The notes under the pieces were generated by a model. The model saw nothing but the letters and a program-made list of their open reading frames with translations, searched no databases and was not told the origin of the DNA. 64,000 nucleotides of DNA, taken from Thiobacillus denitrificans DSM 12475 (GTDB lineage Bacteria; Pseudomonadota; Gammaproteobacteria; Burkholderiales; Thiobacillaceae). A program made the position numbers and the translations under genes. The stretch is taken from NCBI RefSeq assembly GCF_000376425.1, contig NZ_AQWL01000005.1, positions 94,166-158,165 of the forward strand, given 5' to 3'. Below, in pieces: positions 1 to 64,000 of this stretch (its first letter is position 1; each line of letters starts with the position of its first letter).

Positions 1-788
1 CCGGCGCCATCTCGCCCGCGAGCGGCCTGATGAAGAACTGCAATTCGACCTGCCTCAACGGGCGGCCGTTGCAGCAGGACCTCGAACGCGCGCTGAACCG
101 AAACGTGCGGCTCGCCAACGACGCCGACTGCTTCGCCCTGTCCGAAGCCGTCGACGGCGCGGCCGCCGGGGCAGACACCGTCTTCGGCGTGATCCTCGGC
201 ACCGGCGTCGGCGGCAGCGTAGTCGTGCGCGGCCAGCTGCTCAAGGGCGCCAATGCCATCGCCGGCGAGTGGGGCCATTCGCCGCTGCCCTACTTCCAGT
301 TCGCCCACACGCAGGCGGACCGCGCCTCCACCGGACAGCACCCCGCCACCGGCGAGGCCATCCTGCACCCGTGGCCGAGCCCGCGCGAACTCGACACCGC
401 ACCCCCCTGCTACTGCGGCAAGAAAGGCTGCATCGAGACCTGGCTCTCGGGCCCGGCGTTCGCCGCCGACCACGTGCGCTACGGCGGCGAGGATCTGCCC
501 GCGCACGAAATCGTGCAACTGGCGAACGCCGGCTACGGCCCCTGCAGCGCAACGCTGGCGCGCTACGAGGAACGGCTGGCGCGCGCGCTCGCCGGCGTCA
601 TCAACCTCATCGACCCCGACGTCATCGTGTTGGGCGGCGGCTTGTCCAACATCGCCCGGCTGTACGACAGCGTGCCGCGACTATGGCCGCGCTACGTGTT
701 TTCCGACCGCGTCGACACGAAACTGGTGCCGCCGAAGCACGGCGACTCCAGCGGCGTGCGCGGCGCAGCGTGGCTGTGGAATGACTAG
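1..788 (+). CDS. ROK-family sugar kinase (C-terminal part, 5' end outside window)
   Basis: Probable ATP-dependent cytoplasmic hexose kinase of the ROK family (fructokinase/N-acylhexosamine kinase type). The open frame continues to base 3, before the first ATG at 30, and reads GAISPASGLMKNCNSTCLNG, a ROK segment, so the N-terminus is missing. Visible motifs are the catalytic-loop LANDADCFALSEA, the glycine-rich GVILGTGVGGSVV, GEWGHSPLP, and the Zn-binding CYCGKKGCIETWLSG that defines ROK proteins. The end, IDPDVIVLGGGLSN, is the family's C-terminal nucleotide-binding strand. It ends four bases inside the convergent NADH dehydrogenase gene. The sugar specificity cannot be read from the sequence. 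Confidence 0.87.
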   Translation, partial: GAISPASGLMKNCNSTCLNGRPLQQDLERALNRNVRLANDADCFALSEAVDGAAAGADTVFGVILGTGVGGSVVVRGQLLKGANAIAGEWGHSPLPYFQFAHTQADRASTGQHPATGEAILHPWPSPRELDTAPPCYCGKKGCIETWLSGPAFAADHVRYGGEDLPAHEIVQLANAGYGPCSATLARYEERLARALAGVINLIDPDVIVLGGGLSNIARLYDSVPRLWPRYVFSDRVDTKLVPPKHGDSSGVRGAAWLWND

Positions 789-2107
789 TGCAGCTTGATC
801 CGCGCCCGTGTCGGCGTGCTGATGAAGTGGGCGTAAGTCGAAAGCGCAGTCTTGAACCAGCCGTGCAGCGCGATCTGGTGCATCTTGTGTAGCGACCAGT
901 AGACAAAGCGCGCCATCGCGCCTTCGACCATGATGCTGCCGCCGGTGAGCCCGCCCATCAGGCTGCCGACGGTGGAAAAGCGGCCGAGCGCGACCAGAGA
1001 TCCGTAGTCGCGGTAGACATATTCGGGCAAGGGCTTATCGCGCAGGCGGCGGCACACCGACTTCACCAGCATCGACGCCTGCTGATGGGCGGCCTGCGCA
1101 CGCGGCGGCACAAAGCCCTTGCCGTCCGGCATCGCACAGGCGGCACAGTCGCCGAAGGCGAAGATGTTGTCATCGCGCGTGGTCTGCAGGGTGGGGCGCA
1201 CCACCAGCTGGTTGATGCGGTTGCTTTCCAGTCCGTCGATGTCATTCAGGAAATCCGGCGCCTTGATGCCGGCCGACCACACCATCATGCTGGCGGGGAT
1301 GAACCTGCCGTCGGCGGTCAGCATGCCGTCGGCGCGCACTTCGACGATGCGTTCCCGGGTGTGCATTTCCACCCCCAGTTCGGTCAGGCGTTCGGCGGCC
1401 GCATTCGACAGGCGCGGCGGCAACCCCGGCAGGATGCGGTCGGAGGCTTCGACGACAAGTAGCTTCAGGCTCTTGTCGGGCTCGATGTTGTCCATGCCGT
1501 AGGCCGACAGCTCGCGCGTGGTGTCGTGCAGTTCGGCCGCCAGTTCGACGCCGGTGGCGCCGGCACCGACGATGCCGACGGTGAGCTGGCCGGGCGCGAC
1601 GGCTTCGCTCTGGGTGTTGGCGCGCAGACAGGCGTTGATGTGACGGCGATGAAATTCGCGCGCCTGTTCGGGAGTGTCGAGCATGATGCAGTGCTCCTTC
1701 ACGCCCGGCACGCCGAAGTCGTTGCCGATCGAGCCGACCGCGATGATCAGGGTGTCGTAATGGAAGCTGCGGCGCGGAATGATCTCGACGCCGTCATCGT
1801 CGAAGGTGGGGGCGACGCCGACTTCCTGCCGCGCGCGATCGAGCCCGTCCATGCGGCCGAGGCGGAAGGTGAAGCCATGCCAGTGGCCCTGCGCCAGGTA
1901 CTCGAGGCGCTCGGCATAGGAATCGAGGCTGCCTGCGGCGACTTCGTATAGCAGCGGTTTCCACAGATGCGAAGGCGAGGCGTCGATCAGCGTGATGTTC
2001 GCGCGTTTCTTCCGGCCCAGCCTGTCGCCCAGTCGCGTCGCCAGTTCCAGCCCGCCCGCGCCGCCGCCGACGATGACGATTTCATGTATCCGCTGTTTCG
2101 CCGTCAC
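785..2107 (-). CDS. ndh: Type II NADH:quinone oxidoreductase (NDH-2)
   Basis: Single-subunit, non-proton-pumping NADH dehydrogenase passing electrons from NADH through FAD to the quinone pool at the inner membrane. An N-terminal FAD dinucleotide fold (VIVGGGAGGLELATRLG) and an internal NADH fold (GIVGAGATGVELAAEL) are visible, then VWSAGIKAPDFL and IFAFGDCAACAMPDGKGFVPPRAQAAHQQA. I chose the GTG at 2107 (440 aa), which has AGGGGG seven bases upstream; an in-frame ATG at 2152 would add 15 residues unlike the family. The C-terminus is amphipathic, as expected for a monotopic membrane protein. It is divergent from the HerA-like gene. Other flavin disulfide-type dehydrogenases are possible but less likely. 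Confidence 0.82.
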   Translation of the reverse strand: MTAKQRIHEIVIVGGGAGGLELATRLGDRLGRKKRANITLIDASPSHLWKPLLYEVAAGSLDSYAERLEYLAQGHWHGFTFRLGRMDGLDRARQEVGVAPTFDDDGVEIIPRRSFHYDTLIIAVGSIGNDFGVPGVKEHCIMLDTPEQAREFHRRHINACLRANTQSEAVAPGQLTVGIVGAGATGVELAAELHDTTRELSAYGMDNIEPDKSLKLLVVEASDRILPGLPPRLSNAAAERLTELGVEMHTRERIVEVRADGMLTADGRFIPASMMVWSAGIKAPDFLNDIDGLESNRINQLVVRPTLQTTRDDNIFAFGDCAACAMPDGKGFVPPRAQAAHQQASMLVKSVCRRLRDKPLPEYVYRDYGSLVALGRFSTVGSLMGGLTGGSIMVEGAMARFVYWSLHKMHQIALHGWFKTALSTYAHFISTPTRARIKLH

Positions 2108-2174
2108 AACGCCCCCTGATTTTTCGTAATGGCGCGATGATACCCGGAACATTAGTACTTGCTTCTATATCTGG

Positions 2175-2203
2175 TTTAACGGGCGCCCGGAAGTGGCTAG
2201 AAT
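2175..2203 (+). promoter_or_regulatory. Candidate sigma-70 promoter of the HerA-like gene
   Basis: TTTAAC (2175-2180) and TAGAAT (2198-2203) are 17 bp apart and about 30 bp before the ATG at 2232. The -10 is good and the -35 weak. A promoter here would exclude the upstream GTG at 2193 as the start. Confidence 0.35.
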
Positions 2204-2231
2204 CCTCGCATCCCCGCTTCTGGAAACCGCC

Positions 2232-3764
2232 ATGACCGAACCGCTGCTCGTTGCCAAAAACGACGCCATCGAACTTTTCCTGCTGCCGCAGATGGCCAAC
2301 CGCCACGGCCTCATCACCGGCGCCACCGGCACCGGCAAGACCGTCACCCTGCAGACGCTGGCCGAGCAGTTCTCCGCAATCGGTGTGCCCTGTTTCATGT
2401 CGGACGTAAAGGGCGACCTGTCGGGCGTCTCGCAGCCTGGCGGCGGCAATGCCAAGGTGGCCGAGCGGGTCGACTCGCTCAGGCTCGAAGGCTTTGCCTA
2501 TCAGGGTTATCCGGTCACCTTGTGGGATCCGTTCGGCGCCGGCGGGCATCCAGTGCGCGCCACGGTATCCGACATGGGGCCGCTGCTGCTGGGACGGATG
2601 CTGGATCTCAACGAAACCCAGAGCGGAGTGCTGAATCTGGTGTTCAAGGTGGCGGACGACAACGGCCTCTTGCTGCTCGACCTGAAGGACCTGCGCGCCA
2701 TGCTGGCCTACGTCGGCGAGAACGCCAAACAGTTCACCACCGACTACGGCAACGTGTCGCCGGCCTCCATCGGCGCCATCCAGCGCGGCCTGCTGGCGCT
2801 GGAGTCGCAGGGCGGCGAGCAGATTTTCGGCGAGCCGATGCTCAACATCGCCGACCTGATCCAGACCGACCGCGGGCGCGGCGTCATCAACATCCTGTCA
2901 GCCGACCGCCTGATGCAGTCGCCGAAAATGTACGCCACGCTGCTGCTGTGGCTGCTGGCGGAGCTGTTCGAGAACCTGCCCGAAGCGGGCGACCTCGACA
3001 AGCCGAAACTGGTGTTCTTCTTCGACGAAGCGCACCTGCTGTTTGCCGATGCGCCCGACGCACTGGTGGAAAAAATCGAGCAGGTGGTGCGGCTGATCCG
3101 CTCCAAAGGGGTCGGCGTGTATTTCGTCACCCAGAATCCGGCCGACGTCCCCGACAAGATCCTCTCGCAGCTCGGCAACCGCGTGCAGCACGCGCTGCGC
3201 GCGTTCTCGCCGCGCGACCAGAAAGCGGTCAAGGCCGCTGCCGAAACCATGCGCGACAACCCGGCGCTGGATGAGGCCGCCGTCATCACCGAACTCGGCG
3301 TCGGCGAGGCGCTGGTGTCCATGCTCGACGAGAAAGGCCGTCCTGGCATGGTCGAACGCGCCTACATCGTGCCGCCGCAGGGACAGATCGGCCCCATCAC
3401 CGCAGCGCAGCGCCAGCAGCTGGTGCAGACCTCGCTGGTCGCCGGCGCCTACGACAAGAGCATCGACCGCGAATCCGCCTATGAAAATCTGAAGGCGCGC
3501 GCCGAGCAGGCGGCGCAGGCGGCGGCGGCGCAGGCGGCGGCCGCGCAGGCCCAGGCGGAACAGCAGGCCAAAGCCGCCGCCCAGCCCGGCGCCAGCGGCG
3601 GCGGACTCGGTGACGTGCTGGGAGACATTCTGGGCGGACGCGGCGGGCGCCGCGAAGGGGCGGTCGAGGCGATGGCGAAATCCGCGGCCCGTTCCATCGG
3701 CAGCCAGGTCGGCCGCTCGCTCATTCGCGGCGTGCTCGGCAGCCTGTTCGGAGGCAAGCGCTGA
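2232..3764 (+). CDS. HerA-like ATPase of the DUF853/YjgR family
   Basis: Cytoplasmic P-loop ATPase related to HerA/FtsK DNA translocases and to E. coli YjgR; its biological role is not established. The 510-residue product has Walker A GATGTGKT near residue 28, Walker [14 protein letters not shown] in the middle, and the sensor region [21 protein letters not shown]. The tail (about residues 420-490) is rich in Ala and Gln, probably coiled coil, then Gly/Arg-rich before a small conserved C-terminal cap. The ATG at 2232 begins the conserved [10 protein letters not shown] segment. It is a single gene followed by an intergenic inverted repeat. Confidence 0.85.
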
Positions 3765-3786
3765 CTCGACGCAGCTACGCTGCGCG

Positions 3787-3851
3787 AGGTTCAAGACTCA
3801 AGATTCAAGAGACAAGGTTTTCCTTGCATCTTGCATCTTGCAACCTGAACC
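3787..3851. repeat. Intergenic imperfect inverted repeat, CAAGA type
   Basis: The left arm starts AGGTTCAAG and contains several CAAGA/CAAGG units; the right arm has CTTGCATCTTGC units and ends CCTGAACC, around a short T-rich loop. The same family occurs at 13855-13914. It fills the gap between the HerA-like gene and the end of trpC and could fold into a long hairpin in either transcript. Confidence 0.7.
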
Positions 3852-3854
3852 CCG

Positions 3855-4643
3855 TCAAGCAAAAAGCCTGGCGAGTTCAGCGCCCGGATCGGCGGCGCGC
3901 ATGAACGCCTCGCCCACCAGGAATGCGTTGACGCCGTGGCTGCGCATGCGCGCGACATCGGCCGGCGCGAGGATGCCCGATTCGGTGATGACGATGCGCT
4001 CGCCGCCGATTTGCGGCAGCAGCGCCAGCGTGGTGTCGAGGCTTACCTCGAAGCTGCGCAGGTTGCGGTTGTTGATGCCCTGCAGGGGCGTCTTCAGTTG
4101 CAGCGCGGCGGCCAGTTCCGTGGCGTCGTGCGACTCCACCAGCACCGCCATCCCCAACTCGAACGCCAGCGCTTCCAGCGTCTGCATCTGCGCCAGGTCC
4201 AGCGCGGCGACGATCAATAAAATACAGTCCGCCCCCATCGCGCGCGCTTCGTAGACCTGGTAGGGATCGATGATGAAATCCTTGCGCAGCACCGGCAGCG
4301 CGCACGCGGCGCGCGCCTCTTCCAGATACGCGGCGCTACCCTGGAAGTAGTCGCGGTCGGTCAGTACCGACAGGCAGGCAGCGCCGCCCGCCTCGTAGCT
4401 CGCCGCGATCTCGGCAGGGCGGAAGTCGGGGCGGATCACCCCCTTGGAGGGGCTGGCCTTCTTGATTTCGGCGATCACCGCAGGCTGCCCGGCGGCTAGC
4501 TTCGCGCGCAGCGCGCCGACGAAGTCACGCGGGGCGGCAGCGGCTTCGGCGCGCGCCCGCATTTCGGCGAGCGGCACGCTGGCAAGTCCGGCGGCAATTT
4601 CGACGCGCTTGGTGGCGAGGATTTTTTCGAGGATGTCGGACAT
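3855..4643 (-). CDS. trpC: Indole-3-glycerol phosphate synthase
   Basis: Converts CdRP to indole-3-glycerol phosphate in tryptophan synthesis (cytoplasm). The 262-residue product has the family length and motifs: [16 protein letters not shown] at the start, [11 protein letters not shown] (catalytic Lys), [34 protein letters not shown] and ITESGI. The ATG at 4643 begins the conserved N-terminus. It is the last gene of trpGDC; five bases separate it from the trpD stop, so the two are translationally close. It is a stand-alone TrpC without a fused TrpF domain. Confidence 0.97.
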
Positions 4644-4648
4644 GGCGC

Positions 4649-5680
4649 TCACGCTTCCCCGCTGCGGCAGGAAAACTCGACCAGCTGCCGCAGCCGCTCG
4701 CGCGCCGCGCCGCTCGTGATCGCCTCGCGCGCCCGTTCGATCCCCTCGCCCAGCGTCGCCGCGCGATCGGCGACGTAGATGGCGGCGCCGGCATTGAGCA
4801 GCACGATGTCGCGCGCCGGTCCCGGCAGGTCGTCGAGCACGCCGAGCAGCATGTCTTTCGCCTGCGTCGCGTCCCACACCTTGAGCACGTCGCTGCTGCA
4901 CGGTTCGAAGCCGAACTCGCGCGGATGGATCGCGTATTCCGTGACCTCGCCGTCCTTCAGTTCGCCGATCAGGGTTTCGCCGGAGAGGGTGATCTCGTCC
5001 ATGCCGTCGGAGCCGTGCACCACCATGACGTGACGGCTGCCGAGGCGCTGCAGCACGCGCACCAGAATACCGACCAGGTCCGGGTGGAACACCCCCAGCA
5101 ACTGGTGCGGCGCGCCCGCCGGATTGGTCAGCGGGCCGAGAATGTTGAACAGGGTGCGCACCCCCAGTTCGCGCCGCGCCGGCGCGGCATGCTTCATGGC
5201 GCCGTGGAAATTGGGCGCGAACATGAAACCGATGCCGATGGCGTCGATGCTCGCACCCACCTGCTCGGGGGTCAGGTTGAGATTCACCCCCAGCGCTTCC
5301 AGCACGTCGGCGCTGCCGCTGGTCGACGACACCGAGCGCCCGCCGTGCTTGGCCACGCGTGCGCCGGCCGCCGCCGCGACGAAAGCGGCGGTGGTGGAAA
5401 TGTTGAAGGTATGCGCGGCGTCGCCGCCGGTTCCGCAGGTGTCGACCAGATGCGCGTTGTTCTGCGCCGGCACCTTGGAGGCGAACTCGCGCATCACCTG
5501 CGCCGCCGCGGCGATCTCGCCCACGGTTTCCTTCTTCACCCGAAGGCCGGTGAGGATGCCGGCGATCTGCACCGGCGTGAGTTCCCCGCTCATGATCTGG
5601 CGCATCAGCGACAGCATTTCGTCGTGGAAGATTTCGCGCTGCTCGACCAGCCGGGCGAGCGCCTGTTGCGGCGTGATCAT
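4649..5680 (-). CDS. trpD: Anthranilate phosphoribosyltransferase
   Basis: Transfers phosphoribose from PRPP to anthranilate, the second dedicated step of tryptophan synthesis. The 343-residue product shows [20 protein letters not shown] (PRPP site), [22 protein letters not shown] and the [11 protein letters not shown] segment. The ATG at 5680 overlaps the trpG stop by four bases (ATGA), a clear translational-coupling arrangement. It is not fused to a glutaminase domain, which is supplied by trpG directly upstream. Confidence 0.97.
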
Positions 5681-6246
5681 CGGGCGCCTTTCAGGAAATT
5701 CGCCAGCATGGCATGGCCGTGTTCGGTAAGGATGGATTCGGGATGGAACTGCACTCCCTCGACCGCCAGCGTCTTGTGGCGCACCCCCATGATTTCGCCG
5801 TCGTCGGTCCACGCAGTGATGTCCAGGCAGTCCGGCAGGGTTTCACGCTCGATCACCAGCGAGTGGTAACGGGTGGCGCGAAAGGGATTGGGCAGCCCCT
5901 TGAACACGCCGACATCGAGGTGCTGAACCATCGATGTCTTGCCATGCATAAGTTCCTTTGCCCGCACAATCCTGCCGCCGAACGCCTGTCCGATGCTCTG
6001 ATGGCCGAGGCAGACGCCGAGAATGGGAATCGCGCCGGCGAATTCCCTGATCAGCGGCACCGACACACCCGCCTCGTTGGGCGTGCAGGGGCCGGGCGAG
6101 ACGACGATATGGTCTGGATGCATGGCGGCGATGCCGGCGAGGTCGATTTCGTCGTTGCGGATCACCCTGACGTCCTCGCCCAGTTCGCCGAAATACTGCA
6201 CCAGGTTGTAGGTGAAACTGTCGTAGTTATCGATCATCAGCAGCAT
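5677..6246 (-). CDS. trpG: Anthranilate synthase glutaminase component
   Basis: Glutamine amidotransferase subunit (189 aa) that supplies ammonia to TrpE for anthranilate formation; in this clade it may also serve aminodeoxychorismate synthase. The class I triad is visible: the Cys in [15 protein letters not shown], and His and Glu in QFHPES. The N-terminus [23 protein letters not shown] is typical and fixes the start at 6246, with AGGATAG upstream. It is first of trpGDC. Its partner trpE lies 5.3 kb away beyond a sulfide/NO gene insert. Confidence 0.96.
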
Positions 6247-6490
6247 GCTGCGGCTATCCTTAAAATTCCGTACGGCGCACGCTCCGGACAACGATGGGGG
6301 ATGTCCATCGAAACCGGGGTCGCTGGGCGGAAGGCGCGAAAACCGCCATTGTCGCCCAGATCGGGCACGCTATAAACCCTTGGAGGACACGTCGCCGCGA
6401 CCCGCCGTCCACCCTGCCGCTCGCAAATGCGAGGATTCCCGGAAGCGGTAATTTCATAAATTGTTTTCGCTGCTCCCGGGTGCTAAATTA

Positions 6491-6513
6491 AACATGTATT
6501 TTAAATACCACTT
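6491..6513. promoter_or_regulatory. Candidate NsrR (nitric-oxide repressor) operator
   Basis: The 23-bp site has a core of ATGTATTT, one base, then AAATACCAC. By my comparison it matches about 20 of 23 positions of the 11-1-11 NsrR palindrome (ATGYATTT-N-AAATRCAT core). It lies 14 bp before the DUF59 start, where a bound repressor would block the promoter. The function of the downstream genes (NnrS-like, hemerythrin) fits nitric-oxide control. Confidence 0.6.
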
Positions 6514-6526
6514 AATGGAGCGTGCG

Positions 6527-6847
6527 ATGCCGCAGCATTCTGCCGTAATCACTACCGAAGACGTTCGCGCCGCACTGCGCGGGGTCGACGACCCGGAAGT
6601 CGGCATGAACATCGTCGACCTCGGGCTGGTGTATGGCGTGGAGGTCACGCCGACCCGGCTGCACGTCGACCTCACCATGACCTCCCCGGCCTGCCCGATG
6701 GGGGAGATGATCCTCGAGGATGCCCAGCACGCGCTGGAGGCGTTGGCGCCGGCCGGCATCGAAATCGAACTCGCCCTGGTATGGGACCCGCCCTGGAGCC
6801 CGGACCGGATGAGCACGTACGCGCGCGACCATTTCGGCTGGAGTTGA
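6527..6847 (+). CDS. DUF59/MIP18-family Fe-S assembly factor
   Basis: A 106-residue DUF59 protein, related to PaaD and SufT, which help mature Fe-S proteins. Motifs are ALRGVDDPEVGMNIVDLGLVY and the Cys-containing LTMTSPACPMGE; the C-terminal VWDPPWSPDRMS is typical. The ATG at 6527 has GGAG six bases upstream; an ATG at 6515 is in frame but has no comparable site. It is first of a four-gene operon (DUF59, DUF2249, NnrS-like, hemerythrin) behind an NsrR-like operator. Repair of NO-damaged Fe-S clusters would fit, by inference. Confidence 0.85.
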   Translation: MPQHSAVITTEDVRAALRGVDDPEVGMNIVDLGLVYGVEVTPTRLHVDLTMTSPACPMGEMILEDAQHALEALAPAGIEIELALVWDPPWSPDRMSTYARDHFGWS

Positions 6848-6875
6848 GCCCACCCGCAACCGCAGGAGAACGCCC

Positions 6876-7127
6876 ATGACGACCACCCCGCAAACCACTG
6901 TCGATGTCCGCACCATCGCGCCGCGCGACCGCCACCCCCTGATTTTCGGCACCTTTTCCAGGCTGCTGCCCGGCGAGGCATTGCTGCTGCTCAACGACCA
7001 CGACCCCAAGCCGCTCTACGACCAGTTCCTGGCGCAATACGGTGGCGAGTTCAGGTGGGAGTATCTGGAAAGCGGCCCGGACGTATGGCGGGTGCGCATC
7101 GACCGCATCGCGTCCTGCTGCGCCTGA
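6876..7127 (+). CDS. DUF2249 domain protein
   Basis: An 83-residue cytoplasmic protein of the DUF2249 family, often found with hemerythrin and denitrification genes; its biochemical role is not established. Motifs are DVRTIAPRDRHPLIFGTFSRLLPGEALLLLNDHDPKPLYDQ (read in pieces) and the closing VWRVRI. The ATG at 6876 has AGGAGAACG upstream. It is the second gene of the NsrR-like operon, 28 bp after the DUF59 gene. Confidence 0.85.
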   Translation: MTTTPQTTVDVRTIAPRDRHPLIFGTFSRLLPGEALLLLNDHDPKPLYDQFLAQYGGEFRWEYLESGPDVWRVRIDRIASCCA

Positions 7128-7139
7128 GACGGGAAGGCC

Positions 7140-8303
7140 ATGCGTACCGGCGACCTCGGCGTCCCATTCCGCCTGCCGCTCCTGATGCTCGGCTTCACCG
7201 CGCTGGCGTCGGGGGTGCTGGCCGGCCTCGCCCGGCTCGGCTGGAACGTGCCGCTGTCCATGGCCGAACTGGCACCGCTGCACGGCCCGCTGATGGTGTC
7301 CGGATTCCTCGGCACCGTCATCGGGCTGGAGCGCGCCGTTGCCATGGGACGCCGCTGGGCATATGCCGGCCCGCTGCTGACCGGCCTCGGCAGCCTGGCC
7401 ATTCTGGCCGGCTACCCCCCTGCCATCGGCGCTGCGGCGATCACGCTCGGCAGTGCCGTGCTCTTCGCCGGCACGGCGCTGCTCATGCTGCGCCAGCGCG
7501 CGCTCTTCATGGCGACCATGACGCTCGGCGCCCTCAGCTGGCTGGCCGGCAATCTGCTGTGGCTCGCCGGCACCCCGCTGCAGGGCGTGGTGGCGCTGTG
7601 GATCAATTTCCTGGTGCTGACCATCGCGGGCGAACGCCTCGAACTGTCCCGCTTCCTGCCTCCCTCCCCCACGGCCAAACGGACGTTTGCAGGAATCCTG
7701 GTGGCGCTCCTGGCGGGCGGATTCCTCACCGGACACCCTGCGGGCGTCATGCTGTATGCCGCAGGATTGCTCGCGCTGGCACTGTGGCTGCTGCGCCAGG
7801 ACATCGCGCGGCGAACGGTCAAGACGCAGGGGCTGACCCGCTTCATCGCGGTATGCCTGCTCTCCGGCTACGCCTGGCTCGCCGTCGGCAGCGTCACGCT
7901 GCTCGCCGCCGGCAGCCTCGCCGGCCTCGCCTACGACGCCGTGCTGCATGCCATCCTGATCGGCTTCGTGTTCTCGATGGTGTTCGGCCACGCGCCGGTG
8001 ATCTTTCCGGCCGTCGTGCGGGTGAAGATGCCGTACCACTGGACGTTCTACCTGCCCCTGCTGGTGCTGCACGCCTCGTTGCTGCTGCGCCTCGCCGGCG
8101 ACGGCCTCGCCCAGCCCGACCTGCGCAGCCTCGGCGGGCTGCTGAATGCTGCCGCGCTGGTGCTGTTCATTCTGGGTACGCTCGCCAGCGTCATTCGCGG
8201 CGCGCGCGCAGGGCGGGCTGGCGAACGGCCGCGACCCGAACGCGCGACATCCGCTCCAGATCCCCAGGCACCGCGTTCCGGCGCAGCACGCCACCGGCCC
8301 TGA
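7140..8303 (+). CDS. nnrS: NnrS-like multi-helix membrane protein
   Basis: A 387-residue integral membrane protein with about 10-12 hydrophobic helices. The region DAVLHAILIGFVFSMVFGHAPVIFPAVV, with conserved His residues, resembles the heme- and copper-containing NnrS family, which lessens nitrosative stress and is widely NsrR-controlled. PLHGPLMVSGFLGTVIGLERAV near residue 45 is a second conserved block. The last ~40 residues are hydrophilic and Arg/Pro-rich, probably cytoplasmic. It starts 12 bp after DUF2249. The context (NsrR-like operator, hemerythrin) supports the call; the divergence from classical NnrS keeps it below certain. Confidence 0.75.
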   Translation: MRTGDLGVPFRLPLLMLGFTALASGVLAGLARLGWNVPLSMAELAPLHGPLMVSGFLGTVIGLERAVAMGRRWAYAGPLLTGLGSLAILAGYPPAIGAAAITLGSAVLFAGTALLMLRQRALFMATMTLGALSWLAGNLLWLAGTPLQGVVALWINFLVLTIAGERLELSRFLPPSPTAKRTFAGILVALLAGGFLTGHPAGVMLYAAGLLALALWLLRQDIARRTVKTQGLTRFIAVCLLSGYAWLAVGSVTLLAAGSLAGLAYDAVLHAILIGFVFSMVFGHAPVIFPAVVRVKMPYHWTFYLPLLVLHASLLLRLAGDGLAQPDLRSLGGLLNAAALVLFILGTLASVIRGARAGRAGERPRPERATSAPDPQAPRSGAARHRP

Positions 8304-8315
8304 CCCGCACGCCGC

Positions 8316-8696
8316 ATGAAGCGCAGCCCGTTTCTGCAACCCCTCTCGCGCGAACACCACGCCGCTCTGACGCTGGCCAGATTCTGCGAGCGGGCCGCAC
8401 GGTCGGGCGACGCGGCGCAGGTCGACGCAGCCTGCGAGCGGGCCGTCCACGCATTCCGGCTGGAACTGGATCCGCACTTCCACACCGAGGAGCACGCGCT
8501 GCTGCCGCTGCTGCACAGCGCCGACACCCAGCCGCTCGTGCAGCGCACACTCGAAGACCATCGCCTGCTGCGCGGGCTGCTCGACGGTCTGCAGCGCAAC
8601 GATGCCGGGGCCCTGGCGCGTTTCGGCGAACGTCTCGCCGCCCATGTGCGGTTCGAGGAACGCGCGCTCTTCCCGGCGATCGAAAGCCTGCTCTAG
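8316..8696 (+). CDS. Hemerythrin-like di-iron protein
   Basis: A 126-residue HHE-type four-helix bundle expected to bind a di-iron centre. Candidate ligands are SREHHAAL, DPHFHTEEHALLP, LEDHRLL and HVRFEERALFP, in the usual order and spacing. Such proteins store oxygen, detoxify NO, or donate iron during Fe-S repair (RIC/YtfE). It is last in the probable NsrR operon, 12 bp after the NnrS-like gene, and is followed by a shared terminator. Confidence 0.88.
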   Translation: MKRSPFLQPLSREHHAALTLARFCERAARSGDAAQVDAACERAVHAFRLELDPHFHTEEHALLPLLHSADTQPLVQRTLEDHRLLRGLLDGLQRNDAGALARFGERLAAHVRFEERALFPAIESLL

Positions 8697-8714
8697 GGCG
8701 TCGCCCCGGGCGCG

Positions 8715-8738
8715 AAAAAAAGCGCCCGAAGGCGCTTT
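8715..8738. terminator. Bidirectional rho-independent terminator
   Basis: Stem AAAGCGCC/GGCGCTTT with loop CGAA. An A-run at 8715-8721 gives a strong U-tract on the minus strand, ending the sqr transcript; the plus strand has a shorter tract ending the hemerythrin operon. Confidence 0.8.
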
Positions 8739-8759
8739 AGAGGAGGCGTCCGGGGAGAA

Positions 8760-10028
8760 TCATTTGAGCTTCTTGATGCCCATCAGACCGAGCACGTATT
8801 TCTCGTACAGCGGTTCGGTCGAGCCTTTCTTCATTTTGCGCATGAAGTATTTTTCGAACGCAACCTTGGCCAGGTGCACCCATTTGCCTTCCTTGAACCA
8901 GTTGACATTGCGCGGCGGAATCTGCGGCAACGCAACGAAGGCCGCCCCGGTGTCGCCGAAGTCAGCCAGGCAGATGGCATTCCAGGTGGCTTTCTCGGTC
9001 GGTTCGCGGCCGTCCAGCACGGCACGGATGTTGTGCGCCGTCGCGGTGACCATGGATTCGATCATGTAGCCGGTTTTCGGCGTTCCGGTCGGCACCGGCG
9101 TGGCCTCGACCGGCGGAATGGCGACGCAGACGCCCACCGAATACACATTCTTGAATTTGGCATTGCGCTGGAAGGCGTCGACTGTGATGAAACCGCGCGG
9201 ATTGGTCAGCCCCTCGATGCCGAACACGGCGTCGATGCCCTTGAATGCGGGCAGCATCATCGAGTAGCCGAACGGCAATTCGTGTTCCTTGATGATCTCG
9301 CCTTTTTCGTTGTGTTCGGCGACGAACATCTTGCCGGCTTCGACCTTGCTGACCTTGGCGTTGCAGATCCACTTGATGTGGCGGTCGCGCATCACGGATT
9401 CCATCATGCCCTTGGAGTCGCCGACGCCGCCCAGACCCAGATGGCCGATGTAGGGCTCGGCGGTGACGTAGGTCATGGGCACGCGGTCGCGGATTTTGCG
9501 CCGCCTGAGGTCGGTGTCCATGATCATGGCGAATTCATACGCCGGCCCGTAGCACGACGCCCCCTGCACGGCGCCGACCACGATCGGCCCGGGCTCCTGC
9601 ACGAAGCGCTCCCAAGCCTGGCCTGCGACGACGGCGTGCTCGACCTGGCACACCGACTGGGTATGCCCTTCCGGGCCCAGTCCCGGGACTTCGTCGAACG
9701 CCAGCTTGGGACCGGTCGCGATGACGAGAAAATCGTAGTCCACCACCCGGCCATCGGTGAGTTCGATCTGGTTGCGTTCGGGGTGCACGCGCGCGGCGCC
9801 GACCGGGATGAAATCGATGCCTTTTTTGTTGAGATAGGGCGCGGCCGGCAGGGTGATGTCGTCGCGCTTGCGCCAGTTGACCGCAACCCAGGGGTTGGAT
9901 GGAGTGAACTGGAAATAGGGCTGGTTGGAAATCACGGTGACCTTGTCTTCAGTCCGCGCCTGTTCACGCATTTCATAGGCCATCGTCATGCCGCCCACGC
10001 CCGCACCCAAAATCACGATCTGTGCCAT
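8760..10028 (-). CDS. sqr: Sulfide:quinone oxidoreductase
   Basis: Membrane-associated FAD enzyme that oxidises sulfide to polysulfide or sulfane sulfur and reduces quinone. The 422-residue product begins MAQIVILGAGVGGMTMAYEM (FAD fold). It has three Cys in the positions expected for the SQR active site: about C127 (SVCQVE), C159 (GASCYG) and C301 (GVCVAIPPVEATPVPTGTPKTG in pieces). The C-terminal KWVHLAKVAFEKYFMRKMKKG is an amphipathic membrane anchor. The ATG at 10028 has AGGAGAGAG upstream. It is divergent from a FisR-like activator and preceded by a sigma-54 promoter. Confidence 0.92.
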   Translation of the reverse strand: MAQIVILGAGVGGMTMAYEMREQARTEDKVTVISNQPYFQFTPSNPWVAVNWRKRDDITLPAAPYLNKKGIDFIPVGAARVHPERNQIELTDGRVVDYDFLVIATGPKLAFDEVPGLGPEGHTQSVCQVEHAVVAGQAWERFVQEPGPIVVGAVQGASCYGPAYEFAMIMDTDLRRRKIRDRVPMTYVTAEPYIGHLGLGGVGDSKGMMESVMRDRHIKWICNAKVSKVEAGKMFVAEHNEKGEIIKEHELPFGYSMMLPAFKGIDAVFGIEGLTNPRGFITVDAFQRNAKFKNVYSVGVCVAIPPVEATPVPTGTPKTGYMIESMVTATAHNIRAVLDGREPTEKATWNAICLADFGDTGAAFVALPQIPPRNVNWFKEGKWVHLAKVAFEKYFMRKMKKGSTEPLYEKYVLGLMGIKKLK

Positions 10029-10072
10029 TACTCTCTCCTGTTGAGGGTTCTCTTGTAGTCTAGCAACTGGAA

Positions 10073-10088
10073 TGCAAATACCGTGCCG
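10073..10088 (-). promoter_or_regulatory. Sigma-54 promoter of sqr
   Basis: Read on the minus strand, CGGCACGGTATTTGCA matches the -24/-12 consensus TGGCACG-N4-TTGCW at all positions but the first. It lies about 45 bp before the sqr ATG and faces a divergent sigma-54 activator gene. Confidence 0.78.
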
Positions 10089-10134
10089 GCATTCAATGCG
10101 CCCGGATTCGTGCATGGGCGGCGCATGCATCATT

Positions 10135-10153
10135 TGACATGACCATTATGTCA
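10135..10153. promoter_or_regulatory. Palindromic candidate activator site (TGACAT-N7-ATGTCA)
   Basis: A perfect 6-bp inverted repeat with a 7-bp centre, about 50 bp upstream of the sqr -24 element and 38 bp before the fisR-like start. This is a plausible enhancer for the activator and a site for autoregulation. The assignment is positional only. Confidence 0.5.
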
Positions 10154-10190
10154 TGCCACGCTCCGCGAAAGTCATGACCCGGTCACCGCC

Positions 10191-11486
10191 ATGCCCCATA
10201 TCGAACTGCAGGATCTCATCGACGCGAACGACCAGCCCTTTGTAGTGATCGATCGCGAATACCGCATCGTAGCGGCGAATCAGCGCTATGGCGAAGCCTA
10301 CGGCGTGACGCCCGACGCCATCGTCGGCCGTCACTGCTATGCCGTGTCGCACCACGCATCGCGCCCCTGCCATGAAAACGGCGAACAGTGCCCGCATCAG
10401 ACCTTGTTCGACCACGGTGAAGCAGTCGAGGTGCTGCACACCCATTTCCATGCCGGCGACCAGCCCGAGCGCACCCGCATACGCGGGCATGCCCTGCGCG
10501 GCGTGAATGGCGAGCGCTATCTGGGCGAACAGCTCTTTCCGCTGGAAGCCAGCGTCGGCACCGACTGCGATGCCATGCAGATGGTGGGACAGTCCCCTGC
10601 GTTCCTGGCCTGCGTGGACAATCTCGCACGGGTGGCCGACAGCGAGGCCTCGATCCTGCTGTATGGAGAGAGCGGTGTGGGCAAGGATCTCGCCGCGCGC
10701 TTCATTCATGCCCGTTCGACGCGAGCCGGCGGCCCCTTCATCGTGATCAACTGCGCCGCCGTGCCGGAAACCCTGTTCGAAAGCGAGCTGTTCGGCCATG
10801 AGCGCGGCGCCTTCTCGGGCAGCAACGGCCTGAAGAAAGGGCTGTTCGAACTGGCGGACGGCGGCACGCTGTTCCTGGACGAAGTGGCCGAGATTCCGCT
10901 GGGCTTGCAGGCCAAGCTGCTGCGGGTGCTGGAAACCGGCGAATTCCGCCGCGTCGGCGGCACCCATACGCTGAACGCCGACGTGCGGCTGGTATCGGCC
11001 ACCAATCGCCGGCTGCTGGACGAGGTGGACGAGAAGCGGTTCCGGCTCGATCTGTATTACCGGCTGGCAGGCATCGACGTGACCCTGCCTGCGCTGCGCG
11101 AACGGCGCGAGGACCTCTCTGCGCTGGCGGCGTTCCTGCTCCAGCGCCTGGCCGGCAGCCGCCGTGCCTGCCGGCTGGATGCGGCCGCGCTGGCCACGCT
11201 GCAGGCATACGAATTCCCCGGAAATGTGCGCGAACTGCGCAACCTGCTGCAGCGCGCGGTGCTGACCTGCCAGGACGGCGTGATCCGCGCCGCCGACCTG
11301 CATCTGCCTGTGGCGGCACTGCCGCAGCAGCCGGGCGCGGGCACGCAGCCGCTGGCCGAGATCGAGCGCAGCCACATCCGCGCCCTGCTCGATTCGCATG
11401 CCGGCCATCGCAGCCGGGTCGCGACCGCGCTCGGCGTCACCGAACGCACGCTGTACCGCAAGCTCAAGCGATACGGCCTGGGCTAG
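10191..11486 (+). CDS. fisR: FisR-like sulfane-sulfur-responsive sigma-54 activator
   Basis: A 431-residue bacterial enhancer-binding protein: an N-terminal PAS-like sensor (about 1-115), an AAA+ domain (about 130-355; Walker A GESGVGKD, Walker B GGTLFLDEV) and a Fis-type HTH (VATALGVTERTLYRKLKRYGLG). The sensor holds Cys at about 49, 60 and 67, spaced +11 and +7. This equals the three Cys spacing (C53, C64, C71) of FisR from Cupriavidus, which senses sulfane sulfur and activates sqr/pdo. The sigma-54 contact loop reads GAFSGS rather than GAFTGA. Divergent from sqr, its likely target. Confidence 0.85.
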   Translation: MPHIELQDLIDANDQPFVVIDREYRIVAANQRYGEAYGVTPDAIVGRHCYAVSHHASRPCHENGEQCPHQTLFDHGEAVEVLHTHFHAGDQPERTRIRGHALRGVNGERYLGEQLFPLEASVGTDCDAMQMVGQSPAFLACVDNLARVADSEASILLYGESGVGKDLAARFIHARSTRAGGPFIVINCAAVPETLFESELFGHERGAFSGSNGLKKGLFELADGGTLFLDEVAEIPLGLQAKLLRVLETGEFRRVGGTHTLNADVRLVSATNRRLLDEVDEKRFRLDLYYRLAGIDVTLPALRERREDLSALAAFLLQRLAGSRRACRLDAAALATLQAYEFPGNVRELRNLLQRAVLTCQDGVIRAADLHLPVAALPQQPGAGTQPLAEIERSHIRALLDSHAGHRSRVATALGVTERTLYRKLKRYGLG

Positions 11487-11567
11487 CTGTGCCGTGATGT
11501 CGGGGCCGGATCAGCCGGCCAGGCTGGTGAAGCGGGCCTGCCCTAAAGGATTCCGATCCACTATGGG

Positions 11568-13055
11568 CTAGCGTCCATGTGGCGTCGTATACGCCAGTTC
11601 GGCCGCACGCACGACGGCGCGCGCCTTGTTGAGCGTCTCCATCCATTCGTTGTCGGGCACCGAATCGGCGACGATGCCCGCGCCCGCCTGCGCGTACAGC
11701 ATGCCGTCCTTGACCACTGCAGTGCGGATGGCGATCGCCAGATCCATGTCGCCGTTGAACCCCAGATAGCCGACCGCGCCGGCATAGATGCCACGCTTGC
11801 TGGGTTCCAGTTCGTCGATGATTTCCATCGCCCGCACCTTGGGCGCGCCCGACACGGTGCCTGCCGGGAAACTGGCGCGCAGCACGTCGAGCGCGGAAAG
11901 GCCCGGTCTGAGCTTGCCCTCGACGTTGGAGACGATGTGCATCACGTGCGAGTAGCGCTCGATCTGCATGTTCTCGGTGACCTTGACGCTGCCGGTGACG
12001 GCGACGCGCCCGGTGTCGTTGCGCCCCAGATCCAGCAGCTGCAGGTGCTCGGCGCGTTCCTTGGGGTCACTCAGCAGTTCCTCGGCCAGACGCTGGTCGT
12101 CCTCGCGCGTGAGGCCGCGCGGACGGGTGCCGGCGATGGGGCGCAGGGTGACGCTGTCGCCTTCGAGCCGCACCAGGATTTCCGGCGACGAGCCAACGAC
12201 GTGGAAGCCGCCGAAATCGTAATAGAACATGTAAGGCGACGGATTGAGGCTCCTGAGCGCGCGGTAGAGCGACAGTGGCGAAGCGGCGAACGGCCGCGCC
12301 ATGCGCTGCGACAACACCACCTGCATGACATCGCCGGCGGCGATGTAATCCTTGGCTTTCTGCACCGCCGCCTTGAACTCGGCCTCGCCGAACTCGGAAG
12401 TCGGCTCGTCTTCCCCGACCACCGATTCGGCCGGCAGATGCACCGGCACATGCAGCTTCCCGGCCAGTTCGGCGAGACGCAAATGGCCTTGCGCATAGGC
12501 ATCCGGCTGCATCGGATCGGCATGGGCGATGAGATAGAGCTTGCCGGCGAGGTTGTCGAACACGGCCAGTTCCTCGGTCAGCATCAGCAGGATGTCGGGC
12601 GTGCGCAGCGTGTCGTCCTTGCGCGGCTGATTTTTATTGAACTCGGGCGCGAGCCGCTTCTCGATGTAGCGGATGGTGTCATAGCCGAAGTAGCCGGCCA
12701 GCCCGCCGGTGAAGCGCGGCAGCCCGGCCACCGGCGCGGCCTTGAAGCGCGCCTGGAAGTCGGCGATGAAGGCCAGCGGGTCGGGCAGGCTGTACTCCTC
12801 GACCACCTGGCCGTCGGTTTCCACTGTCAGCAAGTGGGCGCGAACCCTGAGCACCGTGCGCGCCGGCAGGCCGATGAAGGAGTAGCGCCCGAAACGCTCG
12901 CCGCCCACCACCGATTCGAGCAGATAGGTGTAGGGCGCGTTGGCGAGCTTGAGGTAGACCGAGAGCGGTGTCTCCAGGTCGCCGGGCAGTTCGCGCACCA
13001 GCGGGATGCGGTTGTAGCCCTGGCGGGCGAGGTCGAAGAAGTCTTGTTCAGTCAT
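11568..13055 (-). CDS. trpE: Anthranilate synthase component I
   Basis: Synthesises anthranilate from chorismate with ammonia from TrpG. The 495-residue product contains the feedback-site region [18 protein letters not shown], and the catalytic chorismate-binding motifs [41 protein letters not shown] and [18 protein letters not shown] (cited in pieces). The start at 13055 has no good ribosome site; a 110-bp inverted repeat begins six bases upstream. It follows rpe and gph, the usual betaproteobacterial order, but trpGDC is displaced. Confidence 0.96.
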
Positions 13056-13060
13056 GTCAG

Positions 13061-13170
13061 TAGGGGCTAGGGGTTAGGATCTAGGGGCCAGGGAATGAAC
13101 GACGCGCAGCGTCACCATCGCGCGCCGCTGGCACGCGCCCCAGATCCCAGACCCCAGCCCCTAGCCCCTA
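13061..13170. repeat. Intergenic inverted repeat, TAGGGGC type
   Basis: The left arm is repeats of TAGGGGC/TAGGATC/CCAGGG units from 13061; the right arm from about 13132 carries CCCCAGATCCCAG and ends CCCCTAGCCCCTA. The arms are imperfect complements around a GC-rich centre. It fills the whole gph-trpE gap. A related copy is at 46106-46180. Confidence 0.75.
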
Positions 13171-13173
13171 AGC

Positions 13174-13854
13174 TCACGCCTTAACCACCATCTTCGCCGC
13201 TTCGGCGAGGCTCGGCACCACCGCGTCGAGATCGAGCTCGGCGACCGGGCGGCCGCGGTTGTAGCCGTAGGGCACGCAGAACACCGGACTGCCTGCAGCG
13301 CGCGCAGCCTGGGTGTCGTTGAGCGAGTCGCCGATCAGGAGCTGCTCGGCCGGCTTCACCTTGAACACCTCGCAGGCATGCAGCAGCGGCAGCGGATCGG
13401 GCTTGCGCTTCGGCAGCGTGTCGCCGGACAGGATCAGCTCGAAATAATCGAACAGGCCGGTGTCCTTCAGCAGCGGATGGGTGAACGCTTCGGCCTTGTT
13501 GGTGATGCAGGCGATGTGCACACCCATCGCCTTGAAGGCGTCGAGGCCTGCGACCACGCCGTCGAACGGGCGCGAATGCAGCGACACGTGCTCACCGTAA
13601 TGCTTCTGATAGGAGGCGATGGCCTGTTCGAACAGCGCCGCATCGGGCTCGGCATCCATGTCGCCGGTGAGCACGCGCTTGACCAGCCGCGACACGCCGT
13701 TGCCGATGTAGGTGGCAATCGTTTCCGGCGACGGGCAGGGACGGCCGAGGTCGGCCATCATCAGTTCGGCGGCATGCGCCAGATCCGGTGCGGTGTCGAG
13801 CAGGGTACCGTCGAGATCGATGACGACGGCCTTGATGGGAAGAGGAAAATTCAT
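13174..13854 (-). CDS. gph: Phosphoglycolate phosphatase (HAD family)
   Basis: Dephosphorylates 2-phosphoglycolate; in autotrophs this salvages the Rubisco oxygenase product. The 226-residue product has HAD motif I VVIDLDGTLLDTAPDL, motif II IACITNKAE, and motifs III/IV with KRKPDPLPLLHA and LLIGDSLNDTQAARAAG. The ATG at 13854 is chosen over an in-frame TTG at 13869, which lies within a repeat. That repeat directly abuts the ATG, so no Shine-Dalgarno is seen. It lies between rpe and trpE. Confidence 0.93.
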   Translation of the reverse strand: MNFPLPIKAVVIDLDGTLLDTAPDLAHAAELMMADLGRPCPSPETIATYIGNGVSRLVKRVLTGDMDAEPDAALFEQAIASYQKHYGEHVSLHSRPFDGVVAGLDAFKAMGVHIACITNKAEAFTHPLLKDTGLFDYFELILSGDTLPKRKPDPLPLLHACEVFKVKPAEQLLIGDSLNDTQAARAAGSPVFCVPYGYNRGRPVAELDLDAVVPSLAEAAKMVVKA

Positions 13855-13914
13855 AGGTTCAAGTTGCAAGATTCAAGTTGCAAGAGAACACCTTGTCTCT
13901 TGCAACCTGAACCT
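13855..13914. repeat. Intergenic inverted repeat, CAAGA type (second copy)
   Basis: AGGTTCAAGTTGCAAG on the left, CTCTTGCAACCTGAACCT on the right. Same family as 3787-3851. It fills the rpe-gph gap and touches the gph start codon. Confidence 0.75.
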
Positions 13915-13925
13915 TGTATCTGTTG

Positions 13926-14609
13926 TTAGACTTTAGCCAGTTCCGCGCGCATCGCGGCAATGACGCTGTTGTAGCGCTGAGGATCGCTGTCCTTGGCGGC
14001 ACCGAACACGGCCGAACCGGCGACGAAGGTGTCGACGCCAGCCCTGGCAACCTCGGCGATGTTGGCGGGGCCGACACCACCGTCGATTTCGATGTTCACG
14101 CTGAGACCGCGATCGTCGATCATCTTGCGCACGGCACGCGCCTTGTCGAGCACGTAGGGAATGAATTTCTGGCCGCCGAAGCCGGGGTTGACGCTCATCA
14201 GCAGCACCATGTCGAGCTTGTCCAGGGTGTATTCCAGCACGTCGAGCGGGGTGGCGGGGTTGAACACCAGGCCGGCCTTGCAGCCGCTCTCCTTGATCAG
14301 GCCGATGGTGCGGTCGACATGCTCGGACGCTTCCGGGTGGAAGGTGATATAGGTGGCGCCGGCCTTGGCGAAATCGGGGATGATGCGGTCGACCGGCTTC
14401 ACCATCAGGTGGACGTCGATCGGCGCGGTGACGCCGTGCTTGCGCAGCGCTTCGCACACCAGCGGGCCGATGGTGAGGTTGGGCACGTAGTGGTTGTCCA
14501 TTACGTCGAAGTGGACGATGTCGGCGCCGGAGGCGAGCACGTTGTCGACTTCCTCGCCGAGCCGGGCAAAGTTGGCGGACAGGATGGACGGGGCGATGCG
14601 GTACGTCAT
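13926..14609 (-). CDS. rpe: Ribulose-phosphate 3-epimerase
   Basis: Interconverts ribulose-5-P and xylulose-5-P (pentose phosphate and Calvin cycles). The 227-residue TIM barrel shows [50 protein letters not shown] and IEIDGGV, including the metal-binding His/Asp residues. The start at 14609 gives [13 protein letters not shown]; an upstream in-frame ATG at 14666 would overlap the divergent apaG promoter region. First gene of rpe-gph-trpE. Confidence 0.96.
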
Positions 14610-14701
14610 GGGAAGCTCCGGGATTTTTTGGGAAAACCCGGCCATTTTAGCAGCCTGCCACGTCATTGCGTTACACTCCAGGCATCCCGTACCCGTCGAG
14701 C

Positions 14702-15091
14702 ATGCCCGTGGCCGAAGGCAAGAAATACCGTATCAGCGTCAACGTCAACACGACCTATCTGGCCGAACAGAGCGATCCCTCGGCCGATCGTTACGTGTTC
14801 GCCTACACCGTCACCATCGCCAACACCGGTACCGAAGCCGCGCAACTGATTTCGCGCCACTGGATCATCACCGACGCCGAAAACGTCATCCAGGAAGTCA
14901 GGGGACTCGGCGTGGTCGGCGAACAGCCCTTGCTGCGGCCGGGCGAAAGTTTCGAGTACACCAGCGGCACCGCGCTGGCGACGCCGGTCGGCACCATGCG
15001 CGGCAGCTATCAGATGGTGGCTGAGGACGGCAACAAGTTCGACGCCGAAATCCCCCGGTTCACGCTGTCGATGCCGAGGGTGCTTCACTAA
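14702..15091 (+). CDS. apaG: ApaG (Co2+/Mg2+ efflux-associated Fn3-fold protein)
   Basis: A 129-residue ApaG/DUF525 protein with an immunoglobulin-like fold; mutants of homologues show altered cobalt resistance and the biochemical role is unclear. Motifs: [43 protein letters not shown], and [21 protein letters not shown]. The ATG at 14702 matches family length. Divergent from rpe and followed by a strong terminator. Confidence 0.93.
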
Positions 15092-15099
15092 AAAGACGG

Positions 15100-15156
15100 G
15101 GGCGCAGCCAGGCCGTCCCCATGAATCCTTGGCCCTGCGCCCGGGTTTTATTTTTT
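15100..15156 (+). terminator. Rho-independent terminator after apaG
   Basis: GGGCGCAG (15100-15107) pairs with CTGCGCCC (15135-15142), extended inward by CCA/TGG, and is followed by GGGTTTTATTTTTT. The T-run overlaps the stop codon of the convergent 30-residue ORF. Confidence 0.8.
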
Positions 15157-15240
15157 CATCGTCCACCACACGATGAACAGCAGCAGTCCGAGCGCGACTC
15201 CTGCCTCCAGCAGCAGCCAGCCCAGCCCCTGTGTCTCCAT
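15148..15240 (-). CDS. 30-residue single-helix membrane protein
   Basis: Short ORF starting METQGLGWLL and ending LFIVWWTMKK. Residues about 7-26 are one hydrophobic helix, followed by a basic tail (C-terminus cytoplasmic or periplasmic undetermined). The ATG at 15240 has GGAGAG eight bases upstream. It sits convergent to apaG and divergent from mltA. No function is recognised; small single-helix proteins often modulate membrane complexes. Coding status rests on the ribosome site and the clean hydrophobic profile. Confidence 0.55.
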   Translation of the reverse strand: METQGLGWLLLEAGVALGLLLFIVWWTMKK

Positions 15241-15272
15241 TAAACCCGTCTCTCCATTGTTATACTCGGCGC

Positions 15273-16562
15273 ATGTTTTCGATGGGGCCATCTTCACCCG
15301 TGATGCTGTTACGCGCAAGTCCGTGGCTGTTCGCCCTGCTGTTGTCGGCCTGTGCGGTGCAGCCGCCAGGAAAGCCGCCCGTTCCACCGGCGCCGGTAGC
15401 GGTGCCGGTGCCGGTTCCGCCTCCCGTTCCGCAACTTGAACCCGCGCCCCCCGCGCTCATCCCCACTCCGTCCGTAGCCTATCCCCTGCTCAGACCGGTG
15501 GACTGGGCAGCCGTGGCCTTCTGGCAGGACGACAGCGCCGGCGAAGCCTGGACCGCCTTTCTGCGCAGCTGCGCCACGCTCGGCAAGCGCACCGCATGGC
15601 AAGCGGTCTGCGCCGATGCGGCTGCGATGCCGTCTCCCGACAACGCGGCCGTGCGGACATTTTTCGAGCAGCGTTTCCAGCCCTATCAGGCCAGCCAGGA
15701 AGACGGCAGCACCGAAGGCATGATCACCGGCTACTACGAGCCCCTGTTGAAAGGCGACCGGGCGCGTACCGCACGGGCACGCTTCCCGCTCTATGCCGCC
15801 CCCGACGATCTCATCACGGTGGATCTCGCCAGTGTCTACCCTGAATTGAAAAACCTGCGCCTGCGCGGGCGGCTGGCCGGCAACAAGCTGGTCCCCTACC
15901 CCACCCGCAAGGAAATCGAGACGGTCAACGGCAACGGCTTCAAGGGCAGGCCGATTGCCTGGGCGGAAGACCCGGTGGAGCTCTTTTTCCTGCAGATCCA
16001 GGGCTCGGGCCGCATCGAGCTGCCGGACGGTTCGCATTTGCGCGTCGGCTACGCGGACCAGAATGGCCACCCCTATCAATCGATCGGCAAGCTGCTGGTC
16101 GAGCGCGGCGAACTAAAGCTCGAACAGGCCTCGATGCAAGGCATCAAGGACTGGGGGGCAAAGAATCCCGACAAGCTGCCGGAACTGCTCGCCAGCAACC
16201 CCAGTTTCGTATTTTTCCGCGAACTGCCCAACGGCCTGCCCGGCCCGCTCGGCGCGCTCGGTGTGCCGCTCACCGACGGCCGCTCGATTGCCGTCGACCC
16301 GCGCTTCATACCGCTCGGTGCACCGGTCTTTCTCGCCACCACCCAGCCCAATTCACCGCTGCCGCTGAACAAACTGGTGATGGCGCAGGATACTGGCGGC
16401 GCCATCCGCGGCGGCGTGCGCGCCGATTTCTTCTGGGGCTTCGGCAACACCGCGGGGGAACTCGCCGGCCGCATGAAACAGCGCGGCCGCATGTGGGTGC
16501 TGCTGCCCAGGACATGGCCGGAGATGGCCTCGACGCCCAACGGCAAGAACCCGAAAAACTAG
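15273..16562 (+). CDS. mltA: Membrane-bound lytic murein transglycosylase A
   Basis: Outer-membrane lipoprotein that cleaves peptidoglycan glycan strands to 1,6-anhydro products. The lipobox LLSAC follows LLRASPWLFALL, then a Pro-rich linker. The MltA domain holds GMITGYYEPLLKG, and the 3D domain has VMAQDTGGAIRGGVRADFFWGFG with the catalytic Asp region. The start is uncertain: ATG 15273 is just after a TATACT -10-like box, and ATG 15303 gives a shorter, cleaner signal peptide; neither has a strong ribosome site. The mature protein is the same either way. Confidence 0.92.
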   Translation: MFSMGPSSPVMLLRASPWLFALLLSACAVQPPGKPPVPPAPVAVPVPVPPPVPQLEPAPPALIPTPSVAYPLLRPVDWAAVAFWQDDSAGEAWTAFLRSCATLGKRTAWQAVCADAAAMPSPDNAAVRTFFEQRFQPYQASQEDGSTEGMITGYYEPLLKGDRARTARARFPLYAAPDDLITVDLASVYPELKNLRLRGRLAGNKLVPYPTRKEIETVNGNGFKGRPIAWAEDPVELFFLQIQGSGRIELPDGSHLRVGYADQNGHPYQSIGKLLVERGELKLEQASMQGIKDWGAKNPDKLPELLASNPSFVFFRELPNGLPGPLGALGVPLTDGRSIAVDPRFIPLGAPVFLATTQPNSPLPLNKLVMAQDTGGAIRGGVRADFFWGFGNTAGELAGRMKQRGRMWVLLPRTWPEMASTPNGKNPKN

Positions 16563-16790
16563 CAGATCGACGCTGCCTGGTGAGCCGGCCAGACGCATCG
16601 CTTCCACTGCAACGGATCCGACCGTTCGGGTGCGCAAGAAATTCCTGCGCGATCGGTCCGGAATGGCTCCCGCGGGCGATGAAGGCAGGGTGACGGCAGC
16701 GCAGGGGCAAACCAGCTTGGGCGCGAACGCATCATTCAAAATCCTGGCTGCCGCTTCCGCGTTCAACCGGTAGTCGCCGGAGACAGACGC

Positions 16791-16934
16791 TTACATCTTC
16801 TGCTGGACGTCCTTGGCCGTGTCCTGGATTTTTTCGCCGCCCTGTTCGATATCCTTGCCGGCTCCAGCCACCGTATTGCAACCGACCACCACGACAAAAA
16901 ATGAAGACATGACAAGTGCGAGTAGCGTTTTCAT
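16791..16934 (-). CDS. Entericidin-family small lipoprotein
   Basis: A 47-residue lipoprotein: signal MKTLLALVMSSFFVVVVGC with the lipobox VVGC, then NTVAGAGKDIEQGGEKIQDTAK, the entericidin A/B signature. Entericidins are cell-envelope lipoproteins linked to a toxin/antidote pair and stationary-phase lysis in E. coli; only one is present here. The ATG at 16934 has GGAGATCCC upstream. A GTAGGA box (TCCTAC on the coding strand) lies 80 bp upstream. Confidence 0.85.
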   Translation of the reverse strand: MKTLLALVMSSFFVVVVGCNTVAGAGKDIEQGGEKIQDTAKDVQQKM

Positions 16935-17112
16935 GGGATCTCCTGATGCCCAAAAATTGGACGAATCACGATCCGGCGCGGCCATCGGATATTGCCGGAT
17001 CGTAAACGCATCGTAGGACGGGGTTGGCGCTCAGTCTGTCAGCTGTCGCGGATTGACCTGTCGGAGAATTCCTGCAATAACCTGTTCCAGCCCCCTCCCT
17101 GACGGAGCCGAC

Positions 17113-18489
17113 ATGCCGAACGGACCCTCTTCCACTTCGAATCGTGCCTCCCCGCAATGGCATGAAAGCTGGCACCGCAGCACCCATCTTTTCCTTGCAG
17201 CCGGCATGGCGATCCTGATCAGCATACTGGTGGCCAGCTACATGCAGGCTTCGTCCGGTCTCGACGCCATGAAGCGATTCGGGATTTCGAGTCAGCACAC
17301 GTCCCATCTGGACCAGCTCCATCTGCTGTTCCTGGAAATGCAGTCCACGGTTCGCGGCTACGCGCTGACACGCGAGCCGGCCTATCTCGATTCCTACCGG
17401 GAGGCTGTGGTGAAAATCCATGACAGCCTGCAGGTCGTCGAACAGGACTACCAGGATGAATTACGCCCCGAAGCGAAGGAGCTCATCAAGATGGCGCATG
17501 GCATGGCGGCCCGCATGGACATCATGATCGGGCACCTGGAACGCGGAGAACCGCCGGACAATGCATGGTTTGAACAGGGTTCGCTGGAGATGGAGGATTT
17601 CAAGCGCCAGCACGATCGAATGAAGAGCGAAATGCTGTCGCGAAACATGAACCACATCGTCGACTCGATAGACGGTTTCAAGAGCGCTCGCATCACCTCG
17701 GTCCTGCTGACCATCGCTTCACTGCTGCTGCTGGTGACGGCCGTTTCCCAGAAGCAGAAGAAACAGGAACTGCAGGACAAGATGCACGAAATGCTGGAAG
17801 CCAAAAATGAACGGCTCGAGCTCGAAGTGCGCCATCGTACGGAAGAGTTGACGAGTCTCGCGACCTATCTGACCGAAATACGCGAAACCGAAAAACTCGA
17901 TCTGGCCCGCGAGATGCACGACGAACTTGGCGCGCTGCTGACGGCCGCCAAGCTCGACGCCGACTGGATCGAGCGCACGCTGCCGCCTGAATCGCGCTCA
18001 CTGATTGCCCAACGCCTGTCGCGCCTGCGCCAGAGCCTGGTTGGGGGAATCACGCTCAAGCGCCGGATCGCCAACAACCTGCGGCCGGCGCTGCTATACG
18101 ACCTGGGACTGATCGAAGCGCTCAGGGCGCTGATCGAGGAATTCCGGCAAGGGGAGGAGGCGATCGAGATCCAGGTCGAACTTCCCGAGACTGAGCCCGA
18201 ACTCCCTGAGGGGGTTTCGCTCAGCCTGTTCCGTATCGTTCAGGAAGGTCTCACCAATATCCGCAAATATGCCCAGGCTCGCCATGTCCGCGTATCGCTC
18301 CGCGCCACGCCGACAGCCCTCGAGCTATCGATCGAGGATGATGGGGTCGGCTTCGACATCAACTCGCCCAAGATCGCGCGGCACGGGCTTGCAGGAATCA
18401 AGCATCGGGTTTTTACCCATGGAGGGAAACTCGATATCCACACTGCGCCAGGCGCCGGCGTCAAGCTACGCGCAATCCTGCCGGCCTGA
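17113..18489 (+). CDS. NarL-family sensor histidine kinase with CHASE3 domain
   Basis: A 458-residue inner-membrane sensor kinase. A first helix (about 25-45) is followed by a CHASE3-type sensor (to about 175; LLFLEMQSTVRGYALTREPAYL), a second helix (SVLLTIASLLLLVTAV), a coiled coil, HisKA_3 with phospho-acceptor His in LAREMHDELGALLTAAKLD, and HATPase_c (VQEGLTNIRKYAQA, DDGVGFD). ATG 17113 is preceded by GACGGAGCC. It is convergent with two response regulators, the likely partners. The signal is unknown. Confidence 0.88.
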   Translation: MPNGPSSTSNRASPQWHESWHRSTHLFLAAGMAILISILVASYMQASSGLDAMKRFGISSQHTSHLDQLHLLFLEMQSTVRGYALTREPAYLDSYREAVVKIHDSLQVVEQDYQDELRPEAKELIKMAHGMAARMDIMIGHLERGEPPDNAWFEQGSLEMEDFKRQHDRMKSEMLSRNMNHIVDSIDGFKSARITSVLLTIASLLLLVTAVSQKQKKQELQDKMHEMLEAKNERLELEVRHRTEELTSLATYLTEIRETEKLDLAREMHDELGALLTAAKLDADWIERTLPPESRSLIAQRLSRLRQSLVGGITLKRRIANNLRPALLYDLGLIEALRALIEEFRQGEEAIEIQVELPETEPELPEGVSLSLFRIVQEGLTNIRKYAQARHVRVSLRATPTALELSIEDDGVGFDINSPKIARHGLAGIKHRVFTHGGKLDIHTAPGAGVKLRAILPA

Positions 18490-18521
18490 AGCCCGAACAG
18501 CGCGTGTTTCAATGCAGCACT

Positions 18522-18926
18522 TCAGGATCCGGATTTCTGCCGCTCCGTGTCGATCACGTAGTCGATCAGTTGATTGAGATGCAGGGACTTGTCAAAGAAG
18601 GCGTCCATTCCGAATCGCTCGCAGCGCTGCCGCATGGAGGCATGCGCATAGTTGGTCAGCACCGCTTTGCGCGGATTGCCGTAGAGATCCGAATCGGTCT
18701 GTAGCGCATCCAGCACCCCGATACCGCTTCCCTGCCTGAGCTCGATGTCGATGATGACCAGATCCACCGGGTTTTCCGCCAGTTTCCGCAGTGCCTCGGC
18801 CTCGCCTTCCGCACTCCCGCAGAACTGCACGCCGTCCAGCTCACCCAGTATGCCGGCGAGCAATTCCTGAAGAAGAGCGGAATCTTCGATCAAAAAAACT
18901 TTCAACGATGAGGCATTGTGCACCAT
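18522..18926 (-). CDS. Single-domain response regulator
   Basis: A 134-residue receiver domain without an output domain. Acidic pair in VFLIEDSALLQELL, phospho-acceptor Asp in DLVIIDIELRQGSGIGVLD, and Lys in FFDKSLH. I place the start at 18926 (MVHNASSLKV), 31 bp after the upstream regulator's stop; an in-frame ATG at 18989 would overlap that gene. It may relay or buffer phosphate in the pathway of the neighbouring kinase. Confidence 0.82.
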   Translation of the reverse strand: MVHNASSLKVFLIEDSALLQELLAGILGELDGVQFCGSAEGEAEALRKLAENPVDLVIIDIELRQGSGIGVLDALQTDSDLYGNPRKAVLTNYAHASMRQRCERFGMDAFFDKSLHLNQLIDYVIDTERQKSGS

Positions 18927-18957
18927 CTGGTTTGCCCGTGCCTCATGAGAGCGAAGC

Positions 18958-19593
18958 TTATTCCGTAATGAGTCCGTGTCGTAATGCATAAGTAGCCAAT
19001 TCGGCGTTGCTTGAAACATTGAGTTTCTCGGTCACGCGCGAACGATAGGTACTGATGGTCTTGACACTCAGATGCAGATGTCCGGCAATATCCGATACGG
19101 ATTCGCCGCGCGCCAGTCGCAGGAACACCTGGAGTTCCCGGTCCGACAAGGCTTCGTGCAGCACGCCGCTGCGTTCGCCACTCATTTCATCGGCCAGCAA
19201 TTCCGCGGTGCGCGCCGATACATAGCGGCGTCCGGCAAATACCATGTGGATCGCCCGCAGCAGTTCATCGCGCTCGCAGTCCTTGCATAGATAGCCGCTC
19301 GCACCGTTCTTGATCATGGCGAGTGCATAGCTTTCCTCGGGAAAGCCGCTCAGGATCAACACCCTGATTTCCGGATGGCGCTGGCGCACTGCACGCAGCA
19401 CATCCACACCGCTCTTGCCCGGCAAGGAAATATCGAGCAACAGGACATCGCACTGCTCAGTACGCAACTTCTCGAGTACTTCGTCGCCATTGGCAGCTTC
19501 GAAGCTGATGCTGATTCCGGAATCCTCACTCAACAACTCGCGAAAGCCAGTCCGGACGATCTGATGGTCATCCACGATGGCAACCTGAATCAT
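18958..19593 (-). CDS. NarL/FixJ-family response regulator
   Basis: A 211-residue DNA-binding regulator. Receiver (about 1-120): VAIVDDHQIVRTGFRELL and phospho-Asp in DVLLLDISLPGKSGVDVL. LuxR-type HTH (about 145-205): LSDRELQVFLRLARGESVSDIAGHLHLSVKTISTYRSRV (in pieces). The ATG at 19593 has AGGAGCTGAC upstream. It is probably phosphorylated by the convergent HisKA_3 kinase. Its targets are unknown; nearby stress genes are candidates. Confidence 0.9.
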   Translation of the reverse strand: MIQVAIVDDHQIVRTGFRELLSEDSGISISFEAANGDEVLEKLRTEQCDVLLLDISLPGKSGVDVLRAVRQRHPEIRVLILSGFPEESYALAMIKNGASGYLCKDCERDELLRAIHMVFAGRRYVSARTAELLADEMSGERSGVLHEALSDRELQVFLRLARGESVSDIAGHLHLSVKTISTYRSRVTEKLNVSSNAELATYALRHGLITE

Positions 19594-19642
19594 GTCAGCT
19601 CCTGCTTGAGTAGATGAGCATCCGGATTCTAGCAGCGGCCTG

Positions 19643-19807
19643 CTAGCGGCCGCGCAGCAAATTGACCACGAAGGTGGCAATCGCGATTACCAGAAACACG
19701 ACAAAAAGAATCTTTGCAATCTCGGCTGCGCCCGCCGCAAGTCCGGAAAACCCGAGCACCGCAGCAATGATGGCAATGATGAAAAATACGATAGCGTAAT
19801 GCAGCAT
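19643..19807 (-). CDS. DUF1328 small membrane protein
   Basis: A 54-residue DUF1328/YtjA-type protein with two transmembrane helices ([19 protein letters not shown] and [21 protein letters not shown]) separated by SGLAAGAA. Strong site GGAGAAACTC before ATG 19807. Function unknown; often induced by envelope or osmotic stress. A paralogue lies 140 bp upstream. Confidence 0.88.
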
Positions 19808-19852
19808 GAGTTTCTCCTTTACAGCCAGGCAAGCCGGACTTGCCTCATTGGA

Positions 19853-19880
19853 CATATAGCCTAAACGGACAAGGTGACAA
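19853..19880 (-). promoter_or_regulatory. Candidate sigma-70 promoter of the DUF1328 gene
   Basis: On the minus strand, TTGTCA (19880-19875) and TATATG (19858-19853) are 16 bp apart, about 45 bp before the ATG at 19807. Confidence 0.45.
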
Positions 19881-19946
19881 AGCCATCAGCGATCGCCTAC
19901 GTTTTTGTAAGACGGGGCTGACAGAAAGCCCATTGGGAAACTGTAC

Positions 19947-20120
19947 CTACTTGACGGCTTTCACTGCGAATACGCCGAGCACGAGGAACAGCAGGAACAG
20001 GACGACGGCAATGTAGAACAGGAGCCTGGCGACGACGGCCGCGCCTGCAGCAATCCCGGTGAACCCAAACACGCCGGCAATCAGCGATACGATGAAAAAA
20101 ACCAATGCCCACTTAAGCAT
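19947..20120 (-). CDS. DUF1328 small membrane protein (paralogue)
   Basis: A 57-residue protein: [33 protein letters not shown], then a second helix [20 protein letters not shown]. Same family as the gene at 19643. ATG 20120 has AAGGAGACGATGTC upstream. Likely a tandem duplication that has since diverged. Confidence 0.88.
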
Positions 20121-20563
20121 GACATCGTCTCCTTGCATTCGAAGTTAAAAAGGCGCGAGGACTTCCCGTACAGAACTCCCATCGCATCGGGCTTGCGGCC
20201 CCGGTCCGTCGCAACACCCGGCGCTCCGATCGCGTCGGCCATACCGGCAGCAATATGTCCCTGTTTTGCTTGCATCACCGGTGTGCAGCGGATAATGCAT
20301 CATGGCCCAGCCATCCAGGTTTATCTGTCGGACGATGCCTCGATTCGGCTCGGCGGCCAGCACGATGACATGTAAGCATTCTCCGATGAGGGTCGTCGAA
20401 TTGTGTCAGCGGCCACCTACATTCGGCCGCCATATCGGCGGACAGCCGGATGCGACCTTCTCCCCTACAGCCCACCCCATGGTCTGTCTAAGCTTCAAGT
20501 CCGTGCTTGCAATACTGCTGCTGGCTCAGCTGTTTTTTCCACAGATTTTCAAGGAGACGCCCG
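20121..20563. other. 443-bp intergenic region
   Basis: No convincing gene on either strand. It holds the upstream regions of the divergent DUF1328 and DUF883 genes, and an ACCTAC box at 20415-20420 oriented toward the DUF883 gene. Confidence 0.6.
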
Positions 20564-20857
20564 ATGGAAACATTTCCGAACGCACAACCCCAGACCGGTT
20601 CCCCCGGTGATTCTGCAGCTGCCGAGCATGCGCGTCGTTCTCTCGACGAAGCACGCGCAAGCACCAAGGAAATCGCGACGCGCGGCAGCGACGCTATCCG
20701 CAGCGGTGCCGCACGAACACGCGAGACCCTGAGCCACACCACCGACCAGGTCGCTCAATACGTTCAGGCACAGCCCCTGAAATCCATGACGATGGCCGTC
20801 GCTGCGGGTGCTGCTATTGCCTTGCTGGCCGGCGTGCTCGGCAGGCATCACCGCTGA
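20564..20857 (+). CDS. DUF883 (ElaB/YqjD-like) membrane-anchored protein
   Basis: A 97-residue protein: a hydrophilic helical stretch (RRSLDEARASTKEIATRGSD, probable coiled coil) then a C-terminal membrane anchor (MAVAAGAAIALLAGVLGRHHR). ElaB/YqjD proteins bind ribosomes at the inner membrane in stationary phase. The ATG at 20564 has AAGGAGACG upstream. It begins a yqjDEK-like set with the next two genes. Confidence 0.87.
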   Translation: METFPNAQPQTGSPGDSAAAEHARRSLDEARASTKEIATRGSDAIRSGAARTRETLSHTTDQVAQYVQAQPLKSMTMAVAAGAAIALLAGVLGRHHR

Positions 20858-20896
20858 TATGCGTTCCTGACCGAACCGCACGGCGCGCCCACGCCC

Positions 20897-21286
20897 ATGT
20901 TGCCACCGCTGCTACGCGTATTGCTCGGCGAGCCTCGCCTGGCCATCGAATACGCCAGTGCCTATGCCGCTCTACTGAAGGTGGATGTCGCCGGGTGGAA
21001 AGCGCAGCAAATGCGACGGCTTGGCCATCTGCTGGCCGCTGTCGTCAGCATCGTGCTGGCGATCCTGTTCGCCGGCTTCGCTCTGACGCTCGCCGCGGCC
21101 ACAGGCAGCGGGCACTGGCTGTTGTGGGTGGTCCCCGTCCTGCCGCTGACAGTAGCGATTGCGGCCAGCTGGAAGGCACGCCACACACTCCCGGCCTTAT
21201 CTGCTTTTCCGCGCGTGCGCGCGCAGGTCGCGCAGGACAGGCAGTTATTCGACATTAAGGAACAGAACGATGAACTCAGGACTTGA
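20897..21286 (+). CDS. YqjE-like/phage-holin superfamily membrane protein
   Basis: A 129-residue protein with two central helices (HLLAAVVSIVLAILFAGFAL and LLWVVPVLPLTVAIAASW) flanked by charged segments, as in YqjE/DUF1469-type proteins. Function unknown. It lies between the DUF883 and YqjK-like genes and overlaps the latter by 17 bp. Confidence 0.75.
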   Translation: MLPPLLRVLLGEPRLAIEYASAYAALLKVDVAGWKAQQMRRLGHLLAAVVSIVLAILFAGFALTLAAATGSGHWLLWVVPVLPLTVAIAASWKARHTLPALSAFPRVRAQVAQDRQLFDIKEQNDELRT

Positions 21287-21656
21287 CGACCGCCCGATGA
21301 GCCTCGGGCCAGCGGCAGCGGCGCTCGCCGACGCCGAAAGCCGGCTTGAAATGCATCGCGAGACACTGTGCCAGAGGCTGGAACGGGAGAATAACGATAC
21401 GCTTGCACGCATCGCCCGCATGGCGGGACCGCTTGCCCGGCAAACGGTACGCGAGCATCCCTACGCCAGCCTGGCCGCCGCCGCCCTCGCCGGTGTCTGG
21501 CTGGTCCGCAGGAAACCCTGGCGGGCACTTGGCGGATCCATTCTGGGCGGATTGCTTGCCCATCGTGCGCTGTCTCTTTCGCTGTCGTCGGGCAGCAGGT
21601 GGCTCAGCCGCTGGTCTGCCACCGATGAAAAGCCGGGTACGCACCGCCAGGCATAG
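21270..21656 (+). CDS. YqjK-like small protein
   Basis: A 128-residue protein whose N-terminal half is helical and charged (ALADAESRLEMHRETLCQRL) and whose C-terminal half has short hydrophobic stretches (YASLAAAALAGVWLVRR, LGGSILGGLLAHRALSLSL). ATG 21270 follows AAGGAACAG. Overlap with the previous gene suggests coupling. The name rests mainly on position. Confidence 0.6.
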   Translation: MNSGLDDRPMSLGPAAAALADAESRLEMHRETLCQRLERENNDTLARIARMAGPLARQTVREHPYASLAAAALAGVWLVRRKPWRALGGSILGGLLAHRALSLSLSSGSRWLSRWSATDEKPGTHRQA

Positions 21657-21681
21657 TCCACGAAGATCCGGGAGATGGGCG

Positions 21682-23148
21682 ATGCAGAATCCTTTCGTGC
21701 CTGCGGGTGTCAATCCGGGATTCCGGATGAGGCCGTATGCAGCGCTCAGATACATGGCGCTGTGCGGAATCCTTTCGTTATCAGCCTGCGCCACACTGCC
21801 GGATGCCTCACATGTCATGCCGCCAGAGAAGTCACAGGTCACACCCGATAAAAGGCCACGTCCTCCCGTGGAATTCGAAACGGCCCGAGGTCCGGTTTCG
21901 CCGGGCAGGAATGCCGCCATCCTCAACGAGCTCAGGAAAGAAGCCAGCCCCAGCGACATTCTCCGCAGACATCTGGCGCTGGAAGAGGCGATCTATCGCG
22001 ACAGCCCGCTGGTACTGGGCAACCGGCTGGTCTTGCTGGAGGACGGGCCGGCCACCTATAAAGCCATGTTTGCGGCCATACACGGCGCGCGTGACCACAT
22101 CAATCTTGAGACCTACATTTTCGAAGAGGGCGAAATCGGAGACCGGTTCGCCCGGCTACTGCTTGAAAAACAGGCGGCGGGGGTGCAGGTCAACATCATC
22201 TATGACAGTGTCGGCTGCATCGACACGCCGAAAGAATTTTTCGACCGCTTGCGGAACGCCGGCATCCAGACGCTTGAATTCAACCCGATCAATCCGGTCA
22301 ACGTCAAAAAACCGGAATGGATACTGAACAACCGCGACCATCGGAAGCTGCTGGTGGTCGATGGGAAAACCGCGTTTCTGGGCGGAATCAACATCAGCGA
22401 GTCCTATTCGAGCGGCCCCTTTTCCCGTTCCAGAAAAAACAAGGGAAAAGCGCCAGAGGCCGGGTGGCGTGACACCCACCTGCAAATCGATGGCCCCGTA
22501 GTGGCCGAATTCCAGAAATATTTTCTCGATACCTGGGCACGGCAGCATGGGCCCTCCCTGGCCAGCAGGCAGTATTTCCCCAAACTCCAGGCCCAGGGCG
22601 ACGCGATCGTGCGTGCGATCGGCAGCGAATCCGACTCGGAAGATCATCCGATCTATCTCACCCTGCTCTCGGCCGTGAGTCACGCGGAACGAAAAATCCA
22701 TCTCACCAACGCGTATTTCGTGCCCGACCCTCAATTGCGCAAGGCGCTCACCGATGCCGCGCAGCGTGGTGTCGACGTACGGATCATCCTGCCAGGCAAA
22801 ACGGATTCCTGGGCGGTGTTTCAAGCCGGGCGTGCGCACTATGACGAACTGCTGCGCGCAGGGGTCGTATTGTATGAACGGCGCGACGCGGTGCTGCACT
22901 CCAAAACGGCGACGATCGACGGTGTCTGGTCCACCATCGGATCAACCAATCTGGACTGGCGGAGTTTTCTGCACAACGACGAACTGAATGCGGTGATTCT
23001 CGGCGCGGACTTTGCTCGCCAGATGGAGGCCATGTTCGCCAGGGACCAGGCTGCCTCCAGCCTCATCGATTACGAACAGTGGAAGCAACGTTCCCTGTTC
23101 CTGCGAGTGCAGGAATGGCTGGCGCGGCGCTTCGAATACTGGCTCTAG
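21682..23148 (+). CDS. Phospholipase D/cardiolipin synthase-like lipoprotein
   Basis: A 488-residue PLD-superfamily enzyme, probably a cardiolipin synthase or related phosphatidyltransferase facing the periplasm. Two HKD motifs are complete: HRKLLVVDG (first half) and HSKTATIDG (second), each followed by GGINIS or GSTNLDWRS. The N-terminus MRPYAALRYMALCGILSLSAC is a lipoprotein signal with lipobox LSAC. I use ATG 21682 because GGGAG lies seven bases upstream; ATG 21727 would begin directly at the signal peptide. Confidence 0.87.
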   Translation: MQNPFVPAGVNPGFRMRPYAALRYMALCGILSLSACATLPDASHVMPPEKSQVTPDKRPRPPVEFETARGPVSPGRNAAILNELRKEASPSDILRRHLALEEAIYRDSPLVLGNRLVLLEDGPATYKAMFAAIHGARDHINLETYIFEEGEIGDRFARLLLEKQAAGVQVNIIYDSVGCIDTPKEFFDRLRNAGIQTLEFNPINPVNVKKPEWILNNRDHRKLLVVDGKTAFLGGINISESYSSGPFSRSRKNKGKAPEAGWRDTHLQIDGPVVAEFQKYFLDTWARQHGPSLASRQYFPKLQAQGDAIVRAIGSESDSEDHPIYLTLLSAVSHAERKIHLTNAYFVPDPQLRKALTDAAQRGVDVRIILPGKTDSWAVFQAGRAHYDELLRAGVVLYERRDAVLHSKTATIDGVWSTIGSTNLDWRSFLHNDELNAVILGADFARQMEAMFARDQAASSLIDYEQWKQRSLFLRVQEWLARRFEYWL

Positions 23149-23199
23149 GAATACCGCATTGGGCAGACTGTTTTTCCACCCACCACAGGAGCGTTGCTT

Positions 23200-23852
23200 A
23201 TGAAAACAATCATTGTCGGTCGTTTCAGCCAGCAGGGTGAGGCAGAAAGCGCCAGGCGGGAATTGTTGCACGCAGGATTCCCGGCGGCCGAAGTGAGCAT
23301 GTTTTATGTCAATCCGGGAGGCCAGCATGCCATTTACCCGGTGGGCGGAGATGAAGACGAGTCACCGGGAACCCACGACGCCAAATTCGGTGCGATGCGA
23401 GGGGCTGCGGGCGGCATGGGTGCGGGAGCCCTGATCGGCGTGGCCACGATGCCTGTCCTGGGTCCTCTGCCAGTCCGCTGCTGGGTGCCGCCGTAGGCGC
23501 TTATACCGGGTCACTGGTCGGTGCGCTGAGCAACATGGATGAACCCGGCCCCAAGGCCGATCCCGTTCACGAAAGCAGCGCGCCTCCTGCTGACGAGCTC
23601 CCCAAGGCGAGCCTCGTGCTGGCCGTCGCTGTGGAGACACCCGCAGAACGCGAAGACGCAACCAAGATTCTCGGTGGGCGCGCACAGGTATTGGAAGAAA
23701 CGGAAGGAACGCTGCAGGACGGAGACTGGATCGATTTCGATCCGCTAGGCAGCAGCGCCCGGGGCGCGGAAGAAGAGGCGAATCATGGGCATCGTCTGAC
23801 AGCAATTCGGGACAGGTTTTATTGTGGCGGATACCGGGTGGCCGTCAAATGA
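23200..23852 (+). pseudogene. Glycine-zipper stress protein gene with a frameshift near 23470
   Basis: The first frame (MKTIIVGRFSQQGEAESARR to GVATMPVLGPL) ends at a TAG at 23494. The next frame, with no start codon needed, continues the glycine zipper as LLGAAVGAYTGSLVGALSNM and runs to 23852. Restoring one base near 23467-23472 (CTGCCAGT to CTGGCCAGT) gives a single 217-residue protein: an N-terminal alpha/beta domain, a central Gly/Ala-rich membrane-inserting segment and a C-terminal domain. AGGAGCG precedes ATG 23200. It is either a recent pseudogene or a sequencing error. General-stress-protein-like; function unknown. Confidence 0.75.
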
Positions 23853-23998
23853 CGGGACAGCCCGAACGCTTGAAGCCCTGGGTTGGATATCCCTGACCGC
23901 TTGTTAAATCCGATATGCGAAAGGAAACACCATGGCCACTGCAAGACAGAAAAACGCCTGCGGTCTGCTCAATGCCGGACCGCAGGCTCACCCGCAAC

Positions 23999-24505
23999 TC
24001 AAGTCTTCTTTCCCTTCGAGGTCCTGGCAATGACACTGATGCGGCCATCCCCTTCCAGGTAGCACGTCTTCACTTCGCCCACGCTGCGCACCCCGTTTTC
24101 ACGCAATTGCGCCAGCAATTCGTCCTCCTGAAGCATTTCCCGCTTCATGTTCTCCCGCTGCAGGCGTCCGTTCTTGATCAGCAGCAGGGGCGCCGGGCGA
24201 AGCAGGCGCTGCAGGACTGGCACCCTGAAGCTGAGCCAGTCCAGAAAGTAATCCCAGAAGGCAATCGTCGCAACCAGGATGGCGCCTTCGGTGATGGAAC
24301 GGTATTCACTGGCCATGGCGTTCTGGGCCGCATCGGCGATAAGCACGACCACCAGCAAATCGGAAATGCCGACCTGTCCTGCCTCGCGCCGCAGTATGCG
24401 CAGCAGGACAAACAGGAAGAGGTAAACAGCCGTGCCACGCAGCATGACTTCGCCGAGATGCATGGACGGTACAAGGAGCGCACTCCAGTCGATCGGAACA
24501 CCCAT
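23999..24505 (-). CDS. DUF421 (YetF-like) membrane protein
   Basis: A 168-residue protein: three N-terminal helices (GTAVYLFLFVLLRIL, ISDLLVVVLIADAAQNAM, AILVATIAFWDYFLDWLSF) and a cytoplasmic C-terminal DUF421 domain (PLLLIKNGRLQRENMKREML, DELLAQLRENGV, CYLEGDGRISVI). Members occur in envelope and spore-stress settings; mechanism unknown. ATG 24505 follows GGAGAAAGGCG. Confidence 0.88.
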   Translation of the reverse strand: MGVPIDWSALLVPSMHLGEVMLRGTAVYLFLFVLLRILRREAGQVGISDLLVVVLIADAAQNAMASEYRSITEGAILVATIAFWDYFLDWLSFRVPVLQRLLRPAPLLLIKNGRLQRENMKREMLQEDELLAQLRENGVRSVGEVKTCYLEGDGRISVIARTSKGKKT

Positions 24506-24564
24506 CTCACGCCTTTCTCCGGTCAGCCGGAGACCTCATGCGCGGCACGCGCCTACCTGCGTAT

Positions 24565-25116
24565 CTACAGGCTGCGTACCACACGATCGCTACGTTCACG
24601 CAACTCGCGCATGGACACGTCGAGCTGCCGCTGCGTCAGGGGGTGGATGACTACCGCCCAGCGTCCCTGCCGGATGGCACGTCGCACGATGGTGATGACG
24701 CGTGCGTGATCGGGGCGAGCGGTCAGCAAGCCGCCCAGCAGCAGTCCGATCAAACCGCCGAAGAAGACCATGGCCACCAGACTCATGCCGGGTGTGCTCT
24801 TGACGGCGGCGTTGTCCGCCGCGATGAAGCCGACATAAATCAGGATGCCGGCGATCACGCCGACCGTGCCGGCAAACACGTGCGCCCGGGTCAGGGTACG
24901 CCAGATACCTGCCGACTCCGGTTCCAGTTTGCGGGAAAACGCAACGCTATTGAAGGCTGTTCCATCGGGCGGTCCCACCAGATAGACCTGGGGGTCATCC
25001 AGGCCGGCCGTCTCTTTTACCTGCCGGGCAACGCTTTCTGCCAGGCTCTTGCTAGAAAAGAGCCCGGCCACCTTGGTCAGCGATCGTTCGCCGAAGATGA
25101 GCCTCTTGATTCTCAT
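24565..25116 (-). CDS. Two-helix membrane protein of unknown function
   Basis: A 183-residue protein. The N-terminal ~90 residues form a soluble domain (LTKVAGLFSSKSLAESVARQVKE, QVYLVGPPDG); two helices follow (VFAGTVGVIAGILIYVGFIAA and SLVAMVFFGGLIGLLLGGLLTA); the C-terminus (ITIVRRAIRQGRWAVVIHPL) is cytoplasmic. This layout is shared by general-stress-like membrane proteins of betaproteobacteria, but I recognise no named family. ATG 25116 has GGAGTGGCG upstream. Confidence 0.7.
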   Translation of the reverse strand: MRIKRLIFGERSLTKVAGLFSSKSLAESVARQVKETAGLDDPQVYLVGPPDGTAFNSVAFSRKLEPESAGIWRTLTRAHVFAGTVGVIAGILIYVGFIAADNAAVKSTPGMSLVAMVFFGGLIGLLLGGLLTARPDHARVITIVRRAIRQGRWAVVIHPLTQRQLDVSMRELRERSDRVVRSL

Positions 25117-25202
25117 CGCCACTCCTTTCCATCTCACTGGCTCGCCCTTAGCGGGAAGACTCCATGCCGGACGGCATGCCTCCCATTCCGGCAGCCTGCC
25201 GC

Positions 25203-26273
25203 TTATTTGGGTCTGGGATTGCGCAGGTCCGGATGATCAGGCTGCCATCGTCCGCTACGCAATGCGCTCACCGTCTGTGCGACCGCGCGACCGACGTTGC
25301 GAGCCTCTTCCTGGACGGCATCGTCTCGATCCAGGGCTTCATGGCTGGTGGCATAGGGCTCGTAATAACCGATATAGCGGTCCAGGCGAGCCTGCGGCCC
25401 GGCATCGATCAGCCCCATCCAGTCGAGCCAGTCGGATAGCGCCCGGCGCGAATTTTCCACGCCGGCCACATCGCCATGCACCATGAGGCCATACACGCGC
25501 CCCGCCAGATGCTTGGGATAATCCCACCCCGCCATTTCCAGGGCCTTGGCCTTGACCGGGTTTTTTCCGGATGTGCGGGTGGGATCGGGATTGCCACCGT
25601 CGGCGCAGACCAGGCGGTCGATCATCAATTTCAGCGGGCTCGGACTCTGGTACCAGTAAACCGGCGCCACAATGACCACCGCATGGGCGGCCGTCCAGCG
25701 CTCGTAGATTTCAGCCATCCAGTCGCTGGTCTGGCCCAGGGCATGGTTGGGATAACAGGAGCAGGGCCAGTTGCACAGCGGCATCGCGGTCGACACGCAA
25801 CCCTTGCACGGATGGATGCGGCGCCCGTATTCGGATGCCAGCAAGCTGAGGTCGAGAACATCGGCGTGCATGCCTGTCGTCGCGAACACCCCGCGAATCT
25901 GTTCGAGAAGCCGGAAAGTCTTCGACATCTCGCCCGGACAGGTGCCATCGTTCCGGGCGGCGCCACAGATCAGTAAAACGCGTGTCGGAGTTTCGGGCCG
26001 GGCCCACGCATCCTGTGCCCGGATCAGACGCTGCCGGGTGTCCAGCCATTCGCTCGACAACTCGAAAGCCGGATCGGCAAACCCCGCACCCGCCTGCCGG
26101 CTGAGCGGAGACTTGCGGCCCTTGCTGTATGCCTGCCACGCAATGTCCTCGATCCGGTCGATGGCATCCGACGCGGATTCGAACAGGGGATCGATGAACG
26201 ACATGCGAAATCGCTTCCCGAACTCTTCGCGTGTCAGCATCGCCGGCGCCTGACCCGTGCGGACGTCTGTCAT
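25203..26273 (-). CDS. Flavodoxin-like NAD(P)H-dependent oxidoreductase
   Basis: A 356-residue protein whose central part is a flavodoxin-like fold of the NADPH-dependent FMN reductase group: VLLICGAARNDGTCPGEMSKT (FMN loop), VVIVAPVYWYQSPSPLKLMIDRL and GLMVHGDVAGVENSRR. A Cys-rich insertion (HPCKGCVSTAMPLCNWPCSC) resembles the metal or disulfide loop of iron-sulfur flavoproteins. About 100 N-terminal residues are extra to the usual fold. ATG 26273 follows GGAGCG. Confidence 0.8.
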   Translation of the reverse strand: MTDVRTGQAPAMLTREEFGKRFRMSFIDPLFESASDAIDRIEDIAWQAYSKGRKSPLSRQAGAGFADPAFELSSEWLDTRQRLIRAQDAWARPETPTRVLLICGAARNDGTCPGEMSKTFRLLEQIRGVFATTGMHADVLDLSLLASEYGRRIHPCKGCVSTAMPLCNWPCSCYPNHALGQTSDWMAEIYERWTAAHAVVIVAPVYWYQSPSPLKLMIDRLVCADGGNPDPTRTSGKNPVKAKALEMAGWDYPKHLAGRVYGLMVHGDVAGVENSRRALSDWLDWMGLIDAGPQARLDRYIGYYEPYATSHEALDRDDAVQEEARNVGRAVAQTVSALRSGRWQPDHPDLRNPRPK

Positions 26274-26402
26274 TTTTCGCTCCATTCGTCTTGCGAGCGC
26301 AGTCGTGGAGGGTTCGTACCGGCATGGCGAGCTCGCAGCAAGCCGGCCCCTGGCCGGCCGGAGATCCGCAACCCGCGTCATGCGGGTTGCCTGGCTTCAG
26401 GC

Positions 26403-26618
26403 TTAATGGAACCAGTCGTTACTGGCCTTGTTTTGCCAGTCGTTGATCTGCTTCTCCACGTCGTCCCTGGACAGCCCGTAGCGTTCCTGGATTTTCCCGC
26501 TGAGCTGTTCGCGGCGGCCGTTGATCACGTCGAAATCGTCGTCGGTAAGCTTGCCCCATTGCGCCTTGACCTTACCTTTGGCTTGCTTCCAGTTGCCTGC
26601 GATGATGTCCCAGTTCAT
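26403..26618 (-). CDS. CsbD-family stress protein
   Basis: A 71-residue hydrophilic CsbD protein: [28 protein letters not shown], then [17 protein letters not shown], the family signature (in pieces). CsbD homologues are general-stress proteins of unknown mechanism. ATG 26618 has GGAGAGAAAC upstream. Monocistronic. Confidence 0.93.
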
Positions 26619-26692
26619 GTTTCTCTCCTTTTCACTCGTGCAGCACTACGGAAAAACGCACATCCAGGCAGGCCGCCCGGCATGCGCGACGA

Positions 26693-27007
26693 TTACGGGC
26701 GGACGACAATGTCGTTCTTGACGGCCTTCACGTTCGGCACCTTGCGGGCGATTGATTCGGCCGCACTCCGCTCGCTTTCGCTCTTGGCAAAGCCGGATAA
26801 CTGGACAGTGCCATGGAGCGTTTCAACATTGATCGCCAGCGCACTGACGGCAGGGCTTTCTGCAAAACGGGCTTTCACCTGCGTCGTGATGGCCGTATCG
26901 TCGACAGCTTGCCCAACCGTGGATTGCTCGCGCATGACCGTGCACCCTCCCATCGCCAGGAGACTTGCCGTCAGGAGGCTTGCGCCTAAAAACCGGGTCG
27001 TATTCAT
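26693..27007 (-). CDS. BON-domain lipoprotein (OsmY-like)
   Basis: A 104-residue protein: lipoprotein signal ending LLAMGGC, then one BON domain (DDTAITTQVKARFAESPAV, VETLHGTVQLSGFAKS, VPNVKAVKNDIVV). BON domains bind phospholipid and are typical of periplasmic osmotic-stress proteins. ATG 27007 follows AAAGGACTCC. A GTAGGA box (TCCTAC on the coding strand) lies at 27191-27196. Paralogous to the broken gene at 34240. Confidence 0.9.
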   Translation of the reverse strand: MNTTRFLGASLLTASLLAMGGCTVMREQSTVGQAVDDTAITTQVKARFAESPAVSALAINVETLHGTVQLSGFAKSESERSAAESIARKVPNVKAVKNDIVVRP

Positions 27008-27278
27008 TTTGGAGTCCTTTCTGATCTGACTTCGGGGTTTAACTTCTGGACCAGCGTCTGCTTCAACAACGAGACAGGAACGGGGAAACACCACACTGCT
27101 GTGTAAGCAGCCTGATGCGTCGTGCCCAGCCATGAAATCACTGTAAGGGATGCGGGCTGGCACTTGTATAAGCAAGCTGCGCTTCTGCGTGTAGGATTTG
27201 ATGAAGCCCGCTGGGCAGTGGCGTGACCTGAAAAGCCGGCGCGTGGCCTTGCAGCGGAGCCAATGCTCCGCCGAGGGC

Positions 27279-28454
27279 TCAGTCACCCATGAATTCGCCG
27301 ACGGGTTTGAACTCTTCGACACGGTCGCACACGGACTTGATTCCCATCATGATCGGCATGCCGAGCAGGAGTCCCCACGCCCCCCACAGCCATCCCCAGA
27401 ACAAGATTCCAGCAAACACCACCACTGCATTCATGCGGCCTGCCCGTCCGATGAGCCAGGGCGACAGCAGGTAGCCTTCCAGGCTGTTGATGACCAGCGA
27501 AAGCGTGCCCACCGTGAGCGCCATGCCTGTGCTGCCGAATTGAAGAAAGGCCACCAATGCCGATCCGACGGTGATGATGATCGCACCCAGATAGGGGATG
27601 AGATTGAGTACCGCCGCCGCCACGCCCCACACTGCAGCGTGTTCCAGGCCGACCCAGATGAATGCAAGCCAGGTTGCGACTCCCACGAGCACGCTGGTCA
27701 ACACCTGGACCAGCAAGTAATGCTGAATCTGGGTGCTGATTTCATTCAGCATCTGCACGGTTATTTTCTTCTTGCCGAGGGTCGGGCCGGACAGTCTGAC
27801 CAGCTTGCGCCGGAACGTATCGCCCGACACCATCAGAAAATAGGCGAGGAACAACACCATCACTGCCAGACTGATGAAGGACAGTGCACCGATCGTGCCA
27901 TTCCACAGATAATCCCGGATGTTGAACTTCGGCTCCTCGATCTGGACCCGCGTCACTCCACGCGGCACCGGCTTCGGAATGGCCGCCGTCTCGCTCGCCG
28001 CATGCTCGATCTGGTCTGCAGCCTTCTGCACGTTCTCGATGGCACCCTTCGAACTTCCCCATTCCGTGCGCAGGGTCTGCCGGAATTTCCGGGCTGCGTC
28101 GGGCAGGGTTTGAATCATGCTCGCGGTTTCGTCCTGCAGCGAATAAGCCATCGACCCCACGCCCCCCACGATCAGCAGCAGCAATGACGCGGCACCTACC
28201 GCACGCGGGATGTGCCACTTGCTCATCAGGCTGACCAGCGGAGACAGCGCATAGCTCAGGATCACGCCCAGCATCAGGGGAATGAATACCGTTTGGGCCC
28301 AATCCAGAATGAAAATGCCCGCAAACACGGTCAGTAGAATCAGGGGGACGTTATGGGCTTCGGTCGGAATCCTGGCCAAATCTGGTGCACCTTGATCGAA
28401 TGGTTTTTCCACGGCCTTGCCGGGACCGGCTATCCTCTCGCTCCCGTTTTCCAT
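27279..28454 (-). CDS. AI-2E family transporter (PerM-like)
   Basis: A 391-residue membrane protein of the AI-2 exporter/PerM superfamily: about eight helices, a long soluble insertion (about 110-175), and the family block VLTSVLVGVATWLAFIWVGLEHAAVWGVAAAVLNLIPYLGAIII (in pieces), followed by NSLEGYLLSPWLIGRAGRMN. The substrate is unknown; family members include Na+/H+ antiporters and exporters. Very strong site GGAGGTGATG before ATG 28454. Confidence 0.9.
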   Translation of the reverse strand: MENGSERIAGPGKAVEKPFDQGAPDLARIPTEAHNVPLILLTVFAGIFILDWAQTVFIPLMLGVILSYALSPLVSLMSKWHIPRAVGAASLLLLIVGGVGSMAYSLQDETASMIQTLPDAARKFRQTLRTEWGSSKGAIENVQKAADQIEHAASETAAIPKPVPRGVTRVQIEEPKFNIRDYLWNGTIGALSFISLAVMVLFLAYFLMVSGDTFRRKLVRLSGPTLGKKKITVQMLNEISTQIQHYLLVQVLTSVLVGVATWLAFIWVGLEHAAVWGVAAAVLNLIPYLGAIIITVGSALVAFLQFGSTGMALTVGTLSLVINSLEGYLLSPWLIGRAGRMNAVVVFAGILFWGWLWGAWGLLLGMPIMMGIKSVCDRVEEFKPVGEFMGD

Positions 28455-28558
28455 GCATCACCTCCGCTGTGTATGATTTCAGGCGCCTCGAACTCCGGGC
28501 TTGCCTGCCGCAGGTCCGCTTCCGCATGCCAGAGACCTGCTCGTCAAGCCGGGACACG

Positions 28559-30484
28559 TCAGGTCCGCGCGTCCGTTTCAGCAATCAATCGTCTGCATTC
28601 GCTGTCCACCCCGGTGCGGGTTTCAATCAACGGGATGAGGCCCAATGCGGGATTGACCGCACCCAGCGCCACCGCAGCCAGACCGCGCATCGCCAGCTTG
28701 CCTTTGTCCAGACTCACCTCCGGCCCGGAGAATCGGCCTTCGAGATGGATGGGGGTGCGCAACGCCACCAGGCTCAATTTCTTGGACCGGGGCACAATGC
28801 GGAGGTCGAGTTTTTCCTGCCGCAGATCGATGCGGCCACTGCCATCGATGCGGACAATGTCGGTGTCGAGTATCAGTGCACGCGCCTGCATGATTCCCTC
28901 CTTCACGCCGAAATCCGCGACACCGCAGCGGATGCGGATGACTTCGTCGCCGGCAAGCTTGAGCTGCAGCATTTCAAGCAGATGCAGGCTGACCGTCTCC
29001 ATCATCAGTTTGCTGATGATGCCGCCATCCACCACCATGGCCACCTGCCCGTCGGCATTGCCCAGCATGGCTGCCACGCTGTCTCCCTCGCCCGCCAGCT
29101 CGATGTTCCCGTTGAATTCGCCGATGCTCGTTTGATTGAGATCGGCGGTCGGGAATAGGCGGGCAATTCTCAGGCTGCGCGCCTTCAGGTCGACCGCCGC
29201 CTTGATCGGGTCCTGGCGTCCATCCAGTTTCACCGTTCCGGCCAGCGTGCCGCCGGCGACGTCGAATTTCAGCGGATCCAGCCGCAACACGGCGTCGTTC
29301 AGGCGCAAGCGGGTGGACAGATGGTCGATGGGCAGTGCATCCGGGCGTTCGATCGACTGTGCATTCAGCGTGACATCGGCGTCCATCCGCGGCCAGCGTC
29401 CGGTGCGAAACGCGACGGCTGGCAGCACGCGATTCCGCGTCGAGGCATCGCGCGTCGCCGCTTGCTGCGTGTCCCGGGTGCCGACCAATGGGCCGAGGTC
29501 GGAAAAAGTCAGTCGGGTTGAATCGAGGGTCGCCGTCAGAAAAGGGCGGGGTGCGCCGGTATCGACCTGCAGCGTGCCGGCAATGTCGCTTCTGCCAATC
29601 CGGCCCTGGAATTTTTCATAACGCCACAGCTTGCCGCTGCGCACCAGGCGGCCTCGGGTCGCATAGGGTGGCGTATCGGGGAAGACGATCCCCAGTACCG
29701 GATAGAGTTGCGCGAGGCTGCCTCCACGCAGCGCAATCTGCAGGTCGACCGCAGACAGCTTGAGCAGGTCGGTGACATGGCCGTAGGCACGCACCGCTGT
29801 AGGTCCGATCCGGCCGCCGAGGCTCAGTCGATAGCGTTTCCCGTCATCGCGCAGGGCCAGCACGCTATCGCCTGCGCCCGCGGCAGTAAGCGGCTGTCCC
29901 TTGTAATGCCCTTCGACCCTGAACTGCAAAGGGAGGACCGACTTGCCCACCATTCTGCCCGGCGTCGAGACCCGGGCGATCAGATGGGTCCGCTGCGCCG
30001 GATCGCGATAGTCAATCCGGCCGTCGCGGACCGCCAACCGTCGGATGACGACACGCGCCTTGTCATCGCGCTGATTCCGGTCCAGCAGCCAGTTTTTCCT
30101 GCCGTCCGGGCTTTTTTCCAGATAGACCCCGGCACGATCGAGGTGAACCTCGTCAAATGCCAGCCTGCGGTGGAACAGGGATGGGATGGCCACGCCCAGC
30201 GTCACCTCCCTCACTTCGATCATGTTTTTTTCCCGCGCCCAGGCCGGGTTTGAAAATGTAACATCCGACGCATGAACGTGCAGGATCGGCCATCCGGGAC
30301 TGATCTTCAGGTCTCCGCCGATGTTCAGCTCACGGCCCGTCTTGTCGCCAACGACGCGAGCGAGAGGGCCCCGCAGCGCATTCCAGTTCGGCAGGCTGGC
30401 GAGGATCACGCCGAGAATGGTGACGAGCCCCAGTGCGACTCCGACCCATTTCAGCTGGCGTGGCAGCGTGAGAGGTGCGCGCAT
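28559..30484 (-). CDS. AsmA-family envelope protein
   Basis: A 641-residue AsmA-like protein, anchored by one N-terminal helix (WVGVALGLVTILGVILASL) with the rest in the periplasm. AsmA-clan proteins are bridges for phospholipid transport between membranes. Typical features are LNIGGDLKISPGWPILHVHASDVTFSNPAWA (in pieces) near the start, long beta-rich repeats, and the C-terminal AsmA_2 block with RIDLRQEKLDLRIVPRSK and PIHLEGRFSGPEVSLD. It lies near envelope-stress genes. Confidence 0.88.
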   Translation of the reverse strand: MRAPLTLPRQLKWVGVALGLVTILGVILASLPNWNALRGPLARVVGDKTGRELNIGGDLKISPGWPILHVHASDVTFSNPAWAREKNMIEVREVTLGVAIPSLFHRRLAFDEVHLDRAGVYLEKSPDGRKNWLLDRNQRDDKARVVIRRLAVRDGRIDYRDPAQRTHLIARVSTPGRMVGKSVLPLQFRVEGHYKGQPLTAAGAGDSVLALRDDGKRYRLSLGGRIGPTAVRAYGHVTDLLKLSAVDLQIALRGGSLAQLYPVLGIVFPDTPPYATRGRLVRSGKLWRYEKFQGRIGRSDIAGTLQVDTGAPRPFLTATLDSTRLTFSDLGPLVGTRDTQQAATRDASTRNRVLPAVAFRTGRWPRMDADVTLNAQSIERPDALPIDHLSTRLRLNDAVLRLDPLKFDVAGGTLAGTVKLDGRQDPIKAAVDLKARSLRIARLFPTADLNQTSIGEFNGNIELAGEGDSVAAMLGNADGQVAMVVDGGIISKLMMETVSLHLLEMLQLKLAGDEVIRIRCGVADFGVKEGIMQARALILDTDIVRIDGSGRIDLRQEKLDLRIVPRSKKLSLVALRTPIHLEGRFSGPEVSLDKGKLAMRGLAAVALGAVNPALGLIPLIETRTGVDSECRRLIAETDART

Positions 30485-30524
30485 GATTCAGCAGGAACAC
30501 AGCGGGCATCACGGCAGGCTTCGT

Positions 30525-30908
30525 TCAGAACGCCGTACCGAAGCCCTTGTCCGTATCCAGCCGCAGGGAAGGCAAGCTGGCGAGCTTGTGGATCGGCACC
30601 AATACGCCGCGCGTATCCGGAACGGCATCGAACAGCATGTACAGGTACTTGCTGCCGCCCTTGAATTCATAGGTCTCTTCCAGGAAACGCATATGCTCGT
30701 GCGCGGCCAGGCAATCGCGCGACGTGCAATCCTGCTTGTAGTGCTCGATCAGGGAATGGATCACGCTCATGTGTTCATCGTTGACGGCGAAGTTCATGGC
30801 GGCCGCATTTCTGCTGACCGTTTCTTCCACCTCTTCTCGGGTCAGATACCTGACTGCGTCGTAAATCGGGATTTCACCGTCGTGAATCACGCTTTCGCTG
30901 TTGTTCAT
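30525..30908 (-). CDS. DsrC/TusE-like protein lacking the C-terminal cysteine
   Basis: A 127-residue protein. Its middle matches the DsrC/TusE fold: NDEHMSVIHSLIEHYKQD aligns with the 'HWEVIxFLRDYY' helix, and FKGGSKYLYMLFDAVPDTRG with 'GGSKYLYELFPxGP'. DsrC and TusE carry protein-bound persulfide on a C-terminal Cys in a G-L-P-K-P-x-x-C tail. Here the end reads ASLPSLRLDTDKGFGTAF, so that Cys is absent; the two Cys present (DCTSRDC) are internal. It may be a regulatory or non-sulfur-carrying paralogue. ATG 30908 follows GAGGAACC. Between AsmA and catalase genes. Confidence 0.75.
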   Translation of the reverse strand: MNNSESVIHDGEIPIYDAVRYLTREEVEETVSRNAAAMNFAVNDEHMSVIHSLIEHYKQDCTSRDCLAAHEHMRFLEETYEFKGGSKYLYMLFDAVPDTRGVLVPIHKLASLPSLRLDTDKGFGTAF

Positions 30909-31058
30909 GCGGGTTCCTCACAGATTGATTGGGACAGGTTTGTCGAAGGGAAATCATTCAGGCACGATTGCTTGCCGCGAGCCCCCCGTTGCAGTGGATG
31001 TCTGGCGGGCAAGGAATTCATTCGGGTCTCCATGTGAAAGCATCAGGCTTGTGCCTGT

Positions 31059-33152
31059 TTACGCTTTGATGGTCGCCGCACGCGGCCAGAACCTGCCGTT
31101 TTTGGCGGCTTCGATGTAGGCGGCCATGTCCTGGCTGGTTTCCATCTCGACGACGCCGTCGTCGATATCGATTCCGGCGCGGTCCAGCAGCGGCATCGAC
31201 GCCGCGGTAAAGCCGATGATTTTGAGGTGGGCGAAGGCATCGTGTATGAAATTCAGCGCCGCCGCTTGCTGCTTGAGGGCCTCGGCCCCCTCGGCAGAAA
31301 CCGCCACCACCACGGCATCGAAGAACACGGACGGTGCGCCGGCAATCGCATGATGGGGTTTGATCGCGATGTGACTGTTCGATCCGACTGCGCCGATATG
31401 CGGGCCGATCAGTTCGAGCACTGCGCCCTCCGCTTCCGCGGACGCCTGCAATTGATCCACGATGGACAGTTCGCAGCCTTCGCTGACCAGCACGCCGATC
31501 TTGCGGCCTTCGAGCGTGGGTTGAGCTTTCGCCAGCAGGCTCAGTGCCGGAGAAGGCTGCATGTCGATCGGCTCGACAGCTGGAGGAATGCTGTCCACCT
31601 GGCCCTGCATCCCCAATGCCTGCTCCACCCGATCGCAGAGCCCGGCATCCACGTTCTTGATGTGTCCGAGCACCCGGCAGCGCACTTCCGGCGTTTCCAC
31701 CTTGCCGAGTTCGAAGGCGAATGCGCTGACGATGTGGTCCTGTTCAGGGACGGTCATCGAACGGTAAAACAATCGGGCCTGGCTGTAGTGGTCCATGAAG
31801 GTTTCCGATCTCACCCGCAGCTTGTCACCGCTCTGCGTGACGGGATGCGTGGCGAAACCGGCAGAGGTGTTTTCCCTCGGCGAAGCAGGGTCGAGCGAAT
31901 TCGGTTCATAGTTCACACGGCTACCGGGAACCTCCATCTGCATCAGGGCATCGCGCTGGAAGTTGTGCATCGGGCAGCGCGGCCGGTTGATCGGTAGTTG
32001 GTGGAAATTGGGCCCGCCCAGGCGCGACAGCTGGGTGTCGGTGTAGGAAAACAGCCGGCCCTGCAGCAAGGGATCGTCGCTGAAATCGATCCCCGGCACG
32101 ATGTGTCCGGGATGGAAGGCGACCTGTTCGGTTTCGGCGAAAAAGTTGTCCGGATTGCGATTCAGCACCATTTTTCCGATCGGCTGCAGCGGCACCCTTT
32201 CTTCCGGAATCAGCTTGGTCGGGTCCAGCACGTCGAACGGAAACGAGTCGGCGGTGGCCTGGTCGAAAGCCTGGATCGACAATTCCCATTCCGGGAAGTC
32301 GCCGCGTTCGATGGCCTGGAACAAGTCGCGGCGGTGGAAATCGGGGTCGGCCCCGCTGATCTTGACCGCCTCGTCCCACAATACTGATGCACTGCCGATA
32401 CGCGGCCGCCAATGGAATTTCACGAAAGTCGACACCCCTTCCGCGTTGACGAGTCGGAACGTGTGAACGCCGAATCCTTCCATCATGCGCAGCGAGCGCG
32501 GGATGGCACGGTCGGACATGACCCACAGAATCATGTGCCAGCTCTCCGGCATCAGCGACACGAAATCCCAGAACGTATCGTGGGCGCTCGCCGCCTGCGG
32601 ATAACCGCGGTCGGGCTCCATCTTGACGGCATGGACGAGATCGGGGAACTTGATCGCGTCCTGGATGAAGAACACCGGAATGTTGTTGCCGACCAGGTCG
32701 AATGTGCCTTCCTGCGTGTAGAACTTGACGGCGAAACCGCGCACGTCGCGCGGCAAATCGACCGAGCCGGCGCCGCCCGCCACCGTCGAAAAGCGGGCAA
32801 ACACAGGCGTCTGGACACCGGGGTCTCACAGGAATGCCGCGCGCGTAAGCTCACTCAGGTTGCCATACGCCTCGAAATAGCCATGCGCGCCCGAGCCGCG
32901 TGCATGCACGATGCGCTCGGGTATCCGCTCATGATCGAAGTGGGTGATCTTTTCCCGCAGGATGAAATCCTCGAGCAGCGTCGGTCCGCGCTCCCCGCTG
33001 CGCAGGGAATTCTGGTTGTCGGCAATCACAACGCCCTGATTCGTCGTCAACGCGTTGTCCCGCTCATCCGTCGTCTGGTGAAGCTCGCCCGCATTGCCTG
33101 CGTGGAATGCATGCCCCGTTGCGCGGGAGGGTTTCTTCTTCTGCCTAGCCAT
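31059..33152 (-). pseudogene. katE: Large-subunit (clade 2, KatE-type) catalase interrupted by an in-frame TGA
   Basis: Two parts in the same frame encode a 697-codon HPII-type catalase that would degrade hydrogen peroxide. The first (33152-32826) has the distal His region [19 protein letters not shown] and stops at TGA (32828-32826) within AAFL-stop-DPGVQTPVFARF. The second has the proximal heme Tyr motif [14 protein letters not shown] and the C-terminal flavodoxin-like domain of clade 2. Neither part alone could form an active heme site. GGAG lies upstream of ATG 33152. No other damage is visible, so this is a very recent nonsense mutation or a base-call error (TCA or CGA to TGA). Confidence 0.85.
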
Positions 33153-33301
33153 GGGCTATTTCTCCTTGCACGACCTGCTGAACATCGTGCCGGTATGACA
33201 CTTGTCGATGTCACGCTGAACGGCTCCTCCAGACGATACAAGGGAGAAGCCTCGCCCCGGCCGGAGCTGGAGCGGATGGCCATCGTTCAATGCCAGCGTG
33301 A

Positions 33302-33694
33302 TTACTGGCGATATTTCATTTTTGCATCGTTGATACACATGTCCTTGGCGTTGCCCGAAAGCGCGTCGCATCTCTCTTTCGCCGCCTTGTAGTAAGCCTT
33401 CAGCTGGTCGTCGGTGGCCTCCGCCTGCTCCTCGCCGGTTTTCTTATCCACCTTGGCCTGGGACTTGGATTTGACGTATTCCGCCTTGGCGTCTTTCATG
33501 CATGTGTCCTTTGCGTTACCGGACATGTTCTTGCAGTTTTCCTTGGCCGCCTCGTAGTTTTGTTTGGCCATGTCCTTCGCGGCGTCGTAGCGCGCTTCAG
33601 CACGGTCTTCCATCGAATCCTTCACGTCTGCGGCGTAGGTGGGGCCCATGACAGCAAGACCCAGTGCAAAAAATAGGGCTGTACGAAGTTTCAT
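33302..33694 (-). CDS. Secreted protein with two Cys-containing repeats
   Basis: A 130-residue protein with a cleavable signal (MKLRTALFFALGLAVMGPTYAA). The mature part is charged and helical. It carries two copies of the repeat C-x-x-(M/L)-SGNAKD-x-C-(M/I)-x-DAK, at about residues 53-68 and 109-124, each with paired Cys 10 apart that could form disulfides. I recognise it as a type common in betaproteobacteria but with no assigned function. ATG 33694 follows GGAGAGAC. Two ACCTACA boxes 22 bp apart lie about 115-140 bp upstream. Confidence 0.75.
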   Translation of the reverse strand: MKLRTALFFALGLAVMGPTYAADVKDSMEDRAEARYDAAKDMAKQNYEAAKENCKNMSGNAKDTCMKDAKAEYVKSKSQAKVDKKTGEEQAEATDDQLKAYYKAAKERCDALSGNAKDMCINDAKMKYRQ

Positions 33695-34239
33695 TTGTCT
33701 CTCCTTGGAGTTGGATGAAATCACGACTTACGCTGACCCAATCAGCATGTGCGTAATTTAGCGCTCCGGCTCCAGGGTCGATATCCGCCGTCACTGAGAA
33801 ACATGTAGGTTTTGACGACAGGAACTGTAGGTCAATGCTGACGCCAATCCGCTTGACGCAGCCTTCCCGCATCGCGGAAACGGGCAGGGCTGCGGGACCG
33901 GCCCGGACAATCCGGGTGCCTATTGGACAACAGTGCCCCCTGCGCGCCGCTCACTGCGCCGGGCGGCGGCATCGGCAATCCATGCAGGCATGGGGCAGGC
34001 AAGCCGGTGCGGCGCCTTTTTCTGACGACGGACGGGATTTGTTGCGGTTGTCCTACAAGACCGCGCGTACTTCGCCTATACGAGCGCCCCCTTTACGCGA
34101 ATAAATTCGTACCTGCTACGCAGCCTTCAGCGTGCAGGTTCGGAGACACCCTTCCGGCGACGCGAAATGTTCGGCATGTTTGGCACTTGTGAAGCTGCAT
34201 TTTTTCTAGCCCCCCACCTGCATAAGCAAGGAGAATTCC
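33695..34239. other. 545-bp divergent intergenic region
   Basis: No supported gene. It holds GTAGGT boxes at 33805 and 33827 (ACCTAC toward the minus-strand gene) and a TCCTAC box at 34051-34056 toward the BON gene. Base composition changes to AT-richer near 34100-34210, consistent with promoters. Confidence 0.5.
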
Positions 34240-34650
34240 ATGAAAACCGTATCCCGATCCGGTATTGCCGCAATCACCCTCGTATCCAGCCTGACCCTGT
34301 TCGCCACCGGTTGCGACCGCGCCGCGGAAGAAAACAGAACGGCCGGTGAAACCATCGACCAGGCCACGACAGACGCCTGAAACGAGGCCAAACAGATGGG
34401 CGACACGCTGGAAAACAAAGCTGATCAGGCAGGGCAGGCCATCGATGACGCCACCATCACTGCCGCGATCAAAGGCAAGTATCTGTTGGACGATACGCTC
34501 AAGGGATTGCAGATCTCCGTCGACACCGACCAGGGCGTGGTGGTGCTGACCGGTTCGGTGCAAAGCGATGCCGCGAAGGCGCTCGCCACGCAGCTTGCCC
34601 AGGGTGTCGAAGGCGTGGTGCGCGTGGACAACCAGCTTACGATCCAGTGA
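34240..34650 (+). pseudogene. BON-domain lipoprotein gene with an in-frame TGA
   Basis: ATG 34240 (AAGGAG upstream) opens a lipoprotein signal ending TLFATGC, then RAAEENRTAGETIDQATTDA, then TGA at 34378-34380. The same frame continues NEAKQMGDTLENKADQAGQA into a complete BON domain (DDATITAAIKGKYLLDDTLK, VDTDQGVVVLTGSVQSD, VEGVVRVDNQLTIQ). A Trp codon (TGG) at the stop position would fit the family's W-N/E pattern. An internal ATG at 34396 lacks a signal peptide. The full gene would give 136 residues. Confidence 0.75.
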
Positions 34651-34942
34651 ATCCCGCACACCATCCGGTCACGCCCGATCCGCCCTGTAACACCGGCGGC
34701 GGCTGATGGGCTGCCTGCTCGCCGGCCGGGCACGCCTGGCAAGGCAATACCCTGCCCGCTTTTTCCGACTGGCAGAGGGCATCGACGATGCGTGCGTCTA
34801 TCAGCCCCTCTCTCGGTCACGACCAGTGACGGCATAACGGATTTTTTCTGTGCCAGCTCGAGCGCATGGAAGAGGACGCCCAGGCAGGGTGGCGCGCGGC
34901 AGGCTTCTTTTCAGCACCCAATCCCGCACAGCGTTTCGGCCT

Positions 34943-35269
34943 TCAGTCCGGCGAGCCCAGCTTCTTCTTCGCCGCCTTCCTAGCGCGTGTCGCCGCCGCC
35001 TTTTTGGCGGAGGCGCTCCGCTCCGCGGCCGTGCGCGAGGCTGCGGCCGCTCCGCCCGCCCTGCCGCCTTTTTTTGCAGGCGCCTTGTTCACCGCCTTGT
35101 CCCGGCCGGAACCGCTTTTTTTGCCGCCTCCCGTCATCTTGTTGACGGTGGCCCAGGCACGCGCCTCGGCCTCATCCGGGGCAACGCCACGCTCCCGATA
35201 GCCCTCCTCGATATGCTTGGCCTGACGCTTCTGCTTGTCGGTGTAGGACGATTTGTCTCCTCTTGGCAT
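34943..35269 (-). CDS. Basic KGG/histone-tail-like small protein
   Basis: A 108-residue protein. The N-terminal half (SSYTDKQKRQAKHIEEGYRERG, APDEAEARAWATVNKMTGGG) is a conserved helical unit often annotated, with little support, as a plasmid stabilisation protein. The C-terminal half is Lys/Ala-rich (AAATRARKAAKKK), like a histone H1 tail, and may bind nucleic acid. ATG 35269 has GGAGAATCC upstream. Stress-region context. Confidence 0.75.
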   Translation of the reverse strand: MPRGDKSSYTDKQKRQAKHIEEGYRERGVAPDEAEARAWATVNKMTGGGKKSGSGRDKAVNKAPAKKGGRAGGAAAASRTAAERSASAKKAAATRARKAAKKKLGSPD

Positions 35270-35431
35270 GATGGATTCTCCGGAAAATTGAACACTACCG
35301 GCGACTGCAGGGTCGATCAGCGGCGCCTGCTGTCGTGCCAGCCCGCTTCCGGCCTGGTCACATACGAACATTTGATGAGCGGATTCATTTGGCGCCTGCG
35401 TGGCGCCACCCATTTCCCGCCTGCCACGATG

Positions 35432-35662
35432 TCAACGCGTGGGTTTAGCGGCTGGAGGGCAGGCCGCGGCCCCTTCCACCCGGGCCGGCTCGCCCCCGAC
35501 AAACAGCCCGCACCCGCTGCCGCCGGAAACACGAAGCAGACAGGGTTGCAGGCTTTGCTCGATACAGCGCCCATGGGTGGTGCTGGCCAGGGTGGCCGCC
35601 GGTTCGATCTGCCACCACGTGCAGTTGATGCACAGGCCCCAGCTGGACATCCTGCTGCCCAT
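35432..35662 (-). CDS. Small Cys-rich protein (candidate metal binder)
   Basis: A 76-residue protein. It has a CxxC unit (GLCINCTWWQIEP) and further Cys in HGRCIEQSLQPCLLRVSGGSGCGLF, suggesting a zinc ribbon or Fe-S site. The ATG at 35662 has GAGAGG three bases upstream; an in-frame TTG at 35680 and an ATG at 35650 are alternatives. Other frames here are open too, so coding status is inferred from the coherent Cys pattern and the ribosome site. Confidence 0.5.
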   Translation of the reverse strand: MGSRMSSWGLCINCTWWQIEPAATLASTTHGRCIEQSLQPCLLRVSGGSGCGLFVGGEPARVEGAAACPPAAKPTR

Positions 35663-35726
35663 CGTCCTCTCTTTCGTCAATCAATCACATTGATCGAGAA
35701 GGGCGCACACTCGCCCGGCGCCCGCT

Positions 35727-36089
35727 TCATTCCCAATAGGGACGCACGTCGTAATGGGAATGTACGGAGGACCCCCAGGCGCGATCGGAGAAGTTCGGCC
35801 AGTGATCCTTGTCGAAGCCCGGCGCGTTTTCGAGGCTCTCCTTGCTCTGATCGAAAATGAAGCGGTGGTTCTCTGCGTCTAGCTCCATCGCCGACAACGG
35901 GACCGCAAACAGCTTGCTGCCCAGGCCGAACAGGCCGCCGAATTCCAGCACGGCATAGGCGACGCGGCCGTTATCGACGTCTATCATCAAGTCTTTGATA
36001 TCACCCAGATCATCCCCGTTACGATTGACGACCTTATCGCCTGAAATCGTGCTGGAGGAGAGGACGGGGCTGGCGGTAGTGGGATTCAT
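35727..36089 (-). CDS. PRC-barrel domain protein
   Basis: A 120-residue protein with one PRC-barrel: SSSTISGDKVVNRNGDDLGDIKDLMIDVDNGRVAYAVLEFGG (in pieces), then KLFAVPLSAMELDAENHRFI. PRC-barrels occur in photosynthetic reaction centre H subunit, RimM and many stress proteins. The tail ends WPNFSDRAWGSSVHSHYDVRPYW, usual for stand-alone stress members. ATG 36089 follows GGAGAATCTC. Confidence 0.9.
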   Translation of the reverse strand: MNPTTASPVLSSSTISGDKVVNRNGDDLGDIKDLMIDVDNGRVAYAVLEFGGLFGLGSKLFAVPLSAMELDAENHRFIFDQSKESLENAPGFDKDHWPNFSDRAWGSSVHSHYDVRPYWE

Positions 36090-36157
36090 GAGATTCTCCT
36101 GGTTCTGTTAGGACCTGTGGATGGGACACCTCCGCGAAGGCATGCGGACACGCAGAC

Positions 36158-36472
36158 TCAACGTCCCGGAAGCTTTTCCGGGATCGGGTTGTGTCCCTGG
36201 GGGTACTTGCCGGGGGCTTTCTTGACCGGTTTGGTTCGGCCGGGCGAGCCTTTGTCCTGCTCGACCTTGCTCTGGCCCCTGGCATGTGCGCGTCCCTCGG
36301 CCTCGGCCTTGCGCATTTCGTCCTTCTCCTGAGCATTGCGCGGGGCTGCGTCCCGGGCCGCCTGTTCGACCTTGCCGGATTGCGCGAACTCACGGACATG
36401 CTGGTTGTATTTTTTGGCCGAAGCGTAATCGCCTTCGCCCTGGACCCTGGATTTAGAGGTACTGGATGTCAT
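36158..36472 (-). CDS. Hydrophilic stress-region protein of unknown function
   Basis: A 104-residue, very charged, probably disordered protein: VQGEGDYASAKKYNQHVREFA, then EQAARDAAPRNAQEKDEMRKAEAEG (in pieces) and a basic Pro/Lys tail. It occurs beside PRC and CsbD genes in related genomes; I know of no assigned function. ATG 36472 has AGGAGCGAACC upstream. A GTAGGA box (TCCTAC on the coding strand) lies at 36639-36644. Confidence 0.7.
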   Translation of the reverse strand: MTSSTSKSRVQGEGDYASAKKYNQHVREFAQSGKVEQAARDAAPRNAQEKDEMRKAEAEGRAHARGQSKVEQDKGSPGRTKPVKKAPGKYPQGHNPIPEKLPGR

Positions 36473-36671
36473 CTGGTTCGCTCCTGTCTATCTGGTGCAC
36501 GCGAGACGGATGCCTTGCGTGGCAGGCACACCATCCGCCGCGATCAGACGGGTGGCCAAGCAGTCGAAGACCGGGCCTGAGGGAAGCATTGTGAGTGAGC
36601 GGCAGCGACCCTACAGTCGGAGCCAGCGGCGGATTCGCGTAGGAATAATCCGAAACAGCGTGGGACAGGCG

Positions 36672-37088
36672 TTATTCGCCCGGGAGCGCGGGATCCTGGT
36701 CGAATGTCTTCAGCAAGCCGGCAAGCAGGTCGAGCGCATGCGTGCCGCGGGTCTGCTCGACGCTATCCAGGCTATCGTCGTAGCACAGGGCGTAAATGAA
36801 ATTCCGCCCTTTGAGCAGCGACGGGCCGCTCAAAGGGCCCTGATGCAGCAAACTGAAATCGTCGTGCCTGGGGTCTGCGTGGATCCGCTCGACCAGGGCG
36901 CCCACTGCCACGGCGTCGCCTTCAAGATACTGGCAGAACCGCAACCCGTCGAACACAAGCAGGCTGCCAATTCCGCGCGCCTGGTTGCGCTGACGCGCAG
37001 TACGGACAATTTCGGCCACGCAGGCCGGTGTGGTCGCGGGGGAAAGGCGGCTGATGTAGAGCAATTGGAAGCGTTCCCGCACAGGCAT
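36672..37088 (-). CDS. BLUF-domain blue-light photoreceptor
   Basis: A 138-residue stand-alone BLUF protein that should bind FAD. The expected residues are present: Tyr in LLYISRLS, Asn in RQRNQARGIGSLLVFDG, and the signalling Gln in FCQYLEGD. The helix VGALVERIHADPRHDDF is typical. No output domain is fused, so it must signal through a partner. The start at 37088 follows GGGAGGC. Divergent from a Crp/Fnr regulator, a possible partner or co-regulated gene. Confidence 0.87.
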   Translation of the reverse strand: MPVRERFQLLYISRLSPATTPACVAEIVRTARQRNQARGIGSLLVFDGLRFCQYLEGDAVAVGALVERIHADPRHDDFSLLHQGPLSGPSLLKGRNFIYALCYDDSLDSVEQTRGTHALDLLAGLLKTFDQDPALPGE

Positions 37089-37212
37089 CGGCGCCTCCCG
37101 CCATGTTGAGACCCGCTAAATTAGTCTTAAATTCTCATTGACACAATGCAAAAAGACATAAACGTCACAACCTGTTCGCTACTATGGGAAATGTGACTGA
37201 TTGCGAGCCGCC

Positions 37213-37947
37213 ATGAATTTGCCGATATCCTGCAGACAGTGTCCGTTACGCGGCACGCACGCGTTTTCCCCCTATTCCGACGAGGAAATCGACTTCATCC
37301 AGGGAATACTGGCTCACCAAGTCAACGTCAAGGCCGGCACCATCTTTCTGCATGAAGGCGACGACGGCAAGCAGCTTTACACCGTGCTGTCGGGCTGGGC
37401 GTTCCGCTACGGGTCGCTGAGCGACGGGCGGCACCAGATTTTCAATTTCCTCCTGCCGGGCGACTTCATCGGCCTGCAGCATCAGCTTGAGGAAGCTTCG
37501 CAGCACGGCGTCGAAGCGCTGACCGACCTCACGCTATGCGTTTTTCCACGCGATGGGGTATGGGATCTGTATCGCACCCATCCTGCCCTGGGATTGGACC
37601 TCACCCGGCTGTGTGCCCACGAGGAACGGATCGTCGACGCAAACCTGCTGTCCGTGGGCCGGCGCTCGGCGACCGAGCGTATCGCGATGCTGCTGATCCA
37701 CCTGTACAAGCGCGCCGAGCGTGTCGGTCTGGCCGGGTCGGACGACCTGGACTTTCCGCTTACCCAGCAGCACATTGCCGACGCCCTCGGTCTTTCACTG
37801 GTGCATACCAACAAGACGCTGAAACGTCTGCAAAAAAGCGGATTCTTTACCCTGGCCGAGGGCCGGTTGAAGCTGGTGAATCCGGCTGCGATGGCACGCC
37901 TGGCCGACTACCCCGCATGGCCGCTGCGCGCCCATCCCCTGATCTGA
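37213..37947 (+). CDS. Crp/Fnr-family transcription regulator
   Basis: A 244-residue regulator: an N-terminal cyclic-nucleotide-binding fold (GTIFLHEGDDGKQLYTVLSGWAFRY, NFLLPGDFIGLQ) and a C-terminal winged HTH (FPLTQQHIADALGLSLVHTNKTLKRLQKSG in pieces). Two Cys near the start (CRQCPLRG) are too few for an FNR-type 4Fe-4S cluster unless an internal Cys contributes. ATG 37213 follows a weak GCGAG. TTGACACAATGCAA at 37138-37151 resembles an imperfect Fnr/Crp palindrome, possibly for autoregulation. Confidence 0.87.
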   Translation: MNLPISCRQCPLRGTHAFSPYSDEEIDFIQGILAHQVNVKAGTIFLHEGDDGKQLYTVLSGWAFRYGSLSDGRHQIFNFLLPGDFIGLQHQLEEASQHGVEALTDLTLCVFPRDGVWDLYRTHPALGLDLTRLCAHEERIVDANLLSVGRRSATERIAMLLIHLYKRAERVGLAGSDDLDFPLTQQHIADALGLSLVHTNKTLKRLQKSGFFTLAEGRLKLVNPAAMARLADYPAWPLRAHPLI

Positions 37948-38060
37948 GCGCCGCGGTCCATTCAGCCTGTCCACCCTGCAGGGCTCACGCTCCGGCCCAC
38001 GGTCGATTCGGGCGGAAATCCGGGAACCTCCTGCTTCATGCGGGAACTTGAATGCCTCAC

Positions 38061-38091
38061 TTGACTCTCCCATGATGGTAAGGTTTATGTT
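38061..38091 (+). promoter_or_regulatory. MerR/CueR-type promoter of copA
   Basis: TTGACT (38061-38066) and TATGTT (38086-38091) are separated by 19 bp, the over-long spacer used by MerR-family activators. The spacer holds an imperfect dyad (CTCCC near the -35, GGTAAGGT near the -10). It lies 28 bp before the copA ATG, and the regulator is encoded in the same operon. Confidence 0.7.
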
Positions 38092-38118
38092 GTCGGCATC
38101 TGTCTCAATCGGTAATCC

Positions 38119-40509
38119 ATGATGAACACTTCCAACGCCTCCCCACTTGCCGTCGGCATCCAGGGCATGACCTGTGCCAGTTGTGCGACACGCGTTGAAA
38201 AAGTGCTCAAGCAGCTGCCAGGCGTGACGGGCGCTACGGTGAATCTGGCGACCGAAACCGCGACGATCACGGGTGCGACCGATGCAACTTCGGTTCAGCG
38301 CGCCATCGAGCAAGCCGGCTTCAGCGTGCCGACCGAGTCGCTGACCTTCGACATCACCGGCATGACCTGCGCGAGTTGCTCGGCGCGGGTGGAAAAGGCG
38401 CTTGGCAAAGTACCCGGCGTACTCGATGCCAGCGTCAACCTGGCTACCGAGCAGGCGGTGGTCGAGGTGGCGCAGGGCACCTCAGCCGCCGCGCTGATCG
38501 CCGCGGTGGAGCGCGCCGGCTATGGCGCGCAACTGCCGCAGACGGCAAGCGCCAGTCCGGCCGCCCCGGCGCGCGCCCTGCCCGACTGGTGGCCGGTGGC
38601 ACTGGCGATAGCGCTATCGCTGCCACTGGCCGCGCCCATGCTCGGCAGCCTGTTCGGCGTGCACTGGATGCTGCCGGGCTGGCTGCAGATGGCGCTGGCG
38701 ACGCCGGTGCAGTTCTGGCTTGGCGCGCGTTTCTATCGCGCCGGCTGGAAGGCGCTGCGCGCCGGCAGCGGCAACATGGACCTGCTGGTGGCCGTCGGCA
38801 CCAGCGCGGCTTATGGCTTGAGCGTGTACCTGCTGCTCACCGAGGCCGACGCCATGCACCTGTATTTCGAAGCCTCGGCGGTGGTGATCAGCCTGGTGCT
38901 GCTGGGCAAATGGCTGGAGGCGCGCGCCAAACGCCAGACCACCGAAGCCATCCGCGCCCTGCAGGCCCTGCGCCCGGCCACCGCGCGGGTGCGCCTCGAC
39001 GGCGTCGACCGCGACATGCCGATCGACGCGATCCGGGTGGGCGATCTGGTGGTGATCCGCCCCGGCGAACGGGTGCCGGTCGACGGCGAGGTGATCGAAG
39101 GCGAAAGCCAGATCGACGAATCCATGCTCACCGGCGAGTCTCTGCCGGCCGACAAGCAGCCGGGCGATACGGTGACCGGCGGCGCCATCAACGCGCACGG
39201 CGTGCTGCTCGCACGCACCACGGCGGTGGGAACGGAGACCACGCTGGCGCGCATCATCCATATGGTGGAAAACGCGCAGGCCGCCAAGGCGCCGATCCAG
39301 CGCCTGGTGGACAAGGTGAGCGCGGTGTTCGTGCCGGTGGTGATGGGAATCGCATTGCTCACCTTTGCCGGCTGGTGGGCGCTGGGCGGCGACGCCGAAC
39401 AGGCCATCCTCAACGCCGTCGCGGTGCTGGTGATCGCCTGTCCCTGCGCGCTCGGCCTGGCCACCCCCACCGCCATCATGGCAGGCACCGGCGTCGCCGC
39501 GCGCCACGGCATCCTGATCAAGGACGCCGAAGCGCTGGAACTGGCGCACAAGGTCAACACCGTGGTGTTCGACAAGACCGGCACCCTCACCGACGGCACC
39601 CCGCACGTAGTGGCCTGCCTGGCTGCGGACGGCCACGACGAAAGCGAGGTATTGGCCATCGCCGCCGGGCTGCAGGCAGGCAGCGAGCACCCGCTGGCGC
39701 GCGCGGTGCTGGCGAAGCACGCCGCTTCCGCTGGTACACCCCTGCTGGCGCGCGCACAGCAGGCGCTGCCGGGGCGCGGCATTGCCGGCGAAGTCGGCGG
39801 CACGGAATACTGGCTGGGCAATCGCCGCCTGATGACCGAGAACGAGGTCGCCACCGCAGCGCTCGATGCCGCCGCGGCCGAACTGCAGGCCGCAGGCCGC
39901 ACCGTGTCGTGGCTGGCGCGCGCCAGCGACCGCCGCGCACTGGGCGTGCTGGCCTTCGGCGACGCCATCAAGCCCACTGCCGCCGCAGGCGTGGCACGCC
40001 TCAAGGCACAAGGCATCGCCACCGTCATGCTCAGCGGCGACAATCACGGCGCCGCCGGGGTGGCGGCCCATGCGCTCGGCATCGACAGCGTGCTGGCCGA
40101 AGTGCTGCCGGCGGACAAGGCCGCGCACGTCGGCCAGCTCAAGACCGCGGGCAGGACGGTGGCGATGGTCGGCGACGGCATCAACGACGCCCCGGCGCTC
40201 GCCGCCGCCGACGTCGGCATCGCCATGTCCTCCGGCAGCGACGTCGCCATGCATACCGCCGGCATCACCCTGATGCGTGGCAACCCGGCGCTGGTGTCCG
40301 ACGCCATCGACATTTCCCGACGCACCTACAGCAAGATCCGGCAGAACCTGTTCTGGGCCTTCGTCTACAACGTGGTCGGCATTCCGCTCGCCGCGGCGGG
40401 CCTGCTGAACCCGGTCATCGCCGGCGCGGCGATGGCATTCTCCAGCGTCAGCGTAGTGAGCAACGCGCTGCTGCTGCGGCGCTGGCGCCCTGCCGGGGAC
40501 GCGCGATGA
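38119..40509 (+). CDS. copA: Copper-exporting P1B-type ATPase
   Basis: A 796-residue Cu(I) export ATPase. Two N-terminal heavy-metal domains each have GMTCASC (residues about 16 and 83). The membrane CPC motif is in [15 protein letters not shown]; the phosphorylation site is [25 protein letters not shown] and [20 protein letters not shown] complete the P-type set. It ends with the TM segments and [10 protein letters not shown]. The stop overlaps the cueR ATG (ATGA). Copper-activated expression through the 19-bp-spacer promoter is likely. Confidence 0.96.
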
Positions 40510-40898
40510 ACATAGGCGACGCCGCCCGGGCCAGCGACGTGTCGGCCAAGATGATCCGCCATTACGAGCGCATCGGCCTCATCCGCACCAGCAGCCGCAC
40601 CCAGGCGGGCTACCGGCAATATCACGAACGCGACGTCCACTTGCTGCGCTTCATCCGCCGCGCGCGCGATCTCGGGTTTTCGCTCGACCAGATCGGTCAG
40701 CTGCTGTCGCTATGGGACGATCCCGGGCGTGCCAGCGCCGACGTCAAGCGCCTGGCCGAAGCGCATATCGCCGATCTCGACACCCGCATCGCGGCGCTGA
40801 GCGAGATGCGCACCACCCTGACCACGCTCGCGCAGGCCTGCCATGGCGACCACCGCCCCGACTGCCCCATTCTGCAGGGCATCGCCGACGCCACCTGA
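40506..40898 (+). CDS. cueR: CueR-like copper-responsive MerR regulator
   Basis: A 130-residue MerR protein: [29 protein letters not shown], dimerisation helix, and the CueR metal loop [14 protein letters not shown] with two Cys eight positions apart, as in CueR (Cu+, Ag+, Au+). It overlaps copA by four bases, so regulator and pump are co-transcribed and coupled. Confidence 0.92.
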
Positions 40899-40915
40899 AC
40901 GCGCCGTGCCGCTGA

Positions 40916-41668
40916 TTACCGCGGCCGCCCTTCCCAGTCGTACTCCACCTCGATCAGCACCCGCGCGCGCACCGGGCGGCCGTCCTTTTGCGCCGGGGCA
41001 AAGCGGGCGTCGCTGAACGCCTTCAACGCAGACGCTTCGAATGTGCCGGGCGGGACGGCGCTCACGACATCGACATCGCTGACGCGGCCATCGGCTTCCA
41101 GCTTCAGTTGCAGCCGCACCTTGCCGGACAGCCGCTGACGGTCGGCGGCGTCAGGATAATCCGGCACGATCTCGCGCAAGGCACGCGGAGGCACATCGAC
41201 GTCGCGCGCGCCGTAGTAGGTGAGATCGACCGGACTGGTGATCGTCACGCCCGGCAGCGGCGCGGAAGTGGCCGGCGACGCCGGATCAGGCTGGAGCGTG
41301 GCGGGCGCGGCCGGCGGCACTTCGGCGGCAGTCGGCGCGGGAGGCACCGGAGGCGGCGCTGCCGGCTCGGCCACCGGCAGCGCCTGCGCCGTCTCGCCCG
41401 GCGCAAGCGGGGGCGCATCCGGCGCGGAGTCGCCCGGCGTTTCCGCTGCAGGCGTGCGTTGCGGCACCTCCGCGGCAGGCAATGCGGTGTGCGGCGACTC
41501 CAGCCGCGCCTCGATCACCGGCTCGCCCAGGCTCACCGCAGACGGCGGCGCCACCTGTACCAGCGCAATCAGCGCCGCATGCAGGCCCAGCGAAATCCAC
41601 ACCGCCACCAGCGGCCGCTGCAGCCGGGGCGGGATCACCGGTTCGTCGAAGGAAGCGTTCACCGGCAT
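40916..41668 (-). CDS. TonB-family energy transducer
   Basis: A 250-residue TonB-like protein: a short cytoplasmic N-terminus, one helix (PLVAVWISLGLHAALIALVQV), a long Pro/Ala-rich periplasmic spacer, and a C-terminal TonB domain (PDYPDAADRQRLSGKVRLQLKLEADGRVSDVDVV in pieces, ending VLIEVEYDWEGRPR). It transfers proton-motive energy to outer-membrane receptors. No exbBD is adjacent. The 5' leader carries unusual repeats and a G/C-run hairpin. Confidence 0.87.
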   Translation of the reverse strand: MPVNASFDEPVIPPRLQRPLVAVWISLGLHAALIALVQVAPPSAVSLGEPVIEARLESPHTALPAAEVPQRTPAAETPGDSAPDAPPLAPGETAQALPVAEPAAPPPVPPAPTAAEVPPAAPATLQPDPASPATSAPLPGVTITSPVDLTYYGARDVDVPPRALREIVPDYPDAADRQRLSGKVRLQLKLEADGRVSDVDVVSAVPPGTFEASALKAFSDARFAPAQKDGRPVRARVLIEVEYDWEGRPR

Positions 41669-41681
41669 CGGAACCTGCCAG

Positions 41682-41745
41682 GGTATTCATGCCCTTCGGG
41701 GTATTCATGCCCGGGGGGGTGTGCACCCCCCCCCGGGTACTTTTT
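41682..41745. repeat. Tandem GGTATTCATGCCC repeats and a G7/C9 hairpin
   Basis: GGTATTCATGCCC occurs at 41682-41694 and 41700-41712 (period 18). It is followed by CCCGGGGGGG-TGTGCA-CCCCCCCCCGGG (41710-41737) and a T-run (41741-41745). On the plus strand this has terminator form, but no plus-strand gene ends here; on the minus strand it is the leader of tonB. Confidence 0.7.
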
Positions 41746-41809
41746 GACCGCCCGGCAAACCGGGGGCACTGGCCTAGAATGGTGGCCAGAAAAACACCAG
41801 GAGAAGACC

Positions 41810-42604
41810 ATGAAAAGACTCGTCATCGCGGGCGCCATCTTAGCATCGGCGCTGGGCGCGCCGGCCTTCGCCAACGCCGTCGAACTGAGTAAGACCACCA
41901 TCCAGGCCGCCGACGGTTCCGACGTGCCGGTCGAAATCGCCACCCCCGCCGGCAAGGGCCCGTTCCCGCCGGTGCTGTTCATCCACGCCAAGCGCGGCTA
42001 CGAAGGCGACGAGCGCGCGCACGTGCGCGAACTCGCCGAGCAGGGCTTCCTGGTCGTCGCGCCCGACTGGCAGAGCGGCCGTTTCATCGAGCGCTGGCCC
42101 TCCGCACACAACCCGGAAACCGAAATGGATGTGGAAGCGGGACTCGACTATCTGAAGTCGCTGCCCAACGCCTGCAAGCAGCCGGTCGGCATCGTCGGCC
42201 TGTCGCGCGGCCCCTACTATGCCATTCGTCTCGCCGCCAGGCGCGGTCCCGACATCGCTGCCATCGTCAGCTACTACGGCCATATGCAGAACCCCAATGC
42301 ACCGGAACCCGACCAGCTGTTCCGCATCGCGCCCGAGATCACGCAGCTCACCACCCCCATGCTGTTCCTGATCGGCGACGACGATTACGAACTGCGCCGC
42401 ATGAACGGCGGACGCGCGTTCTATGCGCTGTGGGAGCGCGGCGTGCCGGTGGAATGGCAGGAATACCCGATGGCGCGGCGCGCGTTCGACTTCCGCCCCG
42501 ACCAGACGCCGGAGGAAAAGATTGCAACGCGCCATGCGCGCGAACGGGCGAAGACCTGGCTGGCGCAGTGGATGAAGCTGACGCCGCAGATGGAGTGCAA
42601 GTGA
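41810..42604 (+). CDS. Secreted dienelactone-hydrolase-family alpha/beta hydrolase
   Basis: A 264-residue protein with a signal peptide (MKRLVIAGAILASALGAPAFA). The alpha/beta-hydrolase core shows VLFIHAKRGYEGDE, DVEAGLDYLKSLPN, the nucleophile elbow GLSRGPYYAI (Ser in place of the Cys of classical DLH), and LIGDDDYELRRMNGG. The substrate is unknown. ATG 41810 follows AGGAGAAGACC. Monocistronic. Confidence 0.82.
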   Translation: MKRLVIAGAILASALGAPAFANAVELSKTTIQAADGSDVPVEIATPAGKGPFPPVLFIHAKRGYEGDERAHVRELAEQGFLVVAPDWQSGRFIERWPSAHNPETEMDVEAGLDYLKSLPNACKQPVGIVGLSRGPYYAIRLAARRGPDIAAIVSYYGHMQNPNAPEPDQLFRIAPEITQLTTPMLFLIGDDDYELRRMNGGRAFYALWERGVPVEWQEYPMARRAFDFRPDQTPEEKIATRHARERAKTWLAQWMKLTPQMECK

Positions 42605-43046
42605 ACCCTGCCGTCGTTGCGAGGCACATGACGACAAACACGCCCGATGGTTAAACCTTTGCCGAACGGCTGACCGCTGGCCGGGAGGAGCCCGGTGGTC
42701 CGTCACTTTTCCTGTCTTGCCGGGGAAATTCACCAGGGGGTGACGCCCCGTTTTGGTCCCGATTTCCCGTTCCATGCACCACAAGTGTGGCGCCCGGCCC
42801 GGCGCCACGCGGCCGGAAAACCGGCAGGCGTCTGATTATCAAGCGTTCCATCAACTGGCACGCCCCCTGCTCTATCCCGATTGTCTATCCAGATCGCAAG
42901 ACCGGGGCGCTCTCCGCGTAGAGAGCAGGCCATGGTTGTCAATCTGCGGATACGGCAACAACCACGCGCTCAAGCCGACCTGCCGGCCACAGCCACACCC
43001 AGGCAGTCTCCTCCGGCATTGCGGCCTCTGCGGAGGTCGCCTTTTT
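42605..43046. other. nasT upstream region and leader (442 bp)
   Basis: No protein gene is supported. It contains a sigma-54 promoter (42856-42871), then about 150 nt of leader with a hairpin GCTCTC-CGCGTA-GAGAGC (hexaloop) and the terminator at 43021-43048. Confidence 0.6.
42856..42871 (+). promoter_or_regulatory. Sigma-54 promoter upstream of nasT
   Basis: TGGCACGCCCCCTGCT matches TGGCACG-N4-TTGCW except for C in place of the first T of the -12 box. It is about 190 bp before the nasT start, which leaves a long leader. Confidence 0.72.
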
Positions 43047-43048
43047 TT
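43021..43048 (+). terminator. Leader terminator overlapping the nasT ribosome site
   Basis: GCGGCCTC-TGCG-GAGGTCGC (43021-43040), one G-U pair, followed by seven T. The 3' arm contains GGAGGT (43032-43037), nine bases before the TTG at 43047. It could act both as an attenuator and as a block on translation of nasT. Confidence 0.7.
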
Positions 43049-43631
43049 GAGGGGACGGAAAATCAAGACCCTGCGTGTACTGATTATCGAAAACCAGTCC
43101 GAGCGACTGGCGATGCTGGTACCGGCGCTCGAGGCGGCGGGCTGCGTGGTCGCGGCCACCCTCGATTCGGTGCACAACCTGGATGCGCAGATCCGGAGCC
43201 TGCGCCCGGACGTGGTGCTCATCGTGCAGGACTCGCCCGGCCGCGACACGCTGGCGCACCTCTGCGTGGCGAACCGGGACTGTCCACGGCCGATCGTGAT
43301 GTTCACCGGCGACGGCAGCGCGGAATCGATCCGCGCGGCAACCCAGGCCGGGGTGACCTCCTACGTGGTCGACGGGCTCGACCCGGCACGCATCCGTCCC
43401 ATCCTCGACGTCGCGGTATCGCGCTTCGAAGCCTTCCAGGCATTGCACGGCGAACTTGAGCAGACCCGCCTCGAGCTGGCCGAACGCAGGCTGATCGATC
43501 AGGCCAAGGCACGGCTGATCAGGCAGACCGGCGCAGCGGAACCCGAGGTGTATCGCGAGATGCGGCGCGCGGCGATGGATCGCGGCATGAAGCTGGCAGA
43601 CATCGCGCGCCAGATCCTGCAAAAAACCTAG
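43047..43631 (+). CDS. nasT: NasT-like ANTAR antiterminator
   Basis: A 194-residue response-regulator-like protein: a receiver-like domain (LRVLIIENQSERLAMLVPALEAAG, RPDVVLIVQDSPGRDTL) and a C-terminal ANTAR RNA-binding domain (LAERRLIDQAKARLIRQTGA, AEPEVYREMRRAAMDRGMKLADIARQIL in pieces). NasT binds leader RNA and prevents termination in nitrate-assimilation operons. The start is not ATG/GTG: TTG 43047 has a perfect GGAGGT nine bases upstream, while the family start position reads ATC. No NasS sensor is in view. Upstream of nrtABD. Confidence 0.85.
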   Translation: MRGRKIKTLRVLIIENQSERLAMLVPALEAAGCVVAATLDSVHNLDAQIRSLRPDVVLIVQDSPGRDTLAHLCVANRDCPRPIVMFTGDGSAESIRAATQAGVTSYVVDGLDPARIRPILDVAVSRFEAFQALHGELEQTRLELAERRLIDQAKARLIRQTGAAEPEVYREMRRAAMDRGMKLADIARQILQKT

Positions 43632-43660
43632 GGCCTGTTTGGTGCAGGGCGGCGCGAATG

Positions 43661-43677
43661 TGCACTGCATAGGTGCG
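43661..43677. promoter_or_regulatory. Candidate NtrC-binding site
   Basis: TGCACT-N5-GGTGCG closely matches the NtrC palindrome TGCACC-N5-GGTGCA. It is 77 bp upstream of the nrtA sigma-54 promoter, a normal enhancer position. Confidence 0.6.
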
Positions 43678-43753
43678 CACTCGCAACGTGCCGGTCAGGC
43701 CGCCAGACAACGGAAAGCCCTCCCAGCCAGAAAACGCAAGGCATCCGTGGCTC

Positions 43754-43769
43754 TGGCACAGCGGTTGCT
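43754..43769 (+). promoter_or_regulatory. Sigma-54 promoter of nrtA
   Basis: TGGCACAGCGGTTGCT matches the consensus at all the highly conserved positions (GG and GC twelve apart, TTGCT). It is about 115 bp before the nrtA GTG. Confidence 0.8.
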
Positions 43770-43835
43770 ATACCCCGACTGAACAGTCGCAACGATGTGG
43801 CTTTCAACGTGACCGTGATGTATTCATTCTTGGAC

Positions 43836-43869
43836 AAAGGCGTCCGCCCCGAAGGCGACGCCTTTTTTT
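43836..43869 (+). terminator. Leader terminator before nrtA
   Basis: AAGGCGT pairs with ACGCCTT around an inner CGCC/GGCG stem, followed by a seven-T run. It lies after the promoter and before the start codon, the place of a NasT-controlled attenuator. Confidence 0.78.
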
Positions 43870-43885
43870 ATTTGGAGAACGCACC

Positions 43886-45157
43886 GTGAGCGACACCCAG
43901 GACAAGCCACTCATACAGGACCCGGGCAGGCGTGATTTCATGAAAAAAACCACCGGGCTTTCCGTCGCCGCCGCTCTCATGGCCATGCTGCCGCCCGGCG
44001 TGCGCAGCGGCGCCTGGGCCGCCGGCTCCGACGCGCCGGAGAAACCCAGGCTCAGCGTCGGCTTCATCCCGCTGACCGATTGCGCGTCGGTGGTGATGGC
44101 CTCGGTGAAGGGCTTCGACCGGAAATACGGCCTCACCATCACGCCCAGCAAGGAAGCCTCGTGGGCAGCGGTGCGCGACAAGCTGGTGAACGGCGAACTC
44201 GACGCTTCCCATGTGCTGTACGGCCTGATCTACGGCGTGCAGCTCGGCATCGGCGGGCCGAAGAAGGACATGGCGGTGCTCGCCACGATCAACCACAACG
44301 GCCAGGCGATCACGCTGTCGAAACAACTGAAGGACAAGGGGGTGAGCGACGGCGCCTCGCTCGCCAGGCTGGTGAAGGTCGAGCCGCGCCAATACACCTT
44401 CGCCCAGACCTTCCCTACCGGCACCCATGCGATGTGGCTGTACTACTGGCTGGCCGCCCACGGTATCGATCCGTTCCGCGACGTCAGGAACATCGTCGTG
44501 CCGCCGCCGCAGATGGTCGCCAACATGCGGGTCGGCAACATGGACGGTTTCTGCGTCGGCGAGCCCTGGGGTGCACGCGCGATCCGCGACAACATCGGCT
44601 TCACCGCGGTCACCACGCAGGACATCTGGAAAGACCATCCGGAGAAGGTGCTCGGTACCACCGCCGACTTCGTCGAGAAATACCCCAACACGGCGCGGGC
44701 GATGGTCGCCGCGATCCTCGATGCGTCGAAGTACATCGACGACATGAGGAACCGCTCCGAAGTCGCGAAGGTGATCGCCGCCAAGTCCTACGTCAACACC
44801 GATTTCGACTCGATCGAGGACCGCATGCTCGGCCGCTACGACAACGGCAACGGCAGGAAGTGGGCCGACCCGAACCACATGAAGTTCTTCAACGGCGGTC
44901 AGGTCGGTTTCCCCTACCTGTCCGACGGCATGTGGTTCCTCACCCAGCACAAGCGCTGGGGCCTGCTGAAGGCGCATCCTGACTATCTGGCGGTGGCGAA
45001 GAAGGTCAACCGCATCGACGTGTACAAGCAGGCCGCTGCGATGACGAAGACGCCGCTGCCGGAGTCCGGCATGCGCACCTCGAAGCTGATCGACGGCGTG
45101 GTGTGGGACGGCAGGAATCCCAAGGCCTACGCCGACAGTTTCAAGATCAAAGCCTAA
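43886..45157 (+). CDS. nrtA: Nitrate/nitrite ABC transporter substrate-binding protein
   Basis: A 423-residue periplasmic nitrate-binding protein. The N-terminus has a Tat signal (PGRRDFMKKTTGLSVAAALMAML), so it is exported folded. The NrtA/NasF core includes LSVGFIPLTDCASVVMA, GELDASHVLYGLIYG, FPTGTHAMWLYYWLAAHGIDP (in pieces) and FCVGEPWGARAI. The GTG at 43886 follows GGAGAACG. The Tat signal separates it from cytoplasmic NasS. First of nrtABD. Confidence 0.92.
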   Translation: MSDTQDKPLIQDPGRRDFMKKTTGLSVAAALMAMLPPGVRSGAWAAGSDAPEKPRLSVGFIPLTDCASVVMASVKGFDRKYGLTITPSKEASWAAVRDKLVNGELDASHVLYGLIYGVQLGIGGPKKDMAVLATINHNGQAITLSKQLKDKGVSDGASLARLVKVEPRQYTFAQTFPTGTHAMWLYYWLAAHGIDPFRDVRNIVVPPPQMVANMRVGNMDGFCVGEPWGARAIRDNIGFTAVTTQDIWKDHPEKVLGTTADFVEKYPNTARAMVAAILDASKYIDDMRNRSEVAKVIAAKSYVNTDFDSIEDRMLGRYDNGNGRKWADPNHMKFFNGGQVGFPYLSDGMWFLTQHKRWGLLKAHPDYLAVAKKVNRIDVYKQAAAMTKTPLPESGMRTSKLIDGVVWDGRNPKAYADSFKIKA

Positions 45158-45202
45158 TCAGTATGCGCACCCCGGCATGGCCGGGGCACAAGGAGAACCT
45201 GC

Positions 45203-46108
45203 ATGAACACAGTCACATTGAATGACCGAAGTCTATCCGTGGTGATGGATGCCCCGGAAACCGAGGTCATCCCCACGCCGGCAGCACCCACCCGGCGCAC
45301 GCCCTATTTCGAAACCGAATCGGGCAAGCGCTTCCTCGAAGGCACGCTGAATCTGTTCAGGAACGCCATCCCGCCCGTGCTCGGCATCGCGCTGTTCGTC
45401 GCATTGTGGGCGCTGATCGCCAATACCGGCGGCAAGATACCCGGCCCGGCCGAAACCTGGGGGGCGGCAATCGCGCTGTTTTCCGACCCCTTCTACGACA
45501 ACGGCCCCAACGATCAGGGGATCGGCTGGAACATCCTCAATTCGCTGACCCGCGTCGGCATCGGCTTCGGCCTTGCGGCCGCCGCCGGCATTCCGCTCGG
45601 TTTCATGATCGGCCGCTTTGCCTTCCTCAACCAGATGCTCTCGCCCATCATCGGCATCCTGCGGCCGGTGTCGCCGCTGGCCTGGCTGCCGATCGGCCTG
45701 CTGGTTCTGCAGAAAGCCGAGCCGGCATCGATCTGGGTGATTTTCATTTCCAGTATCTGGCCGATGGTCCTGAACACCGCCGCCGGGGTGCAGCGCATCC
45801 CGCAGGACTACATGAACGTCGCGCGTGTGCTCAACCTGTCGGAGCTGAAGGTCTTCACCCGCATCCTGTTCCCGGCCGTGCTGCCCTACGTACTGACCGG
45901 CGTGCGCCTGTCGATCGGCGTCGCCTGGCTGGTCATCGTCGCCGCCGAGATGCTCACCGGCGGCGTCGGCATCGGCTTCTGGGTGTGGGACGAATGGAAC
46001 AACCTCAACGTCGCTCACATCATCATCGCCATCTTCGTCGTCGGTATCGTCGGGCTGCTGCTGGAGCAGGGGCTGATGCTGGTCGCGAAGCGGTTTAGCT
46101 ACGAGTAA
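45203..46108 (+). CDS. nrtB: Nitrate ABC transporter permease
   Basis: A 301-residue inner-membrane permease with about six helices. The binding-protein-dependent transport loop is visible at NVARVLNLSELKVFTRILFPAVLPYVLTGVRLSIGVAWLVIV (in pieces), with the EAA-type A-x3-G region. RPVSPLAWLPIGLLVLQKAEP is typical of the NrtB/SsuC group. The N-terminal ~55 residues are soluble. Preceded by AAGGAGAACC. A repeat follows its stop. Confidence 0.92.
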   Translation: MNTVTLNDRSLSVVMDAPETEVIPTPAAPTRRTPYFETESGKRFLEGTLNLFRNAIPPVLGIALFVALWALIANTGGKIPGPAETWGAAIALFSDPFYDNGPNDQGIGWNILNSLTRVGIGFGLAAAAGIPLGFMIGRFAFLNQMLSPIIGILRPVSPLAWLPIGLLVLQKAEPASIWVIFISSIWPMVLNTAAGVQRIPQDYMNVARVLNLSELKVFTRILFPAVLPYVLTGVRLSIGVAWLVIVAAEMLTGGVGIGFWVWDEWNNLNVAHIIIAIFVVGIVGLLLEQGLMLVAKRFSYE

Positions 46109-46180
46109 GGGGCCAGGGGATGTGGCGCGGCGTAGCCGCACCCCCCTTAATCCCTAACTCCTGGCCCCTAGATCCTAAGG
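46106..46180. repeat. Intergenic inverted repeat, TAGGGGC type (second copy)
   Basis: TAAGGGGCCAGGGG on the left (including the nrtB stop) and CTCCTGGCCCCTAGATCC on the right, with an inner GCGGC-x-GCCGC hairpin. Related to 13061-13170. Its end merges into the AAGGAG site of the next gene. Confidence 0.72.
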
Positions 46181-46190
46181 AGAATTCAAC

Positions 46191-46988
46191 ATGCAAAACT
46201 ACGTCCAGATCGAAAACGCCGGCATGGTGTTCAGCACCAGGAAAGGCCGCTTCACCGCACTGACCGGCATCAACCTCAACGTCGGGCAGGGCGAATTCAT
46301 CACACTGATCGGCCACTCCGGCTGCGGCAAGTCGACCCTACTCAATCTGGTGGCGGGCCTGCTCGACGCCAGCGACGGCGTGCTGCTGCTCGCCAACAAG
46401 GAGATCAAGGGGCCGGGACCGGAACGCGCGGTGGTATTCCAGAATCATTCGCTGCTGCCATGGCTCACCGCATTCGAGAACGTCCATCTGGCGGTGGAAA
46501 AAGTGTTCGGCGGCCGCGAAACCCGCGCGCAACTGAAGGCGCGTACCCGCGCCGCACTCGATCTGGTGGGTCTGGGCCATGCCGCGGCCAAGCTGCCGGG
46601 CGAGATCTCCGGCGGCATGAAGCAGCGCGTCGGCATTGCCCGCGCGCTGGCGATGGAACCGAAAGTGCTGTTGATGGACGAGCCCTTCGGCGCGCTCGAC
46701 GCGCTGACCCGCGCCCACCTGCAGGACGAACTGATGAAGATCGTCGCGGCGACAGAAAGTACCGTCATCATGGTGACCCACGATGTCGACGAGGCGGTAT
46801 TGCTGTCCGACCGCATCGTGATGATGACCAACGGCCCGGCCGCCACCATCGGCGAAATCCTCGGCGTCGATCTGCCACGGCCGCGCGAGCGCCTGCAGCT
46901 GGCGCACGACCCGCACTACTCCGCACTGCGCAGCCAGGTGCTGGAATTCCTCTACCGCCGGCAGATGCGGCCGCAAGAAGCAGCCTGA
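46191..46988 (+). CDS. nrtD: Nitrate ABC transporter ATP-binding protein
   Basis: A 265-residue ATPase energising NrtAB. Walker [11 protein letters not shown]-loop [12 protein letters not shown], signature [15 protein letters not shown], Walker [13 protein letters not shown] and H-loop [20 protein letters not shown]. It lacks the extra binding-protein domain of cyanobacterial NrtC. ATG 46191 follows AAGGAG. The separation from nrtB by a repeat may lower its expression relative to nrtB. Confidence 0.93.
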
Positions 46989-47181
46989 ACCCCTGTACGC
47001 CTGCGCTCGTCGCGGCTACCCGCTGCGTCGTGAACAGATCGATTCCGCACTGCCCCGGCGGCGCCGTATGAACGGCATGGCGTTCATCTTGCCGCCTCAC
47101 TCCGGCGCCAGCGTCTATATTTCAATTGACGTCCGGTTGCCGGCACGGCTTCCCGGCGTGGCATCTTTTCAAGGAGACATC

Positions 47182-47631
47182 ATGTTCAATCGAATTCTGG
47201 TGGCAGTGGATGCGAGCGAAACCAGCGATCTTGCGCTGCAGGCTGCCATCGGGCTTGCATCCGAACAGCACGCCAGCCTGCGGATCGTGCACGTGATCGA
47301 TGCCACGAACATCAACAATTTTGGCGCCGAATTTATCGACCAGCCCGCCATGCTGGAGGGCATCGCCAGAAACGGGCAGTCTATCCTGGGCCGGGCAGAA
47401 ACGGCCGCGACGGCTGCCGGGGTTGCGGTTGAAACGCATCTCATCCAGATCGAGACCATGAATCAGCGGGTATCCGAGGCGATTGCCAACGATGCGGAAG
47501 CCTGGCCGGCCGATCTCATCGTCATCGGTACCCATGGCCGCCGCGGACTGACGCGCCTGTTACTCGGCAGCGTTGCCGAGGGGACCGCACGTCTTGCCGT
47601 CAAACCTGTTTTGCTGATCCCTGGCAAATAG
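47182..47631 (+). CDS. Universal stress protein (UspA family)
   Basis: A 149-residue Usp protein with MFNRILVAVDASETSDLALQAA at the start and the ATP-binding GTHGRRGLTRLLLGSVAE (G-2x-G-9x-G-S) near the end, so an ATP-binding type. ATG 47182 has AAGGAGACATC upstream. Monocistronic between nrtD and minC. Confidence 0.92.
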   Translation: MFNRILVAVDASETSDLALQAAIGLASEQHASLRIVHVIDATNINNFGAEFIDQPAMLEGIARNGQSILGRAETAATAAGVAVETHLIQIETMNQRVSEAIANDAEAWPADLIVIGTHGRRGLTRLLLGSVAEGTARLAVKPVLLIPGK

Positions 47632-47779
47632 GCGTTTCCCATCGCCTGGCGGCCGGCTTGCCGAACCGCCCGAACACGCGGGCGGGGCAGCGCGCCTTGC
47701 CCCGCCATGCAGGTGCGGCTAGACTCTCGGGGTTGCTTTCTATCCGCCTGTTTCGTGAATTCTCCCCGCCCTGCCTGCC

Positions 47780-48529
47780 ATGCCGCGCCGACGTGAGCCC
47801 CGCCCTGCGCCCGCGCTGGAACTGAAAACCACGCGGCTTGCCGGGATACAAGTCATCCTCAACAGCGCCGAACATGCTGCGCTGAACACGCACCTCACCA
47901 CGCTGTTCGCCGCGACGCCGGATTTCTTCGGTGGCGAGGCGGCGGTATTCGAGTGCGGCCGTCTGCCGGCCGATGCGGCATCGCCCGACTGGACCTGGCT
48001 GGCGCAGGAACTGAAAAACCGGGGACTGAACCCGTTCGCAGTGCAGAATGCGTCGCCCGAACTGGCCGCCGCCGCCGCGCAGGCCGGGTTGCTGGTGCTC
48101 AACGATGTCGCGCCCACGCCGGCGGCTGCGCCGGTCGACGCGCCGTCCGCGCCGCAACCCGAGGCCACCCCGGAACCCGCCGCCGTTTCTGCCACCGCCC
48201 CCACCCGCATCATCGACAAGCCGCTGCGCTCGGGCCAGCGGGTGTATGCGGCGGGCGGCGACATCGTGGTGCTGGCCGCGGTCAACCCCGGCGCGGAAGT
48301 GATCGCCGACGGCAGCATCCACGTCTATGCGCCGCTCAAGGGCCGGGCCCTCGCCGGCGCGCGCGGCGACACCTCGGCGCGCATCTTCACCACCCATCTC
48401 GAGGCCGAACTGGTCTCGATCGCCGGCGTCTACCGCACCTTTGAATCTGCGCCGGATGCCGCCGTGGCGTGCAAACCCGCGCAAATCCGCCTGGCCGATG
48501 CCAGCCAGATCGTCATCGAACCTCTCTAA
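47780..48529 (+). CDS. minC: Septum-site determining protein MinC
   Basis: A 249-residue inhibitor of FtsZ ring assembly. The N-terminal domain ends near residue 110 (VQNASPELAAAAAQAGLLVLND), followed by an Ala/Pro linker and the C-terminal beta-helix: LRSGQRVYAAGGDIVVLAAVNPGAEVIADGSIHVYAPLKGRALAG (in pieces), with EAELVSIAGVYRT, the MinD-binding and dimer region. First of minCDE. Confidence 0.95.
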   Translation: MPRRREPRPAPALELKTTRLAGIQVILNSAEHAALNTHLTTLFAATPDFFGGEAAVFECGRLPADAASPDWTWLAQELKNRGLNPFAVQNASPELAAAAAQAGLLVLNDVAPTPAAAPVDAPSAPQPEATPEPAAVSATAPTRIIDKPLRSGQRVYAAGGDIVVLAAVNPGAEVIADGSIHVYAPLKGRALAGARGDTSARIFTTHLEAELVSIAGVYRTFESAPDAAVACKPAQIRLADASQIVIEPL

Positions 48530-48553
48530 CCCCCCAGCAAAAAAGGAAGCTCC

Positions 48554-49369
48554 GTGACCACCATCATCACTGTCACCTCAGGCAAGGGCGGCGTCGGCAA
48601 GACCACCACCAGCGCCTCGATCGCCAGCGGCCTGGCCCTGCGCGGCTTCAAGACGGCCGTGATCGATTTCGACGTCGGCCTGAGGAATCTCGACCTCATC
48701 ATGGGCTGCGAGCGCCGCGTGGTGTACGACTTCGTCAACGTCATCCAGGGCGACGCCAACCTGCACCAGGCGCTGATCAAGGACAAGCACGCCGACAACC
48801 TGTTCGTGCTGCCCGCCTCGCAGACGCGCGACAAGGACGCCCTGACCGAGGAGGGCGTGGAAAAGGTACTGCAGGAACTGGCGCATCAGGGATTCGACTA
48901 CGTCGTCTGCGACTCGCCCGCCGGCATCGAACACGGCGCGGTGGTGGCGCTGACCTTCGCCGACGTGGCGATCGTCGTCACCAACCCGGAAGTCTCGTCG
49001 GTGCGCGACTCCGACCGCATCCTCGGCATCATCCAGTCGAAGAGCCGCCGCGCCATCGAAGGCCGCGAACCGGTGCAGGAACACCTGCTGGTCACGCGCT
49101 ATTCGCCCAAGCGCGCGCACGATGGCGAGATGCTGACCTACACCGACATCCAGGAACTGCTGCGGATTCCGCTGTTGGGCGTGATCCCCGAATCCGAGGC
49201 GGTGCTGCAGGCGTCCAACCAGGGCATCCCGGCCATCCATCAGAAAGACACGCCGGTCGCCGACGCCTACCAGGATACGATCGGCCGTTTTCTCGGCGAG
49301 GAACACCCACTGCGTTTCGTCGAGTACGAAAAGCCGGGCCTGATCAAACGTCTGTTCGGAGGCAAGTGA
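48554..49369 (+). CDS. minD: Septum-site determining ATPase MinD
   Basis: A 271-residue ParA/MinD ATPase. Deviant Walker [16 protein letters not shown], switch I and II ([35 protein letters not shown] in pieces), and a C-terminal amphipathic membrane-targeting helix ([11 protein letters not shown]). The GTG at 48554 follows GGAAGCTCC. It recruits MinC and is stimulated by MinE. Confidence 0.97.
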
Positions 49370-49370
49370 C

Positions 49371-49625
49371 ATGTCCTGGCTCTCCCTCATATTCGGCGAA
49401 AAGAAAGCCACCGCCTCGGTCGCCAAAGAGCGCCTACAACTCATCATCGCGCACGAGCGCGCGAGCCTGTCCGGACCGGATTTCCTGCCCGACCTGCAGA
49501 AGGATCTGGTCGCGGTGATTTCCAAATACTTCCCGGTCAACCCCGACGACATCAAGGTGGGGCTCGAGAAACAGGGCAATTACGAAGTACTGGAAGTCAA
49601 CATCGTGCTGCCCGAGGGACACTGA
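49371..49625 (+). CDS. minE: Cell-division topological specificity factor MinE
   Basis: An 84-residue protein: the N-terminal MinD-interacting part ([32 protein letters not shown] in pieces) and the C-terminal dimerisation domain ([42 protein letters not shown] in pieces). It begins one base after the minD stop. A GC hairpin follows. Confidence 0.96.
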
Positions 49626-49638
49626 GCCCGCGCTACCC

Positions 49639-49663
49639 GGGCGCCCTCGCGGGGCGCCCGTTC
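49639..49663 (+). terminator. GC-rich hairpin after minE
   Basis: CGGGCGCC and GGCGCCCG pair around CTCGCGG. No T-run follows, so it is a weak or rho-assisted terminator at best. Confidence 0.4.
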
Positions 49664-49731
49664 CGGCGGCGCCCGAGTCGGGAGCGGAATGCAGGCAGGA
49701 TAAAGGCCGGCTCATGGAAATTCCCCATGCC

Positions 49732-49889
49732 ATGGCTTACTGCGTCGCCACAAGACCGACAGCGGACTGGTTTTCGCGTCCGACTCGCTCACCAACGCCG
49801 GCATCGGCCACGCCAGAGCCCATTCCAGGATGCACGCCTTCGTGCAAGCGGACGATCGCATGTTCGTGCTGCTGGAAATATTGTTCACT
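49732..49889 (+). pseudogene. Remnant of an Anbu/proteasome-type protease gene
   Basis: ATG 49732 starts MAYCV. After loss of one base the next frame reads KTDSGLVFASDSLTNAGIGH, then HAFVQADDRMFVLLEI, which matches the N-terminus of bacterial proteasome-type proteases (MTYCVGxxLDxGLVFASDSRTNAG...). Nothing homologous follows; the frame runs into the end of the sigma-factor gene. It is truncated and frameshifted, hence non-functional. Confidence 0.65.
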
Positions 49890-51171
49890 GCTTACCCTTC
49901 CCCCCTGCCGCCCGGACCAGCAGCAGCGCCCGCTCCCGCGCGTTCTGCGCCAACTGCGCGGCACGCGCGAATTCGGCGCGCGCCTCCTCGATCCGATCCA
50001 GCTTCGCCAGCAAATCGCCGCGCACCGCCGGCAGGAGGTGATAGTCCTTGAGCGCGGGTTCGCCAACGAGCATCTCGACCAGTTCCAGCCCCGCCGCCGG
50101 GCCGAAGGCCATGCCGACGGCGACGGCGCGGTTGAGCGCCACCACAGGCGAAGGCGCGACCTGCGCCAGGGCGTCGTAAAGCGCGGCGATGCGTGTCCAG
50201 TCGGTATCGGCGGCGGTGCCGGCCTGGGCATGGCAGGCAGCGATGGCGGCCTGCAGGGTGTAGGCGCCCAGCGGCCCCGGCAAGGACCGCGCGTGATCCA
50301 GCGCCGCCAGCCCGCGCCGGATCAGCAGCCGGTCCCAGTGGCTGCGATCCTGCTCCAGCAGCAGGACAGGATCGCCGTGGGCGTCGACGCGCGCGGCGAG
50401 CCGCGAAGCCTGGATTTCCATCAGGGCGAGCAGGCCATGCACCTCGGCGACCCCGGGCAGCCGGCTCGCGAGTGCACGCGCCAGACGCTGCGCCTCCTCG
50501 CACAGCGCGGGGCGCGTCCAGTCGTCGCCAGCCGTGGCGGCGTAGCCCTCGTTGAAAATCAGGTAGAGCACCTCCAGCACCGACGGCAACCGCGCGTGCA
50601 GTTCGGTGCCGCGCGGCATCTCGAAGGGCACGCGCGCTTCGGCCAGCGTGCGCTTGGCGCGCACGATGCGCTGCGCGATGGTGGCGGGTGGCTTGAGATA
50701 GGCGCGCGCGATCTCCTCCACCGACAGGCCGCCGACCACCTTCAGGGTCAGCGCCGCGCGCGCCTCGGGCGACAACAGGGGATGGCAGGCAGTGAAGACG
50801 AGTGCAAGCAGGCCATCGCCGATGTCGTCGTCGAGCGCAGCGTCCACCGCTTCGGCGAAGTCGGCTTCGCAGATCGCATGCTGCGTGTCGATTTCGACGG
50901 CGAGTTCCGCGTGCTTGGGCGCGGCCTGCGCGCGATGGCGCAGCACGTCCAGCGCGCGCCGTTTCGCCGCCGTGGTCAGCCAGGCCGCGGGATTGTCGGG
51001 CAAGCCCCCAGTCGGCCAGTGTTCCAGCGCCACCACCAGCGCATCCTGCGCGCATTCCTCCGCCAGCCCCAGGTCGCGCGTGATCCGCGCGACGGCGGCG
51101 ACGACCCTGGCCGATTCGATGTGCCAGATCGCCGCGAGCGTGTCGCCGACCGCGCTGCGGGGTGCGCTCAT
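49885..51171 (-). CDS. ECF42-type RNA polymerase sigma factor with C-terminal extension
   Basis: A 428-residue extracytoplasmic-function sigma factor. Region 2 (about 15-90): IESARVVAAVARITRDLGLAEECAQDALVVALEHWP (in pieces). Region 4 (about 120-180): LTLKVVGGLSVEEIARAYLKPPATIAQRIVRAKRTL (in pieces). A long C-terminal part (about 185-428) follows: EVLYLIFNEGYAA and TPR-like helices with ALNRAVAVGMAFGP. This is the ECF42 design, known to be linked to DGPF/YCII genes, three of which are in this operon. There is no anti-sigma gene; the extension is thought to regulate activity. Last gene of the operon. Confidence 0.88.
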   Translation of the reverse strand: MSAPRSAVGDTLAAIWHIESARVVAAVARITRDLGLAEECAQDALVVALEHWPTGGLPDNPAAWLTTAAKRRALDVLRHRAQAAPKHAELAVEIDTQHAICEADFAEAVDAALDDDIGDGLLALVFTACHPLLSPEARAALTLKVVGGLSVEEIARAYLKPPATIAQRIVRAKRTLAEARVPFEMPRGTELHARLPSVLEVLYLIFNEGYAATAGDDWTRPALCEEAQRLARALASRLPGVAEVHGLLALMEIQASRLAARVDAHGDPVLLLEQDRSHWDRLLIRRGLAALDHARSLPGPLGAYTLQAAIAACHAQAGTAADTDWTRIAALYDALAQVAPSPVVALNRAVAVGMAFGPAAGLELVEMLVGEPALKDYHLLPAVRGDLLAKLDRIEEARAEFARAAQLAQNARERALLLVRAAGGKGKQ

Positions 51172-51271
51172 CGTGCCGCGCTCGCCATGGGGTCAACGGC
51201 TCGCCAAAGCATGTGCCGGAAATCCGTCCGTCCTGAGCCGAGAGGTGTCATCGCCATCGCTCCCGGCCATC

Positions 51272-51673
51272 TCAGCCTTCCGGCGGGGAATTCATCTGAA
51301 ACACCTCCCAGACGTGTCCGTCCCGGTCCTGGAAGCCATGCTGGTACATGAAGCCGTGATCCTGCGGCACGCTGTAGGTGTTGCCGCCGGCGGCCACGGC
51401 TTCCTTGACCATCGCATCCACCGCCGCGCGGCTGTCGAGTTGCAGCGCCAGCAGCACCTCGGTGGCGGCACGCGCGTCGGCAGGCGGATTCGGGGCGAAG
51501 CCGGCAAAGCGTTCATTCGTGAGCAGCATGGCGTAGATGTTCTCGCCGACGATCATGCAGGTGGCGGTGTCGTCGGTGAATTCCGGATTGAAGGTAAAGC
51601 CCAGCCGGGTGAAGAAGGCGATGGATGCGTTCAGATCGGCGACAGGCAGGTTGACGAAGATTTGCTTGACCAT
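51272..51673 (-). CDS. VOC-family glyoxalase-like protein
   Basis: A 133-residue VOC (vicinal oxygen chelate) protein: MVKQIFVNLPVADLNASIAFFTRLGF at the start, and HGFMYQHGFQDRDGHVWEVFQM with the C-terminal metal-ligand region. The substrate is unknown. In the ECF42 operon, about 100 bp before the sigma gene. Confidence 0.85.
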   Translation of the reverse strand: MVKQIFVNLPVADLNASIAFFTRLGFTFNPEFTDDTATCMIVGENIYAMLLTNERFAGFAPNPPADARAATEVLLALQLDSRAAVDAMVKEAVAAGGNTYSVPQDHGFMYQHGFQDRDGHVWEVFQMNSPPEG

Positions 51674-51692
51674 GATGTGCGCGCCTCAGTGC

Positions 51693-52181
51693 TCAGCCTG
51701 CCGCCGCGCGTTCGAGCGCGGCGATGTCGAGTTTCTTCATGCCCATCATCGCCACCATTGCGCGGTCGGCACGGCCGGGGTCCGGATCGGTGATGAGGTC
51801 GATCAGCCGATCCGGCACGATCTGCCACGACAGGCCGTAGCGGTCGGTGAGCCAGCCGCACTGCTGCGCTTCCACCGGCCCGTCTGCGCCGAATTCTTCC
51901 CAATAATGATCGACCTCGGCCTGCGTCTTGCAATGTACGACGAAAGACACCGCCGGGCTGAACTTGAAATGCAGCCCGCCGTTGAGCGCGGTGAAACGCT
52001 GGCCGTCGAGTTCGAATTCGACCGTCATCGCCGTCCCGGGGGGTTGACCGTGCTGTTCCCGGCCCGCTTCGCTGTAGCGCGTGATCTGGACGATGCGCGA
52101 GTTGGGGAAGATTGAAACGTAGTGCTCGGCGGCTGCCTCGGCCGCGCCGTCGAACCAGAGAAAGGGCGTGATGGTTGGCAT
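51693..52181 (-). CDS. PhnB-like VOC protein
   Basis: A 162-residue protein of the PhnB/3-demethylubiquinone-9 methyltransferase-like VOC group: MPTITPFLWFDGAAEAAAEHYVSIFPNSRI, ALNGGLHFKFSPAVSFVVHC, GWLTDRYGLSWQIVP, and DRAMVAMMGMKKLDIAALERA (in pieces). No methyltransferase activity is implied. One of two PhnB-like genes in this operon. Confidence 0.88.
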   Translation of the reverse strand: MPTITPFLWFDGAAEAAAEHYVSIFPNSRIVQITRYSEAGREQHGQPPGTAMTVEFELDGQRFTALNGGLHFKFSPAVSFVVHCKTQAEVDHYWEEFGADGPVEAQQCGWLTDRYGLSWQIVPDRLIDLITDPDPGRADRAMVAMMGMKKLDIAALERAAAG

Positions 52182-52297
52182 GGGGGCTCCTGAAGAAGGC
52201 GACGGAACAGCCCGTCAACTATACGACGGCTGGCGGGCCCGCAGATCGACATGGCGCTCCGGCCCGACCTGGAATATTTCCGGCCCGCCGCCGGCCG

Positions 52298-52672
52298 TCA
52301 GGCCTCCAGCCCCAGCGCCTGCGTCTGCGGATCGTCCGCGACGGGGCGGACTTCGACGCAGCCGCGCTGCGCACCCGGGATGCGCGCGGCGATGGCGAGC
52401 GCGGCGTCCATGTCAGGCGCGTCGATCAGGTAGTAGCCACCCAGCAGCTCGCGGGTTTCTGCGAAAGGGCCGTCGGTCACGCTTACGCGGCCTTCGCGCA
52501 CGCGCACGGTTTTCGCGGTCGCGGCGGGCAGCAAGCGGTTGCCGGAAACGAAATGGCCCTCGCGTTTGATCGCCTCGGTGAAGGCCAGGTAGTCGCCGAA
52601 ATGCGCCGCCCGGTCGGCGGGCTCCAGGTCTTCCATCATCTGCTCGGCGCAGATCAGGCAAATGAATTTCAT
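52298..52672 (-). CDS. YCII/DGPF-domain protein
   Basis: A 124-residue protein with the eponymous motif VTDGPFAETRELLGGYYLID. The family is related to chloromuconolactone isomerase-like YCII enzymes; the substrate is unknown. ATG 52672 begins MKFICLICAE. One of three DGPF genes in the ECF42 operon. Confidence 0.9.
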   Translation of the reverse strand: MKFICLICAEQMMEDLEPADRAAHFGDYLAFTEAIKREGHFVSGNRLLPAATAKTVRVREGRVSVTDGPFAETRELLGGYYLIDAPDMDAALAIAARIPGAQRGCVEVRPVADDPQTQALGLEA

Positions 52673-52809
52673 GCTCGCTCCGTGGTTTTCAGTCAGCCAA
52701 TCGGCCCAGTCTTTCTATTGCTCGAAAAGCTGGATCGGCAGCATTTCGGATGGGTTGGATCGCGGTTTCATTTCTTTCTTTCCCGACGCAACAAGGCAGG
52801 TTCCCTGTC

Positions 52810-53112
52810 TTATCCGCCCGCAATGGCGCCGACGATGACCAGCGGCTCTCTGCCTGTGGCGACGGCTTCGGGCAGCAGCGCCTTCATCGCCAGGTTCGAG
52901 CAATCGTCCTGGCAGGCATAGAAACGCACCAGCGGACGGCGCTGTCCCGTCGCGCGGTCGCGCACGGCACCGGCGAGCATGGGGTAGGCCGCTTCGAGTG
53001 CATCGAGTACGGCGGCAAGCGTCACCGGGCCAGCGACGTCGAGGTCGAGCTCGGCATCGCTATGCGCCAGCGTGTACAGGTGATACGGCAGGATGACGCG
53101 CACCGTGGCCAT
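52810..53112 (-). CDS. MoaD/ThiS-family beta-grasp protein
   Basis: A 100-residue ubiquitin-like protein: [44 protein letters not shown] (in pieces) with a C-terminal Gly-Gly (IVGAIAGG), the feature used for adenylation or thiocarboxylation. Its start is two bases after the stop of the beta-propeller gene, so the pair is coupled. No E1-like (MoeB/ThiF) gene is adjacent. Confidence 0.82.
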
Positions 53113-53114
53113 GA

Positions 53115-54227
53115 TCAGGGCAGCGTCTGCACGCTGACCGAGAGTACGGCCGGCAGGTCGCGCACGATCGCCTGCCAGTGGTCCCCCGCATCGGCCGAGA
53201 CGTAGACCTGGCCTCCCGTGGTGCCGAAATACACGCCGCAGGAGTCGAGCGTGTCGACCGCCATCGCGTCGCGCAGCACGTTCACATAGCAGTGTTCCTG
53301 CGGCAGGCCGTCGGTCAGCGCATCCCAGTCGTTGCCGCCTTTCCTGCTTCGATAGACGCGCAGCTTGCCCTCGGGCGGATAGTGCTCGGAGTCGCTCTGG
53401 ATCGGCACGACGTAGACCGTGTCCGGATCGTGCGCGTGCACCGCCATGGCGAAGCCGAAGTCGCTCGGCAGGTTGCCGCTCACCTCGAACCACGACTCGC
53501 CGGCGTCGTCGCTGCGCATCACGTCCCAGTGCTTCTGCATGAAGAGCGTCCCGGGGCGCGCCGGGTGTTGCGCGATGCGATGGACGCAGTGGCCGACTTC
53601 GGCGTCCGGGTCGGGAATGTACTGCGAGTGCAGGCCTCGGTTGATCGGCTTCCAGCTCACGCCGCCGTCGTCGCTGCGGAATGCGCCCGCCGCCGAGATC
53701 GCCACAACCAGGCGCGCAGGGTTCACAGGGTCTAGCAGGATGGTGTGCAGGCACATGCCGCCGGCGCCCGGCATCCATTTCGCGCCCTGCTGTTCGCGCA
53801 GGCCGGGCAGCTCTTGCCAGCTCTGGCCGCCGTCGGTCGAGCGGAACAGCGCGGCGTCCTCGACGCCGGCGTAGACCGTGTCCGGGTCGCTCGGCGAAGG
53901 CTCCAGATGCCACACGCGCTTGAACGTCCAGGGTTTCGGCGTGCCGTCGTAATAGAGATGCGTGCCCGGGTCGCCGATGTAGGCGAAGTCGTTGCCGACC
54001 GGGTTCCAGGTGAGCCCGCCGTCGTCGGAACGCTGGATCACCTGGCCGAACCAGCTTGACGTCTGCGAGGCGTAGAGCCGGTCCGGATTCGCCGGCGAAC
54101 CGGCGATGTGGAAGATTTCCCAACCGCCGAAGAACGGCCCGCTCACCTGCCAGTCGCGACGCGCCGCGTCGGACATCAGAATGAACGCGCCCTTGCGCGT
54201 CCCCACCAGCACACGGATACGGCTCAT
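53115..54227 (-). CDS. BNR/sialidase-like beta-propeller protein
   Basis: A 370-residue protein with repeated Asp-box units ([47 protein letters not shown]), a six- or seven-bladed propeller like exo-alpha-sialidases and VPS10-type proteins. No signal peptide is visible ([20 protein letters not shown]), so it is probably cytoplasmic and not a sialidase. It commonly neighbours a ThiS-like gene, as here. Confidence 0.82.
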
Positions 54228-54245
54228 GAATCGCTCCTTGTTGCG

Positions 54246-54650
54246 TCAGCGCGCCATCACGTGGCGCGCGAAATTGTCGAGGATGGCCTGCCAGCCGGCC
54301 CGCTGCTGCTCGACCGGATGCGTGGTCTCGGCATCGAAGGTGACGCGCACACGCACGCCCTCGTCCAGCGCGTCGAACTCGACCCGCGCGTTGCGGTCGC
54401 CGAAGGCATACTCGATCAGGCGCCCGGGCACGATGCGGGTGTAGGTCCCGGCGAAATTGAATCCTTCGCTGCCGTCCTTCGCTTCCATGCGCGAGGAGAA
54501 GGCGCCGCCTTCGCGCAGATCCACGCTGGCAGCGGTGGTGTGCCAGTCGTCCGAGGCAGCGTTCCACTGCACGATGGCCTCGGGGGTGGTGTAGGCGCGC
54601 CAGACGGCATCGACCGGCGCGGCCACGGTGGTTTCAACGGTCACTTTCAT
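54246..54650 (-). CDS. SRPBCC/AHSA1-family protein
   Basis: A 134-residue START/Bet v1-like protein: [38 protein letters not shown] (in pieces), [16 protein letters not shown], and [21 protein letters not shown], the usual AHSA1 ending. It should bind a hydrophobic ligand. ATG 54650 follows GGAGCCC. Part of the ECF42 operon. Confidence 0.88.
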
Positions 54651-54714
54651 GAAGGGCTCCTCAGGGATGATGGCGTTTCGTCCGGGATCGCGGCTCGGCT
54701 CGAATCCGGACATC

Positions 54715-55200
54715 TCAGCCGCGGCGCGCCGCCTCGATCGTGGCGATGTTGATCTTTCGCATCGTCATCATCGAATCGAACGCGCGCTTGGCGGCAGCAG
54801 GATCGGGGTCGGCGATCGCGTCCGTCAGCGCCCGCGGCGTAATTTGCCAGGACACTCCCCATTTGTCCTTGCACCAGCCGCACGCACTCTCCTCGCCGCC
54901 ATTGCCGACGATCGCGTTCCAGTAGCGGTCCGTTTCGGCCTGGTCGTCGGTTGCGACCTGAAACGAGAACGCCTCGCTGTGGCTGAACGCGGGACCGCCG
55001 TTGAGCCCGAGGCAGGGAATGCCCAGCACGGTGAAACTGACCGTCAACACGTCCCCCTGCTTCCCGGAGGGGAAATCCCCCGGTGCGCGATACACCGCGT
55101 CGACCGAAGAGTCCGGAAAGGTGGCGGCGTAAAAGCGTGCCGCGTCCTCGGCGGTTCCATCGAACCAGAGACAAATCGTGTTCTTGGCGATCCCAGTCAT
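54715..55200 (-). CDS. PhnB-like VOC protein (second copy)
   Basis: A 161-residue relative of the gene at 51693: MTGIAKNTICLWFDGTAEDAARFYAATFPDS, GLNGGPAFSHSEAFSFQVAT, CGWCKDKWGVSWQITP and RAFDSMMTMRKINIATIEAA (in pieces). It has extra Cys in CGWCKD. ATG 55200 has GGAGAAATGC upstream. Confidence 0.88.
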   Translation of the reverse strand: MTGIAKNTICLWFDGTAEDAARFYAATFPDSSVDAVYRAPGDFPSGKQGDVLTVSFTVLGIPCLGLNGGPAFSHSEAFSFQVATDDQAETDRYWNAIVGNGGEESACGWCKDKWGVSWQITPRALTDAIADPDPAAAKRAFDSMMTMRKINIATIEAARRG

Positions 55201-55270
55201 GGCATTTCTCCTTTGAGACCAAGGCATGCAGCGCTTTCAGGAGCCGGGGCATTGCCTCGTTTCACGGGTT

Positions 55271-55627
55271 TCAGTTCACGTAGCACGGCGCGCACTCGCG
55301 CACCTCGACGGTGGCGAAGCGCGCGGCGGGGCAGTTCTCGGCGATCCGCACGGCCTCGTCGCGGTTCGCGCATTCGATCAGATAGAAGCCGCCGACCATT
55401 TCGCGCGCTTCGGCGAAAGGACCGTCGACCAGCGCAGACGCTTCGCCGCGCCGCTGCACGCGCACGCCGTGGCTGTCCGGGCGCAGCGATTCGCTGGCGA
55501 CGAGCTGGCCGCGTGCAGCGAGCCCCTGACCGAATTCGACCATCTCGGCGTAGAGCGCGCGGCCTTCGTCCTCGCTGCGGGTGTCGCGCTGGCCGCGTGG
55601 CTCGACGATCATCAACATGTAACGCAT
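55271..55627 (-). CDS. YCII/DGPF-domain protein
   Basis: A 118-residue DGPF protein: MRYMLMIVEPRG start, LVDGPFAEAREMVGGFYLIECANRDEA core, and VEVRECAPCYV end. The second DGPF gene of the operon. ATG 55627 follows GAGGACACTGC. A TGTCGA sequence 20 bp upstream may be chance. Confidence 0.9.
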   Translation of the reverse strand: MRYMLMIVEPRGQRDTRSEDEGRALYAEMVEFGQGLAARGQLVASESLRPDSHGVRVQRRGEASALVDGPFAEAREMVGGFYLIECANRDEAVRIAENCPAARFATVEVRECAPCYVN

Positions 55628-55676
55628 CGCAGTGTCCTCGTTTCGCATCGACAGGGATTTCCACCACATGGCGCGC

Positions 55677-56057
55677 TCATTGCATCGAGTGCAGGCCGAC
55701 TAGGTTGCCCTCGATGTCGTGGACGAGCGCGATGTGGCCGTATTCGCTAATGGACATTTTTGCGCGGAACAGGGTACCGCCGGCTTCGACGGCGCGTTGT
55801 GCCTCGACCGCGCAATCCGTGCAGGCGAAATAGACGCGCGTACCGCCGCCGCCCGGGCGCACGCCCGCCATCTTCACCAACGCGCCGCCGGCACCGCCGC
55901 GATCCATGGCCATGGGAAAGGCCCACAGCTCGATACCGGCGAGGCTATCCGGGCTATTCAGTTTTTCCAGCGTCACGCCCAGCATGCGCTCGTAGAAGGC
56001 ACGCGCACGTGGCATGTCGTCGACATAGAGTTCGAACCAGATGACGGGATTGTTCAT
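55677..56057 (-). CDS. VOC-family protein
   Basis: A 126-residue glyoxalase-fold protein: MNNPVIWFELYVDDMPRARAFYERMLGVTLEKL (in pieces), ELWAFPMAMDRGGAGGALVKM, VYFACTDCAVEAQRAVEAGG and SEYGHIALVHDIEGNLVGLHS. The His and Glu/Asp ligands of the VOC fold are plausible. ATG 56057 follows AAGGAGAAAAG. Confidence 0.88.
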   Translation of the reverse strand: MNNPVIWFELYVDDMPRARAFYERMLGVTLEKLNSPDSLAGIELWAFPMAMDRGGAGGALVKMAGVRPGGGGTRVYFACTDCAVEAQRAVEAGGTLFRAKMSISEYGHIALVHDIEGNLVGLHSMQ

Positions 56058-56082
56058 GTCTTTTCTCCTTGAAATAGCTGGC

Positions 56083-56514
56083 TCAGGCGGCATTCCCGCC
56101 GTCCAGCGCCATTTTTTTCATGCGATCGATCTCCGGCGACAGCCCGAAGTCGTCGAGTTCATACAGCGGCCGCACCTCGATTTCAGCCGGTTTTCCACGA
56201 CCGGCGGGATTGGGAAAGCGGCGTGCCCATTCCATCGCCTCCGCGCGCGATTTCACCTGGATGAGGGTATAGCCCGCAATCAGCTCCTTGGTTTCGGCGA
56301 AAGGACCGTCGATGACGGTGCGCGTAGCGCCGTCATAGCGGATGCGCCAGCCCTGCGAACTCGGCTTGAGGCCGGAGCCGTCGAGCAGCACGCCGGCCTT
56401 CATCAATTGTTCATGGTAGTCGGCCATCTCGGCCAGTAATCCCGGATCGGCCTTGACCGGGATGGTTTCGGCCTCCGTTTCAGGCGTGGCCTTGACGATG
56501 ATCATGTAACGCAT
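56083..56514 (-). CDS. YCII/DGPF-domain protein (first gene of ECF42 operon)
   Basis: A 143-residue DGPF protein: MRYMIIVKATPETEAETIP, ADYHEQLMKAGVLLDGSGLKPSS, and VIDGPFAETKELIAGYTLIQVKSR (in pieces). It is the promoter-proximal member of the operon, with a candidate ECF42 promoter about 65 bp upstream. ATG 56514 follows AGGAGAAGCCC. Confidence 0.92.
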   Translation of the reverse strand: MRYMIIVKATPETEAETIPVKADPGLLAEMADYHEQLMKAGVLLDGSGLKPSSQGWRIRYDGATRTVIDGPFAETKELIAGYTLIQVKSRAEAMEWARRFPNPAGRGKPAEIEVRPLYELDDFGLSPEIDRMKKMALDGGNAA

Positions 56515-56883
56515 GGGCTTCTCCTGTATCTATATATACGATGCAACCGCCGTGGAATTCCGGGGGCTGTCTCCACGACGAGCCAGCCCCGCCGGAATCG
56601 ACATGCGGACTGAAAATAAATACCGGGGTCCAAAAAGGGGGCGCGAAGCCAGCCCTGTTCCCCGGTCCTTGCGGTCGGAGCCATGCTGAAAGCGGAGTTT
56701 ATGAACGCGTTCGACCCGAATCGGAGGTCAATATGGGTTGCGGTGGGTGTTTCTTGATCAGCCGAAGCCGTCTCTCGGCTTCTTATGCCAATTTGGGTGA
56801 GAAGCCGCTTACTGGATCAAACTTGGCCGGCAGAAACCGGCTCGTTTCCGTCATTCGCGTCCAATGTGTTGATCGGCCGGTCG
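56515..56883. other. 369-bp region between the ECF42 operon and the IS element
   Basis: It contains the ECF42-type promoter and a TATATA stretch near 56531-56538. A short plus-strand frame from 56733 (MGCGGCFLISRSR...) runs into the IS end and is not recognisable. No gene is supported. Confidence 0.5.
56577..56603 (-). promoter_or_regulatory. Candidate ECF42-dependent promoter
   Basis: On the minus strand TGTCGA (56603-56598) and CGTC (56580-56577) are separated by 17 bp. This fits the published ECF42 pattern of TGTCGA at -35 and CGA/TC-type -10. It would start transcription some 55 bp before the first DGPF gene. Confidence 0.5.
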
Positions 56884-56914
56884 TGATCTTACCCACAGAC
56901 GATGGACAGTCGGA

Positions 56915-57769
56915 TCAGGCGATTGTTAATTCCTTGAAAGCCAGCGGAGCTGCGTAGTTGATGGTTGAGTGGTGTCGCTGACGGTTATAAAACACTTCCA
57001 TGTACTCAAACAGACTGGCACGCGCTTCATCCCGGGTTTGGTAGTCGCAGTGCATGACCAGGTCGGTCTTCAGGGAATGAAAGAAGCTTTCCATTGGCGC
57101 ATTGTCCCAGCAATTGGCTTTGCGGCTCATGCTCTGTCGGATCAGGTGCTTGCGGATGAGATCCCGGTATAGCCAGGTCGCGTAGGTCGAACCCCGGTCC
57201 GAGTGGACGATCTCGGGAACGCCGCGCCGGGCAATCGCCATCTGCAAAGCATCCGTTGCCAGTTTGCTGTCGAGGGATGGACTCATTCCCCAACCCACAA
57301 TGGCCCGTGAATACAAGTCCATCACCGCTGCCAGATACAGCCAACCTTCGCGTGTCGGAATGTACGTGATGTCGCTCAGCCAGCAGGCATTGGGGCGTTT
57401 GACCTTGAAGCGGCGCCGGAGGAGATTGGGCGAGACCGCCTTTGTATTACCCGAGTTGGTCGTAACCCTGAACTTCAGGATCGTCCGTGGGACAATCTGC
57501 TCCTGGCGCATCAATTTGGCGACGGTGTTGCGGCAACAGGCCACACCCTGGGCGGCAAGTTCGGCATGCACCCGGGGTGCCCCGTAGGACTGGCGGCTGG
57601 CGACGTGCGCTTCCTGAATCTTGAGGACCAACGCCGACTGACGTTGTGTTCTCGCGCTGGGCGGCCGGTTCCTGGCGGCATAGTACCCGCTTGCCGAGAC
57701 CCGCAACGCCTTGCACAGCGTGCGTACACAATGATCGTTGCGCTGTGTTTCGATGAAGGCGTACTTCAC
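56915..57769 (-). CDS. IS3-family transposase OrfB (DDE catalytic part)
   Basis: A 284-residue integrase-core protein. A HTH_21 part (SYGAPRVHAELAAQG) and the rve domain with DDE residues: Asp in CWLSDITYIPTREGWLYLAA, Asp in IVHSDRGSTYA, and Glu in NAPMESFFHSLKTDL. It is expressed by -1 frameshifting from orfA; the GTG at 57769 overlaps the orfA stop and is a possible separate start. Confidence 0.92.
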   Translation of the reverse strand: MKYAFIETQRNDHCVRTLCKALRVSASGYYAARNRPPSARTQRQSALVLKIQEAHVASRQSYGAPRVHAELAAQGVACCRNTVAKLMRQEQIVPRTILKFRVTTNSGNTKAVSPNLLRRRFKVKRPNACWLSDITYIPTREGWLYLAAVMDLYSRAIVGWGMSPSLDSKLATDALQMAIARRGVPEIVHSDRGSTYATWLYRDLIRKHLIRQSMSRKANCWDNAPMESFFHSLKTDLVMHCDYQTRDEARASLFEYMEVFYNRQRHHSTINYAAPLAFKELTIA

Positions 57770-58062
57770 ACCGATGCCTTCGCGAAGTAGATGGCCGCTT
57801 TTTTTAAAATCTGAATCTCCTCACGGAGTCGGGCATTCTCTTTGCGAAGCTTCTCGACGTCGTGCTCGGCGGTCGCCAACTCAGGCCGTATCGTCCCGTT
57901 GCGTTCCGCTTCCTCGAATTCCAAACGCCACTGGCGCAACTGGTTGACCCGAATCCCCAGTTCCCGCGCTACCTGCGCCTTGGTCTTGTCACCCATACCC
58001 ACCAGCCGTACTGCCTCAAGCTTGAATTCCCGCGTGTGGTGCCTGCGTTCCTTGCGTTCCAT
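57766..58062 (-). CDS. IS3-family transposase OrfA
   Basis: A 98-residue HTH protein (MERKERRHHTREFKLEAVRL, KAQVARELGIRVNQLRQWR) with a C-terminal leucine zipper (VEKLRKENARLREEIQILKK). The frameshift run (TTA AAA AAA G) lies in codons 84-87. ATG 58062 lies about 60 bp inside the right end. Confidence 0.9.
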   Translation of the reverse strand: MERKERRHHTREFKLEAVRLVGMGDKTKAQVARELGIRVNQLRQWRLEFEEAERNGTIRPELATAEHDVEKLRKENARLREEIQILKKAAIYFAKASV

Positions 58063-58293
58063 GACATACCCCTTCAGAGCAAGTATGCCCTCTCCAGACT
58101 GCCCACAAAACGTGGGTAGGATCAGGAGAGGTCATGCAGTCCTGTACGGTGGTTGCTCGCGGTTCTTTGCATACCGCTTGACCCATATTGAAACGCAAAT
58201 GATGTCGGTTTTTTTTACAGCCCCCCCCGCCCGGGCGAAGCCCCATCCACCAGTAAAACGTAACGTATTGATAGTCCACACAATCTATAAAAT

Positions 58294-58309
58294 TGGCGCG
58301 TTGCTTGCT
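58294..58309 (+). promoter_or_regulatory. Sigma-54 promoter of the PEP-CTERM gene
   Basis: TGGCGCGTTGCTTGCT fits TGGCRCG-N4-TTGCW at every position. It lies 54 bp before the ATG. PEP-CTERM genes are known targets of the sigma-54 activator PrsR in EpsH/exosortase bacteria. Confidence 0.8.
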
Positions 58310-58362
58310 TTGGAAAGTTTGCAGGTTATGTTTTCCTGTAGCCAGAATCAAAGGAGACCGAT

Positions 58363-58518
58363 ATGCGTGCATTATCTGCTGTAGCTTTGTGGGCACTCAC
58401 CTTAACAGCCTTCGCTGGAAATATACCAGCACCAAATCCCATTCCCGAGCCGGAAACCTTGGCCTTGCTGGCCATCGGTGTGCTGGGGCTGGCCTTGTCC
58501 CGCATCCGCAAGAAATAG
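58363..58518 (+). CDS. Minimal PEP-CTERM protein (51 aa)
   Basis: A very short exported protein: signal peptide MRALSAVALWALTLTAFA, a spacer of about ten residues (GNIPAPNPI), then PEPETLALLAIGVLGLALSR and the basic end IRKK. This is a complete PEP-CTERM exosortase signal (PEP motif, helix, Arg/Lys tail). ATG 58363 has AAGGAGACCG upstream. Almost no mature protein would remain after both cleavages. No exosortase (EpsH/XrtA) gene is in the window. Flanked by an IS3 element and a strong terminator. Confidence 0.85.
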   Translation: MRALSAVALWALTLTAFAGNIPAPNPIPEPETLALLAIGVLGLALSRIRKK

Positions 58519-58534
58519 GCCCACTCCCTGCAAG

Positions 58535-58563
58535 AAAAAGCCGCGGTATTCCGCGGCTTTTTT
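58535..58563. terminator. Bidirectional terminator
   Basis: AAAAAGCCGCGG-TATT-CCGCGGCTTTTT with T-runs on both strands. It ends the PEP-CTERM gene and the convergent GMC oxidoreductase. Confidence 0.88.
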
Positions 58564-58564
58564 G

Positions 58565-60241
58565 CTAGAGATCCCGCTGCGCAAACGCAGCCCGGATGTG
58601 ATCGGCGGTGCGCAGGGCCAAGGCCTCGATGGTAAGAGAGGGAGATTCCCCGCCGCCTGAGCTTGGAAACACGCTGGCATCGGCGACATACAAATTTTTC
58701 CAGCCATGAGCGCGCCCGGTTGCATCAACCACCGAATTCCGGGCGTCGTGCCCCATGCGGCAAGTCCCGAATACATGGGTGGCACTGAAGAAATCGTGGG
58801 TTCCATACTCCTCCACCAATTCTTCAGCGCCTGTCGCCTGAAGAATATTCCGGCATGTCGTGGCCATGAACGCCATGCGCCGCAACTCGCTCTCTGGCAA
58901 AAAGCTGTGGATGCGCGCCGCCGGGTTGCCAAACTCGTCGCTCAGCTCCGGATCGAGATCCACAAACGAGCGTTCATTCGGCAGCGACTCGCCAATGGCG
59001 CCCACCGATAGCACGCGCCCAAAGTCCTGCCGCATGGCCTGCTTGTGACTTCGCCCCCAGCCGGATACCACGCGCCTGGCGTAGTTGACGGGCCCCACCA
59101 GATCCGCCTCGGCCACCCCCGATGCAAAACGGCAACCGCCTATCACCCCCGGGATGGCATCCGGTGCATTATGGCTCCAGCAAATGACATCCGCCGGCAA
59201 GCCCCGAAAACTGCCCAGATTATCCGGATGGAGCCCACTGCTATGCCAGGCAACCGTTTCCATGAAATGGCGCCCGACGAGACCATTTTCGTTGGCCAAC
59301 CCTTCGGGAGCGAACTTGTTTCTGGAATGCAGGAGCAACCTCGGCGTTTCCACGGCACCGCAGGCCATCACCAGGACACGGGTGTTGATCTTGTGCCGCA
59401 CATCTCCCTGGGTATATTCGACGGAATGTATCCGGCCATGGGATCCAGCGTTGATCCGCTGGACCGGGGCATTGGTTAGGAGGGTGCATTTTCCCGTCTC
59501 CAAAGCCTTGCGCATGAAGGTGACGTCAACGCTGCCCTTGTCCATGCGCGGGCAGCCGCGGTTGCAGTTTGCACAATAGTTGCAGGCAGGCCGGCCGTCA
59601 TAAGGCCGCGACAGCGCCGCGCGAGCGTTGGGCTCCCAGTGCAAGCCCAGCTTTTCACCGCTGCTGGCGAGCACTTGGCTGGCATAACTCAGGGGATGAG
59701 CGGGCAGGGGGAAATCCGCCCGACGCGAAACGAGGGAGTTCGCCCGACTACCGGCGACGCCGACGATATGTTCTGCGATTTCGTAATAGGGCTCCAACTC
59801 GGAGTAATCGAGCGGCCAATCTGCTGCCACGTCGAAGCGGGTATACATTTTCATGGCCTGCGGATTGAGTCGGTGCGCCTCTCCGGTGAAATGCAGGGTG
59901 CTGCCCCCCACACCCCGCACATGGTGATATTTCCAGCCATGGCGTCTGTTGGTCGCATTCAGCCTGCCTTGGACGCGGTTCCAGGAACGCAGGGTATCCC
60001 AGCGCGATTCAAGTGGCTGCATTTCGCCAAAGCCATAGACTGCCTTGTGCCTGACCTTTTCCTCGGGAAAGCGGGACAACTCCCAAGTGGCCTCATTCAG
60101 CTTGTAATCAGTCAAGGGATTGAACGCGGGACCGGCTTCAAGCACCAGCACCCGTATGCCTTTCGAGGCGAATGCCCAAGCCGCAGCAGCACCACCCGCC
60201 CCGGCTCCGATAATGACTACATCGTGATTCTGATCGCTCAC
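58565..60241 (-). CDS. GMC-family FAD-dependent oxidoreductase
   Basis: A 558-residue GMC oxidoreductase, most like the large subunit of membrane gluconate/sorbitol-type dehydrogenases. FAD fold VVIIGAGAGGAAAAWAFASKG, RGVGGSTLHFTGEAHR, and C-terminal HVFGTCRMGHDARNSVVDATGRAHGWKNLYVADASVFPSSGG (in pieces) with the GMC active-site region. A Cys cluster (CNYCANCNRGCP) is as in this subgroup. It overlaps the small Tat-signal subunit gene by four bases. The substrate is unknown. Confidence 0.88.
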   Translation of the reverse strand: MSDQNHDVVIIGAGAGGAAAAWAFASKGIRVLVLEAGPAFNPLTDYKLNEATWELSRFPEEKVRHKAVYGFGEMQPLESRWDTLRSWNRVQGRLNATNRRHGWKYHHVRGVGGSTLHFTGEAHRLNPQAMKMYTRFDVAADWPLDYSELEPYYEIAEHIVGVAGSRANSLVSRRADFPLPAHPLSYASQVLASSGEKLGLHWEPNARAALSRPYDGRPACNYCANCNRGCPRMDKGSVDVTFMRKALETGKCTLLTNAPVQRINAGSHGRIHSVEYTQGDVRHKINTRVLVMACGAVETPRLLLHSRNKFAPEGLANENGLVGRHFMETVAWHSSGLHPDNLGSFRGLPADVICWSHNAPDAIPGVIGGCRFASGVAEADLVGPVNYARRVVSGWGRSHKQAMRQDFGRVLSVGAIGESLPNERSFVDLDPELSDEFGNPAARIHSFLPESELRRMAFMATTCRNILQATGAEELVEEYGTHDFFSATHVFGTCRMGHDARNSVVDATGRAHGWKNLYVADASVFPSSGGGESPSLTIEALALRTADHIRAAFAQRDL

Positions 60242-60771
60242 AACCGACCGTCCCGTCGAACAGGCAAGGCCTGATCCGTGAAGCCCAGCGGCTGGGGGGG
60301 GCCGTTAAAACCCAGGGAAATCCAGCTTTCCGGCCGGGCGTAAAATTCCCCAAACAGGTCTTCCCGGAGCGTCTGGAAAAACCTCAGGCCTGCACTGCCG
60401 CGTTTCTGCAAGGAAAGGCGTTCGATCAAAATGATCTGCCGATCCTCGGGCAACCCCAGGAACGCGACCCGGAAAACAGACTGCGCCTCTTGCTCCAACC
60501 ATGCACACCCCTGCCGCATGAGCCACGCATACTCGGAATTGCCGCGAGCCTTATTGATGATGCTTGCATCCAATTTCAAATCCAGTGCCCCGGGTGACTC
60601 ATCCGCCGGGATGAAAAGATCGATATAGCGCGAAAGGATTTTCTCATCCCTTTCTGAAAAGGGAGTCAGCCTATGCCTGAATTTCCACGCGATCCCTCCC
60701 GCCAAGGTCATCAGCCCCCCCAGTCCCAGGGCTTTCAATACCAACCTGCGTGATACGCCCATGCCTGTCAC
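60238..60771 (-). CDS. Gluconate 2-dehydrogenase subunit 3-like protein (Tat-exported)
   Basis: A 177-residue protein: Tat-type signal (VSRRLVLKALGLGGLMTLAGG), then FSERDEKILSRYIDLFIPADESPGALD, matching subunit 3 of gluconate 2-dehydrogenase. It probably carries the GMC subunit to the periplasm as a Tat hitchhiker. ATGA overlap with the GMC gene. The usual third subunit (multiheme or c-type cytochrome) is not adjacent. Confidence 0.8.
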   Translation of the reverse strand: MTGMGVSRRLVLKALGLGGLMTLAGGIAWKFRHRLTPFSERDEKILSRYIDLFIPADESPGALDLKLDASIINKARGNSEYAWLMRQGCAWLEQEAQSVFRVAFLGLPEDRQIILIERLSLQKRGSAGLRFFQTLREDLFGEFYARPESWISLGFNGPPQPLGFTDQALPVRRDGRL

Positions 60772-61242
60772 CCCTTATTTAGCAGCGAAACTGGCTTGGC
60801 TCCATTCGTAAAGCAGCCTGGTAGAGCTCGACGACGCCAAAAACCCCCACGCATCTTTCCTGGGCCCATATTGCACCGTTTAGGCAAAAATTGAACTGAC
60901 TGCGCCCCCACATTCTAAAGCTTGAAACCAGGTGGCGTCCGATTGCAGATGGCCGCTGTTTGGCGCTGAATGGACGTTCGACAACGCACCATGACAGTCT
61001 CTTCAGGGTCGAGTGCCATCTGTCATCGATGGCGCAAGCGGTCATTCAGACCGCGTTCCGCACCAACGTCTGCAACCTGCGCTACTCCTGCCACTCAACT
61101 GAGCTATAGCCACCGGCAGCATTGGCCGAACAAGAGACAACCGCCGGAAAGCCCAGAGCCTCCCCCCACTCCACGTCCACCACTGCAACATTGCGCGTCC
61201 ACCGCGCGTGCATTGCTTGCACGGCGCATCAAGCAGCCCCTC
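60772..61242. other. 471-bp region without an intact gene
   Basis: It contains a tRNA-His-like 5' fragment (61095-61114) and no ORF with a recognisable product. An 88-residue minus-strand frame (60779-61045) has no motif and no good ribosome site. Confidence 0.5.
61095..61114 (-). other. tRNA-His-like 5' fragment (20 nt)
   Basis: On the minus strand GGTGGCTATAGCTCAGTTGA equals the acceptor 5' arm and the start of the D-arm of bacterial tRNA-His genes. The anticodon and later arms are missing, so this is not a tRNA gene; it may mark a past recombination point. Confidence 0.5.
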
Positions 61243-61450
61243 TCAGCTCGCCAGCAGCAGAAACAGCAACATCAGATTCAACGCAATCGAGATCGCCGCG
61301 AGGAGCGGCCAGGCGCCGGCTGGAGAACGTTCAATCAGCGGCGCGCGGCGGCGCAGCAGCGGGCTGGCTTCGCCGCGCTCCAGCGCGAGCAGCATTTCCT
61401 CGGCGGTTTCGAAGTGTTGCGCGGGGTCGCGCAGGGTGGCCAGGCCGGTG
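61243..61450 (-). pseudogene. C-terminal tail of a serine/threonine protein kinase
   Basis: Frame ending at TGA 61245-61243 reads LRDPAQHFETAEEMLLALER, then RRRAPLIERSPAGAWPLLAA and a final helix ISIALNLMLLFLLLAS. This matches the end of the bifunctional kinase/phosphatase genes found beside nas/nirBD in betaproteobacteria: the last part of the kinase domain and a C-terminal membrane helix. The start of the gene is missing, so this is a remnant. The assignment is from pattern memory. Confidence 0.55.
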
Positions 61451-61456
61451 AAGGAG

Positions 61457-61645
61457 TCAATGGCGGAACAGGCGCGGAGGGCGTTCGATGAGCCTTCGAA
61501 TCCAGGCTTCGATGAAAGAGCGCTCGCGCCGCTTCATATACCACCCGCCCAGCGCGCTGAGGGTCAGGGCACCCAGCGCATTGACGATCATGTCCCACAT
61601 CGTGTCGGTCAGCCCCGATGGATCGCCGAGCATGGGCTTTTGCAT
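61457..61645 (-). pseudogene. C-terminal fragment of a membrane protein (DUF2238/YjdF-like)
   Basis: A 62-residue frame: MLGDPSGLTDTMWDMIVNAL, GALTLSALGGWYMKRRERSF, then IEAWIRRLIERPPRLFRH. The D-T-M-W-D and following helix resemble the end of DUF2238 membrane proteins. No earlier helices are present upstream in any frame, so it is probably a remnant. It abuts the kinase tail. Confidence 0.5.
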
Positions 61646-61949
61646 GGTGGTTCAGACGATTGGACGCGGGTGGCCAGATCGGCCGTGTTTTTCTCGGGGG
61701 CTGGGGAGCGGGAACTGCTGTCCATTCTGCTCGTTACCTGTTCGCCGTGATTTCTGCGAGTCGCGAAAATCCGCAACCCGGTCAAGCCGCGATGGTGTAT
61801 CGGCAATCACGATGCTGCAACCCTGGCCAGTGGGTTTGCCGCATTGCGGGTTGCCGGATCTGCGCAATCATTCCATACTCGCCTTGTACGTCAGGCGGGC
61901 GCATCCGCGACCGCCCGCCATTCGACGTGAGGAAATGGGTCATCAGAAA

Positions 61950-62801
61950 ATGAAACAGATTTTGGTGGCAACAGACTTCTCTCAATATGCGACCCAGGCG
62001 CTCGACCGGGCCGTTCTGCTGGCCACTGAACATCAGGCGGCACTCGATATCCTGCATGTCATCACCCCAGCATCAGTGGACGCACTCTGCGCGCTCCTGC
62101 CCGATCCCCGGCCCGTCGTCGAAGAAAATCTCATCAATTCCTTTTTTTCGCAGCTTTACGATTTTGTCGATCGGCTGGAGCCGGCGCCGTCCATCACGAT
62201 CCGGCCCCGTGTCCAGATCGCCGAAGTCGAGGCCGGCATCATCGAAGCGGCGGAGTCGTACGATGCGGATCTGATTGTTCTCGGAAGCCACGGCGAACAT
62301 TTTGCCGATGAACTGTTTGTCGGCACCACGGCGGAAAACGTCCTCGCCAGGGGAAAGCGGCCGGTTTTGATCGTCAAGCAGAAAGCCGACGCGCCCTATG
62401 GCAAGATCGGTGTCGCCGTTGATTTGACCGAGCGGTCAGCCGCCACGGTTCGCGAGGCAAGCGCGCTGGCACCCAATGCGACGATCCTTCTGTTGCATGC
62501 ATTCCAGGTGCCGGATCACGATCGACTCCGGCAACTCGGTGTGCCTGAGGAACAAATCAGGCGTTTGCGTTCAGACTTTCACGACCACGCCGTCAGGGAA
62601 ATCGACAAGCTGGTCGCCGAATGGAAAGACGGCCGCATTTCGCGGGCGGTCGAAATGGATTACCCGCCGGCCATGATACGAAGATGGACGGAGAAGCTCC
62701 ATTTCGATCTCATCGTGATGGGAAAGAACGGCGGCCGACTGGGCAGCGTGGCCCGGCACGCCCTGCGCAACAGCGTTTGCGACGTCATCATGATCGGGTG
62801 A
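61950..62801 (+). CDS. Tandem-domain universal stress protein
   Basis: A 283-residue protein with two Usp domains. The first (1-145) has MKQILVATDFSQYATQALDRA and LGSHGEHFADELFVGTTAENVLARG; the second (about 150-283) has IGVAVDLTERSAATVREAS and VMGKNGGRLGSVARHALRNSV. The start could also be ATG 61935, whose GAGGAA site is very close. Divergent from the remnants at 61.2-61.6 kb and convergent with nirBD. Confidence 0.88.
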   Translation: MKQILVATDFSQYATQALDRAVLLATEHQAALDILHVITPASVDALCALLPDPRPVVEENLINSFFSQLYDFVDRLEPAPSITIRPRVQIAEVEAGIIEAAESYDADLIVLGSHGEHFADELFVGTTAENVLARGKRPVLIVKQKADAPYGKIGVAVDLTERSAATVREASALAPNATILLLHAFQVPDHDRLRQLGVPEEQIRRLRSDFHDHAVREIDKLVAEWKDGRISRAVEMDYPPAMIRRWTEKLHFDLIVMGKNGGRLGSVARHALRNSVCDVIMIG

Positions 62802-62849
62802 GCGACGTTTCATCGCTGCAAGCGGGCGCCGCCAGGCCGGCAGGCGCGG

Positions 62850-63182
62850 TCAGACAGCGGCGAGGCCGACGGCCGCCCGCTCCAGCCACACCCGGCCGCC
62901 CTCGACCCTGACCGGGAACTCGCGCGCGCAGCCTTGATCCGGCGCTACCGCACAGCCGGAATCCAGTTCGACGTTCCAGCCGTGCATCGGGCAGGCCACC
63001 CGCCTGCCGTGCACGATGCCCTGCGACAGCGGCCCGCCCCTGTGCGGGCAGCGGTCTTCGAGCGCGAAGACTTCATCGTCGGCGGTGCGGAACACCGCGA
63101 TGTCGAGGCTGCCATGGCGCACCACGCGCGCGCCGAGTTTGGGGATGTCGTTCACATCCAGGATGTCGGTCCATTGGTTCAT
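62850..63182 (-). CDS. nirD: Nitrite reductase (NADH) small subunit
   Basis: A 110-residue Rieske-type protein: the 2Fe-2S ligands are in DRCPHRGGPLSQG and VACPMHGWNVELDSG (CxH and CxxH), as in NirD subunits with an intact cluster. It starts 9 bp after nirB. With NirB it reduces nitrite to ammonium in the cytoplasm. Confidence 0.95.
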   Translation of the reverse strand: MNQWTDILDVNDIPKLGARVVRHGSLDIAVFRTADDEVFALEDRCPHRGGPLSQGIVHGRRVACPMHGWNVELDSGCAVAPDQGCAREFPVRVEGGRVWLERAAVGLAAV

Positions 63183-63191
63183 GTCGGCTCC

Positions 63192-64000
63192 TTATGCAGC
63201 GACGGTTTCGAATTCATGCTTCAGCTTGCCTTCCCTGGCGCGCTCGACCCACGGGTCGCGCTCGACCGACAGTGCGAACAGCAGGCGTTCGTACAGCGCG
63301 CGCCGGCCTTCGGCGTCATCGAGGATTTTCTTTTTCACCGTGTCGAGGCCGACGCGCTCGATGTAGTGCACGGTGCGGTCGAGATAGCGCGCCTCCTCGC
63401 GATACAGCTGCAGGAACGCCCCCGTGTATTCGAGCACTTCGTCGGCGGTTTTCACCTTGACCAGGAACTGCGCGACCTCGGTCCTGATGCCGCCGTTGCC
63501 GCCGACATAGATCTCCCAGCCGGAATCGACGCCGATGATGCCGACGTCCTTGATCGCGACCTCGGCGCAGTTGCGCGGGCAACCCGATACCGCGAGCTTG
63601 ACCTTGTGCGGCGCCCACATCTTGAAGAACACCTTCTCGAGGTCGATGCCCATCTGCGTCGAGTCCTGGGTGCCGAAGCGGCACCACTCGGAGCCGACGC
63701 AGGTCTTCACCGTGCGCAGCGCCTTGCCATAGGCGTGCCCCGACGGCATGTCGAGGTCGGCCCACACTTTCGGCAGATCGTCTTTTTTCACCCCCAGCAG
63801 GTCGATGCGCTGGCCGCCGGTGACCTTCACCGAGGGAATGGCGTATTTCTCGGCAACGTCGGCGATGCGGCGCAGCTCGGCCGGCGTGGTCTGCCCGCCC
63901 CACATGCGCGGGATCACCGAATAGCTGCCGTCCTTCTGGATGTTGGCGTGGGCGCGCTCGTTGATGAAGCGCGACTGCGGATCGTCCTCCGCTTCGCCCG
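63192..64000 (-). CDS. nirB: Nitrite reductase (NADH) large subunit, C-terminal part
   Basis: About 269 residues of NirB are in the window; the N-terminal FAD/NADH part lies beyond 64000. The siroheme/4Fe-4S ligands are visible: KTCVGSEWCRFGTQDS (C-x5-C) and AVSGCPRNCAEVAIKD (C-x3-C). The frame upstream reads FINERAHANIQKDGSYSVIPRMWGG, continuous with the family. It is the last step of nitrate assimilation and pairs with the nrtABD importer 17 kb away. Confidence 0.96.
   Translation of the reverse strand, partial: GEAEDDPQSRFINERAHANIQKDGSYSVIPRMWGGQTTPAELRRIADVAEKYAIPSVKVTGGQRIDLLGVKKDDLPKVWADLDMPSGHAYGKALRTVKTCVGSEWCRFGTQDSTQMGIDLEKVFFKMWAPHKVKLAVSGCPRNCAEVAIKDVGIIGVDSGWEIYVGGNGGIRTEVAQFLVKVKTADEVLEYTGAFLQLYREEARYLDRTVHYIERVGLDTVKKKILDDAEGRRALYERLLFALSVERDPWVERAREGKLKHEFETVAA

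Follow-up and report, generated by a model that had tools for sequence, protein, structure and literature searches.

The window considered here is the whole 64,000-nucleotide stretch that was analysed from the genome of Thiobacillus denitrificans DSM 12475 (contig NZ_AQWL01000005.1, positions 94,166 to 158,165), and all coordinates are given from its first letter. It contains a very short gene for a protein of the PEP-CTERM type, together with its control elements and a convergent neighbour:

58203-58219, plus strand: motif 1 of the PEP-CTERM box, TGTCGGTTTTTTTTACA, predicted enhancer site for PrsR (exact pattern match)
58294-58308, plus strand: sigma-54 (-24/-12) promoter, TGGCGCGTTGCTTGC, of the form GG-N10-GC, 54 nt before the ATG
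58350-58357, plus strand: ribosome-binding site, AAAGGAGA, recognised from the sequence
58363-58518, plus strand: mini PEP-CTERM gene, ATG to TAG, 51 aa plus stop
58363-58416, plus strand: predicted signal peptide, MRALSAVALWALTLTAFA, 18 residues (-3/-1 rule, by inspection)
58417-58440, plus strand: linker GNIPAPNP, 8 uncharged residues between the predicted cleavage and IPEP, predicted mature N-terminal peptide
58441-58515, plus strand: PEP-CTERM sorting tail, IPEPETLALLAIGVLGLALSRIRKK (residues 27-51 align with positions 1-24 of 24 of TIGR02595)
58535-58563, plus strand: intrinsic terminator, stem GCCGCGG-TATT-CCGCGGC followed by T6
58565-60241, minus strand: convergent GMC oxidoreductase gene (PF05199, PF00732)

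The sorting tail of the mini-protein is recognised by PF07589 at 30.3 bits (E 3.9e-7; cut-off 20.7) and by TIGR02595 at 25.1 bits (cut-off 16), and in its signal peptide, read by eye, A-F-A occupies positions -3 to -1 and is followed by GN. When all six frames of the window are divided from stop to stop, 2357 segments result, and this is the sole one in which [VIL]PEP lies 18-28 residues from a basic end. NCBIfam has no model for the whole mini-protein, and the listed PEP-CTERM subfamilies match it mainly through the tail, far below their cut-offs; single mini-proteins are probably named ‘PEP-CTERM sorting domain-containing protein’ by the NCBI pipeline. The terminator stem is lengthened by A-U pairs to 13 pairs in the fold and, from its position, could also serve the convergent GMC gene. 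An IS3-family element occupies positions 56875-58134 approximately, with orfA and orfB on the minus strand and imperfect terminal repeats around TGATCNTACCCAC; about 70 nt separate its end from motif 1 downstream, and the corresponding locus of the congeneric genome G076 has other sequence there.

In the available text of Haft et al. (2006; PMC1569441), the PEP-CTERM box consists of a motif 1 ending in TTTACA, a spacer averaging 62.8 nt (range 32-92) and a sigma-54 motif, which lies on average 71 nt (range 23-221) from the start codon. Judged by its sequence, the window gene has this published layout, with a spacer of 74 nt between motif 1 and the sigma-54 box and 54 nt from there to the ATG. 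The sigma-54 box, which departs once from TGGCAC, is weak evidence if taken alone, because TGGCNCN5TTGC occurs at 64 sites in the genome against 26 for the reversed control. The pattern used for motif 1, TGTCGNNTTNNTTTACA, was written from the genes at hand, only TTTACA being taken from the text of PMC1569441, and in the genome of 3.6 Mb it has three perfect sites and 11 with at most one mismatch, against none for the reversed control. Six of these 11 sites precede PEP-CTERM-type genes, namely the mini gene, four conventional genes and one PEA variant (the gene at L196 being assigned by position), with spacers of 63-97 nt, two of which slightly exceed the published maximum of 92. The excess over the control and the genes that follow the sites thus make the sigma-54 box and motif 1, taken together, strong evidence of PEP-CTERM-type control. 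As for the other sites, those at L190 and L195 have sigma-54-like sites before other ORFs, that at L188 is near a short ORF and has no sigma-54 site, and those at L194 and L197 look like chance occurrences.

Two of these motif 1 loci deserve a separate mention. At L190 (G000:C2, box at 30640-30656), a 79-aa membrane-type ORF that has no PEP-CTERM tail follows a consensus sigma-54 box and a motif 1 with one mismatch; it is possibly a further member of the regulon. At L189 (G000:C9, box at 68376-68392), about 10 kb from xrtB, a PEP-CTERM box lies upstream of the gene for a 221-aa protein ending in VPEASTYGMMLAGLGLVGFAVRRRKLTA, which TIGR02595 did not detect in the profile search of the genome and which may be a PEA-variant substrate.

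The original prediction had described a minimal PEP-CTERM gene under sigma-54 control, and the 51-aa ORF, the tail scoring above the cut-offs and the full PEP-CTERM box bear it out; the ribosome site and the terminator that it named are present at 58350-58357 and 58535-58563. Its promoter call holds for the sigma-54 box at 58294-58308 but had overlooked the motif 1 enhancer at 58203-58219, which lies outside the stretch it covered.

The genome (38 contigs) encodes XrtA (TIGR03109, 362.8 bits, cut-off 208), XrtB (419.6 bits, cut-off 275), PrsK (921 bits, cut-off 300) and PrsR (772 bits, cut-off 502.6). The search for prsK/prsR and xrtA that had been proposed thus found all three above their cut-offs, and the lack of any exosortase, which had been named, along with a missing transcript, as speaking against the prediction, is excluded by the presence of XrtA and XrtB. 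In particular, XrtA is fused to EpsI, XrtB is accompanied by a separate EpsI, and a block PrsT-PrsT-PrsR-PrsK-EpsB contains two adjacent prsT genes (L241, 4559-10217). The exosortase genes are not adjacent to the mini gene, and six PEP-CTERM matches in the genome, the mini gene counted, reach the cut-off.

With a profile built from a three-member alignment, full-length mini-proteins were recovered from 10 of the 57 congeneric genomes, the seeds themselves among these 10, with E values from 1.8e-31 to 1.6e-16; the next match was the tail of a long protein at 1.6e-8, and a further match came from G024 (C1:2592782; E 4.3e-8, frame 112). All 10 congeneric members match TIGR02595 at E<=0.01, and the 13 families that they match are all PEP-CTERM or exosortase-dependent. 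In eight of the 10 (G001, G012, G016, G024, G027, G032, G066 and G067), the mini gene is found at one and the same junction, after ispH and facing a type IV minor pilin gene. In G032, ispH was recognised by TIGR00216 and the pilin by PF16732, and in the other junction genomes both genes were recognised by sequence pattern; for G027, in which the mini gene is on a separate contig, locus L081 was used. For this junction, noted also at L082 (region 1264-1722), the pilin of G032 is ComP-like (PF16732, 80 bits).

In order to describe the junction across the genus, 30 ispH loci (L198-L227) were read out of 50 genomes with a match. The mini gene is present in seven of them, the pilin follows ispH after 1-73 nt with no mini gene in 11, it is 660-770 nt away in four, and no pilin is found in the stretch read in eight, the window genome included, three of these eight stretches being ended by a contig end. 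Since the junction is occupied in some congeners and empty in others, the mini gene and its box are an accessory insert, or a loss, of about 0.4 kb.

In the window genome and in G076, the mini gene adjoins the GMC oxidoreductase gene rather than the ispH junction. The G076 orthologue has 80% protein identity with a dN/dS of 0.35, and the two loci are 81.5% identical in DNA over 249 bases, with an identical sigma-54 box. In 36 other congeners, G076 not being one of them, nothing matches the GMC gene at E<=1e-60, and this neighbour was dropped as a clue to function, being absent from those 36 while the mini gene stands elsewhere in eight genomes. Some further candidates were not counted as mini-proteins: G062, flagged at the junction by a loose pattern, has a frame without the basic tail, and short frames picked up by the PEP-CTERM models were dropped as fragments, namely L078 in G001, the terminal part of a longer gene that a stop interrupts, L079 in G032, 75 aa without a signal peptide, and L080 in G023.

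The proposed search for similar mini-proteins was also successful beyond the genus. Thauera sp. THA1 (L119) encodes a mini-protein whose gene is preceded by a perfect motif 1 and, about 163 nt away from it, a consensus sigma-54 box. In searches of 399 genomes of the order and 369 of the class, in which at most 16-18 candidates per genome were scored, at least two more in the order pass E 1e-9 (L117, L118), and in the class at least seven mini-proteins are found among the 13 non-own matches at E 1e-7, the other six being four long proteins and two loci placed in neither group (L238, without an ATG, and L240/G051). Among the at least 68 contig loci listed, five have frames of at most 130 aa; two of these are mini-proteins (L119 and L123) and three are not, and L123, from Thiobacillus sp. 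RC343_metabat.bin.22, has the same mini-protein as G076. No related plasmid sequence was found at E 0.01.

In all, 20 mini-proteins were read, from the congeners, from Thauera and from others in the order and class. Motif 1, with at most two mismatches in the 320 nt upstream, accompanies 15 of the 20 genes, against 0.1 expected when each stretch is resampled 200 times under a first-order Markov model; those without it are L117, L229, L230, L233 and L234. On a loose score, a GG-N10-GC site follows motif 1 after 52-109 nt in 14 of the 15, several of these distances slightly exceeding the published 92. Outside the genus, purine-rich stretches precede the start codons, weaker in L118 and L233.

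The dN/dS values, between 0.08 and 0.35 in eight of nine pairs, indicate purifying selection, the ninth pair being saturated and the lowest value having a dS of 3. A chance ORF was rejected on the strength of the full-length relatives in 10 of 57 congeners, eight of them at one junction, of purifying selection, and of its being the sole such segment among 2357. Selection is unevenly distributed along the protein: in the eight junction orthologues, pN/pS is 0.20 in the tail, 0.45 in the signal peptide and 0.64 in the linker. Constraint is thus strongest in the tail and weakest in the linker, which favours a role at the exosortase over a sequence-specific peptide signal. Of the roles that the original prediction had suggested, a decoy or regulator of exosortase or else a released peptide, this leans towards the former.

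The same anatomy is found in all of the 20 mini-proteins. Each has an N-terminal segment resembling a signal peptide, and in most of them a plausible A-x-A-type cleavage site, judged by eye and by pattern, precedes the linker. The linkers have 3-10 residues and no common sequence; they are rich in Pro, Thr, Ala, Val, Gly, Asn and Ser, and only 5 of their 140 residues are charged, against 29 of 280 in the eight residues before xPEP of 35 long proteins (p 0.02). This near-absence of charge, together with the constraint that the linker does show (pN/pS 0.64), could mean that the peptide matters. The tail ends in K/R in 20/20 mini-proteins against 2/35 long ones (L025 was left out of 36 long-protein loci by the filter), and Ala follows PEP in none of the 20 against 24 of 31 long tails, a set that leaves out the near-identical L021, L027, L033 and L074 (27 of 35 with them). 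Furthermore, a profile model of the mini tails is the better one for 16 of the 20 mini tails, and a model of the long tails is better for all 31 long ones. The window tail fits the long model better (42.5 bits vs 40.8 for the mini model), as do those of G076, Thauera and L230, so that four of the 20 do not separate. These tail differences are partly built in, because the searches past the first three members used mini profiles, and the junction set, being defined by position, is the cleanest.

The window mini-protein shares with the known PEP-CTERM/XrtA proteins (TIGR02595/PF07589; PMC1569441) the tail, the monocistronic gene, motif 1 with the sigma-54 box, and the machinery in the genome, and its N-terminus is a putative signal peptide like theirs. 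Unlike those proteins, the mini-proteins have no cargo domain, only 3-10 residues separating signal peptide and tail, and in none of the 20 is PEP followed by Ala, while all 20 tails finish flush with K/R. PepA (NF033554) is the product of an RpoN-dependent PEP-CTERM gene in the available text of Xia et al. (2023; PMC9850573), the model and the pepA of that study being equated by name only, and there over-expression of pepA restored flocs and moved exopolysaccharide from the soluble to the bound state; the window mini-protein, however, matches only the tail of this 261-position model (28.5 bits, cut-off 80) and the body is missing. EDSAP-1 (NF041538) and THxN (NF038125) also match in the C-terminal stretch, with 28.9 and 28.7 bits, but these scores are far below the cut-offs of 100 and 85, and the bodies are again missing.

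Starting from the gene, tail, box, machinery, recurrence and selection documented here, we tentatively favour the reading that, on sequence grounds, the mini-protein could be a cargo-less exosortase substrate acting at the exosortase, a reading that we hold to be somewhat short of probable. Acting through motif 1 and the -24/-12 box, PrsK and PrsR would switch on transcription by sigma-54 RNA polymerase, so that the gene would be a single-gene unit of the PEP-CTERM regulon, co-induced with the other PEP-CTERM proteins. The 51-aa product would be exported by Sec and its signal peptide cut after AFA, and the tail would remain in the inner membrane, its IPEP lying on the periplasmic side, to be recognised by XrtA or, less likely, XrtB. 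There the mini-protein may occupy or tune the exosortase as a competitor, timer or load sensor. Since the cargo amounts to only about 8 variable, mostly uncharged residues, it is most likely the tail that does the work.

The peptide itself might instead be the product: XrtA would cut at PEP and release it or join it to a lipid or exopolysaccharide, as a decoration or linker of the matrix. The composition of the linkers, with their 5 charged residues in 140, is in keeping with this, as are the enrichment of Thr, Ser and Asn in PEP-CTERM proteins, reported in the available text of Haft et al. (PMC1569441), and the resemblance of the window tail to ordinary, presumably cleaved, tails. The linker is, however, the least constrained part of the orthologues (pN/pS 0.64 vs 0.20 for the tail), and with its varying length and no shared sequence a sequence-specific signal is unlikely; a peptide product, for example as a generic decoration, is possible, though we consider it rather unlikely. 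Retention of the signal peptide would yield a small membrane hairpin, which might have a regulatory role, on PrsK for example. None of the 20 mini-proteins has lost either hydrophobic segment, and constraint on the signal-peptide part is moderate (pN/pS 0.45), but a plausible A-x-A-type cleavage site is present in most of the 20 and co-regulation is the sole link to PrsK, and such a hairpin seems improbable.

It is similarly improbable that these are ordinary small PEP-CTERM surface proteins with no special role. They have the same regulatory box as the long PEP-CTERM genes and an accessory distribution (10 of 57 congeners), but there is no domain to present at the surface, and the recurring architecture, with a flush basic end in 20/20 against 2/35, also speaks against this reading. 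A longer PEP-CTERM gene that was decaying after the loss of its middle would keep promoter, signal peptide, tail and terminator, and an IS3-family element is closely upstream; moreover, a 225-aa protein of ‘Candidatus Accumulibacter vicinus’ (L124, about 2491-3165) has a similar tail, VPEPETLALLAIG, and a signal peptide weakly similar to that of the window protein (E 0.32). Yet 10 congeners, and genomes outside the genus, retain the short form, dN/dS is low, linker length changes in-frame, the ribosome sites are good, and the N-terminal 26 residues of the window protein match, among the loci fetched, only their own locus and G076/L123 at E<0.1. Decay is thus very improbable; the tail and the weak signal-peptide likeness of L124 make an ancient origin from a long gene possible, and the short form is now maintained.

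No report of cargo-less PEP-CTERM proteins was found in the openly available literature searched, and no family model of them in NCBIfam. In the parts of the literature available to us, the acceptor of the exosortase was left unknown in 2006 (PMC1569441), the mechanism was called unresolved in 2023 (PMC9850573), and in 2025 each such enzyme ‘may function as a transpeptidase’ (PMC11980579; on the exosortase in general, see also PMC12188702). The chemistry of the exosortase, whether it cuts or cuts and transfers, and onto what, therefore seems to be still open in the literature. As putative natural substrates, the mini-proteins, 47-57 residues long and carrying a cargo of just 3-10, are close to the smallest conceivable for probing the exosortase, and with these sizes both products would be small enough for mass spectrometry.

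Returning to the favoured reading of a substrate that acts at the exosortase, its extension to a class of widespread cargo-free exosortase ligands, co-induced by PrsR and sigma-54 and regulating the enzyme by occupancy or by a signalling tail stub, is in our view doubtful. If mini-proteins do tune the exosortase, they would add to the sorting system a control layer that was not found in the literature searched and, if true, this would be a built-in pseudo-substrate for a Gram-negative protein-sorting enzyme.
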